Part shown: positions 1 through 35,703 of the stretch, piece after piece
Position numbering within the stretch: position 1 is the first letter of the stretch
Layout: the number at the start of each line of letters is the position of its first letter
NCBI GenBank assembly: GCA_016187565.1
Contig: JACPJR010000002.1
Coordinates: forward strand, 1 to 35,703
Reading direction: 5' to 3'
DNA from: Candidatus Woesearchaeota archaeon
GTDB lineage: Archaea > Nanobdellota > Nanobdellia > Woesearchaeales > JACPJR01
Length of the DNA: 35,703 bases
Notes under the pieces: model-generated
What the model was told of the DNA's origin: nothing
Seen by the model: only the letters and a program-made list of their open reading frames with translations
The model's database searches: none
Made by a program: the position numbers and the translations under genes

Positions 1-1
1 T

Positions 2-104
2 AACAACATTGGTGCAGGACGAGGGAGGGTTCCTTAGGGGAAACCCGAGTAGCACAAAATTTCTGCTGAAATTTTGGGCGTCTGCACCTCTATTGTTGTT
101 ATTT
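2..104 (+). ncRNA. Folded RNA-like segment, unidentified
   Basis: This stretch can close on itself. Positions 2-8 pair with 94-100 (7 bp) and 11-17 with 82-88 (7 bp). Inside are a hairpin at 27-46 (with one bulged A) and a perfect 8-bp hairpin at 55-62/69-76. A T-rich stretch follows at 99-106. No family was recognised, and any promoter would lie before the window. The complementary strand folds in the same way, so the direction is uncertain. A 61-codon reading frame crosses it on the minus strand but resembles nothing I know. Confidence 0.25.
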
Positions 105-157
105 TCAATTCAGGCGTTAGAAACAATTTTTGGATGAAGCCCATAAAATCATAAACC

Positions 158-165
158 TTTTTAAA
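158..165 (+). promoter_or_regulatory. TATA box of the 188-436 RNA candidate
   Basis: TTTTTAAA lies about 26 bases before position 188, the first base of the closing helix of the predicted RNA. That is the usual archaeal TATA-to-start distance. Another TATA-like element at 459-466 could start a minus-strand transcript near 434, so this box alone does not settle the direction. Confidence 0.4.
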
Positions 166-187
166 GAAGGTCCCTTCTCCTTCAGTT

Positions 188-437
188 ACGCCGACGTGGC
201 ACAACCTGGTACTGCGCAAGCTTGGAATCTTTGTGGAGCTTGATCATCCAATTGATCAACACCATGACACAGAGAGCTTGTTCCCTTCTGGGTATCCCGG
301 AGATTTTTGCGAAAAATCTCGTAAAAAGCAGAGGGCTTCGGTAAGCCTCAGTCCCTCTTATGGATGGTTTTTCGGGAATCGGGGAATTCAAAAATCATGA
401 AGGGATTTATGATGGAAAGTCCGGGCGTCGGCGTTTT
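188..437 (+). ncRNA. Candidate structured ncRNA of about 250 nt, no known family
   Basis: The ends form a perfect 9-bp helix (188-196 with 426-434), immediately followed by a T5 run (434-438) that could end transcription. Positions 296-301 pair with 420-425 and stack directly on that helix. Further local hairpins are 217-222/237-242 or the competing 240-246/253-259, 300-308/312-320 (9 bp, GCG loop), 331-349 (one bulge) and 364-372/390-398 (9 bp, one wobble). The 5' end resembles a tRNA acceptor and D-arm, and GGAAAGTCCGGGC at 414-426 recalls conserved region I of RNase P RNA. Neither family's other elements are present in order. Two minus-strand reading frames cross the area but look non-genic. 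It is best treated as an unassigned structured RNA; the strand rests on the T-run and the TATA position. Confidence 0.4.
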
Positions 438-458
438 TATTATCTTTAAGAGAATTTG

Positions 459-466
459 ATAAATAT
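459..466 (+). promoter_or_regulatory. TATA-like element before the 498 gene
   Basis: TAAATATA lies about 35 bases before the GTG start at 498, allowing a short leader. On the minus strand the same bases read TATATTTA and could start a transcript near 434, the edge of the structured RNA. Confidence 0.35.
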
Positions 467-497
467 AGACACTCAAGAGAAAATCTTGTCTAAGTAG

Positions 498-1010
498 GTG
501 ATTATCATCAAACTATTAGGTTATGCAAGCTCTCTTTTGGATCCCGAACCTAGTCAACGTGCTTTTGATAAAATCGTGGAAGTTTGTGAACAATATGGTG
601 TTCTTGAACGGGTTGTTATTACTCAGCATCAAATGTTAAGCACACTTTTTGGAGGTCCAGAGAGTTCATGGAGGCAGCCGGAAAGATATGTGACCACATT
701 TACAACTCGTGAATTAACCTATGCGTTTCCTTCTTCTCCCCATTCAGAAAAAAGACAGGGAACAGTTACTCGGGAAGTAAACGACTTAGGTTTACCTGGC
801 TATCGTGCGGTGACTGAACGAAGAGAGTTCCCTCCTTGTGGAGAAGGTATAGGAAAACTGATCATAATGTATATACCTACTGCAGGACTGACTGTTTTCG
901 ATCCACAGGATAATAGTCCACTGACCGGAGACCTTCTGGTAACATTAACTGAGTTGCTTGCTCCTCTAACCCAAAGAACTCTTGAATTTTTCCAGGGTTA
1001 TTTGACGTAA
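498..1010 (+). CDS. Hypothetical protein, 170 aa
   Basis: A soluble-looking protein that I do not recognise. It has no signal peptide or membrane segment. It begins with GTG (MIIIKLLGY); the same start context, AGGTGAT, is retained in a decayed second copy of the gene's first 60 or so bases at 2049-2112, which supports this start. The upstream SD match is weak. The central part is rich in Arg, Glu and Pro, and a hydrophobic strand (KLIIMYIPTAGLTVF) lies near residues 117-131. It ends 38 bases before an MNT/HEPN pair on the same strand, which has its own TATA box, so the two need not be co-transcribed. No function can be inferred. Confidence 0.7.
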   Translation: MIIIKLLGYASSLLDPEPSQRAFDKIVEVCEQYGVLERVVITQHQMLSTLFGGPESSWRQPERYVTTFTTRELTYAFPSSPHSEKRQGTVTREVNDLGLPGYRAVTERREFPPCGEGIGKLIIMYIPTAGLTVFDPQDNSPLTGDLLVTLTELLAPLTQRTLEFFQGYLT

Positions 1011-1017
1011 ACAGAAC

Positions 1018-1025
1018 ATTTATAA
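1018..1025 (+). promoter_or_regulatory. TATA box of the first MNT/HEPN pair
   Basis: ATTTATAA/TTTATAAA begins about 30 bases before the ATG at 1049, which predicts a nearly leaderless message for the MNT/HEPN pair, separate from the preceding gene. Confidence 0.5.
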
Positions 1026-1048
1026 ACTGAAGTAACTTTATTTACCTT

Positions 1049-1621
1049 ATGGTAAAAGAATTTACTTATTTAATACCGTTTCTTGAGAATCTTCACAAGA
1101 GCATAAGTCTTAATGAACTAGAAGCCTTTTTCAAACGCCCGCACCAGACTATCAAAGCTCATCTCAAACACTTAGTCAAAGCAAGAATACTTTTAGAGGA
1201 GAAAAGAACACGTTTTCGATTCTATGCCCTTAATCTCAAAAACCCGCTTCTCATAGAATACCTTGCTCTTTGTGAAAAAGAGCGAATGCTCGTTTTTCTT
1301 AAAGACAACATCTTGTTCTTCCAACTCTATAAAATGATTGCACCTTTTCTTCCTAACGTGAGCATCTTATTATTTGGCTCTGTAACAGTCTCAAAAAATT
1401 TTGCAGACATAGATCTCCTTATACTTTCTCAAGAAAGAGACTGCATAGAAGCATTGAAGCTCTTTGAAAAAACTTATTCGGTAAAACTTCATGTGCTTCA
1501 GACAACGGAGTCAGAACTCAGCGAAACATTAATTAATGAGATCAAAAGCAAGCATATTATTCTCTCTAATCACAACTACTTTATAAAAATACTCTACAAA
1601 CATGAGCTTGGCTTGGTGTAA
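1049..1621 (+). CDS. MNT-type nucleotidyltransferase with N-terminal winged helix
   Basis: The N-terminal third (about residues 10-65) reads as a winged helix with a leucine-rich recognition region. A minimal nucleotidyltransferase domain follows, with motif LFGS then ADIDLLI near residues 107-125. Known MNT antitoxins of HEPN/MNT systems modify and silence a partner HEPN toxin. The partner here is the next gene, whose ATG overlaps this 3' end by 20 bases. One oddity: only eight residues separate GS from the DID aspartates, where the classical pattern has ten, and the usual small residues of the loop are missing, so activity may be reduced. A second, more canonical pair lies at 10643-11708 on the other strand. 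Confidence 0.75.
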   Translation: MVKEFTYLIPFLENLHKSISLNELEAFFKRPHQTIKAHLKHLVKARILLEEKRTRFRFYALNLKNPLLIEYLALCEKERMLVFLKDNILFFQLYKMIAPFLPNVSILLFGSVTVSKNFADIDLLILSQERDCIEALKLFEKTYSVKLHVLQTTESELSETLINEIKSKHIILSNHNYFIKILYKHELGLV

Positions 1622-2054
1622 ACGACAGGGAATGAAATTAGTGGAGCCCAATGAGAACTTGGCAGAGGAGTATTTCCGAAATGCTGAGGAAACTCTACGA
1701 GTAACAAACCTTATCAAAAATTCTGGGTCTAATATGTGGCTTGCAACACAGAAGTATTACACAGAATACCTTGCAGCTTACGCTCTTCTCATGAGATTAG
1801 GGATTAAGTCCGAAATACATACGTGTACCATTGAGGTCATTACACTCTTAGAACACGAAAAAATACTCTCTTTTAATTTTTCCAAAACACTAGAATATGA
1901 TAAAGAGTTGCGAATTGATAACCAGTACTATCTTAAGAACAGACCTGTAGATTTTGATGGAAAAAAACTTGCAGCTATTCTTCTAAATGTGCGGAAAACA
2001 CTTGAGTCTCTCACATCTGAGCAAATACTTCAGATACGTAAATTGGTGAGGTGA
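1602..2054 (+). CDS. HEPN-domain protein, likely toxin partner of MNT
   Basis: A 150-residue helical protein that clearly aligns with the HEPN protein at 10643-11125: both have WC near the N-terminus, then EPN-NLAE-Y and AEE-L, a central IK-EIH-CTIE segment, and RID-QYY. HEPN toxins are usually RNases with an RX4-6H motif. Here the arginine of RIDNQYYLKNR is present but tyrosines occupy the histidine region, so catalysis may differ from the classical type. The start overlaps the MNT gene, as is typical of translationally coupled toxin-antitoxin pairs. The stop codon overlaps the start of the decayed copy of the 498 gene. Confidence 0.75.
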   Translation: MSLAWCKRQGMKLVEPNENLAEEYFRNAEETLRVTNLIKNSGSNMWLATQKYYTEYLAAYALLMRLGIKSEIHTCTIEVITLLEHEKILSFNFSKTLEYDKELRIDNQYYLKNRPVDFDGKKLAAILLNVRKTLESLTSEQILQIRKLVR

Positions 2055-2112
2055 TACTCATCGAACCATTAGGGTATACGTCTCTCTGGTGGATCCTGAA
2101 ACTATTCAACGG
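2049..2112 (+). pseudogene. 5' fragment of a second copy of the 498 gene
   Basis: From AGGTGAT onward this stretch aligns with 495-560, the start of the hypothetical gene at 498, at roughly three quarters identity by eye with a one-base indel. It covers the GTG start and about the first 20 codons, including the LLGYAS-like and GGATCC-GAAC segments. After the indel the frame runs to a stop at 2127, so nothing functional remains. The fragment lies directly after the HEPN gene, so the MNT/HEPN pair sits between an intact gene and a stub of it. Confidence 0.65.
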
Positions 2113-2139
2113 ATGTAACATGAACTAACTGAGGAAAAT

Positions 2140-2937
2140 ATGCTTGATCTTTTTTGGCTACAGGTGTTTTTTGCTTTCCTTGTCGGTGGAGGATGGATCC
2201 TTGCAGCGACAGTAATGGCTGATCGCTTTGGCAGCAAGATTGGAGGTTTTATTGGCGGACTTCCCTCAACTATCGTTGTTTCCTTTCTTTTTATCGGGCT
2301 CGTTCAGGGTACAGAGGCAATTGTTCAGGTAACAACAGTCTTTCCCTTAAGTTATGCAGTAACGAGCCTTTTTCTCACCATGTATGCGTTCGCCGTAACG
2401 AGAGGTTTTCGTCGTGCACTTGCTGTATCTCTTCTTCTCTGGTTCTTTCTCACTGGTCTTATCTATGTTTTAAAGCCTGAATCTTTTATTTTTTCCTTAG
2501 CTATCTATCTCATGAGTTTTACTGCTTCGTATATTTTTCTTGAGAAGTATTTACAGATCCGTTCTATGACTGCAGGAAGAATTCATCCTTCTCCCCAACA
2601 CATCCTTATTCGTGGATTTTTTGGTGGATTCATGGTTGCCTTTACCGTACTCATCAGCAAGATAGGAGGTCCAATCTTAGGAGGAATCTTTGCAGCATTT
2701 CCCGCTGCTTTTCTTTCAACATTAGTCATCAGCTATACTTCCCAAGGCATTGCATTTTCACGAGCAATGACCAAGCCGCTGCTCATTACTGGCATGGGTA
2801 CGGTCGTTGTTTATGCTATTGCTGCACGGTATTTTTATCCGGTGTATGGTTTAGTTCTTGGAACCGTATTTTCTTTTCTCATCTCCATGATAAGCGCTTA
2901 TGTAACGTTCCAATTCATGCAGAAAAGAGTAACGTAG
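2140..2937 (+). CDS. Polytopic membrane protein with internal duplication
   Basis: 265 residues with about eight hydrophobic segments and little else. Two halves carry a similar motif: GSKIGGFIGGLPSTIVVSFLF near residue 32 and GGPILGGIFAAFPAAFLSTLV near residue 180, the pattern of an internally repeated carrier-like membrane protein. GAGGA lies about 6 bases before the ATG. It may belong to a small DUF3147/GlpM-like family, but that is a weak impression. The substrate is unknown. It follows the decayed gene fragment and is convergent with the next gene. Confidence 0.75.
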   Translation: MLDLFWLQVFFAFLVGGGWILAATVMADRFGSKIGGFIGGLPSTIVVSFLFIGLVQGTEAIVQVTTVFPLSYAVTSLFLTMYAFAVTRGFRRALAVSLLLWFFLTGLIYVLKPESFIFSLAIYLMSFTASYIFLEKYLQIRSMTAGRIHPSPQHILIRGFFGGFMVAFTVLISKIGGPILGGIFAAFPAAFLSTLVISYTSQGIAFSRAMTKPLLITGMGTVVVYAIAARYFYPVYGLVLGTVFSFLISMISAYVTFQFMQKRVT

Positions 2938-2953
2938 CGAAAGAATGAAATCT

Positions 2954-3421
2954 TTAGCTTCTACGGATCTGTTGTAGTGCAGAAGAAATAATAGATTGTA
3001 AATCAGGTCGTAACCTCATCAATTCATCGAAATGTGCCATAACTTCGCCATCAATTGACCTTCTCATACTATCTGACCAAGGATTCTGACTAAACATAAT
3101 ACAACTCCCACTTTGATCAATGCTTTCCTCTTTAACAGTCACTACGTTATTATCTTTATAAGTGTACATTCGAGAAAATTCTTGAGGGTGGTTATCTCCT
3201 TGGTAATAGAAGCTTATTTCATCAACATATCTACCCTGGTGGGTTCCAATATTTACACGAGTCACATCACCACGACCTCGAGTACCAGTAACATATTTTA
3301 CAAAATTCTCGTACTCCATCAATTTCAGTACTTCCCAGCCCATGATTATAAAAAAGACAACAGGTTTAATAACCTTATGTGTTCTGTAACGACGGTTGGA
3401 AATGTTACTGGTTGGAGACAT
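2954..3421 (-). CDS. Hypothetical membrane-anchored protein, 155 aa
   Basis: Starting at the ATG at 3421 (MSPTSNISN), the protein has one N-terminal hydrophobic segment (VIKPVVFFIIMGWEVLKLM, about residues 18-36) followed by a polar domain of about 120 residues, suggesting a membrane anchor. The frame can be extended upstream to a GTG at 3490, but a TATA element at 3469-3476 falls inside that extension and GGAAG precedes the inner ATG, so the shorter form is preferred. The polar part contains FVKYVTGTRGRGDVTRVNIG, not recognised. It is transcribed divergently from deoxyhypusine synthase. Confidence 0.6.
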   Translation of the reverse strand: MSPTSNISNRRYRTHKVIKPVVFFIIMGWEVLKLMEYENFVKYVTGTRGRGDVTRVNIGTHQGRYVDEISFYYQGDNHPQEFSRMYTYKDNNVVTVKEESIDQSGSCIMFSQNPWSDSMRRSIDGEVMAHFDELMRLRPDLQSIISSALQQIRRS

Positions 3422-3468
3422 GGTTCTTCTTCCAGAGATCGGAGAATCGGAACAGATGATCGAGGTAG

Positions 3469-3476
3469 ATATATAG
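3469..3476 (-). promoter_or_regulatory. TATA box of the 2954-3421 gene
   Basis: CTATATAT read on the minus strand. A start about 25 bases downstream would give a short leader before the ATG at 3421, with GGAAG as SD. Confidence 0.45.
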
Positions 3477-3503
3477 CTTTTTAATCTCACTTCGCCATAA
3501 GCT

Positions 3504-3511
3504 TTAAATAA
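3504..3511 (+). promoter_or_regulatory. TATA box of deoxyhypusine synthase
   Basis: TTTAAATA about 25 bases before the ATG at 3533, as expected for a leaderless archaeal message. Confidence 0.5.
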
Positions 3512-3532
3512 GTTACCTTATTTTTTAACCAG

Positions 3533-4525
3533 ATGGTGAAAACAGCATCTCATGTTAAGAATGATTCAGGTACAAAGACCACTAAAGATAACGCACTTCA
3601 GGAACCAATTCTTGATTTCCACTATCATCCACAGATGAGTGTTGCTGACTTTACCCAGGCATTAGGATCTATTGGGTATCAGGCAAGTCATGTCAAGAAA
3701 GCTATTGCCATTATTACCCGGATGAAACAAAACAAGGCAAAAATCTTTTTGACCTTTACCTCTAATATGGTTTCTTCAGGATTACGGGGATTTTTTGCTC
3801 AGCTGATTGAACAGAAAATGGTTGATGTCATCGTGACTACGGTAGGGTCTATTGAAGAGGATCTAATGAAAGCACATGGTGCATCATTTTATCTTGGTTC
3901 GTTTGACGCTGATGATGCTCTTCTCGGAAAAAAAGGTATCAATCGCATTGGTAATATCTTTGTACCTAATGAATCCTATGAGTCATTTGAAGATATTATT
4001 CAGCCACTCTTAGAGAAGATTTATAGCACCGGAAAACGAACACTAACGCCAAGCGAGTTGATTCATGAGCTTGGATGTTGTATCAATGATCCACATTCGA
4101 TCTGTTATCAAGCCTCGCAGAAAAACATTCCCATTTACTGCCCTGCTATCACTGATGGAAGCATGGGATTTCAGCTATACCTCTTCCGACAAAAACATCC
4201 TGATTTTACCTTGGACGTAGTTAAGGATTTTAGCAATATTATGTTTGCCGTAACCCCACAAGATATCAAAGGAGTTATTGTTCTTGGTGGTGGTGTGGCT
4301 AAGCATCATGCTATCTTAGCGACTTTACTCAACGAAGGGATGCACTATGCAGTGTACATTACTACTGCACATCCCTACTCTGGTTCTTTGTCTGGTGCAA
4401 CAACCAATGAAGCAAAATCCTGGGGAAAAATACGTTCAGATGGTGATGCCGTAACCGTTACTGGTGAAGCAAGCATCTTATTCCCCCTGATCATGGTCAG
4501 TGTTCTTGACCTACTCAAAAAATAA
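3533..4525 (+). CDS. dys: Deoxyhypusine synthase
   Basis: Transfers the aminobutyl group of spermidine to one lysine of the translation factor aIF5A, the first step of hypusine formation, using NAD. Visible family marks are TSNMVSSGLRG near residue 77, TTVGSIEEDL and the CPAITDGSMG block, and above all the C-terminal SGATTNEAKSWGKI segment, whose lysine (residue 299) matches the catalytic lysine that carries the enzyme intermediate. At 330 residues it has normal length. The first 25 residues are a polar extension. The next gene, 24 bases downstream, encodes an ornithine/lysine decarboxylase-like enzyme, a plausible supplier of the polyamine substrate. Confidence 0.95.
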   Translation: MVKTASHVKNDSGTKTTKDNALQEPILDFHYHPQMSVADFTQALGSIGYQASHVKKAIAIITRMKQNKAKIFLTFTSNMVSSGLRGFFAQLIEQKMVDVIVTTVGSIEEDLMKAHGASFYLGSFDADDALLGKKGINRIGNIFVPNESYESFEDIIQPLLEKIYSTGKRTLTPSELIHELGCCINDPHSICYQASQKNIPIYCPAITDGSMGFQLYLFRQKHPDFTLDVVKDFSNIMFAVTPQDIKGVIVLGGGVAKHHAILATLLNEGMHYAVYITTAHPYSGSLSGATTNEAKSWGKIRSDGDAVTVTGEASILFPLIMVSVLDLLKK

Positions 4526-4549
4526 TGCATAATAACGGGATTTGATAAC

Positions 4550-5632
4550 ATGACTAAAGAAACCCTTGTTCTTCAAACACACACACCCTATTTTTTGGTA
4601 CAAAAGGATATCGTGAGAAATCATTATGCCACACTCAAATCACTAGGCTTCACTATTTCCTATACGGCTAAAGCAAATCCGGTAATTGTTCCCCTGCTCG
4701 TAAAACTTGGATCATGGTGTTCGGTACATTCCTCTGACGCAATTTCAGTGATTCCTACAAAACAAAAGATATGGTACATTGTGCAAGGTGCAGATGACAA
4801 AGAATTACGAAAAGTAATGCAGCAAGGAATTACCCATTTTAGTGTTGATAATCATCAAGATTTTGAGACTTTTTTTCAGGTCATTAAAGGAAAGGAAAAG
4901 AAGATGCATCTTCTTCTTAGAATGCAAGTACCAGAAGCTTCCTCCTACCCTGGTTATAAGTACCCGTTTGGATTTCCTCAGCACGAAATACAAAAGTTTG
5001 TCATCCTTGCCAGAAAAAAAGGATGTAAACGTGTAGGGATTCATTTCCATGTAGGAACCCAGAATATTCGTGGCTGGTCTACCCTCAAGAAGTTGATTCC
5101 TCTGCTCAGAGCAATACAACCTGATATCATCAATATTGGTGGTGGTATTCCTGTACCGTACACAACAATAATTAACTATAAATCTATCTTTCATGAACTA
5201 AAATCATTTAAAGAAAAAGTTCAACCATCCATGCTTCCATCAGGGGAAGAAAATCTTTTTCTTGAGCCAGGACGATTTCTTGCTGCAGAGGCTGTTGATT
5301 TAGTAACCAGCATAAGAGCAGTCGTGGACAAGACAGTTATGGTAGATGCCTCTTGCTACAATGCGTCAATGGATACGCTTATTGCAGGGCTTCGGTTGCC
5401 CTGTACGGTGCTTACAAAACAAGAAGCAGATAAGAAAAAAGGCTCACAGAAAATTAAGAAGAAAGTGTACATCATCAAGGGATGCACTGCCTGTTCGTTA
5501 GATATCTTCCATCCTTCGTATCAACTTCCTCTAGTGCAGCGAGGAGACATCCTTATCTTCCATCATGCAGGAGCCTATAATTTTGGATCAGACTTTATGC
5601 ATCTCCCAAAGATTCCTCATTATTTTTTCTAA
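4550..5632 (+). CDS. Ornithine/lysine/diaminopimelate decarboxylase-like PLP enzyme
   Basis: A fold-type III (alanine racemase-like barrel) PLP decarboxylase. The PLP lysine is Lys41 in YTAKANP. Further marks are HFHVGTQ, the phosphate-binding GGGIP, EPGRF, the cysteine-bearing GCTACSLDIF (counterpart of the GPTCD-type active-site motif of ornithine decarboxylase) and the C-terminal AYNFGSDF. At 360 residues it is close to compact ornithine/lysine decarboxylases. Its product would be putrescine or cadaverine. Placement directly after deoxyhypusine synthase suggests polyamine supply for aIF5A modification. Substrate choice between ornithine, lysine, diaminopimelate and carboxynorspermidine cannot be settled by eye. 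Confidence 0.88.
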   Translation: MTKETLVLQTHTPYFLVQKDIVRNHYATLKSLGFTISYTAKANPVIVPLLVKLGSWCSVHSSDAISVIPTKQKIWYIVQGADDKELRKVMQQGITHFSVDNHQDFETFFQVIKGKEKKMHLLLRMQVPEASSYPGYKYPFGFPQHEIQKFVILARKKGCKRVGIHFHVGTQNIRGWSTLKKLIPLLRAIQPDIINIGGGIPVPYTTIINYKSIFHELKSFKEKVQPSMLPSGEENLFLEPGRFLAAEAVDLVTSIRAVVDKTVMVDASCYNASMDTLIAGLRLPCTVLTKQEADKKKGSQKIKKKVYIIKGCTACSLDIFHPSYQLPLVQRGDILIFHHAGAYNFGSDFMHLPKIPHYFF

Positions 5633-5654
5633 GTGGAAATCACTTTTAAAAAGC

Positions 5655-5662
5655 TTTATAAA
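5655..5662 (+). promoter_or_regulatory. TATA box of the 5718 gene
   Basis: TTTATAAA; a start about 27 bases downstream leaves a leader of about 34 bases containing GAAGG before the ATG at 5718. Confidence 0.45.
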
Positions 5663-5717
5663 GAGAAGGCTGTTTTTTGCCCTGCTTTATGTTTACTACA
5701 ATAATGAAGGCAATATA

Positions 5718-6020
5718 ATGAAACTAGGTGAGAATATGTCACATCAACCACTTGAAGGAATACTTTCCACTTCAGAGACGTCTTTACAAGGGGGGATTGG
5801 CTATAATGAAATCCTCTCAACACCGTATTTTGATAAAGGTAACAGGTATCATGCTGCTTCTGACTTAACTTCTGATGGAAGTGGGGTAGTTGCTCCTCCA
5901 CCTATAGGTAATCCTGTCCCAAGTCTCACTGAACTTAATGCAGAGCTTGTGCGAATGGGCCAGAACCTCTTTACCCGACCTACAGATAGTTCTCTTACTG
6001 GTGGGAACGAAAAGTATTAA
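5718..6020 (+). CDS. Small hypothetical protein, 100 aa
   Basis: A polar, probably partly disordered protein with a Gly/Pro-rich middle (SGVVAPPPIGNPVP). The open frame can be extended back to 5565, overlapping the decarboxylase gene. A TATA box at 5655-5662 and GAAGG before the ATG at 5718 favour the shorter form. No domain, signal peptide or membrane segment is visible, and nothing links it to a function. Confidence 0.5.
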   Translation: MKLGENMSHQPLEGILSTSETSLQGGIGYNEILSTPYFDKGNRYHAASDLTSDGSGVVAPPPIGNPVPSLTELNAELVRMGQNLFTRPTDSSLTGGNEKY

Positions 6021-6046
6021 AAGCTCGTCCCTTTGATGGCTCAGAT

Positions 6047-6307
6047 ATGGTACGCATCAAACGTATTAATCCTGAAACAGGAGAGGAAGAAGAGGTCCAT
6101 GAAGGAAAGACCTTCACAAGGTTTTACCATTACCCTGGCACTGGCTTAGGATTTCCCCTCTTATTGCTCTTAATTGGTGGCTATTTTCTTGCAAAAAGTC
6201 AGGGATGGATACCTGCTGACAGCAGTATCTGGCCGTATCTCCTTATTGGTATTGGCTCATGGATGTTGTTCAAACGAATTCTCTTCCTGATCTTGCGAAA
6301 CAGATAA
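6047..6307 (+). CDS. Small two-helix membrane protein (LiaF/DUF5668-like)
   Basis: 86 residues: a charged N-terminus (NPETGEEEEV), then two hydrophobic helices, LGFPLLLLLIGGYFLA and WPYLLIGIGSWMLFK. This resembles the small two-helix unit found in LiaI/LiaF and DUF5668-type proteins; the resemblance is by pattern only. A TATA-like ATTAAAAG about 28 bases upstream suggests its own promoter. A second, broken copy lies at 6941-7095, beyond the HicBA pair. Confidence 0.7.
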   Translation: MVRIKRINPETGEEEEVHEGKTFTRFYHYPGTGLGFPLLLLLIGGYFLAKSQGWIPADSSIWPYLLIGIGSWMLFKRILFLILRNR

Positions 6308-6358
6308 AATTTAAATAATGATCTCGTTTCCGAACATTGGGATGACGAGAAAACTGTT

Positions 6359-6586
6359 TCAACGATATTTCATAAATAATTCTCTTGTAATCCCAAGATC
6401 CTTCTTTATTATTTTGTTTAATAAACCAGGTCCAATCTCTTCTCCAGAATGATGAGGAATTGTTGTTCTCCTTCCATCAGAGTGCTTGTATACCATATGG
6501 CTTCCTGTTGTATGGCTGTAGGTAAATCCGAATTTTTCTATGATCTTGGCAAGCTCTTTACCTCTTAATGTAGGTAACTTTGCCAA
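6359..6586 (-). CDS. hicA: HicA-type toxin (mRNA interferase)
   Basis: 75 residues, normal for HicA/YcfA: a double-stranded RNA-binding-like fold whose members cleave mRNA when free of the antitoxin. The catalytic histidine lies in TGSHMVYKH, followed by RRTTIPHHSG and the C-terminal GPGLLNKIIKKDLG. It lies three bases after the hicB stop, so the antitoxin gene comes first and the two are co-transcribed. The pair is inserted between an intact membrane-protein gene and a damaged copy of it. Confidence 0.92.
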   Translation of the reverse strand: MAKLPTLRGKELAKIIEKFGFTYSHTTGSHMVYKHSDGRRTTIPHHSGEEIGPGLLNKIIKKDLGITRELFMKYR

Positions 6587-6589
6587 GAA

Positions 6590-6799
6590 CTACACCTCAA
6601 TCTGTTGCACTCCGATAAACTCTTCAGAACTCTCAGGCACTTTACCAGTTCCCAAATAGGCCAGAATTGCTTCTTTGGTCCTCTCGAGAAGTTGATTCAT
6701 GTCTTTAGCCTGCGTGTGGCATCCTGGCAATTCAACTACCTCAGAAACTAGCCATCCATCTTCATCTTTTTCTACAATAAGGGTATACTTTCTTTTCAT
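6590..6799 (-). CDS. hicB: HicB-type antitoxin
   Basis: A partial RNase H-like HicB fold with the usual EDGWLVSEVVELPGCHTQA segment and a helix ending in TKEAILAYL. The frame extends upstream to 6859, but the ATG at 6799 (MKRKYTLIVEKD) lies about 27 bases after a TATA box and matches the family start. At 69 residues it lacks a separate C-terminal DNA-binding domain, as in short HicB proteins. It should neutralise HicA and may help repress the operon. Confidence 0.9.
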   Translation of the reverse strand: MKRKYTLIVEKDEDGWLVSEVVELPGCHTQAKDMNQLLERTKEAILAYLGTGKVPESSEEFIGVQQIEV

Positions 6800-6824
6800 G
6801 GTGATCTGTGTAATGCTAGATAAG

Positions 6825-6832
6825 TATATAAA
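6825..6832 (-). promoter_or_regulatory. TATA box of hicBA
   Basis: TATATAAA on the plus strand, reading TTTATATA on the minus strand, about 27 bases before the hicB ATG. Confidence 0.5.
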
Positions 6833-6861
6833 CGTATCGGCCGACGTGGCTTCATCCAAAA

Positions 6862-6891
6862 AATAGAATCGATTCGTAATCGAGTTCTATT
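6862..6891. repeat. Hairpin between hicB and the damaged gene copy
   Basis: AATAGAATCGAT (6862-6873) pairs with 6879-6891, with one bulged C and a loop of about five bases. It sits upstream of the hicBA promoter and before the decayed gene copy. It could be an operator, a boundary of the inserted segment or a remnant; nothing decides between these. Confidence 0.35.
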
Positions 6892-6940
6892 GGAAAGAGG
6901 GATACAAATCCTTCTTTCTATAGCCCTACGGTTACCAGCA

Positions 6941-7095
6941 CCCGAATCAAGAAAGGGGAAAGGCAGAAGAGGTCCATGAAGGAAAGACCTTCACAAGGTT
7001 TTACCATTACCCTGGTACTGGCTTAGGATTTCCCTTCTTATCGGTATTGGTTCATGGTTGCTGTTCAAAAGAATTCTCTACCTGATCTTGCGAAG
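6941..7095 (+). pseudogene. Decayed copy of the 6047 membrane-protein gene
   Basis: From the equivalent of codon 11 onward this is nearly identical to the 6047 gene (EEVHEGKTFTRFYHYPGTGLGFP). It then jumps to the second helix (LIGIGSW-LFKRIL-LILR). Comparing offsets, 83 bases are missing between two short CTTATTG-like repeats, which is the expected product of deletion between microhomologies. The deletion shifts the frame and the original start is lost, so the copy is non-functional. The high identity implies a recent duplication. Confidence 0.85.
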
Positions 7096-7170
7096 ATCGT
7101 CGTAATCTCCTTCTCAGGAAATCTCATCGATGTAGAAATATTTTTAAATCGACCACTTATTTCTTTCAGA

Positions 7171-7701
7171 ATGAAACATTCCATAGTAACCGATGCTCAC
7201 TATATGTTGCTATCAATAGATGAAGCCATCAGTGGTTTGCTAAGAACCGAAGAAAGATATGGAAACCAAGTTGGTTGTGTCCTCGTTGGAAAGAATAACA
7301 ACATAATAGGAACAGCGCATAACCACGTACGTCAGGGAAGGAGAATGCATGCAGAAGAACTTTTGCTTGCTGAAGTTAATGGTAGGGATCTATCTGATGC
7401 AACATTATACTTGACTATCGAACCATGCAATGGAAATCCCTATCATACCAGAAGGCATTGTTGTGAACAAATTGCTGAGGTAGGTATAGGACGTGTCGTA
7501 CTCGGATCTTTGAAACATAAGTACGAAGGTGGAGCTGATTATTTAAGCACTCATGGAATAAGCGTGGAACTCTTAGAGAATGATGAAGTACTTCGCATGT
7601 GCAGGATGTTAACGTCAAATAATCCTCACGCTGGAGAAAACCTACCACTAAGGGTTATTGACCAGATAATGACTGCGAGAGCCCGCAGGTGGTATGTGTA
7701 G
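7171..7701 (+). CDS. RibD-like cytidine/deoxycytidylate deaminase family protein
   Basis: A zinc-dependent deaminase fold. MHAEELLL carries the zinc histidine and catalytic glutamate, and TIEPCNGNPYHTRRHCCEQI carries the cysteine ligands. ATLYLTIEPC and IGRVVLGS resemble the deaminase half of RibD (pyrimidine deaminase of riboflavin synthesis). At about 176 residues it lacks a reductase domain. The open frame extends back to 7054, but that part reads through the decayed gene copy in another frame. TTTTTAAAT at 7141-7149 lies about 25 bases before the ATG at 7171. The substrate may be a nucleotide or base; no riboflavin genes are nearby. Confidence 0.8.
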   Translation: MKHSIVTDAHYMLLSIDEAISGLLRTEERYGNQVGCVLVGKNNNIIGTAHNHVRQGRRMHAEELLLAEVNGRDLSDATLYLTIEPCNGNPYHTRRHCCEQIAEVGIGRVVLGSLKHKYEGGADYLSTHGISVELLENDEVLRMCRMLTSNNPHAGENLPLRVIDQIMTARARRWYV

Positions 7702-7710
7702 ATTTTTTCA

Positions 7711-10101
7711 TCAGAGTTCAACAGTAATATTGTTTCCGAACACCATCTCTTGGACTTGGTGCGTTACTTTAAGATCGTCTTCAATGCCTTTGAATTTGTC
7801 TGGCAGTACTAATTTGGTTACTGCTGTTTTGAGGCTAAGCCCCTTATCTTTTTTGGCCTTCCAGACCAGGCTGTTGAGCTCTGCTAATTCTTCGGTGCTG
7901 AACTGTGGAGAAAAGGTACGTTCTGGTGACGGGAATGCCTTTGCTTCGATATCCTCACGGTATAAGGCTTCAGCTATCCTCGACGTAATAAATGGCGTAA
8001 TAGGGGATAGCAATTGGAGTAATGTTTCTAAGCACCAGTGTAAGGTGTATCGTGCTCCGTTCTGGAGTGCTTCAGTGTATTTCTGTTCTTGATTGTATGC
8101 TCGTGCTTTGACCAGTTCGAGATAATGACTGGCGAAGGTTTCCCAAAGAAAATGCTTTAACTGAATGGCAGGATTGTGGAAATCATAATTCGTGTAGCCT
8201 TCCTCTGCAATAGTTATAAGCGTATTCATCTCTTGGATGATCCATTGGTCAAGTTCACTGAGTTCATAGCTTGTTGGACGAGGGAATAGAGAGATAAATC
8301 GAGCAACATTCCAGAGCTTGACTAATGTTTTACTGGCTCCCTCAATTCGTTCATAAGAACATCGAAAATCCTGGCGATCAAGGTTTCCTTCAATAGCTGC
8401 CCACAATCGAAACGGCTCAGCACCAAAACGATCAAGAACTTCTTTTGGATTAATGCTATTCCCTTTTGACTTTGACATCTTATGACCATGCTCATCAACA
8501 ATATGGTAGTTTATCCAGACATCCTTGAAAATACATTTTTCGGTAAGCAGATAATCCTTCAAAACCGTATAGTAGAGCCAGGTCCGGACAATCTCTTTTC
8601 CCTGTGGTCGTAGTGAACACGGAGTATGGGTATTAAAGAAATCATCATCTCTTCCATACTTTAAGATATAGAGTGGCGTAATTGAGCTATCAAACCAGGT
8701 ATCAAAAACACGGGTTTCTCCACGAAATGCTGTTGCATGACATTTCGGGCATTCCTTGAATGGTGGTTGTTCTTTCCATGGTTTGTAATACTTTCCCTTC
8801 GGTGGGACAAGTGCTTCATTACATGAGCTACAGTACCAAAGAGGTATTTCAGTTGCATAAAATCTTCGTCGTGAAATAGGCCAGTCTATCTTTAATGATT
8901 GGATCCAATCAAGCAGGATTTGTTTACTTCGCGGTGTATAAAAATTCATAGCATCAGCCAGACGAAGCATATCCTCTTTGGAATCAAGTTGCTTGAGATA
9001 AAACTCGGGCATAGCAATAAACTGAATCTCATCTTTACTGCGCTCACAAATAGGAACTGAATGAGTAATGGTTTTTTGGCCGGTGAGATATCCCTCATTG
9101 GTGAGTCGCTCGATAATAGCTGTTCGTGCTTTCTTGACGTATAAGCCTTCTAAGAATCCTGCTACACGGGTCATCTTTCCTTTGATGTCAATGCATCCCT
9201 TGGGCTCAAGATTCATCTCAATCAAAAATCTAATGGCGTCTTGATCTCCTGCAGAGAGACTCATAAACACAAGACCAGTTCCAAAGTTTGGATCTGCCTG
9301 TGGATGAGCTTGGATGGGCACTTCTAAGTTAAATAATGGCACCTGAGCAGTCTTTCCTGCTAAATGCTGATAGCGTTCATCATCAGGATGGAAGATAACC
9401 ATACCTGCGGTACAGAGAAGTTCTGGTCGTGTTGTTGCAATGATTATTTTCTCTCCAGTTTCTTTAACGGCAAAGGTAACATCATTGAGGAATGTTGTTT
9501 TATCCTCACGCTGAACTTCAGAATCTGCTAGGGTTGTCTGACAGCCTGGACAGAAATTGTTCAGTCGTGTATCCTCATAGATCAACCCTTTATGCCAAAG
9601 ATCAATAAATGTTGCTTGGGTTAATGCTCTGAAGTCATCAGCATCGGTTAAATAAACCTCTCCAAGCTCTGTTCCTTCAGTAAAGCTGTTAAAACTGATG
9701 CCTAAACGTAAAAAAGAATCTTTGGATGCAGAGCTTGAGGCTTCAAGGATGGCTTCACACATCTCCAATGCTTTTTCGCGTGAAACTTCAGTAAGTTTGA
9801 CTTCGAATTTCTTCTCTGCAGCAATTTCAATAGGTAAACCATTACGATCAAGGCCAAGAGGAAAGAGCACATTATAGCCTTTCATTCTTCTGAAACGGGC
9901 AAACATATCCATGAGTACATAGGTTGTAGCCTGGCCAATGTGAACCGGGGTGTTAACATAGGGTGGAGGAGTATCTATAGAATAGACTGGTTTGTTTGGT
10001 AGTTTTTTGAAAGAATATTTTTTATTCTTTTGCCATTCTTCATAGATAGGCTTCTCAAATTCCTTCTGCCATCGTGTTTCCGTAAGCGTTGCCTCTGCCA
10101 T
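7711..10101 (-). CDS. valS: Valyl-tRNA synthetase
   Basis: A class I synthetase charging tRNA-Val, about 796 residues. The HIGH motif appears as PPPYVNTPVHIGQ near residue 45, and KMSKSKGNS near residue 540. Between them are the editing domain and two zinc-binding clusters (CPGC; CSSC with CPKC), and DWPISRRRFYATEIPLWYC is typical of the archaeal form. It lacks the long C-terminal coiled coil of bacterial ValRS. The frame starts upstream at 10122, but a TATA element at 10124-10131 would start transcription at about 10103, so the ATG at 10101 (MAEATLTETRW) is the more likely leaderless start. Confidence 0.95.
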   Translation of the reverse strand: MAEATLTETRWQKEFEKPIYEEWQKNKKYSFKKLPNKPVYSIDTPPPYVNTPVHIGQATTYVLMDMFARFRRMKGYNVLFPLGLDRNGLPIEIAAEKKFEVKLTEVSREKALEMCEAILEASSSASKDSFLRLGISFNSFTEGTELGEVYLTDADDFRALTQATFIDLWHKGLIYEDTRLNNFCPGCQTTLADSEVQREDKTTFLNDVTFAVKETGEKIIIATTRPELLCTAGMVIFHPDDERYQHLAGKTAQVPLFNLEVPIQAHPQADPNFGTGLVFMSLSAGDQDAIRFLIEMNLEPKGCIDIKGKMTRVAGFLEGLYVKKARTAIIERLTNEGYLTGQKTITHSVPICERSKDEIQFIAMPEFYLKQLDSKEDMLRLADAMNFYTPRSKQILLDWIQSLKIDWPISRRRFYATEIPLWYCSSCNEALVPPKGKYYKPWKEQPPFKECPKCHATAFRGETRVFDTWFDSSITPLYILKYGRDDDFFNTHTPCSLRPQGKEIVRTWLYYTVLKDYLLTEKCIFKDVWINYHIVDEHGHKMSKSKGNSINPKEVLDRFGAEPFRLWAAIEGNLDRQDFRCSYERIEGASKTLVKLWNVARFISLFPRPTSYELSELDQWIIQEMNTLITIAEEGYTNYDFHNPAIQLKHFLWETFASHYLELVKARAYNQEQKYTEALQNGARYTLHWCLETLLQLLSPITPFITSRIAEALYREDIEAKAFPSPERTFSPQFSTEELAELNSLVWKAKKDKGLSLKTAVTKLVLPDKFKGIEDDLKVTHQVQEMVFGNNITVEL

Positions 10102-10123
10102 GGTGAGCCAAGAATAAGCCATG

Positions 10124-10131
10124 ATATTTAA
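10124..10131 (-). promoter_or_regulatory. TATA box of valS
   Basis: TTTAAATA on the minus strand; the expected start of transcription falls within a few bases of the ATG at 10101 and thereby decides the start codon. Confidence 0.5.
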
Positions 10132-10298
10132 AGATTTAGGGAAATTCGTTGGATTTATTCTCCGAGATTACTATGATTACGTTAAGGTTTGTAATGATGC
10201 ATGAGAAATACCTGTTATGGGAGTTGGCCCTACCAATGAAGTGAAGTAGAGCCGATCTTCTCAAAGAAGAGTGAATTTCTGCTACAAAAAGAAACAGT

Positions 10299-10327
10299 TA
10301 AATATAGTTAGGTATACCCGAGTATAC
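10299..10327 (+). promoter_or_regulatory. TATA box and palindromic operator of the antitoxin gene
   Basis: TAAATATA (10299-10306) is followed by GTATAC, four bases and a second GTATAC (10312-10327), just before the ATG at 10338. Paired short palindromes between TATA box and start suit autorepression by a dimeric antitoxin. The repressor assignment is inference. Confidence 0.5.
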
Positions 10328-10337
10328 TGTGAGAATT

Positions 10338-10577
10338 ATGGGAGCTACCACCATTAAAATCCAAGAAGATACAAAGCTTGAATTAGACCTGTTTAGAGAA
10401 TACAAAAACGAAAGTTATGATGAAGTAATAAAGAAAATGGTATACATAGCCAAAAATGTCAAAGAGCAGCCTAAACTCAGTAGGGAAACGGTGATTGCTA
10501 TTGAGCAGGCAAGAAAAAGAATTAAGGCAGGAAATTTTGTAACAGAGTCTGAAGCAAGGAAGAGGCTTGGATTTTGA
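10338..10577 (+). CDS. Antitoxin-like small protein, probable RelB/VapB type
   Basis: 79 residues: a short N-terminal strand (TTIKIQEDTKLELDLF) typical of ribbon-helix-helix-like antitoxins, then a charged helical tail ending in VTESEARKRLGF, as in antitoxins that wrap a toxin. The upstream GTG at 10329 gives three more residues, but the TATA spacing favours the ATG at 10338. The partner toxin gene that should follow survives only as a stub of about 18 codons, cut off where the minus-strand MNT/HEPN pair begins. The protein is therefore probably an orphan antitoxin. Confidence 0.7.
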   Translation: MGATTIKIQEDTKLELDLFREYKNESYDEVIKKMVYIAKNVKEQPKLSRETVIAIEQARKRIKAGNFVTESEARKRLGF

Positions 10578-10630
10578 GGTATGAAATTATTTTTGTCGGA
10601 CATAGGAAGAACGTCTATCAGGAGGTTTAA
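10574..10630 (+). pseudogene. Stub of a RelE/ParE-like toxin gene
   Basis: TTG at 10574 overlaps the antitoxin stop codon. The frame MRYEIIFVGHRKNVYQEV then stops at 10630. The opening strand (RYEIIF) is like the first strand of RelE/ParE toxins, which normally run to 85-100 residues. The rest of the gene is absent, and the HEPN gene ends 13 bases further on the other strand. It reads as a toxin truncated by insertion or deletion at the junction with the MNT/HEPN cassette. Confidence 0.4.
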
Positions 10631-10642
10631 ATCTCTACTTCT

Positions 10643-11125
10643 TTATTTTCTCCGAGATAATACCTTCTGAAATTCTTTTCTAACTTCGTTTATCCTTTTC
10701 TCATTGAGTTTGATTAAGATTGACTTACATTTTACTAAGAACTCAGGAGCATCCGTTATCATTTTATGATATTGTTCATCAGGAACAGTTCTGTCTATAT
10801 AATATTGGGAATCAATTCTCGCCTTTAAGGAATCTACTGTAAACTCAAGCTCATCTTCGGTGAAATATTCCCTCAGAAACCTCTTTGCAAATTCAATAGT
10901 GCAGGAATGAATCTCGCATTTTATGCCTATCTTCATTAATATTGAGTAAAGAGAGAAATAGAGGGTGTAGTAAGCAGTTGAGATTTTCCAATCTTTTATG
11001 ACATTTACTCTCATTGATGCTAAGGCTTCTTCAGCTTTCTGAATATATGCTTCTGCAAGGTTTGCATTTGGTTCAATTAAACGTAAGCCTTCTTTCTTTC
11101 CTGCGCACCAATTTATTTTATCCAT
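10643..11125 (-). CDS. HEPN-domain protein, second copy
   Basis: 160 residues, paralogous to the HEPN protein at 1602-2054 (shared WC, EPN-NLAE-Y, AEEAL, KCEIHSCTIEFA and RIDSQYY). Like its paralogue it has tyrosines where the catalytic histidine of RX4-6H would lie. The C-terminus is basic. The start overlaps the end of the nucleotidyltransferase gene by eight bases, giving the same gene order and coupling as the first pair. The likely role is toxin or RNase-type partner of the MNT protein. Identity between the two pairs is moderate, so they were probably acquired separately or diverged long ago. Confidence 0.75.
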   Translation of the reverse strand: MDKINWCAGKKEGLRLIEPNANLAEAYIQKAEEALASMRVNVIKDWKISTAYYTLYFSLYSILMKIGIKCEIHSCTIEFAKRFLREYFTEDELEFTVDSLKARIDSQYYIDRTVPDEQYHKMITDAPEFLVKCKSILIKLNEKRINEVRKEFQKVLSRRK

Positions 11126-11708
11126 GTTTCAGTACTTTTTGAATAAACAACTCCGCGTTTATAAAAACGATATGGTTTTTTAATACTTCTTTGATGAGTA
11201 TATCGTGGGCTAAATTCTTTTCAAATGTCTTTAAGGGATAACGCTTTACGCTTATTTCAATTCCTAAATTTCTTGAAACTCTTTTGATTTCTTCTTTTTC
11301 ATATTTTCCAGCGATAAAAATATCTAAATCTGACTCTTTGTTAAATGTTGCTTTTGCATAACTTCCAAAAATAATGCCTATCCCTTCTATGCATGGACTT
11401 ATTTTTTCTATAATTTCTTTTATTAAAAGGTTCTTCTCAATAAATGAGATTGATTTATACTGCTCAACAAAGGTAAGGTATTTTTTACTTAATTCGTTAA
11501 TCTTTAAAGTGTAAGATTTTATTTTTCCCCTGATTTTTGATTCAATAATTCCCTTATCTTCTAAATCTTCAAGAATGAGCTGTGCGGTCCTTGGGCTTAT
11601 GTCAAGAAGTCTTTCAACTTCTCGTATATAATACTCTTTATCAAATCCATGAGTAAATAGAGAAAGTACTTGGAGATTATTTTCAGTTATGTTTAATTTA
11701 TTATACAT
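11118..11708 (-). CDS. MNT-type nucleotidyltransferase with winged helix, second copy
   Basis: 196 residues: a winged helix (residues about 10-70, LDISPRTAQLILEDLEDKGII) followed by a minimal nucleotidyltransferase domain with the canonical IFGSYAKATFNKESDLDIFI, i.e. GS, ten residues, DLD. It should modify and neutralise the overlapping HEPN partner. The DNA is AT-richer than its neighbours, consistent with mobility. A TATA box lies at about 11732-11740, 25 bases or so before the ATG. The pair separates a toxin stub from a wrecked glucan phosphorylase gene, so it occupies a site of repeated rearrangement. Confidence 0.8.
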   Translation of the reverse strand: MYNKLNITENNLQVLSLFTHGFDKEYYIREVERLLDISPRTAQLILEDLEDKGIIESKIRGKIKSYTLKINELSKKYLTFVEQYKSISFIEKNLLIKEIIEKISPCIEGIGIIFGSYAKATFNKESDLDIFIAGKYEKEEIKRVSRNLGIEISVKRYPLKTFEKNLAHDILIKEVLKNHIVFINAELFIQKVLKHG

Positions 11709-11758
11709 ATGTATTCTTTATGATACAACCTATATATAAATCTTTTTGTTTTCTTAAC

Positions 11759-12441
11759 TTACCCTATACGAACATGCCAGGCTCTCTCGGCATATTCGCG
11801 TACAACCCGATGGGTGTTGAAATGCCCTGCTAACCGCATAGAATTCCGCATGTGCTCTTGCCATGCGCTTGGACTTTGCTTATACATGTGTGCCATTTCA
11901 GTAAGGTTATCATACAGACTCGATGCATCCTGTCGATCTTCTTGATCTTGTAATGCTTTGCTTACTGGTGCATACTGTGGTTCTGTTGAGCCAATAGTCC
12001 ATCCAGCATCTCTAATCATCTTGACAGCTTCAATCCACCAGCCATCATAGATACTCAAATTTATTGTTGCATTGTGGCTGGCTTTCATTCCAGAAGTAGC
12101 TGATGCCTCTAAGGGCCTGCGTGGTGTATTGAGCCAAACATCTGCTCCTGCAACGAGATACCGAGCAATAGACGCGTCATAGTTTGGTACAAAAACAACC
12201 ATTGCTCACGCTTAGGAACAGGCTTTGCAATCTGCTTTCCTTGGGCATCAATACCTTGGTTCATATACCCACGATGACTTCTCAGCGTGACACCAACAGC
12301 AGGAATAGCTAGATTCGGATGCAAAAATATTTCCGAGCTCAGATAAGCAACCAGAGCTTCTGGCATTGATGCCCCCTTTTCTGTAATTGAGATCTTTGTC
12401 TGACCGTGTAAAATAACGTAATAATAACGCAACTCAAGCAT
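11759..12441 (-). pseudogene. Alpha-glucan (glycogen) phosphorylase remnant
   Basis: Two pieces in different frames. The 5' piece (12441 to about 12215) has the N-terminal VAYLSSEIFLHP and AVGVTLRSHRGYMNQGID, but the SGGLG...GD segment normally between them is missing. The 3' piece (12202-11759) carries the C-terminal WLNTPRRPLEASATSGMKA, the PLP/phosphate region, then DGWWIEAV and a C-terminal tail. Several hundred residues of the middle, including most of the catalytic core, are gone. Intact enzymes release glucose 1-phosphate from glycogen or starch; this one cannot. It follows a winged-helix gene whose 3' end overlaps it by eight bases. Confidence 0.85.
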
Positions 12442-12805
12442 GCCTTACAGTAACAGGCATCAGCTCTATTGAGGAACTATGCTGTGATTCTCCATCTTCT
12501 TTAATATTGTTCTCTCGGCGAATCACTGAATCAACAACAGTCCAATAATAATCTACGAATTTATGGACAACAGGATTTTTGAGATTAAGCTTGTACATTT
12601 TTGCTTTTCCCACAACTCTTGTCTCTACAACTATACTTTTCTCCCTAAATTCTTTCCACATTTCTTTTAATGTTGTATAGCCTACTCCAGAATATCGTGC
12701 AATATCCTTCATTGAATAATCATATTCTGAATGAACTATTAAAAAGCTCCATATTCTATTTTTAGGTATATCCCCTTCTTCCTGCAAAAATACTGATTTA
12801 TCCAT
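12434..12805 (-). CDS. Winged-helix DNA-binding protein, 123 aa
   Basis: A helix-turn-helix around residues 30-80 (YSMKDIARYSGVGYTTLKEM) with a wing strand (VVGKAKMYKLNL), then a helical tail. The size and layout are those of small archaeal transcription regulators. TTTAAATA at 12832-12839 lies about 27 bases before the ATG. It ends inside the beginning of the phosphorylase remnant. A regulatory link to that gene is possible, but the present junction may itself be a product of decay. The last 20 residues may not be original. Confidence 0.65.
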   Translation of the reverse strand: MDKSVFLQEEGDIPKNRIWSFLIVHSEYDYSMKDIARYSGVGYTTLKEMWKEFREKSIVVETRVVGKAKMYKLNLKNPVVHKFVDYYWTVVDSVIRRENNIKEDGESQHSSSIELMPVTVRHA

Positions 12806-12881
12806 AGTGAATCAGGTAAAGATGAACAGCTATTTAAAGGTTCCTATTTAGACCCATAAGGGCTTAAATTTAGACCACATA

Positions 12882-12889
12882 TTTATATA
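12882..12889 (+). promoter_or_regulatory. TATA box of the 12912 gene
   Basis: TTTATATA about 27 bases before the ATG at 12912; leaderless arrangement. Confidence 0.5.
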
Positions 12890-12911
12890 TCGCTCATATT
12901 TTGTGTTTCCG

Positions 12912-13217
12912 ATGTCAAAAGTAAAAAAGAGTGAATATATAAGGATAAGTAGGACAATTGTAAAGAAACTCTTTGACCAAAACTGCTTTGGAAAAGGTTC
13001 AGTTTATATTCATGTTCTAAAATCCGGAATATCCAAAGAAGACGTAGATAAAGTTGAGATTGTATTAGAGGCATTGGTAAAGCAGAACATCTGCTGTAAG
13101 AAGAAAAAAGAACATGGCTGGAAATATTATCTTAATATGGAGAGATATGACAAAATCAAAGAGATTATAAAAGAGACAGGTAACTATTCTATAATCCCTC
13201 TTTTATTAATGCTATAG
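12912..13217 (+). CDS. Hypothetical small winged-helix-like protein, 101 aa
   Basis: A basic protein with predicted helices (YIRISRTIVKKLFDQ; KEDVDKVEIVLEALVKQNI) and a strand pair (CCKKKKEHGWKYYLNM), the outline of a winged-helix DNA-binding domain. The ATG at 12912 is preferred over the GTG at 12903 because of TATA spacing. The last few codons overlap a possible minus-strand gene. No family was recognised. It stands alone between divergent and convergent neighbours. Confidence 0.55.
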   Translation: MSKVKKSEYIRISRTIVKKLFDQNCFGKGSVYIHVLKSGISKEDVDKVEIVLEALVKQNICCKKKKEHGWKYYLNMERYDKIKEIIKETGNYSIIPLLLML

Positions 13218-13374
13218 TCTCCTGACGAAATGCTTCCCATTCTTGAATTGAGTCATTTTTGATAGGTGGAGGATAAGATCTTTTGCATTGAAAATAGAGA
13301 AGTTGCTGGCTCGTACAGGAATTATTTTGAAATGTTGTGGAACAAAGCAGTTCCATGATTTCACGCAATGACAA
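13189..13374 (-). CDS. Possible small protein, 61 aa
   Basis: An open frame starting with TTG (or an inner ATG at 13356), 18 bases after the stop of the ACT-domain gene on the same strand. It has a polar C-terminus (SIQEWEAFRQETIALIKEGL) that looks helical. It overlaps the 3' end of the opposite gene by 29 bases. There is no SD of note and no recognised family. It could be a real downstream gene of the ACT protein or a chance frame. Confidence 0.3.
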   Translation of the reverse strand: MSLREIMELLCSTTFQNNSCTSQQLLYFQCKRSYPPPIKNDSIQEWEAFRQETIALIKEGL

Positions 13375-13392
13375 TGATATAAAATAGCGTGA

Positions 13393-14040
13393 CTATCCTC
13401 TGCATAACTCCTTCAGAACACGATATGCTAGGGGCGTATCTTTATCTTGGATAATGATACCGAGTTCATTGAGGGTTGATACTACTTCAACAATATTCAC
13501 ATCATGCCATGCTAAAGCTCGTGTAATGGTATAGATGTACCCCGGTGTTTCGAGATATTCTTCAGGAAACCGAATACTGATAAGCGAAAGATCGTCAAGG
13601 ACCTTGAGAATGTGTTCTTTCTTGATGACTTTTAGCAATGCATCTTTCTTTTTTGCCGTTGTTAAGATTGTTGTTTCATGCAATCCCTGCGTAACCGTTA
13701 ACAGATCGCCCTTTTGAGGATCAACGAGTTGATATAATCTGCTCAGCAGATCTGCCTTGAATCCATTCATCAGGGTAATTTCAACAATATCAGACTTGAC
13801 CGTAAGATCGAGTTGCTTGTACGTTCCAAAGCTATGCTCTTTTTCCTCAACTTTTTCACTGAATCTGCGTAAGGCCATCATAATTGCTGGTGCCTTTACC
13901 TTTTGCTTAAGCTCTGCCTCTACTTCGGGTTGGAGGTGCTCAGCAAGCGCATACCTATTGACAATGCCCCGACGGAGACACTCCTGAAGAAATGGCCGCT
14001 GTTCTATAATACGTTCGGTAATATGGGCAATCGTTACCAT
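13393..14040 (-). CDS. ACT-domain regulatory protein
   Basis: 215 residues. The first 65 form a helical region (AHITERIIEQRPFLQECLRRGIV, ALAEHL) that looks like a small helix-turn-helix or dimerisation unit. The rest reads as two ACT-like repeats, the second containing ETPGYIYTITRALAWHDVNIVEVVS, typical of aspartokinase-type ACT domains that bind amino acids. No kinase domain is present. Proteins of this layout occur in many archaea without assigned function. An amino-acid-sensing regulator is the reasonable guess. The start at 14040 uses ATG. Confidence 0.75.
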   Translation of the reverse strand: MVTIAHITERIIEQRPFLQECLRRGIVNRYALAEHLQPEVEAELKQKVKAPAIMMALRRFSEKVEEKEHSFGTYKQLDLTVKSDIVEITLMNGFKADLLSRLYQLVDPQKGDLLTVTQGLHETTILTTAKKKDALLKVIKKEHILKVLDDLSLISIRFPEEYLETPGYIYTITRALAWHDVNIVEVVSTLNELGIIIQDKDTPLAYRVLKELCRG

Positions 14041-14219
14041 GGTATCTCTTTTTCTTTTCGTTGTAGGCTTTCAAAGAGCTGAAGTATATAAACCTATTTT
14101 TCCTATGAAGTAATCCTTTTATTATTTCGCCACTTATGATTGTGTTCAGTTACTTTACTTTTTGTTTGCTTTATTACCTTTATTATATGACTTCTACTCT
14201 TCTTGAACCTATCGGAGAA

Positions 14220-14260
14220 TTTATATAGTTGTTCTATGCTTAGTATACTCATTGGAGGGA
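14220..14260 (+). promoter_or_regulatory. Promoter and strong SD of the lipoprotein gene
   Basis: TTTATATAG at 14220-14228 and GGAGGGA at 14254-14260, three bases before the ATG at 14264. The SD decides this start over the upstream TTG at 14252. The rest of the 14041-14219 interval is AT-rich and shows nothing else. Confidence 0.5.
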
Positions 14261-14263
14261 GAT

Positions 14264-14599
14264 ATGACAAATTACAAAACCATGAGGAATTTTGGCATTG
14301 GTATACTGGGAGTTATTCTTTTGCTTGCCCTTAGTGGGTGTACTTCGCAGAGTAAAAATCAGGAAAAGCTTATTACCGCTGAGCTTGAGAAAGCTAATTA
14401 TTGTACCCAAGATGAGGATTGTACCTTTGTTGGAAATGTTTGTCCCTTTGGCTGTAATCTATACGTGAATACGAATGAATCGACGCGGATTACTTCGTTG
14501 CTTGATTCGTACCAGTCAACATGTATGTATAGTTGTGTACCGGTCTCAGATGTGCGTTGTGTCAATAATCGCTGTCAAGTGAGTTACGAACAGCCGTAG
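14264..14599 (+). CDS. Cysteine-rich secreted lipoprotein, 111 aa
   Basis: A signal peptide with hydrophobic core GIGILGVILLLALSGC ends in a lipobox-like cysteine, so the protein is probably lipid-anchored outside the cell. The mature part has eight further cysteines in patterns CTQDEDCTF, CPFGC, CMYSC and RCVNNRC, a small domain likely held by disulfides. Such C-D-DC domains occur in secreted proteins of unknown role. It is convergent with the metal-transport operon, its end overlapping the terminal open frame by 16 bases. No function can be assigned. Confidence 0.7.
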   Translation: MTNYKTMRNFGIGILGVILLLALSGCTSQSKNQEKLITAELEKANYCTQDEDCTFVGNVCPFGCNLYVNTNESTRITSLLDSYQSTCMYSCVPVSDVRCVNNRCQVSYEQP

Positions 14600-14841
14600 G
14601 GAGTTCGTGCAGTATCTGCTTTTGTTTCCAGCTTTCCGGTGAGCATAACCTCTTTTGCTTGTTTTCTTCCTTTTGTTGTTAGTGTAAGCATTGTCTCTTT
14701 TTCTTCGATCCACTGCTTCTCCCGTGCATAACCAACAATAGTTCGTGTGAAGGAAGAATTCCATTGCATATGACGCTGTGCGTTTGCTAGGGTATTTTCT
14801 TTTTGCTCAACTGCTGTTCCTTCATGATCAAGGAGAGCCAT
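14584..14841 (-). CDS. Winged-helix tail, separate or frameshifted from the permease
   Basis: 85 residues whose start overlaps the second permease gene by 55 bases in another frame. The part beyond the overlap (ARREKQ-like stretch YAREKQWIEEKETMLTLTTKGRKQAKEVM) resembles the C-terminal wing of the winged-helix tail that the first permease carries ([23 protein letters not shown]). The run CAAAAAGAAAA near the permease stop could allow a frame change that joins the two. Alternatives are independent translation from ATG 14841, or an old frameshift mutation. The frame stays open without a break over its whole length, which argues for use. Confidence 0.5.
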   Translation of the reverse strand: MALLDHEGTAVEQKENTLANAQRHMQWNSSFTRTIVGYAREKQWIEEKETMLTLTTKGRKQAKEVMLTGKLETKADTARTPYGCS

Positions 14842-15650
14842 GCCAAAGCAAAGAAAACCCCAGTCATCATAGCCATTGATCCGGCGATGGATGCATCAAC
14901 CCAGTGTGCAAGTCCATAGCCACTGACTCCAGCAAGTAATCCAATAATAATACTCAAACTCATCATTTTCCAAAGATGGTTAGTTAATAAATATGCGGTT
15001 GCTGGTGGAGCAATCATCAGCGCTACCACAAGAATAGAACCAACAGCATCGAATGCTCCCACCGCGGTGATACTGACGAGACTCATCAGCCCATAGTGGA
15101 GAAGCACCGGAGAGAATCCCAGACTTGCTGCCAAATAAGGATCAAAGGTTGTTATTTTGAGTTCCTTATAAAACAAGAGAATGAAGAGAAGATCAATACC
15201 TAAAATAATGCCATTGATCCAAAGGCTTCTCGGAAGATTAAAACCAAAAAGTGTTAGCCGTTCAAAAGGAGCAAAGGCAAGCTCACCGAGGAGTACTGCA
15301 TCCTGATCAAGATGGACATTTGATGCAAAGAGATTGATGAGGATAACTGCTAGAGCAAATAATATGGGAAATACTAAACCTATCGAAGCATCTTCTTTGA
15401 GCTTTTTTGTTGCAATGAGGAGTTCTGTTGCGGTAACCGTTATAACACCAACTAGTGCAGCACCAATGATGAGCAATGGTGATGCTAAGTCTTTTGTTAT
15501 GAGGAAGGCAAGAACAATGCCCAACAGGATTGCATGACTGATGGCATCGCTTAACAGACTCACTCTTCTCAAAACAAGGAAGACACCAACTAGAGCAGAG
15601 GATGTTGCAATGATACTAGCAATAAGGATGATCTCAATCATTGGATTCAT
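14787..15650 (-). CDS. Metal ABC transporter permease 2 (ABC-3 family)
   Basis: 287 residues, about eight membrane helices, with the family segment LLSDAISHAILLGIVLAF near the N-terminus and the AFDAVGSILVVALMIAPPATAYLLT block near residue 200. It forms the channel for Mn, Zn or Fe with permease 1. The ATG at 15650 overlaps the stop of permease 1 (ATGA), a sign of coupled translation; an upstream ATG at 15710 would make an implausible extension. It ends in LSKKKIP, after which a winged-helix segment continues in another frame. Confidence 0.88.
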   Translation of the reverse strand: MNPMIEIILIASIIATSSALVGVFLVLRRVSLLSDAISHAILLGIVLAFLITKDLASPLLIIGAALVGVITVTATELLIATKKLKEDASIGLVFPILFALAVILINLFASNVHLDQDAVLLGELAFAPFERLTLFGFNLPRSLWINGIILGIDLLFILLFYKELKITTFDPYLAASLGFSPVLLHYGLMSLVSITAVGAFDAVGSILVVALMIAPPATAYLLTNHLWKMMSLSIIIGLLAGVSGYGLAHWVDASIAGSMAMMTGVFFALAWLSLIMKEQQLSKKKIP

Positions 15651-16759
15651 GATGGTGTTCCTCTCTGCAGAGACTCTGCTTCCTTTAATCCTTGAGCAGT
15701 CAATGCCCATTTTTCAGCCTCTACCATAGTCACTAATCCTTTTTCTTGGAGTATCTTTAATGATTGTTCAAGGTTTGTTGGATTGATAGCTCGTAGGGAA
15801 CTGATATGATGTGCGTGATAAGGATTTTCATGGCTTTGGGATAATTTATACAAATGGTATAAAGTCCGTGAGACTCGAATTTTTGTTTTATTTCTAAGAT
15901 AACGCAACCAATCAAAAAAAAGTCCTCGTTGAGGAGAGAAGAATAGTGATACCAAAACAATAATACTTATTGTTACGACAACGGTTGGTCCTGTAGGAAG
16001 ATGGGCAATACTACTACTAATCATTGCTCCGCTTGCACCTGCTAATGATCCAAAAATACCTGCAAGCATGACCATAATGTGTAACTGATTCGTCCATTGT
16101 CGTGCGGCAACTGCAGGAGCAATAATCATAGCACTCATCAGTACGACTCCTACGGTTTGCAGCCCAATAACAATGGCAATAACAATAAGGGTAAGAAGAA
16201 TAACATCGAGAAAGGCTACCGGAAGGCCAATGCTCTGTGCAAATGCCCGATCAAAGGTAATGAGCTTCCACTCTTTCCAGAAGAGAACTAAGAAAAGCAG
16301 GGCAATAATACCGAGCACACTCATGATGAGGATATCTTCTCGAAGAAGTGTTGCAGCATTGCCGAATAAAAAGGTGTTAAGTCCGGATTTCTCTGCAGTA
16401 GGAAAGCGTTGAATAATAGTAAGAAGAAATATGCCTGTACCAAAAAAAACAGATAAAAGTATCCCAAGGGCAGCATCTTCTTTAATGCGTGTGGTCTTTC
16501 GAATCTGCGTAACGAGGAGTGTTGCAATCCAGCCTGCAATAAATGCCCCGCTCAAAAGCACAAGAGGATGTTTGGTGAGCGTAAGGATAAATGCAATGGC
16601 TACCCCCGGTAATGCGGCATGGGAGATCGCATCGCCTAAAAGGCTCTGTCGTCGGAGCACGGCAAAACAGCCCAGACTCCCTGCAATAAAGCCAAAAATA
16701 GCAGTACCAAGAATAACAATCAGGAAGGTGTAATCAAGAACGAGATTCATGGTCATCAT
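15647..16759 (-). CDS. Metal ABC transporter permease 1 with C-terminal winged helix
   Basis: About 270 residues of ABC-3 permease ([42 protein letters not shown]) followed by a cytoplasmic tail of about 95 residues that reads as a winged helix ([23 protein letters not shown], then [19 protein letters not shown]). Similar extended permeases occur in TroC/MntD-type manganese transporters, where the tail resembles DtxR-family regulators. The tail may sense metal or gate transport. The start overlaps the ATPase stop by four bases. It works with the ATPase, permease 2 and the binding lipoprotein. Confidence 0.88.
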
Positions 16760-17502
16760 GGTGTTTGTACACCAAGGAATGCTTCTCGTCCACCATAGGT
16801 GAGATGAAGATTTTTTTGGGAAACAACCTCTTTGACAGGTCCGAGAGCAATTTTGCGGACGTTAAGGAGTAATACCCAATCAAAGTATTCCTTTAGGGTT
16901 TGAAGGTCATGGTGAACAACGATAACGGTTTTTCCTCTTTTTCTGAGTTGTTGCAGTATTACAATAATTGCTTTCTCAGTAGTTGCGTCAACACCTGCAA
17001 AAGGCTCATCCATAAAGTACAAATCAGCGTCCTGAATTAATGCTCTGGCAAGAAATACTCGTTGCTGCTGTCCTCCTGATAATTGGCTGATCTGTCGTTG
17101 GGCGTATGCCTCCATCCCAACAATCTGTAAGCTCTGATAGGCAAGGTCTCGTTCTTGTTTTCCAGGCCGTTTTATCCAGCCCAGATGACCATATTTTCCC
17201 ATGATAACAACATCCTCTGCTGTGGTAGGAAAATCCCAGTCAACACTTCCTCGTTGAGGGACATAGCCAACCCTTTTTCTCATTTCTGCATAGGACTTTC
17301 CAAAAATCTTTATTCGTCCGGCTGCAGGTTTTATCAGACCGAGAATCGCTTTGATCAATGTTGTTTTTCCTGCACCATTTGGACCAACAATGGCTAAGAG
17401 AATTCCTGGAGGAACCTGAAAATCAATATCCCAGATAACAGGTTTTTCATGGTATGCCACGGTAAGGTCATCCACGTCTACGGCATATTCTTCTGTGGTC
17501 AT
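16756..17502 (-). CDS. Metal ABC transporter ATPase
   Basis: 248 residues with Walker [10 protein letters not shown] near residue 39, Q-loop region [12 protein letters not shown] (the SVDWDFP form is typical of Mn/Zn/Fe importers), signature LSGGQQQR, Walker [10 protein letters not shown] and switch histidine VVHHD. It drives metal import through the two permeases that follow on the same strand. The spacing to the binding-protein gene is 33 bases. Specificity for manganese rather than zinc is suggested by the DtxR-type regulator and Mn-type SOD in the window, but is not proven. Confidence 0.93.
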
Positions 17503-17535
17503 TGTTATATCTCCTTTTACTCTTGTTGATCGTAA

Positions 17536-18507
17536 TTATTGATCTCTCGAGTCTATTTCGCTAAGTGCTCCCACAATGGTATCAATATTATGGGTTACCA
17601 TGCCAGCATAGGTTCCATCAAACGTTCCTTCGTCGCCCATTGCATCTGAATAAAGCCGGCCACCAATCTGAACATCCCATCCTTTTGCAATAACTGCTTC
17701 TTGCACTGCTTGGATAGTTCGTGCAGGAATTGAGGTTTCAACAAAAATTGCCTTGATCTTTCGATCGACAATAAAAGTAACAAGATCTTGCACATCCCTT
17801 GTGCCTGCCTGTGCTTCTGTTGAGATTCCTTGTAATCCCCTGACTTCAAAGCCATAGGCTTTTCCGAAATAGTTAAATGCATCGTGAGCAGTAATCAGTA
17901 CTCGCTGATCTTCAGGGACTTCCTGTACTTTTTCCTTGACATATGCGTCAAGATCCGCAAGCGTGGCAAGATAAGCAGCAGCATTTTTTTCGTATGCTTC
18001 AGCATGTTCCGGATCAAGAGCAGTAAACTCATCACGTATTCTCTCGGTTACTTTCATCCAGTTTTGTACATCAAACCAAACATGAGGATCGTAATGACCC
18101 TTGAATTCCGGAGGTTCGAGTAATTCTTGCTCAGGAATAGATGTTGCTACAGGAACGGTCTTTTTCTGTGATGCCATTTGCACAAGCACATCACCCATTC
18201 TTGCCTCAAGATTTAATCCATTATACAGAATGATGTCCGCTTCACGTAGTTTTGTGACATCTCCTTCACTTGCCTTGTAGAGGTGTGGATCAACCCCAGG
18301 TCCCATAAGGCTTTCAACAGTAACATAGGCTCCTCCAACATTCTTGGCAGCGTCAGCAATCATTCCCGTAGTAGCAACAACAAAGAGCTTATCAGTACTT
18401 TCATCTGATGCTTGGTTACAACCTGTAAGCAGAACTATCAAAAAAAATAGACCCAATATTCCAATCAGTTTTTTGTTAGTCTTATCACGTTTGGGTGAGT
18501 TAGTCAT
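17536..18507 (-). CDS. Metal-binding lipoprotein (TroA/MntA/ZnuA family)
   Basis: The extracellular metal receptor of the ABC importer. The signal peptide ends in the lipobox LLTGC. Likely ligands are His in GVDPHLYK, His in YDPHVWFD, the TAHDAFNYFGKAYG region and Asp in RLYSDAMG, the usual four-site set of cluster A-I binding proteins. There is no His/Asp-rich loop as in many zinc-specific ZnuA proteins, which leans toward manganese. The ATG at 18507 is chosen because GGAGGGA lies just before it; an upstream ATG at 18525 is less likely. The gene lies 18 bases after the repressor gene. Confidence 0.92.
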   Translation of the reverse strand: MTNSPKRDKTNKKLIGILGLFFLIVLLTGCNQASDESTDKLFVVATTGMIADAAKNVGGAYVTVESLMGPGVDPHLYKASEGDVTKLREADIILYNGLNLEARMGDVLVQMASQKKTVPVATSIPEQELLEPPEFKGHYDPHVWFDVQNWMKVTERIRDEFTALDPEHAEAYEKNAAAYLATLADLDAYVKEKVQEVPEDQRVLITAHDAFNYFGKAYGFEVRGLQGISTEAQAGTRDVQDLVTFIVDRKIKAIFVETSIPARTIQAVQEAVIAKGWDVQIGGRLYSDAMGDEGTFDGTYAGMVTHNIDTIVGALSEIDSRDQ

Positions 18508-18525
18508 TGTATCCCTCCTCAGCAT

Positions 18526-18996
18526 CTAGCTTACTCGTATGGGCGGAATGGGCTTGCCATGCGGATCTTTATCTGGATGCTTCAAGAGATCCTTCAACCG
18601 TTCTACGCATTCATCATCAAATGCATGTTCAAGTTTATGTGCTAAGCCATGAATTTTTTCTTTTCGTATTTCCAAAATCTCTACGAGGAAAATTTCTATG
18701 ATGCGATGTTTTGCCGTTATCTCTTCGGCAAGCTTCTTTCCTTTGGGAGTAAATCGTAGCCTGCCATAACGTTCAAAGTGAACATATCCCTTAACTGCTA
18801 ATTCATTCATCATTTTACTGACTGAAGGCTTGGTAACATGGAGATAGATAGCAACCTCTGCAGACTTAATGCCCTTAGTTCCGATTGCGTGTTCCTTTTG
18901 CTTAATCTCCTGAATACGACAATTCTCTTCCCAGAGATGATACAAAGCACGGAGGTAGTCTTCTTGCGTAACTGATATCATTTTTATTTGATTCAT
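18526..18996 (-). CDS. DtxR/MntR-family metal-dependent repressor
   Basis: 156 residues: an N-terminal winged helix (EDYLRALYHL, KSAEVAIYLHVTKPSVSKMMNEL, VHFERYGRLRFTPKGKKLAEE) and a dimerisation and metal domain (AKHRIIEIFLVEIL, LAHKLEHAFDDECVERL) ending in the family's HPDKDPHGKPIP. Metal-binding residues are visible as the His/Glu pairs in KHR-IE and LEH. An insertion of about ten residues separates helix 1 and the HTH (QKEHAIGTKG). As the first gene of the importer operon, and with a DtxR-like operator in its promoter, it should repress the operon when Mn or Fe is abundant. Confidence 0.92.
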   Translation of the reverse strand: MNQIKMISVTQEDYLRALYHLWEENCRIQEIKQKEHAIGTKGIKSAEVAIYLHVTKPSVSKMMNELAVKGYVHFERYGRLRFTPKGKKLAEEITAKHRIIEIFLVEILEIRKEKIHGLAHKLEHAFDDECVERLKDLLKHPDKDPHGKPIPPIRVS

Positions 18997-19005
18997 ACAG
19001 ACCTA

Positions 19006-19024
19006 AAAAGTTAGCCTAATGAAA
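19006..19024. promoter_or_regulatory. DtxR-type operator of the metal-import operon
   Basis: The 19 bases match about 13 positions of the DtxR consensus TTAGGTTAGCCTAACCTAA, with an exact GTTAGCCTAA core. The site lies just after the expected start of transcription (about 19025) and before the repressor ATG at 18996, where binding would block RNA polymerase. Confidence 0.6.
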
Positions 19025-19047
19025 CTTTATGTTACGGTAGTGCATCT

Positions 19048-19055
19048 TATATAAA
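19048..19055 (-). promoter_or_regulatory. TATA box of the metal-import operon
   Basis: TTATATAA, also a TATA box on the minus strand (context TTTATATAAG), about 55 bases before the repressor start. Transcription would begin near 19025, at the edge of the operator. Confidence 0.5.
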
Positions 19056-19104
19056 TAGCTTTCTATTTTACGTATGCTAACACCGCTATAATTTCTCAGA
19101 AGGC

Positions 19105-19497
19105 TTATCGTACCGAGTTATGTTTTTTCTGGATTTCCATGCAGACCTTGCAATCTTCTGGCAGGCTTTTATCATGCTTTCGATGGATATCACAGATTAC
19201 TTGAGAACCACGAAACTTCGTAGAGATATCGTACAAATATTTTAGTACCTGCTCTTTGTCACGAACAATTTTCTTTGCTGTTTCCTTGATCTTAGCAAGA
19301 TCTTCCTGAGAAAACGATACCTCAGTTGCCCGCTTTTCATTAAGGTATTGGGAGATGGCAGACTCTGTTAAACCAAGCATCTGTGCAGTCTCTTTTTGAC
19401 TAAGCTTGTACTCAGTAACAAAAATCTTTGCAAGTTCTTTTCTCAGAGCGGGCAATATGTACCATACCTCAATCTCCTGTGGCATACTCTTAACCAT
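19105..19497 (-). CDS. HTH transcription regulator with C-terminal Cys/His cluster
   Basis: 130 residues: an N-terminal helix-turn-helix (YKLSQKETAQMLGLTESAIS, near residue 31) as in archaeal COG2522-like regulators, a helical linker, and a C-terminal cluster CDIHRKHDKSLPEDCKVCM. Three cysteines and two histidines in this spacing could hold a zinc ion or an Fe-S cluster. It is transcribed away from the suf operon with a shared promoter region, which makes it the best candidate for suf control, by analogy with cluster-sensing repressors such as SufR or IscR although not homologous by eye. The TATA spacing supports the ATG at 19497. Confidence 0.75.
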   Translation of the reverse strand: MVKSMPQEIEVWYILPALRKELAKIFVTEYKLSQKETAQMLGLTESAISQYLNEKRATEVSFSQEDLAKIKETAKKIVRDKEQVLKYLYDISTKFRGSQVICDIHRKHDKSLPEDCKVCMEIQKKHNSVR

Positions 19498-19517
19498 GGT
19501 TTCTTCACGACCTATAG

Positions 19518-19567
19518 TATATAACCTTCTATATAATGTTTTGCTTTATTGACGAAACATTTAAATA
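19518..19567. promoter_or_regulatory. Divergent promoters of the HTH regulator and suf operon
   Basis: GTTATATA on the minus strand (19518-19525) lies 25 bases before the regulator ATG. ATTTAAATA on the plus strand (19559-19567) would start suf transcription near 19590, leaving a leader of about 50 bases. The short shared region allows one factor to control both directions. Confidence 0.5.
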
Positions 19568-19639
19568 GAATAAGCAGCTACTCTTCACAATTGTTAAGTT
19601 AGCATTATTTTTATTTTGAATCAGAATGATGGTAATAGA

Positions 19640-21070
19640 ATGACTGAAGCAACACCTCTCTTTAACGTGGATATGAGTCAGTTCTCTGTTCGCAGAGAAG
19701 TCTATGACCAGGCAAATGAGGAGCGGCTGCTCTATAAACCACAGCAAGGCATTAGTGAAGAGCTTGTCCGTCATATATCTGCTTATAAGAAAGAACCCGA
19801 CTGGATGTTGCAAAAACGTCTTACTGGTTATCGTAAATTCCTTGAACTTTCTCTGCCTACATGGGGCCCGGACTTACGTGCATTAGACCTTTCCAAAATT
19901 TATTTTTTCCTTGTCTCTGATGCTCAACGAAATGCCCATAGCTGGGATGATGTTCCTGAAGATATCAAGCGTACGTATGAACGTTTGGGAATTCCTGAAT
20001 CTGAGCGTAAAGTACTTGGAGGTGTTGGGGCCCAATATGAATCTGAAGTAGTTTATCACCGACTAAAGAAGGAATTAGAAGATCAAGGAGTTGTTTTTCT
20101 TGATTGTGACGAAGCAGTAAAGCAGTATCCTGATCTTGTACAGAAATACTTTATGACAACCTGTGTACCGATTAGCTTGCATAAGTTTACTGCACTTCAT
20201 GCAGCAGTCTGGAGCGGAGGAACCTTTATCTATGTCCCAAAGGGAGTTAAAGTAAGGATGCCACTCCAAGCATATTTCCGTATGAATGCTCGTCAGGGAG
20301 GCCAATTTGAGCATACCTTGATTATTGTTGATGAAAGAGCAGAGTGCCATTACATCGAAGGTTGTAGTGCTCCCCAATACACCCAAAACTCATTGCATGC
20401 AGGTTGTGTTGAAATTCATGTACTCAAAGGTGCACGAGCGCGGTATTCAAGCATTGAAAACTGGAGCAGGAATACCTACAATCTCAATACAAAGCGTGCG
20501 GTTGTCTATGAAGATGGTGTTATTGAATGGATTAATGGAAACCTAGGGTCTGGCGTTACTATGTTGTATCCAGCATCCCTTCTTATTGGAGATCGTTCAA
20601 AATCTGATTTTATTGGCATTGCGTTTGCTGGACAAGGACAGAACCAAGACACAGGATGTAAGGTCATGCACCTCGGAAAGTCAACAAGTTCAACCATCAC
20701 GTCTAAGTCAATAAGCAAGGATGGGGGTATTACCTCTTATCGTGGTTTACTCAGTGTGGCCAAACATGCGATTCATACAAGCAGCAATGTGCAGTGCGAT
20801 GCCTTGATGATGGATAATAAAAGTCAATCAAATACTTATCCTTCAATGGACATCAAAAATAGCAAGGTAAATATTGCCCATGAAGCAAGTGTTGGAAGAA
20901 TTAATCCAGAACAGATCTTTTACTTGATGAGTCGTGGATTAGATGAAGACACGGCAACAAAGATGATTGTCTCTGGTTTTATTGAGCCGGTGGTGAAGGA
21001 ACTTCCTCTTGAATATGCAGTTGAGCTTAACAGGCTTATTGAATTAGAGATGGACGGTTCTCTTGGATAA
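19640..21070 (+). CDS. sufB: Fe-S cluster assembly scaffold protein SufB
   Basis: About 476 residues. It shows the SufB marks: LRALDLSKIYFFLVSD, a long beta-helix with IVDERAECHYIEGCSAP and SSIENWSRNTYNLNTKRA, and the C-terminal INPEQIFYLMSRGLDEDTATKMIVSGFIEP. With SufC and SufD it forms the complex on which Fe-S clusters are built; the ECHYIEGCSAP cysteines are in the region implicated in cluster assembly. The frame opens at a TTG at 19616, but the ATG at 19640 after GATGGTAA is preferred. It is the first gene of a tight five-gene operon. Confidence 0.95.
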   Translation: MTEATPLFNVDMSQFSVRREVYDQANEERLLYKPQQGISEELVRHISAYKKEPDWMLQKRLTGYRKFLELSLPTWGPDLRALDLSKIYFFLVSDAQRNAHSWDDVPEDIKRTYERLGIPESERKVLGGVGAQYESEVVYHRLKKELEDQGVVFLDCDEAVKQYPDLVQKYFMTTCVPISLHKFTALHAAVWSGGTFIYVPKGVKVRMPLQAYFRMNARQGGQFEHTLIIVDERAECHYIEGCSAPQYTQNSLHAGCVEIHVLKGARARYSSIENWSRNTYNLNTKRAVVYEDGVIEWINGNLGSGVTMLYPASLLIGDRSKSDFIGIAFAGQGQNQDTGCKVMHLGKSTSSTITSKSISKDGGITSYRGLLSVAKHAIHTSSNVQCDALMMDNKSQSNTYPSMDIKNSKVNIAHEASVGRINPEQIFYLMSRGLDEDTATKMIVSGFIEPVVKELPLEYAVELNRLIELEMDGSLG

Positions 21071-21099
21071 TCTATGACTATCCTTCTAACGGTGAGATC

Positions 21100-22314
21100 A
21101 TGAATGATATCCCTCATGAAGCATTTGAAAGCTTTATCAAGCAAAAACCAGAACCAGAATGGGTACGGAAAAAAAGAAGACAAGCCTTTCTTCGTTTACC
21201 AAGAGCTCTATTGCCGTCATTTCGTTATGGCCTTCAGATAATGGTTGCCCCAGAGCAATTTGATTTTTCAGGGGTTTTACCAAAGATAAAGACTACAGCA
21301 AACAGGATAAAGATCAACTGTCCCAAGGAAAATGGTCTTTTTTTTTATAACGGAGCACAATTTTATGATGATCCTCGCTTTGTATCATTTTTTAATGAAG
21401 AGTGGTCAACAGAAAAAACATCACGAACCCAATGCTTTCATGATGCATTTTGCAATGATGTTGTGTGTCTTGCCATTCCTCCGGGATATAAGCAACTAGA
21501 TCCTATTGAGATAGTGTATGATGTCCAAGAAGGACCATTGCTTTCAACCTTCTTGATGGTAATCGGGCCTCATGCCCATGTAAAGATCTTTCTCACAAAA
21601 GAAGGGGCATATGCACCCGAACATACCTATGTGAGCGAGCAAATGAGAATTCTTGTTCTCGAAGGAGCACACCTTGAGTTATTTACTCTGCAGAACCTTC
21701 CACGAGCAGTTGTTAATGTGCAACAGAGGATTGCACTGCAAAAACGTGATTCGTCTGTTACTTGGACTGAACTTTCTTTAGGAAGTAGTTATACCAAGGC
21801 AGAAACAACAAGTATCTTAGATGAGCAAGGCGCTTCGACAACTATGCTTGCCTTGTTTGCAGGTACTGGGAAACAACGGTATGATATTGCAACTTTCGCA
21901 GCACATCAGGCGCAATACACTAGCTCTGACATTGCCACGAAGGGAGTCCTCAATGGATATGCAAAAGGATTAAGCAGGGGTCTTATCACTATTGGAAAGC
22001 ATGCAGCACATGCAGTGGGTTATGAAAAACAAGATGTACTATTGCTTACTGATAATGCTGAAGGAGATGCTATTCCTAATCTTGAGATTCATAATAATGA
22101 AGTAAAATGTAGTCATGGTTCCACGATCGGACAGATTGATCCTGAAAAATTATTTTATCTGCAGAGCAGAGGTTTAGATGAAGAAACCGCAAAGCAGAAA
22201 ATTGTTGAGGGTTATTTCATGCCCGTTCTCCAAAAAATTAAAGAGCAACATATGCAGCAACGTATTACGCAGCTCTTGCTCCAAGCATTATCTCAACATC
22301 CCAACAGCAAATGA
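21100..22314 (+). CDS. sufD: Fe-S cluster assembly protein SufD
   Basis: 404 residues, paralogous to SufB, with the shared C-terminal pattern (ATTMLALF, GLITIGKHAAHAVGYEKQDVLLL, EIHNNEVKCSHGSTIGQIDPEKLFYLQSRGLDEETA). It pairs with SufB in the SufBC2D complex. GGTGAG lies just before the ATG. It follows sufB by 29 bases and is followed by sufS after three bases. The N-terminal 100 residues are more divergent, with RRQAFLRLPRALLPSFRYG instead of the usual long N-terminal extension. Confidence 0.93.
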   Translation: MNDIPHEAFESFIKQKPEPEWVRKKRRQAFLRLPRALLPSFRYGLQIMVAPEQFDFSGVLPKIKTTANRIKINCPKENGLFFYNGAQFYDDPRFVSFFNEEWSTEKTSRTQCFHDAFCNDVVCLAIPPGYKQLDPIEIVYDVQEGPLLSTFLMVIGPHAHVKIFLTKEGAYAPEHTYVSEQMRILVLEGAHLELFTLQNLPRAVVNVQQRIALQKRDSSVTWTELSLGSSYTKAETTSILDEQGASTTMLALFAGTGKQRYDIATFAAHQAQYTSSDIATKGVLNGYAKGLSRGLITIGKHAAHAVGYEKQDVLLLTDNAEGDAIPNLEIHNNEVKCSHGSTIGQIDPEKLFYLQSRGLDEETAKQKIVEGYFMPVLQKIKEQHMQQRITQLLLQALSQHPNSK

Positions 22315-22317
22315 ACT

Positions 22318-23547
22318 ATGGTCTTTACCAATAACGACGCCCGAAAAGTAAAAAAGGATTTTCCACTCTTACAAAACAAGATACAGGGAAAATCATTAAT
22401 CTATCTTGATAATGCGGCAACCACCCAAAAGCCTTCGGTAGTTATAAACACTCTCACGCATTATTATGAGTATCTCAATGCAAATATTCATCGTGGTTTA
22501 TATCCGCTCAGCGAAGATGCTACCCTCCACTATGATCAGGCACGGAAAACAATTGCCTCTTTTATCAATGCACAGCCCGAAGAAGTTATCTTCACCAAAA
22601 ATACAACAGAATCATTGAATTGTCTTGCCTATACCTTACAGGACCTTGTCGGAAAAAGAAATGAGATTGTGCTTACCCAGATGGAGCATCATGCAAACCT
22701 CGTTCCGTGGCAACAGCTGGCAAAGCGTCAGCGTATGGTCCTCAAGTTTATTCGTATGACTAAGAATTTTTTACTAGACTATGATGATGCGAAGCAGAAG
22801 ATTACCAAAAAGACTGCCATTGTTGCCTTTCCTTTTGTTTCCAATGCTCTTGGAACCATCATTGATGTTCATCGTCTGGTTACCTTAAGTAAAGCAGTAG
22901 GTGCATATACGGTTGTTGATGCTGCGCAAGCAGTCCCTTCGATGCCTCTCAATGTGAAGTTGCTTGATGTTGACTTTTTAGCCTTCTCTGGACATAAAAT
23001 GTGCGGCCCAACAGGAATTGGTGTACTCTATGGTAAACGTGCATTACTCGAAAAAATGCCTCCTTTTCAGACGGGTGGTGATATGATTCGGAGCGTAACA
23101 TTCCAAACTGCAGAATGGAATGAACTTCCCATGAAGTTTGAGGCAGGAACGCAACATATTGCTGGTGCTTTAGGTCTGGCAGCAGCTGTTCAATATCTTT
23201 CACGAATAGGTATGCCAAATGTCAAACACTGGGAAGAGGAACTTTTACGTTATACACTTGACACCGTAAAGAAAGTTCCTGGCATCAGGGTTTATAATCC
23301 AGGTCATGGGAAAAGTGTAGGCATTCTTTCCTTTACTCTTCAAGGGATTCATCCTCATGATATTGCAGCTATTCTTGGAAACGAGGGCGTCTGTATACGA
23401 GGAGGTCATCACTGTGCCATGCCACTGATGGATGTTCTTGGTGTTCATGGAACTGCCAGGGCTAGCTTTTATGTCTATACAACAAAAGAGGATATTGACG
23501 CCTTTGTCGTTGGATTACAAAAAGTACAAGCATTATTTCAAAAGTAA
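22318..23547 (+). CDS. sufS: Cysteine desulfurase SufS
   Basis: A PLP enzyme of the SufS/CsdA class that takes sulfur from cysteine for Fe-S assembly. Visible are YLDNAATTQKP near the start, MEHHANLVPW, DAAQAVPSMP, the PLP lysine in SGHKMCGPTG (about residue 226) and the active cysteine in RGGHHCAMPLM (about residue 366), the short-loop form of group II desulfurases. Length (409) is normal. It likely transfers sulfur to the SufU protein encoded next, nine bases downstream. Confidence 0.95.
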   Translation: MVFTNNDARKVKKDFPLLQNKIQGKSLIYLDNAATTQKPSVVINTLTHYYEYLNANIHRGLYPLSEDATLHYDQARKTIASFINAQPEEVIFTKNTTESLNCLAYTLQDLVGKRNEIVLTQMEHHANLVPWQQLAKRQRMVLKFIRMTKNFLLDYDDAKQKITKKTAIVAFPFVSNALGTIIDVHRLVTLSKAVGAYTVVDAAQAVPSMPLNVKLLDVDFLAFSGHKMCGPTGIGVLYGKRALLEKMPPFQTGGDMIRSVTFQTAEWNELPMKFEAGTQHIAGALGLAAAVQYLSRIGMPNVKHWEEELLRYTLDTVKKVPGIRVYNPGHGKSVGILSFTLQGIHPHDIAAILGNEGVCIRGGHHCAMPLMDVLGVHGTARASFYVYTTKEDIDAFVVGLQKVQALFQK

Positions 23548-23576
23548 ACACGGTTATGAAAAAGAAGGTATATCCC

Positions 23577-23984
23577 ATGGATGATACATTTACTGAAGCA
23601 ATGTACAAGGAACATATCTTAGCATTGTATAAGCACCCGTCAAATTTTGGTAGACTTCCGAATCCAACCGGTGAACACAGGTCTACCAATCCGCTTTGTG
23701 GTGATGATATCACGATGCAACTTTTGATAAAGGATGATGTCATCGAGGAGGTTAAGTTCCATGGTCATGGATGTACAATCAGCATAGCTTCTGCTTCTTT
23801 GATAACTGAACGTCTCAAAGGTCAACCAGTTTCAAGCCTCGGCAGCTTAACTAAAGAAGAAGTGCTTGATATGTTACACATCCCTGTTGGACCGGTAAGG
23901 CTCAAATGTGCATTATTGCCTCTTGAAGCTGTTCGGTTGTGTCTTCCTCATTCCTCTACTGTTTCTGAGGTTACGAAGAAATAA
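23577..23984 (+). CDS. sufU: SufU, IscU-like sulfur-transfer/scaffold protein
   Basis: About 135 residues with three conserved cysteines: NPLCGDDI, GHGCTISIASASL and RLKCALLPLEA. These bind zinc in SufU and accept sulfur from SufS. The insertion between the second and third cysteine blocks (LKGQPVSSLGSL) is as in SufU rather than IscU. GAAGGTA lies seven bases before the ATG at 23577; an upstream ATG at 23556 adds seven residues and cannot be excluded. The gene is the SufS partner within the operon, as in Gram-positive bacteria. Confidence 0.92.
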   Translation: MDDTFTEAMYKEHILALYKHPSNFGRLPNPTGEHRSTNPLCGDDITMQLLIKDDVIEEVKFHGHGCTISIASASLITERLKGQPVSSLGSLTKEEVLDMLHIPVGPVRLKCALLPLEAVRLCLPHSSTVSEVTKK

Positions 23985-23994
23985 GGTGAACACA

Positions 23995-24738
23995 ATGACA
24001 TTATTAAGCATAGATAATTTACATGTGTCTGTTGAAGGAAAAGAGATTATTAAAGGACTCCATTTGTCTCTTGAGAAGGGAAAGATCCATGCACTGATGG
24101 GCCCTAATGGAGCAGGCAAAAGTACGCTGGTCAATACCTTGATGGGTCATCCTCAGTACTCGGTTACGCAAGGATCCATTGTTTTCAATGGTGAGGATAT
24201 CACACAGCTTTCACCAGATGAACGCGCTAAACGTGGTTTGTTTTTGTGCTTTCAGTATCCAAAAGAAATCCCAGGAGTAACCTTAACCAATCTCCTGCGT
24301 ACGGCATTGAACGCGCGTCGACCAAAAGAGAATCCTATTACCATAGCTGCATTTCAGCAACTCTTGCGAGAAAAAATGAACGCATTGAAAGTAACCGAAT
24401 CGTTTGTCAGCAGGTATGTCAATGAAGGCTTCTCTGGTGGAGAAAAGAAAAAAGCTGAGATATTACAACTTGCTGTTCTCGATCCGAGCTTAGCCATTCT
24501 TGACGAGACTGATTCAGGCCTTGACATTGATTCATTACGAATTGTTGCACAGGGTGTTAATACCTTCATGTCTCCAGAGAAATGTATTTTAATCATTACG
24601 CATTACAAAAGAATCCTGGAATATATTAAACCAGACAAACTCTTGATTATGGTTGATGGTAAGGTAGCTATGGAAGGTGATGGTAGCCTTGTTGATCATT
24701 TAGAAGAAAAAGGATACGAGTGGATTACCAAAGAATAA
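23995..24738 (+). CDS. sufC: Fe-S assembly ATPase SufC
   Basis: 247 residues of ABC-type ATPase with Walker A MGPNGAGKST, FQYPKEIPGV (Q-loop, SufC-specific), signature FSGGEKKKAEILQL, Walker B LAILDETDSGLD and HY in ITHYKRIL. It powers rearrangement of the SufB-SufD scaffold. AAGGTGA precedes the ATG at 23995. The gene comes last here, whereas bacteria usually have sufC first; many archaea have only sufB and sufC. The complete set BDSUC suggests a transferred bacterial-type operon that has been reordered. Confidence 0.95.
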   Translation: MTLLSIDNLHVSVEGKEIIKGLHLSLEKGKIHALMGPNGAGKSTLVNTLMGHPQYSVTQGSIVFNGEDITQLSPDERAKRGLFLCFQYPKEIPGVTLTNLLRTALNARRPKENPITIAAFQQLLREKMNALKVTESFVSRYVNEGFSGGEKKKAEILQLAVLDPSLAILDETDSGLDIDSLRIVAQGVNTFMSPEKCILIITHYKRILEYIKPDKLLIMVDGKVAMEGDGSLVDHLEEKGYEWITKE

Positions 24739-24780
24739 GTTCATCCAAAAAAAGGTTAACATCCTTAGCTGATAGAAAAT

Positions 24781-25263
24781 TTATTTTTTCTCCCATCTAT
24801 GGTCTGTTTTCTTATCATTTTTTTTGATGCGAAATCCTTCTCGCTTAATAATTTCAGCAACAGGAATCTCCTGAACTTTTTTAAGTTTATAAGAGGTTAC
24901 CTTATTTCTGAATTTTGTCTTATCTCTGATAGATCTGAAGGCGCACTCAACATAGAAATGTGTTCCTTTATTAATGACAGAGATGGTATTAACGCTTGGA
25001 TTGAAGAGCAAATAGCGTTTGAGGTTTTCCTTTGCAGAAAGAAGATAATGAACGATAAAGGGATGATTGATATTCGGGAAGTTAAGGAGACTTACATGCC
25101 GTACCATTCCTCTTTTCTCTAATCGTTTGATGGTGTCATGCAAGGTAGAAATCGGAATATGGGTTCTCTTATGCATGACCGTCAGAGGCATTCTTCCGTT
25201 CTCACGTAAACAAGCTATGACTGCTAGATCAGTTTTCCTCAGATGCTTTCGCTTTTTTGCCAT
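24781..25263 (-). CDS. Lrp/AsnC-like winged-helix regulator
   Basis: 160 residues: an N-terminal HTH (LRKTDLAVIACLRENGRMPL, ISTLHDTIKRLEKRGMV) of the AsnC type, then a domain of about 85 residues (HPFIVHYLLSAKENLKRYLL; THFYVECAFRS) that resembles a shortened effector domain, and a basic tail. A TATA-like TTTATTAAT lies about 25 bases before the ATG. It is convergent with sufC and divergent from the 601-residue gene. Its target is unknown; the divergent neighbour is a candidate. Confidence 0.7.
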   Translation of the reverse strand: MAKKRKHLRKTDLAVIACLRENGRMPLTVMHKRTHIPISTLHDTIKRLEKRGMVRHVSLLNFPNINHPFIVHYLLSAKENLKRYLLFNPSVNTISVINKGTHFYVECAFRSIRDKTKFRNKVTSYKLKKVQEIPVAEIIKREGFRIKKNDKKTDHRWEKK

Positions 25264-25347
25264 CTATCTACTAATCCTGTGCTTATTAATAAAGGTTTCG
25301 ATGTTTTTAGGAAGCTTTCCGATATTACTCAATCAATGACCGCAAGA

Positions 25348-25377
25348 TTTATATTTTACGATACTTCGAGAAGGTGA
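25348..25377 (+). promoter_or_regulatory. Promoter and SD of the 601-aa gene
   Basis: TTTATATTTT near 25348 and AAGGTGA at 25371-25377, eleven bases before the ATG at 25388. Confidence 0.4.
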
Positions 25378-25387
25378 ACATAAACCA

Positions 25388-27193
25388 ATGACATCAGCAA
25401 CAAGCGTTTCAGGAATTGCAATCGCATGTCAGAGAATCCAGAAAGTCAGTAGAATTCTCAGGAGAATGCAGGAACAATCATGTGCAAAGAGCCGGCTGGT
25501 GGTCAGAAAGGCAAATCTCCTGCTTGATATTGCACCAAGTGGGTTTTTTTCGTGGGTTGTTAGACGCAAGCAGAGAATGTCAGATAAAGAGCAGATCTTC
25601 AAAGAAACAGAAGAAGAGTTACAAACGTTAGGCACTTCCCTGGAACTACAAAAGAAATATCTAGTGGCGGATTTTCATGGAGGAAATGAAGAGAAGACAC
25701 TATCTCGGGTATTGAACATTCCCATTATCCGACATTGTGTTACCTCAAACGAAGAGAGGATGCTCCTTGAGCAAGTTGTCTATAAGCATAAAGATGCTGT
25801 CCAGCGCGTTCCAGCATTGTTTCTGATCTACACCCGGAAAGTAATTGAACAGGGAACAGCAACAAGGCTATTTTTGAGCCAACTACGGGAAATAGAGGTA
25901 AGGCTTCATGGGCAAAAATTCTATTTTCGGTACGCTGTTTTAGAGGAAGCGAGAAAAAGAGAACTTGTTGCCTGCATTAAAGCGTTTGAGGAACATTTTA
26001 AGCCATTCGCAAGAATTCATCCGCTTGAAGCAGCATCCGACCTTCTGGAAGCCATGGTGCATGAAGCAGCGAGAATTGCTGCTGAGAACAGAGAAGTAGA
26101 GCAGCTGTTCAATCAACAGGATCTTGAAGAACTCCGGCAGCTTGCAGGTCAGCAGGCAAAAAGAGAACAGAATAAAATTATTTTTTTCAGAAAGAAATTG
26201 GCTGAGCTCCGCAGATTGCGATTGCAATGGCGTCCAGAGCAGCTCATAGCTGTGCATGTAACCAACTATTTCCCTGAAAACGGCATGATAAAACCAACTG
26301 GCCAGTTTACTATCCAATTACCCAAGTCCAAAAGAGACGTCAAGTATCCTCGAGAATCTATCCATTTTTGTTTGAATGGTAAGGTTACTGGTCATGACGC
26401 TGGTGATGCCTGGAAAAATGCTAAAATAGCTGTTCTTGTCCCCGTCAACCTCATGATGAAGCGTATTGTTAACCTGAATCCTGCTGACACCTATGTTGTC
26501 GGCGAATTAAGACTTCCAAAAGGAAGCGAAATACTGGCGAGAAGCGAGGATGCACAAGGTCACAATTTTGGTGAGGCGGCCTTTATTCCTGTCCCACTGG
26601 AAAAGTCTCTTGAGGATATGATTCTCTTGCGCATAAAAGAGCGTGGATTTACCTCAATGCGAATAGGGAGTTGGAGTTGGAATGGTACGACTGATGAAGA
26701 CTTCCTTAAAGAATACAAAGCAGTTGTTGAAACCGAAGAAGAATCCCTCCTTCTTGAAGTAGGCAAAGAGCTCATTTCTGGGGATGAATACCGGGAACGC
26801 ATGAGACCAGTCTTTGCACTTCTCCACCTCCTCGAAAAGCCGCTTGAACTGGGTACCGATGATGACAACTTTTACCGATTATCGCAGGAATTCAACCTTG
26901 AATGGGTTACCCATCGTTCTAGTACTTGGAGACAAATTGAGGTGTTTGTTGAATCAACGTATAATGAAGAGTTATACGGATCCCAGCTTTTAGAAGAAGA
27001 CGACCTTAACTATTGCAAAGATCAAATAAAGAAATATGCAGCCTTCCTTCGTGAAAAAAGAAAACGGCTTTCATCTCCTGAGGAACGAGAAGCAATTGTC
27101 CGGATAGCTGTTATTCTCGGTAATCTCAACAAGGGGCTTATAAAAAAATACCATGCCCAAAGAGAAATTGCCACATCAAAAAGGGCAGCGTAA
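25388..27193 (+). CDS. Large unknown protein, 601 aa
   Basis: Not recognised. The first 60 residues hold a possible amphipathic or membrane-associated helix (LLLDIAPSGFFSWVVRRKQ). Residues about 70-280 are largely helical and charged and may form coiled coil. A compact block follows: HVTNYFPENGMIKPTG near residue 289 and RESIHFCLNGKVTGHDAG near 322, with AKIAVLVPVNLM soon after, then ELRLPKGSEILARS. The spaced His, Asn and Arg residues suggest an enzyme-like or binding core. The C-terminal 170 residues are again helical and acidic. There is no signal peptide. The gene stands alone with its own promoter, divergent from an Lrp-like regulator. Confidence 0.8.
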   Translation: MTSATSVSGIAIACQRIQKVSRILRRMQEQSCAKSRLVVRKANLLLDIAPSGFFSWVVRRKQRMSDKEQIFKETEEELQTLGTSLELQKKYLVADFHGGNEEKTLSRVLNIPIIRHCVTSNEERMLLEQVVYKHKDAVQRVPALFLIYTRKVIEQGTATRLFLSQLREIEVRLHGQKFYFRYAVLEEARKRELVACIKAFEEHFKPFARIHPLEAASDLLEAMVHEAARIAAENREVEQLFNQQDLEELRQLAGQQAKREQNKIIFFRKKLAELRRLRLQWRPEQLIAVHVTNYFPENGMIKPTGQFTIQLPKSKRDVKYPRESIHFCLNGKVTGHDAGDAWKNAKIAVLVPVNLMMKRIVNLNPADTYVVGELRLPKGSEILARSEDAQGHNFGEAAFIPVPLEKSLEDMILLRIKERGFTSMRIGSWSWNGTTDEDFLKEYKAVVETEEESLLLEVGKELISGDEYRERMRPVFALLHLLEKPLELGTDDDNFYRLSQEFNLEWVTHRSSTWRQIEVFVESTYNEELYGSQLLEEDDLNYCKDQIKKYAAFLREKRKRLSSPEEREAIVRIAVILGNLNKGLIKKYHAQREIATSKRAA

Positions 27194-27219
27194 GTGGAAT
27201 ACGAATGCACTGTTCGTTT

Positions 27220-28428
27220 TTATCTTCCCCCTAAAATAAGTGGGATATCTCCTGGGCTAATTGTTGGTTTATAATCAGCTTTGTCTTTTGCAAAGTTTTG
27301 TTCTCGGTAAACTCCAGACAAAATGCCGTAGGTTTCTCCTTGCTGTTGGACAAAAGCAACTGCTTGTTCAGGCGTTGTTGGAAATTGGTACATTGTTACT
27401 CGTGCTCCTACATTTTTTTTTGCATAGTTCCTATCAGCTTCAACGCCTTCAGGTGTCATATCTGCTGCAATAAATCCGTCGTACATTAAATCAAGCAATG
27501 CTTTGACGGTTCTTCCTTGAACAGTCTGCGTTTGTTCATTGCCTATCCATCGTAGTGCAAAGTATAAGGGGACAGGAGTCCATTCTTCTGCGTTGTATGC
27601 TTTGTCACCAAAGGTTGTATCACTTTGCACATATCTGACTCCACCATCTCTCTTTCGTATGCCGCAGGCCGATAAGCCGTTTTTACCATGGAAAATGTGC
27701 CTGCCAACGGTTGCGTGAACACCATCTTCACTAGCCAAGTTCGCAAATTCAATTTCACCGCACATGGATTGGACTTTCATGCCATTTGGAGTTAGTGTAT
27801 AGGTTGTTCCAAGCAGTTTCTCAGCATCCATTGCTAGCGTGTTGCAGGCAGAAAGCATGGCGTTCTCCAAAGCACTTGCAATGCCCTGTTTTCGTGCAGA
27901 CTCGAGCACGGCAATGTGCGACAAGTAAAGCGTATTGGTATCATGATTTGCCAAGAATGTACCATCGGCGGCGCCAATCACTGCTCCTTTTTGGCCATAG
28001 TTGCCTTCTTTATCAATAACAGCTGCACAGACATATTTAATGAATTCTTGGCTTCCTGAAGGTGCTGTCACCACAGGAGTTTTCCAACTTGATTCCAAAA
28101 AGTCAGCCCACGTGGTTTGTGGATCTATCTCATTCGTTGGAAAGTACTGCGCTGCAAACCAGTATGCCTGGGGCAATAACTCTGAAAATATATCGGTAAT
28201 TAACCTAACCTCTAATCCCTGCATCCCCTGTTCCGCTCTTTCGGCGTTTATCGTTGTAGGATACAATCGTTTATCTGTCGGTAATCTACTATCTGGTGTT
28301 AGAGGGGTTTCTCGTGGCAAACGCCGTGCTTGTGCTAATCTCTGGCGTATCTCTTGCTGCTCTCCAGCATCTCTGCTGCCAAATAACTCCTCCAATCGTT
28401 GTTCAATAGTGTCATATGTTGCTGTCAT
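27220..28428 (-). CDS. GNAT-like N-acetyltransferase domain protein, 402 aa
   Basis: A central segment (LYLSHIAVLESARKQGIASALENAML, about residues 165-190) fits motif A of GNAT acetyltransferases, where R-x-x-G-I/x-A binds acetyl-CoA. The N-terminal 130 residues are helical and Arg/Pro-rich at the start. The C-terminal half (ACGIRKRDGGVRY, WTPVPLYFALRWIG) is not recognised. The substrate is unknown. It is divergent from an lrp-derived 41-codon frame, and its start (GTGGGTGATATAA before ATG) is near-identical in context to that of the lipoprotein gene at 28698-29189. Confidence 0.6.
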   Translation of the reverse strand: MTATYDTIEQRLEELFGSRDAGEQQEIRQRLAQARRLPRETPLTPDSRLPTDKRLYPTTINAERAEQGMQGLEVRLITDIFSELLPQAYWFAAQYFPTNEIDPQTTWADFLESSWKTPVVTAPSGSQEFIKYVCAAVIDKEGNYGQKGAVIGAADGTFLANHDTNTLYLSHIAVLESARKQGIASALENAMLSACNTLAMDAEKLLGTTYTLTPNGMKVQSMCGEIEFANLASEDGVHATVGRHIFHGKNGLSACGIRKRDGGVRYVQSDTTFGDKAYNAEEWTPVPLYFALRWIGNEQTQTVQGRTVKALLDLMYDGFIAADMTPEGVEADRNYAKKNVGARVTMYQFPTTPEQAVAFVQQQGETYGILSGVYREQNFAKDKADYKPTISPGDIPLILGGR

Positions 28429-28432
28429 TTAT

Positions 28433-28687
28433 ATCACCCACATTAATTTCATAATTACTCTTAAGTGATTACTAACTAGGGGGTTATATTTAATCTTTTC
28501 GCCCTATTTCCAATAAAAAATAGTAATATTTATATAAAATTACCACTTTTTTCTTAAAAAAATGAAAAAAAGTAATATACCTGATGAAAAAGACAAAAAG
28601 ATCCTGAGCATTCTTCATCTGAATTCACGAACACCATTAGCAAAAATAGGTGGTGAAGTTTCTCTCTCAAAGGATGCCGTAGAATAG
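28433..28687 (+). repeat. Upstream copy of the lrp promoter region and 5' end
   Basis: About 255 bases repeat 29192-29440. The repeat runs from near the start codon of the minus-strand gene, through an AT-rich divergent promoter region (TTTATATA at about 28529-28536), into the first 39 codons of the 320-residue Lrp gene. The non-coding half has diverged visibly. The coding half is identical over about 115 bases. The gene between the two copies is the lipoprotein at 28698-29189. Confidence 0.85.
28562..28687 (+). pseudogene. Truncated lrp copy, 41 codons, possibly translated
   Basis: ATG followed by the first 39-40 codons of the Lrp gene at 29321 (MKKSNIPDEKDKK through SLSKDAV), then Glu and a stop. 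It covers helix 1 and the first helix of the HTH but not the recognition helix, so DNA binding is unlikely. Its TATA box is conserved at the leaderless distance. Perfect coding identity against a diverged promoter is odd for a dead fragment and may mean gene conversion, recent partial replacement or selection on a small peptide. Confidence 0.7.
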
Positions 28688-28697
28688 GGCAGGCATC

Positions 28698-29189
28698 TTA
28701 TCTTTGTATTAGGCCATCAACCTCAAAAAAACCATTTTGACACAAAAAAGATTCAGGATGCTCAAAACCAGTACTCTCCTTAATTAAATCAACATAAGGC
28801 ACCCTTTCTTGTTCTCTATATTGTAAATCAACTGAATCTCCAGTTTGATAATTTGATGGACCTGGAAAGATAAGTTTGTGTATTTTTCCGTCGGATGTTT
28901 CAATTCTTAGATGTTCAAATTCAAAATTTGCACCGTAATAATGATTTCTAATAGCAAAAGAATCTTCATCAATTCCAACAATTTTTCCTGAGATCTGTCT
29001 TATTGGGTATTGTGGTTGCGTTTGTACAGAAGAATTCCCTGTTGGGGTATTTTCAGTTGATTTTTGGGCACAACCAACTCCTCCAAGTGCTAGAACTCCT
29101 GCCAATGCAAGACTTGTAATTCCTGCAGTTCCTGCCAATACAATACTTGTTAAAGACGGTTGACGTTCCATACCATTAGTAATTGCCAT
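28698..29189 (-). CDS. Putative lipoprotein, 163 aa
   Basis: The N-terminal hydrophobic stretch (SIVLAGTAGITSLALAGVLALGGVGC) ends in a lipobox-like cysteine, then a Thr/Ser/Asn-rich linker (KSTENTPTGNSSVQTQPQ) and a domain of about 100 residues rich in strands (GKIVGIDEDSFAIRN, EFEHLRIETSDGKIHKLIF, GDSVDLQYREQE), perhaps a small beta barrel. It is probably anchored outside the cell. AAGGTGGTGATATAC precedes the ATG at 29189. The gene lies between the two copies of the lrp promoter and start, so it was brought in with, or caused, that duplication. Confidence 0.7.
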   Translation of the reverse strand: MAITNGMERQPSLTSIVLAGTAGITSLALAGVLALGGVGCAQKSTENTPTGNSSVQTQPQYPIRQISGKIVGIDEDSFAIRNHYYGANFEFEHLRIETSDGKIHKLIFPGPSNYQTGDSVDLQYREQERVPYVDLIKESTGFEHPESFLCQNGFFEVDGLIQR

Positions 29190-29287
29190 GTATATCACCA
29201 CCTTGACGTTATCATTACTTCTTAGTGATTACTGAATAAGGGTAATATTTAATCTTTTCGCTCTATTCTTAATAAAAAATAGTAATA

Positions 29288-29296
29288 TTTATATAA
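29288..29296 (+). promoter_or_regulatory. TATA box of the two-module lrp gene
   Basis: TTTATATAA about 28 bases before the ATG at 29321, leaderless. The preceding ATTTAATCTTTTCG and AATAAAAAATAGTAAT blocks are shared with the upstream copy and may include the regulator's own sites. Confidence 0.5.
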
Positions 29297-29320
29297 GAAC
29301 ACAACTTTTTTCTTAAAAAC

Positions 29321-30283
29321 ATGAAAAAAAGTAATATACCTGATGAAAAAGACAAAAAGATCCTGAGCATTCTTCATCTGAATTCACGAACACCATTAGC
29401 AAAAATAGGTGGTGAAGTTTCTCTCTCAAAGGATGCAGTACTCTATCGTATTAATAAATTAGTTAAGACCGAGGTTATCAGTAAATTTTTTTTAGATGTC
29501 AACTACAAAATATTGGGCTATGACAAGTATACACTTTTTTTGCGTTTACATGTTTTGACACCTGAGGAGGAGCAGAAGTTTTTGCAGGTAGTTCAGCAGA
29601 TTCCTGAAATAATCTTTTGTGCTCAATGTACTGGTCAGTGGGATTTTTGGCTGGAAATTCTCGCAGATTCTGTTCGGTCAGTGGACAGATTACTTGAAAA
29701 TGTCCTGAAAGAAAAAAACGTGCAGGAATATCAGGTGATGATTCTCTCAAAAACCTACAAGGAATATGATCCCTTGCTTAAGAATGATTTACCACCTAAA
29801 ATAATCCCTTCATCACCTATTATCACCATAGATGAAAGTGATTATAGCATTTTAAAAGCATTAGAGAATGATGCACGACAGCATATTCTTGATATTGCAA
29901 AGAAAACAGGTATGAGTGTTGATACCATTACCTCTCGGTTGCAGAAGCTTCAAGAAAAATCTTTGGTGAAGTATGACCTTGTTGTTAATTATAATACGTT
30001 GGGATATCATTTATCAGTTCTTGTGCTTGAAATTAATTCCTCTCAGGGAGAGGCATTGTATGCTTACCTTCTTGCTGACCCCCATGTGCGCTCATTTTCT
30101 GCTTTGATTGGCAATCGTGAACTAGTGATTGAGGTGTTGAGTCAAGACAAAAAGGATTATCTCCTTTTTTTGAATGCACTCCGCTCGTATTTTTTCGCTC
30201 TCATCATAAAGTATAGCGAAGTCTCAGTCATAAAAGATATCAAAGACATGACTGTTCCGGTGATCACATTCGAGAAACAGTAA
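29321..30283 (+). CDS. Two-module Lrp/AsnC family regulator
   Basis: 320 residues made of two Lrp units in tandem. Each has an HTH (DEKDKKILSILHLNSRTPL with LSKDAVLYRINKL near residues 8-55; ESDYSILKALENDARQHIL with MSVDTITSRLQKL near 170-220) and an effector-type domain (YTLFLRLHVLTPEEEQKF... and LSVLVLEINSSQGEAL...). Ordinary Lrp proteins have one unit of about 150 residues; fused two-unit forms occur in archaea. The ligand is probably an amino acid or related metabolite. Its promoter and first 39 codons are duplicated upstream at 28433-28687. Genes divergent from both copies are candidate targets. Confidence 0.88.
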   Translation: MKKSNIPDEKDKKILSILHLNSRTPLAKIGGEVSLSKDAVLYRINKLVKTEVISKFFLDVNYKILGYDKYTLFLRLHVLTPEEEQKFLQVVQQIPEIIFCAQCTGQWDFWLEILADSVRSVDRLLENVLKEKNVQEYQVMILSKTYKEYDPLLKNDLPPKIIPSSPIITIDESDYSILKALENDARQHILDIAKKTGMSVDTITSRLQKLQEKSLVKYDLVVNYNTLGYHLSVLVLEINSSQGEALYAYLLADPHVRSFSALIGNRELVIEVLSQDKKDYLLFLNALRSYFFALIIKYSEVSVIKDIKDMTVPVITFEKQ

Positions 30284-30330
30284 GAGCACTTGACGAATAT
30301 TTATATACACAGAAGTTCCTTCTTCAGGTG

Positions 30331-31767
30331 ATGCATGTTCGAGGCAAATGGATAAAGGTTGTTGAGCGACGAGGCCAAAGTATTTTGATTAGTTCTTATT
30401 TTTACAATGGTATTCAGACCAAATATTTCAATGAAGCGCTTGGCTTGGATTGCGGTCTTGATCATTATCTTATTGTGGATTATGTAAATTATTATTTAGA
30501 GAGTGAAGTAAACCGTTTTCAGGATTGTACTGAAAAAATCCTCAACGAAACAGAATTTCAATATCTCAAAATAGTGCTGGATAAACTTTTTAAAAAAGGA
30601 AATGAACTTCTGTCGTATTCAGCAAAAATTGCTAAATCTATTATTCATGATCCAATGGTTGTATTTGAGAAATTTAGTGACCTCTGCTTAGTATTTGGGC
30701 CATCAATGTATTTTCCGATTCTGATTGAAAGTCACGTTGAAAAAAAAGTCAAGGCTATTATCAAACAACATAGTCGTCGAAATAACAATCATTATTTTTC
30801 TCTCTTAACTGCTTCACCCATTCCCACTGAAGGGACTAAAGAGTTGATAAGTCTCTATGAGATAGGATTGGCTTATCATAAAAATAGTAAAACCGTTGAT
30901 AAAGCAATAGAAAAAATGATCGATAGACACCTTCATGCATTTGGTTGGTTTTCTTTTACCAAGTTTGTTGGAGATCCGTGGGATAAAAAGTTAATCATTC
31001 AAAGAATTGAAACATTAGACGCTCAGCGTGTTATCAAGGATCTAAATTACCTAAGAAGCAAAGCTGGTGTTCAGCGTAAAATCCTTAAAGCAACATACAA
31101 AAGTCTTACCTTGTCAAAAAAGGAAATTGAGATTATTGAATTAGCCCAGAGTCTGGCATATTTTAGAACCTATAGACTTGACGTGTATACCAAAGCAGGA
31201 TATCATGCAAAGCAGTTATTTGAATTATTGGCTGAAAAGATTGGTTTGACCCTACAGGAATTTGTCTTTCTTACCTATGAAGAGATACTTTCGACTTTAA
31301 AAAACAAACAGCAATTCCCAAAAGATGAAGTCCAGAGAAGACTCACAGAAACGTGGCAACTCTTATTTGCAAAAGGAGTAATGACCTTATCGTACGACCA
31401 ACCATTCCTTGTTGAAAATTACCAACATCAGGAAGAAATGATGATAACCGGTCAAATTGCCTCGTCGGGAATTGCAACAGGAGAAGTAAGGATTATTAGA
31501 GGAGTTCTTGAATTCAAAAAAATGAAAGATAAAGCAATTTTAGTTACTTCGATGACAACCCCTGACTTTGTACCTTTAATGCAACGTGCATCCGCTATTG
31601 TGACTGATGAAGGCGGGATAACTTGTCATGCAGCTATTGTGAGCAGAGAATTAAAAAAACCGTGTATTATAGGAACAAAAATTGCAACGCAGGTTCTTAA
31701 GGATGATGATTTTATAGAAGTTGATGCGAACAAAGGCATTGTTAGCGTGCTCCAAAAAGAAAGATGA
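30331..31767 (+). CDS. Stand-alone PEP-utilising swivelling-domain protein
   Basis: The last 100 residues form the mobile phosphohistidine domain of PEP synthase/PPDK-type enzymes (GIATGEVRII, MTTPDFVPLMQRASAIVTDEGG, then CHAAIVSRELKKPCIIGT, and a DANKGIV end). The phosphorylatable His is near residue 433. The ATP-grasp domain and PEP/pyruvate barrel of the full enzymes are absent. Instead there are about 370 helical residues of unknown role, with RGKWIKVVERRGQSILISSY at the start. Such proteins are seen in archaea and may carry phosphate for a partner. TTTATATA at 30299-30306 supports a start at 30328 (GTG) or 30331 (ATG). Confidence 0.8.
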   Translation: MHVRGKWIKVVERRGQSILISSYFYNGIQTKYFNEALGLDCGLDHYLIVDYVNYYLESEVNRFQDCTEKILNETEFQYLKIVLDKLFKKGNELLSYSAKIAKSIIHDPMVVFEKFSDLCLVFGPSMYFPILIESHVEKKVKAIIKQHSRRNNNHYFSLLTASPIPTEGTKELISLYEIGLAYHKNSKTVDKAIEKMIDRHLHAFGWFSFTKFVGDPWDKKLIIQRIETLDAQRVIKDLNYLRSKAGVQRKILKATYKSLTLSKKEIEIIELAQSLAYFRTYRLDVYTKAGYHAKQLFELLAEKIGLTLQEFVFLTYEEILSTLKNKQQFPKDEVQRRLTETWQLLFAKGVMTLSYDQPFLVENYQHQEEMMITGQIASSGIATGEVRIIRGVLEFKKMKDKAILVTSMTTPDFVPLMQRASAIVTDEGGITCHAAIVSRELKKPCIIGTKIATQVLKDDDFIEVDANKGIVSVLQKER

Positions 31768-31783
31768 CTTCTTATTGCGGTTC

Positions 31784-33001
31784 TTATTTCTGTCGTATAC
31801 ATCCTTCTTTTCGTGCGGCGTCGGCAACTGCCTTAGCTACCCGAGGCACAACTGACTTGTCCAATGGATTAGGAAGAACATTATCTTTTGTTGGCTTGGT
31901 TACGGCTGTTGCCAGTGCATGTGCTGCGGCGATCTTCATGGTCTCAGTTATCTTCGTTGCCTTTGTATCCAATGCTCCTCGAAAGATGCCAGGAAACCCT
32001 AAGACATTGTTTATTTGGTTCGGTAGATCTGATCTTCCAGTACCAACAACAGCAGCACCACCTGCATACGCCTCATCAGGCATAATTTCAGGAATAGGAT
32101 TTGCCATGGCAAAAATAATTGATTGTTTTTGCATTCCCTTAATATCTTCTTTTTTCAACAGGTTTCCTCGCGAGACGCCAATAAAGACATCTGCTCCTAA
32201 GAGCGCATCAGGTAATGTCCCTTCCTTCTTGAATGGGTTTGTGTAGACTAATAACTCTTGTTTGAATACATTGAGATCACTGCGAGAAGGACTAATAATT
32301 CCTTTAGAATCACACACCATGACTTCTTTCACGGGTATACAAACCTTCCGATCTGGATGGCCAACACACCGGAGTAATTTTGCTACCGCACTTCCTGCTG
32401 CACCAGCTCCATTGATGACTACCTTGAGTTGGCTGATATCCTTTTTAACCACTTTTGCCGCGTTCAACAAAGCTGCAAGAACAACAACAGCTGTTCCATG
32501 CTGATCATCATGCATGACAGGAATACCAAGATCCTGGAGTGCTTGTTCAACAAGAAAACATTCTGGTGCTTTGATGTCTTCCAAATTAATGCCTCCAAAG
32601 ACAGGCGCAATGGCCTTTACCATATCGACAACAGAACAAAATCGTGTATCAACACAAATCGGAAATGCATCAATATTGGCAAATTCCTTGAAGAGTAATG
32701 CTTTTCCTTCCATAACTGGAATAGACGCTAACGGACCAATATTGCCAAGGCCAAGCACTGAGGATCCATCTGAAACCACAGCAACACTATTTGCTTTCAG
32801 CGAATGAGAAAATGCTGCTTCAGGATGTTCTGCAATAAGCCGACATACCTCCGCAACTCCGGGGGTGTAGGCTAAACTGAGATCATACCTTGTTTTCAGA
32901 GGTACTTTGCCTTGCACGCATAATTTTCCGTGATACTTTTCATGGAGTAAAAGTGCATCTGCTGCAAGTGTCTGTTGCACGTTATCATTTCCTTTTTTCA
33001 T
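31784..33001 (-). CDS. Malic enzyme (NAD(P)-dependent malate dehydrogenase, decarboxylating)
   Basis: Converts malate to pyruvate and CO2. Marks of the short bacterial/archaeal form are SLAYTPGVAEVC, VMEGKALLFKEFANIDAFPI, CVDT, the metal site in LEDIKAPECFLVE and MHDDQHGTAVV, the dinucleotide site INGAGAAGSAVA and ANPIPEIMPDEA. About 405 residues, normal. The frame opens at a GTG at 33025, but GGGAG before the ATG at 33001 and a TATA element at 33044-33050 support the inner start. It is convergent with the swivelling-domain gene; both touch the pyruvate/PEP node, though the link is only by position. Confidence 0.94.
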   Translation of the reverse strand: MKKGNDNVQQTLAADALLLHEKYHGKLCVQGKVPLKTRYDLSLAYTPGVAEVCRLIAEHPEAAFSHSLKANSVAVVSDGSSVLGLGNIGPLASIPVMEGKALLFKEFANIDAFPICVDTRFCSVVDMVKAIAPVFGGINLEDIKAPECFLVEQALQDLGIPVMHDDQHGTAVVVLAALLNAAKVVKKDISQLKVVINGAGAAGSAVAKLLRCVGHPDRKVCIPVKEVMVCDSKGIISPSRSDLNVFKQELLVYTNPFKKEGTLPDALLGADVFIGVSRGNLLKKEDIKGMQKQSIIFAMANPIPEIMPDEAYAGGAAVVGTGRSDLPNQINNVLGFPGIFRGALDTKATKITETMKIAAAHALATAVTKPTKDNVLPNPLDKSVVPRVAKAVADAARKEGCIRQK

Positions 33002-33043
33002 TCCGGTAACTCCCTGATCTACCACGCCGATTTTTCCTTTTCT

Positions 33044-33050
33044 TTTTAAA
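33044..33050 (-). promoter_or_regulatory. TATA element of malic enzyme
   Basis: TTTTAAA on the plus strand (TTTAAAA on the minus strand), about 46 bases before the ATG at 33001, leaving a leader of about 20 bases with GGGAG. Confidence 0.35.
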
Positions 33051-33163
33051 TCTTGCTCTTTGTTAATTCCATCAGCGATAGGTTTATAAAGTCTATTGCC
33101 TTGTCATGATAAACCAATAGGCAACGGGGGCACTGCCTTATGCGTAAAACATGAGGTGATTCT

Positions 33164-33559
33164 ATGGAAAACTATAAAAACTATGGACCAACGGTTCTCC
33201 GCGTTTTTGTCGGGCTGTTATTTTTAGTGCCTGGATTGTTTAAACTCAGCAATCCGAGTATGGCTGTTGATTTGCTTACCAATCTTGGTTTTGGCGCTGC
33301 AGGAGGATTTTTTGCATGGGTGCTTATTCTCTCTGAAATTATCTTTGGTGCTGCTGTCCTTGTTGGTTGGAAGGTGAAGTATGCTGTATGGCCACTGGTT
33401 GTTATCATGCTGGTCGCCACTGTCATGGTCGTTATACCTAGTTTTGCTACCGACCCTATGGCAGCAGTGAGTTTAGCATTCCATCTCTTGGCGGTTGCTG
33501 GTCTTGTCAGTTTGTTTTTAACCGGACCAGGAGCATGGGCTGTTGAGAAACAAGCATAA
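33164..33559 (+). CDS. DoxX-family membrane protein
   Basis: 131 residues with four membrane helices in the DoxX layout: LRVFVGLLFLVPGLFKLSNP, WVLILSEIIFGAAVLVGW, VWPLVVIMLVATVMVVIPSF and LAFHLLAVAGLVSLFLTGPG. The LFLxxGxxKL-type motif in helix 1 is typical. Family members are linked to thiosulfate:quinone oxidoreductase or to oxidative-stress membrane complexes. GAGGTGATTCT precedes the ATG, and TTTATAAA at 33083-33090 is a possible promoter with a long leader. Its neighbours, a ferredoxin and a SOD, suit a redox role, but no partner is proven. Confidence 0.85.
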   Translation: MENYKNYGPTVLRVFVGLLFLVPGLFKLSNPSMAVDLLTNLGFGAAGGFFAWVLILSEIIFGAAVLVGWKVKYAVWPLVVIMLVATVMVVIPSFATDPMAAVSLAFHLLAVAGLVSLFLTGPGAWAVEKQA

Positions 33560-33568
33560 GGAGTAAAT

Positions 33569-33604
33569 TTTTTCTTTCTAATTTTTTTTCTTTCCTTTTT
33601 CTCC
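33569..33604 (+). terminator. T-rich terminator after the DoxX gene
   Basis: Three or more T-runs (ATTTTTTC, AATTTTTTTTC, CCTTTTTC) directly after the stop codon and no hairpin, the usual archaeal U-tract terminator. It also separates DoxX from the convergent ferredoxin gene. Confidence 0.6.
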
Positions 33605-33606
33605 TT

Positions 33607-33861
33607 TTAGAACTTGATTTTTACCATACCACTTTTAATTTTACACTGGCATGCCAATCGGTTGTGCTCATCCATTCCCAGGGCTTCTTCATTCTCATTT
33701 AATGGTTCTAAATTATCCACACCTTCCTCAATCTCAACCCGGCAGATAGCACACATGCCCGATGAACAAGCAAACGGAACTCCTAGCTCTTCGGCAGCAT
33801 CTTTAATAGGACTTCCGTCAGGAATCTCGAGAGCTTTATCATTTGTTTTGAGGGTTGCCAT
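33607..33861 (-). CDS. 2Fe-2S ferredoxin
   Basis: 84 residues of the plant/adrenodoxin-like beta-grasp fold. Cluster ligands are in CSSGMCAIC (first three cysteines) and LACQC near the C-terminus, i.e. C-x4-C-x2-C then C. It carries electrons in the cytoplasm. It is shorter than classical plant-type ferredoxins and contains only one cluster. It lies convergent to DoxX and divergent from an unknown gene. Its partner reductase is not visible in the window. The suf operon nearby would supply its cluster. Confidence 0.9.
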   Translation of the reverse strand: MATLKTNDKALEIPDGSPIKDAAEELGVPFACSSGMCAICRVEIEEGVDNLEPLNENEEALGMDEHNRLACQCKIKSGMVKIKF

Positions 33862-33937
33862 GCTGAGAGAAGGTGATAGAAACTATTATATTAAGGATTA
33901 TGTTCTTTAATATAGCGGTTAGAGTATACAAGGACAA

Positions 33938-33948
33938 ACGTTTTTAAA
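33938..33948 (+). promoter_or_regulatory. TATA box of the 33970 gene
   Basis: GTTTTTAAAGA about 27 bases before the ATG at 33970, fitting a leaderless message. Confidence 0.45.
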
Positions 33949-33969
33949 GAAATAGCCATTTGAATAATT

Positions 33970-34779
33970 ATGTCTCTGGAAGATGAAGCAAGAAAAGAAT
34001 GGAAAGAAAAAATTAGGAGAAAGACTGAGCAAGTTCGAAGAGATTGGACTTCTGAATCAGACGGAAGTGTTCCTCTTGAGGAGGCACTTGTTGGTGTTCT
34101 TGCTGATTATTATGTTAAAAGAGAAGTTCCAAGAGTCGTTATAAAATATTCAGAAGGAGCAACCGATGAAGGATTAATTAAGGTTTTTGATAAGATTTTG
34201 GGTGTCATGAGAACTCCAACATATCATACTTTGAATTATACAAATCCTGGAGTAGTAGAACTTGCTAAATGTTTATGTTTAAGACATTCAATTACTGGGG
34301 GAGACCATGTTGATAGAGATGCTACCCATATTTTATGGGAATTTGTTGGTGATAGGCCTATTGATATTTATTGGGATCAGGAACGTGACCTACCACAATA
34401 TTCAGGTGAAGTTTTAAAATCATTAGAGATACAATTTGGAAATTTTAGAGTTTGGTCAGCATTAAGACAACATAAAGAATTTTCTCGAATGTTAGGGGAA
34501 AGCAGTAAAAGAGCATACGATTGGAAACGTCGTGACCATGTAAGAAATGGTACAATGAACATGGAAGCTAAAAGTAGAATTGAATTAGGTTTTGCTCAAC
34601 TTGCTGATTTTTTTCCAGAACAATCTGGAGATAATGTTGATCAATTATTTTATCGTGCAGTTAGCAGTTTTGTTTCTGCAAAAAATAGAGAAATGATTCC
34701 ATACCGACTTGCACAATACCAGTTGAGAGAGATACCAGTAACGATGGGAATAAATCCTGTTAATTTTTCTCAGTTCTAA
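33970..34779 (+). CDS. Hypothetical protein, 269 aa
   Basis: A soluble, charged protein with a basic helical N-terminus ([23 protein letters not shown]) and no signal peptide. Segments such as [21 protein letters not shown] and [14 protein letters not shown] are distinctive but not known to me. Codon use is AT-richer than in the flanking ferredoxin and SOD genes, suggesting later arrival. It overlaps the SOD stop by four bases on the opposite strand. No function can be assigned. Confidence 0.7.
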
Positions 34780-35396
34780 GAAGATTGCTTAGCTTTTTTG
34801 TAATTTTCTTCAACCTGCCGCCAGTTGACGACATGCCACCAGTTTTTAAGATATTCAGCCCTATTCCATTGGTAAAGGAGATAATAGCCATGTTCCCAAA
34901 CATCAACACCCAAAATTGGAATTTTTCCTTCCATTAAAGGACTATCTTGATTTGCAGTGCTATACACTTCTAATTTACCGTTGTTTACTACAAGCCAAGC
35001 CCAGCCAGAACCAAATCGAGCTATCCCAGTATTGGTGAAGCTTTCCTTAAATTTTTCAAAGCTTTCAAACGTTTTCTTAATGGCATCTGCAACTTTTCCC
35101 GAAGGGTCACCACCTGCATGAGGAGCCATTATCTGCCAGAAAAACGTGTGATTAGCATGTCCACCACCATGATTCCTTACTGCTGTCCGAATGCTTTCAG
35201 GAACCTTATCAAGATCCATGAGGAGTTCTTCAACGGTCTTTGTTTGCAGATTTTTGTGATCAGCTAATGCAGCGTTTAACTTATCAATATAGGTTTGATG
35301 ATGTTTCGTATGATGAATCTTCATGGTCTGTTCATCAATGTACGGTTCAAGCGCACTATAGGCATAGCCGAGTGCAGGAAGTTCATGTTTTGCCAT
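34776..35396 (-). CDS. sodA: Superoxide dismutase, Mn/Fe family (Mn-type signature)
   Basis: 206 residues converting superoxide to oxygen and peroxide. Metal ligands are His in [12 protein letters not shown], His in [10 protein letters not shown] and Asp/His in [13 protein letters not shown]. The Gly of GGHANH together with Gln in STANQDSPL is the pattern of Mn-specific enzymes (Fe forms have Gln at the first place and Ala/Gly at the second). The ATG at 35396 follows GAGGTGACGCAA; the frame extends to 35426 without support. TATATAAA at 35451-35458 is the likely promoter. It fits the Mn-type importer in the window. Confidence 0.93.
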
Positions 35397-35450
35397 TTGC
35401 GTCACCTCACCCTTAGAACTTAACAATTGACAAGTATGAAGTCATTGACC

Positions 35451-35458
35451 TATATAAA
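35451..35458 (-). promoter_or_regulatory. TATA box of the SOD gene
   Basis: TATATAAA (TTTATATA on the minus strand), about 58 bases before the ATG at 35396, leaving a leader of about 30 bases that holds GAGGTGA. The 35459-35547 interval is AT-rich with nothing else seen. Confidence 0.5.
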
Positions 35459-35547
35459 TGTTTGCGTGATGCTTTTTATTTGTTTAATTTGATTATTAGT
35501 TTACACTTTAATAATAAGCCGAGATTTCTGCACTTTTTGTGATTTAA

Positions 35548-35703
35548 ATGGAAAAATTGAAAGAAAAAAAAGAAAGTGGGTAGTACAGCAATACAGAAGC
35601 GGTAGAAGTGCTACTTCTATAGCAAGAATTCAAAAAATCAGCAGGCAGATGGTTTACAAGCTTGTTGCAAAACATAAGAAAGAAGGGTCGAAAGCTTACA
35701 AAG
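35548..35703 (+). mobile_element. Start of a transposase-like gene, cut by the window end
   Basis: From about 35574 the plus strand reads KWVVQQYRSGRSATSIARIQ followed by KISRQMVYKLVAKHKKEGSK, an N-terminal helix-turn-helix like those of IS481/IS3-type DDE transposases or integrases. That frame is open from 35493 but has no ATG, GTG or TTG. The only nearby ATG (35548) is in another frame and reaches a stop at 35581 after MEKLKEKKESG. A run of eight A followed by G (35564-35572) allows a -1 shift that joins the two. The catalytic part would lie beyond the window. Confidence 0.55.

Follow-up and report, generated by a model that had tools for sequence, protein, structure and literature searches.

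We find that positions 190 to 433 on the + strand of the window, a 35,703-nt stretch of DNA from a Candidatus Woesearchaeota archaeon (assembly GCA_016187565.1, contig JACPJR010000002.1), almost certainly encode a precursor of tRNA-Ser(GGA) with three predicted introns, at tRNA positions 37/38, 53/54, and 59/60. The locus is a universal RNA split by introns and not a new class of RNA, and its more novel part is an element within the 53/54 intron, a recurring module of hairpin, linker, and hairpin (301-358). The parts of the gene are as follows.

158-165, + strand: TATA-like box TTTTTAAA, from the sequence; similar boxes stand before many tRNA-Ser genes of the order
190-227, + strand: exon 1, with the acceptor 5' strand, D arm, 5' anticodon arm, and anticodon GGA, from splicing and ARAGORN
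228-274, + strand: predicted intron 1 at 37/38, 47 nt, from exon continuity and relatives with introns at the same place
275-300, + strand: exon 2, with the 3' anticodon arm, long variable arm, and T-stem 5' strand (CCCGG)
301-386, + strand: predicted intron 2 (A) at 53/54, 86 nt, with a BHB motif (TCCC/GGGG, bulges GG^A and AA^T)
301-320, + strand: module hairpin 1 (AGATTTTTGCGAAAAATCTC), from BLAST and pattern matches
321-329, + strand: conserved module linker GTAAAAAGC
330-358, + strand: module hairpin 2 (AGAGGG...CCCTCT)
373-380, + strand: distal strand CGGGAATC, pairing with 302-309 as the intron-side helix of the splice motif
387-392, + strand: exon 3, the 6 nt TTCAAA, which are the T-loop (positions 54-59)
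393-419, + strand: predicted intron 3 (B) at 59/60, 27 nt, with a BHB motif (TTCA/GGAA, 3/4 pairs, bulges AA^A and AG^T)
420-433, + strand: exon 4, with T60, the T-stem 3' strand, the acceptor 3' strand, and discriminator G
434-438, + strand: T-run, from the sequence

Removal of the three predicted introns (228-274, 301-386, and 393-419) leaves an 84-mer that ARAGORN recognizes as tRNA-Ser(GGA) with every stem paired, and its cloverleaf has a 7-bp acceptor stem, a long variable arm, a GGA anticodon, and a TTCRA T-loop. A dynamic-programming count shows that exactly three blocks must go to restore the tRNA. Brute-force splicing of single introns followed by ARAGORN solved many relatives and failed on the window, because several introns must be removed from it at once. 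Many of 40 genomes from the order, compared by BLAST with positions 150-460, showed short 5'-end matches, and ARAGORN identified most of the matched places as tRNA genes, mainly tRNA-Ser and several of them intron-free. The letters of the exons agree with the intron-free tRNA-Ser of relatives: exon 1 is 95% identical over 38 nt to one such gene, and the relative L009, as an example, reads GCCGCCATGGCACAACCTGGTACTGCGCAGGCCTGGAAAGTCTG...CCCGGTTCAAATCCGGGTGGCGGCG, where the window reads GCCGACGTGGCACAACCTGGTACTGCGCAAGCTTGGAA (190-227) and TCCGGGCGTCGGCG (420-433). A search of the whole genome with intron-free tRNA-Ser gave a single match of consequence, the window locus, and two weak 'Ser' calls by ARAGORN in the same genome (L057 and L060) read as other tRNAs with introns. 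No second tRNA-Ser(GGA) gene was found in this genome, the assembly of which is rated 96.7% complete, so the mature tRNA-Ser(GGA) from this locus should be functional, and it would read UCC/UCU codons.

The original prediction proposed for 188-437 an undescribed structured RNA of about 250 nt, and the features from which it started are real. The 250-nt stretch folds at -89.2 kcal/mol, compared with -72.2 +/- 4.7 kcal/mol for its shuffles (z = -3.6, 0/200 as good). The TATA-like box is present 25-32 nt upstream of position 190, and TTTATAAA-like boxes stand about as far upstream of many further tRNA-Ser genes in the order. The T-run is found as TTTTT directly 3' of the gene, which we take to be a likely site of archaeal transcription termination. 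Seven base pairs of a proposed 9-bp closing helix (GCCGACG/CGTCGGC) are the tRNA acceptor stem, and the two flanking pairs are fortuitous. A second helix thought to stack on it, CCTGGtACT/AGTCCGGG, can indeed pair, but it joins the D-loop with letters of an intron and of the T stem and would be lost on splicing. The likeness of the first 30 bases to tRNA is genuine, as they belong to the 5' half of tRNA-Ser, and the view that the tRNA family was not satisfied does not hold for the spliced form, which is complete according to ARAGORN. What had looked like RNase P RNA (GGAAAGTCC, 414-422) is the 3' splice site of the 59/60 intron (GGAA-AG^T-CC). An Rfam search of the window at gathering and lax thresholds returned nothing relevant and no match to an RNase P model, and a complete archaeal RNase P RNA is encoded elsewhere in the genome (contig C29, 122.7 bits); RNase P RNA was therefore rejected as the identity of the locus.

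A strongly reduced or rearranged universal RNA had also been suggested, which was close as regards rearrangement and wrong as regards reduction, since the tRNA is complete with three introns; its limits lie slightly inside the proposed ends. The expectation that ordinary models miss a structured, tRNA-like RNA gene here was borne out: ARAGORN found no tRNA at 190-433 in the unspliced window, and it and the Rfam tRNA model both missed the gene, being blind to the unspliced form. Genes of this kind can escape tRNA searches, so that genomes of this group may seem to have too few tRNAs. A new class of structured RNA, non-coding and some 250 nt long, would be in keeping with the strong fold, the promoter-like box, and the lack of a matching Rfam family, yet we give it practically no credence, because the parts conserved in relatives are the tRNA-Ser exons, the same gene occurs in relatives without introns, and splicing restores a perfect tRNA.

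The splice sites point to removal of the introns by the usual archaeal route. At 53/54, the central helix TCCC/GGGG forms all 4/4 pairs (one of them G-U), the bulges are GG^A and AA^T, and the intron contributes an 8-bp helix (GATTTTTG/CGGGAATC). At 59/60, TTCA/GGAA forms 3/4 central pairs with one mismatch, both bulges are in place, and the full T stem serves as the outer helix. The motif at 37/38 is relaxed, with a 4-bp central helix that by eye is not fully formed, and the position of this intron comes from exon continuity. The genome encodes an EndA splicing endonuclease (E = 1.1e-29) and an RtcB ligase (E = 1.8e-156). We infer that 190-433 is transcribed and, from the splice motifs and the presence of both genes, that EndA cuts out each intron and RtcB joins the exons. 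The 53/54 intron would leave before the 59/60 intron, since the 59/60 motif has the T stem as its outer helix and the 5' strand of that stem adjoins the T-loop directly only once the 53/54 intron is gone; the 6-nt T-loop exon TTCAAA would be retained between them. In the window, local pairing of the 5' strand of hairpin 1 competes with its pairing to the 3' end of the intron in the splice motif. Group I introns were also considered by eye and set aside, as the introns are short and carry BHB motifs. A decayed tRNA-Ser pseudogene with inserted elements would likewise be heavily interrupted and would escape the finders used when unspliced; we regard it as very improbable, given that the tRNA helices are all fully paired, the splice motifs are largely intact, this is the sole tRNA-Ser(GGA) gene found, and other families keep the same architecture with diverged introns.

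T-arm introns also occur in relatives. Among 148 tRNA-Ser loci of the order classified by script, 101 have no T-arm intron, 39 have the 59/60 intron only, 5 have both, and 3 were left unclassified. The central pair at position 57 covaries in the 59/60-only loci, with TTCA/TGAA in 21/37 and TTCG/CGAA in 3/37, where 37 of the 39 loci were checked and at least two (L204 and L286) were omitted as likely misparses. The pairing of TTCG with CGAA and of TTCA mostly with TGAA is as expected if the 59/60 motif is used. The five genes with both T-arm introns span four families and comprise the window gene, a tRNA-Ser(UGA) of the same genome (L022, contig C3), and the tRNA-Ser(GGA) genes of genomes G011, G168, and G149. 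Each of the last three requires removal of four introns, and when spliced by hand they are recognized by ARAGORN as tRNA-Ser(GGA). An intron at the same 53/54 place is found in L022, L102, and L256, and also in L015, where its interior is unrelated. Some tRNA-Ser genes carry introns in the D-loop (L016, L015, L021, L062, and L277), and those of L015, L021, L062, and L277 share a similar end, CAGGAA(A). L057 (1262-1410 of G000:C33, in the same genome as the window) is a tRNA, probably Ile, with an apparent extra T-loop intron that ends in GGAAAG and is unlike the window introns in sequence.

In archaeal pre-tRNAs, of Thermoproteales and others, BHB introns are known at 37/38, 53/54, and 59/60, with up to three introns per gene (PMC4090602, PMC4390854, PMC8450103), and close introns of which one must leave before the next motif can form have been described (PMC8450103). 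The genes reported here differ in that they belong to Woesearchaeota, that a T-loop exon of 6 nt lies between two T-arm introns, and that three relatives of the window gene need four introns to be removed, where the stated maximum is three (PMC4090602, PMC4390854, PMC8450103). The 6-nt exon and the relatives with four introns go beyond what has been stated as the limits of splicing in archaeal tRNAs.

The module in the 53/54 intron recurs widely. BLAST matches to it were found in 27/288 genomes of the order, 21/288 of them at E < 1e-3, and in the marginal genomes a few of the matches fall outside the module. Over its first 30-odd bases, the 53/54 intron matches sequences from the genomes of other families with 100% identity (E = 1e-11 and 2e-10); by our reading of their contexts, these sit in tRNA-Leu introns. 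In a pattern scan across GTDB, 61 stretches matched, of which 57 came from Woesearchaeota or from archaeal bins with other labels; the other four, all bacterial (L131, L136, L165, and L168), were set aside as probable chance. Rfam searches of 12 element loci found only the ordinary neighbouring tRNA. The copies are of two kinds. Those of the first kind are sense introns of tRNA genes (Gly, Val, Ala, Leu, Lys, and others), mostly at 59/60; those of the second lie at protein genes or, in antisense, next to tRNA genes, and border on a direct repeat of the surrounding sequence. The pairing of hairpin 1 is kept while its letters change (AGATTTTT/AAAAATCT, AGACTTTT/AAAAGTCT, AAATCTTT/AAAGATTT, and AGGTTTTT/AAAAACCT), in copies outside the pattern selection; MAFFT misaligned some of the hairpin copies. 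In one metagenome-assembled genome (RIFCSPHIGHO2_02_FULL_36_9, with a dozen or so pattern matches), the module lies inside a repeat of ~250 nt with more hairpins (L121, L150, L158, and L167), which is perhaps a fuller form of the element.

The surroundings of the copies outside tRNA introns bear on how the module spreads. The direct repeats that flank them measure about 17-61 nt. A repeat score of at least 16 was obtained for 17/56 copies and for 0.4% of 1500 mismatched pairings, and a score of at least 20 for 11/56 copies and none of the 1500, where a few repeat pairs (L122) may reflect tRNA-to-tRNA likeness and not duplication. The left-hand repeat is often the decayed one, and at several sites the insertions are in tandem (L104, L118, and L166). 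No flanking direct repeat was seen at the window's own copy. At L104, L118, and L166, arrays of target repeat and element adjoin an intact tRNA 3' end and resemble a small repeat-spacer array.

On these observations we put at about even the chance that the module is a Woesearchaeota element that inserts with long duplications of ~17-61 nt, often at the T-loop sequence TTCGAA/TTCAAA, and is a live source of tRNA introns. The target would often be this palindrome-like stretch of tRNA T-loops; antisense insertion with duplication would leave the tRNA intact, and an element inserted in sense within the T-loop would persist as a BHB intron. Alternatively, the module could be a tRNA intron of the ordinary kind that recombination has copied from one tRNA gene to another, with the copies outside tRNA genes as side products. 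This is possible though rather doubtful. Transposition of introns among archaeal tRNAs has been described in Thermoproteales (Fujishima 2010, as cited in PMC4090602), and, taken as groups, intron copies have the distal pairing strand and repeat-flanked ones do not. The complement downstream of the hairpin 1 5' strand has a mean z of 2.1 in 18 intron copies versus 0.4 in 20 repeat-flanked copies, with groups assigned by reading contexts and a search region wider than the intron in some copies; its apparent group-level enrichment in intron copies lends support but does not decide the matter. Copying by recombination does not readily explain the copies outside tRNA genes, which border on direct repeats of the target at the site, protein genes (L174, L140, L156, and L111) included, and are sometimes in tandem; these features point to an insertion reaction.

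It appears unlikely that a tyrosine recombinase integrated the module at att sites in tRNA genes, along the lines of the model of intron gain in Caldiarchaeum. The repeats are often tRNA 3' ends (L085, L143, and L118), and the published model combines an integrase, a tRNA fragment, and intron gain (PMC3293823), but the repeats match the target and not the element, they vary from copy to copy, and the element is roughly 50-110 nt long and carries no gene. Reverse transcriptase was considered as the mobilising enzyme; its genes occur in 73/265 genomes, in ~10/21 carriers (counted by hand) versus about a quarter of the other genomes, a weak enrichment that is not decisive.

The proposed insertion of the element with target duplication has partial parallels in known systems. 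As in Thermoproteales (Fujishima et al. 2010, as cited in PMC4090602), similar introns occur in unrelated tRNAs and at different positions, whereas the module also lies outside tRNA genes beside direct repeats, which suggests an insertion mechanism; the mechanism of tRNA intron transposition is called unknown in PMC4090602. The disrupted tRNA-Thr of Caldiarchaeum likewise combines a tRNA fragment as direct repeat with intron gain, but its insertion is 1.8 kb long with a predicted recombinase gene (PMC3293823), whereas the module is short, non-coding, and also found at non-tRNA sites. To judge from their description in PMC2229807 and PMC10969869, small palindromic repeats and MITEs of prokaryotes and double-hairpin elements of mitochondria resemble the module in being short, hairpin-forming, non-coding repeats that multiply within a genome; the module stands apart through its long flanking repeats and its occurrence as a tRNA intron. 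Its occurrence both as an intron and beside long direct repeats gives a handle on the spread of archaeal tRNA introns. If the module is mobile, related genomes offer one and the same element both as a repeat-flanked insert and as a working intron, and a comparison of the two states makes it possible to test how tRNA introns pass from gene to gene.

Other features of the window were also noted. A Pfam scan of ten of its longer ORFs found genes of ordinary kinds and nothing that bears on the RNA. Positions 1-105 form a strongly structured repeat (z = -4.4) with no Rfam match, which is identical at the start of three contigs of the same genome (C2, C14, and C21), has 70-90% identity to sequences in some relatives, and probably broke the assembly. 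Two overlapping ORFs at 1049-2054 look like a nucleotidyltransferase/HEPN pair of the toxin-antitoxin kind; the first might, at a guess, encode the nucleotidyltransferase, and the second matches HEPN (PF05168) just below the cut-off.
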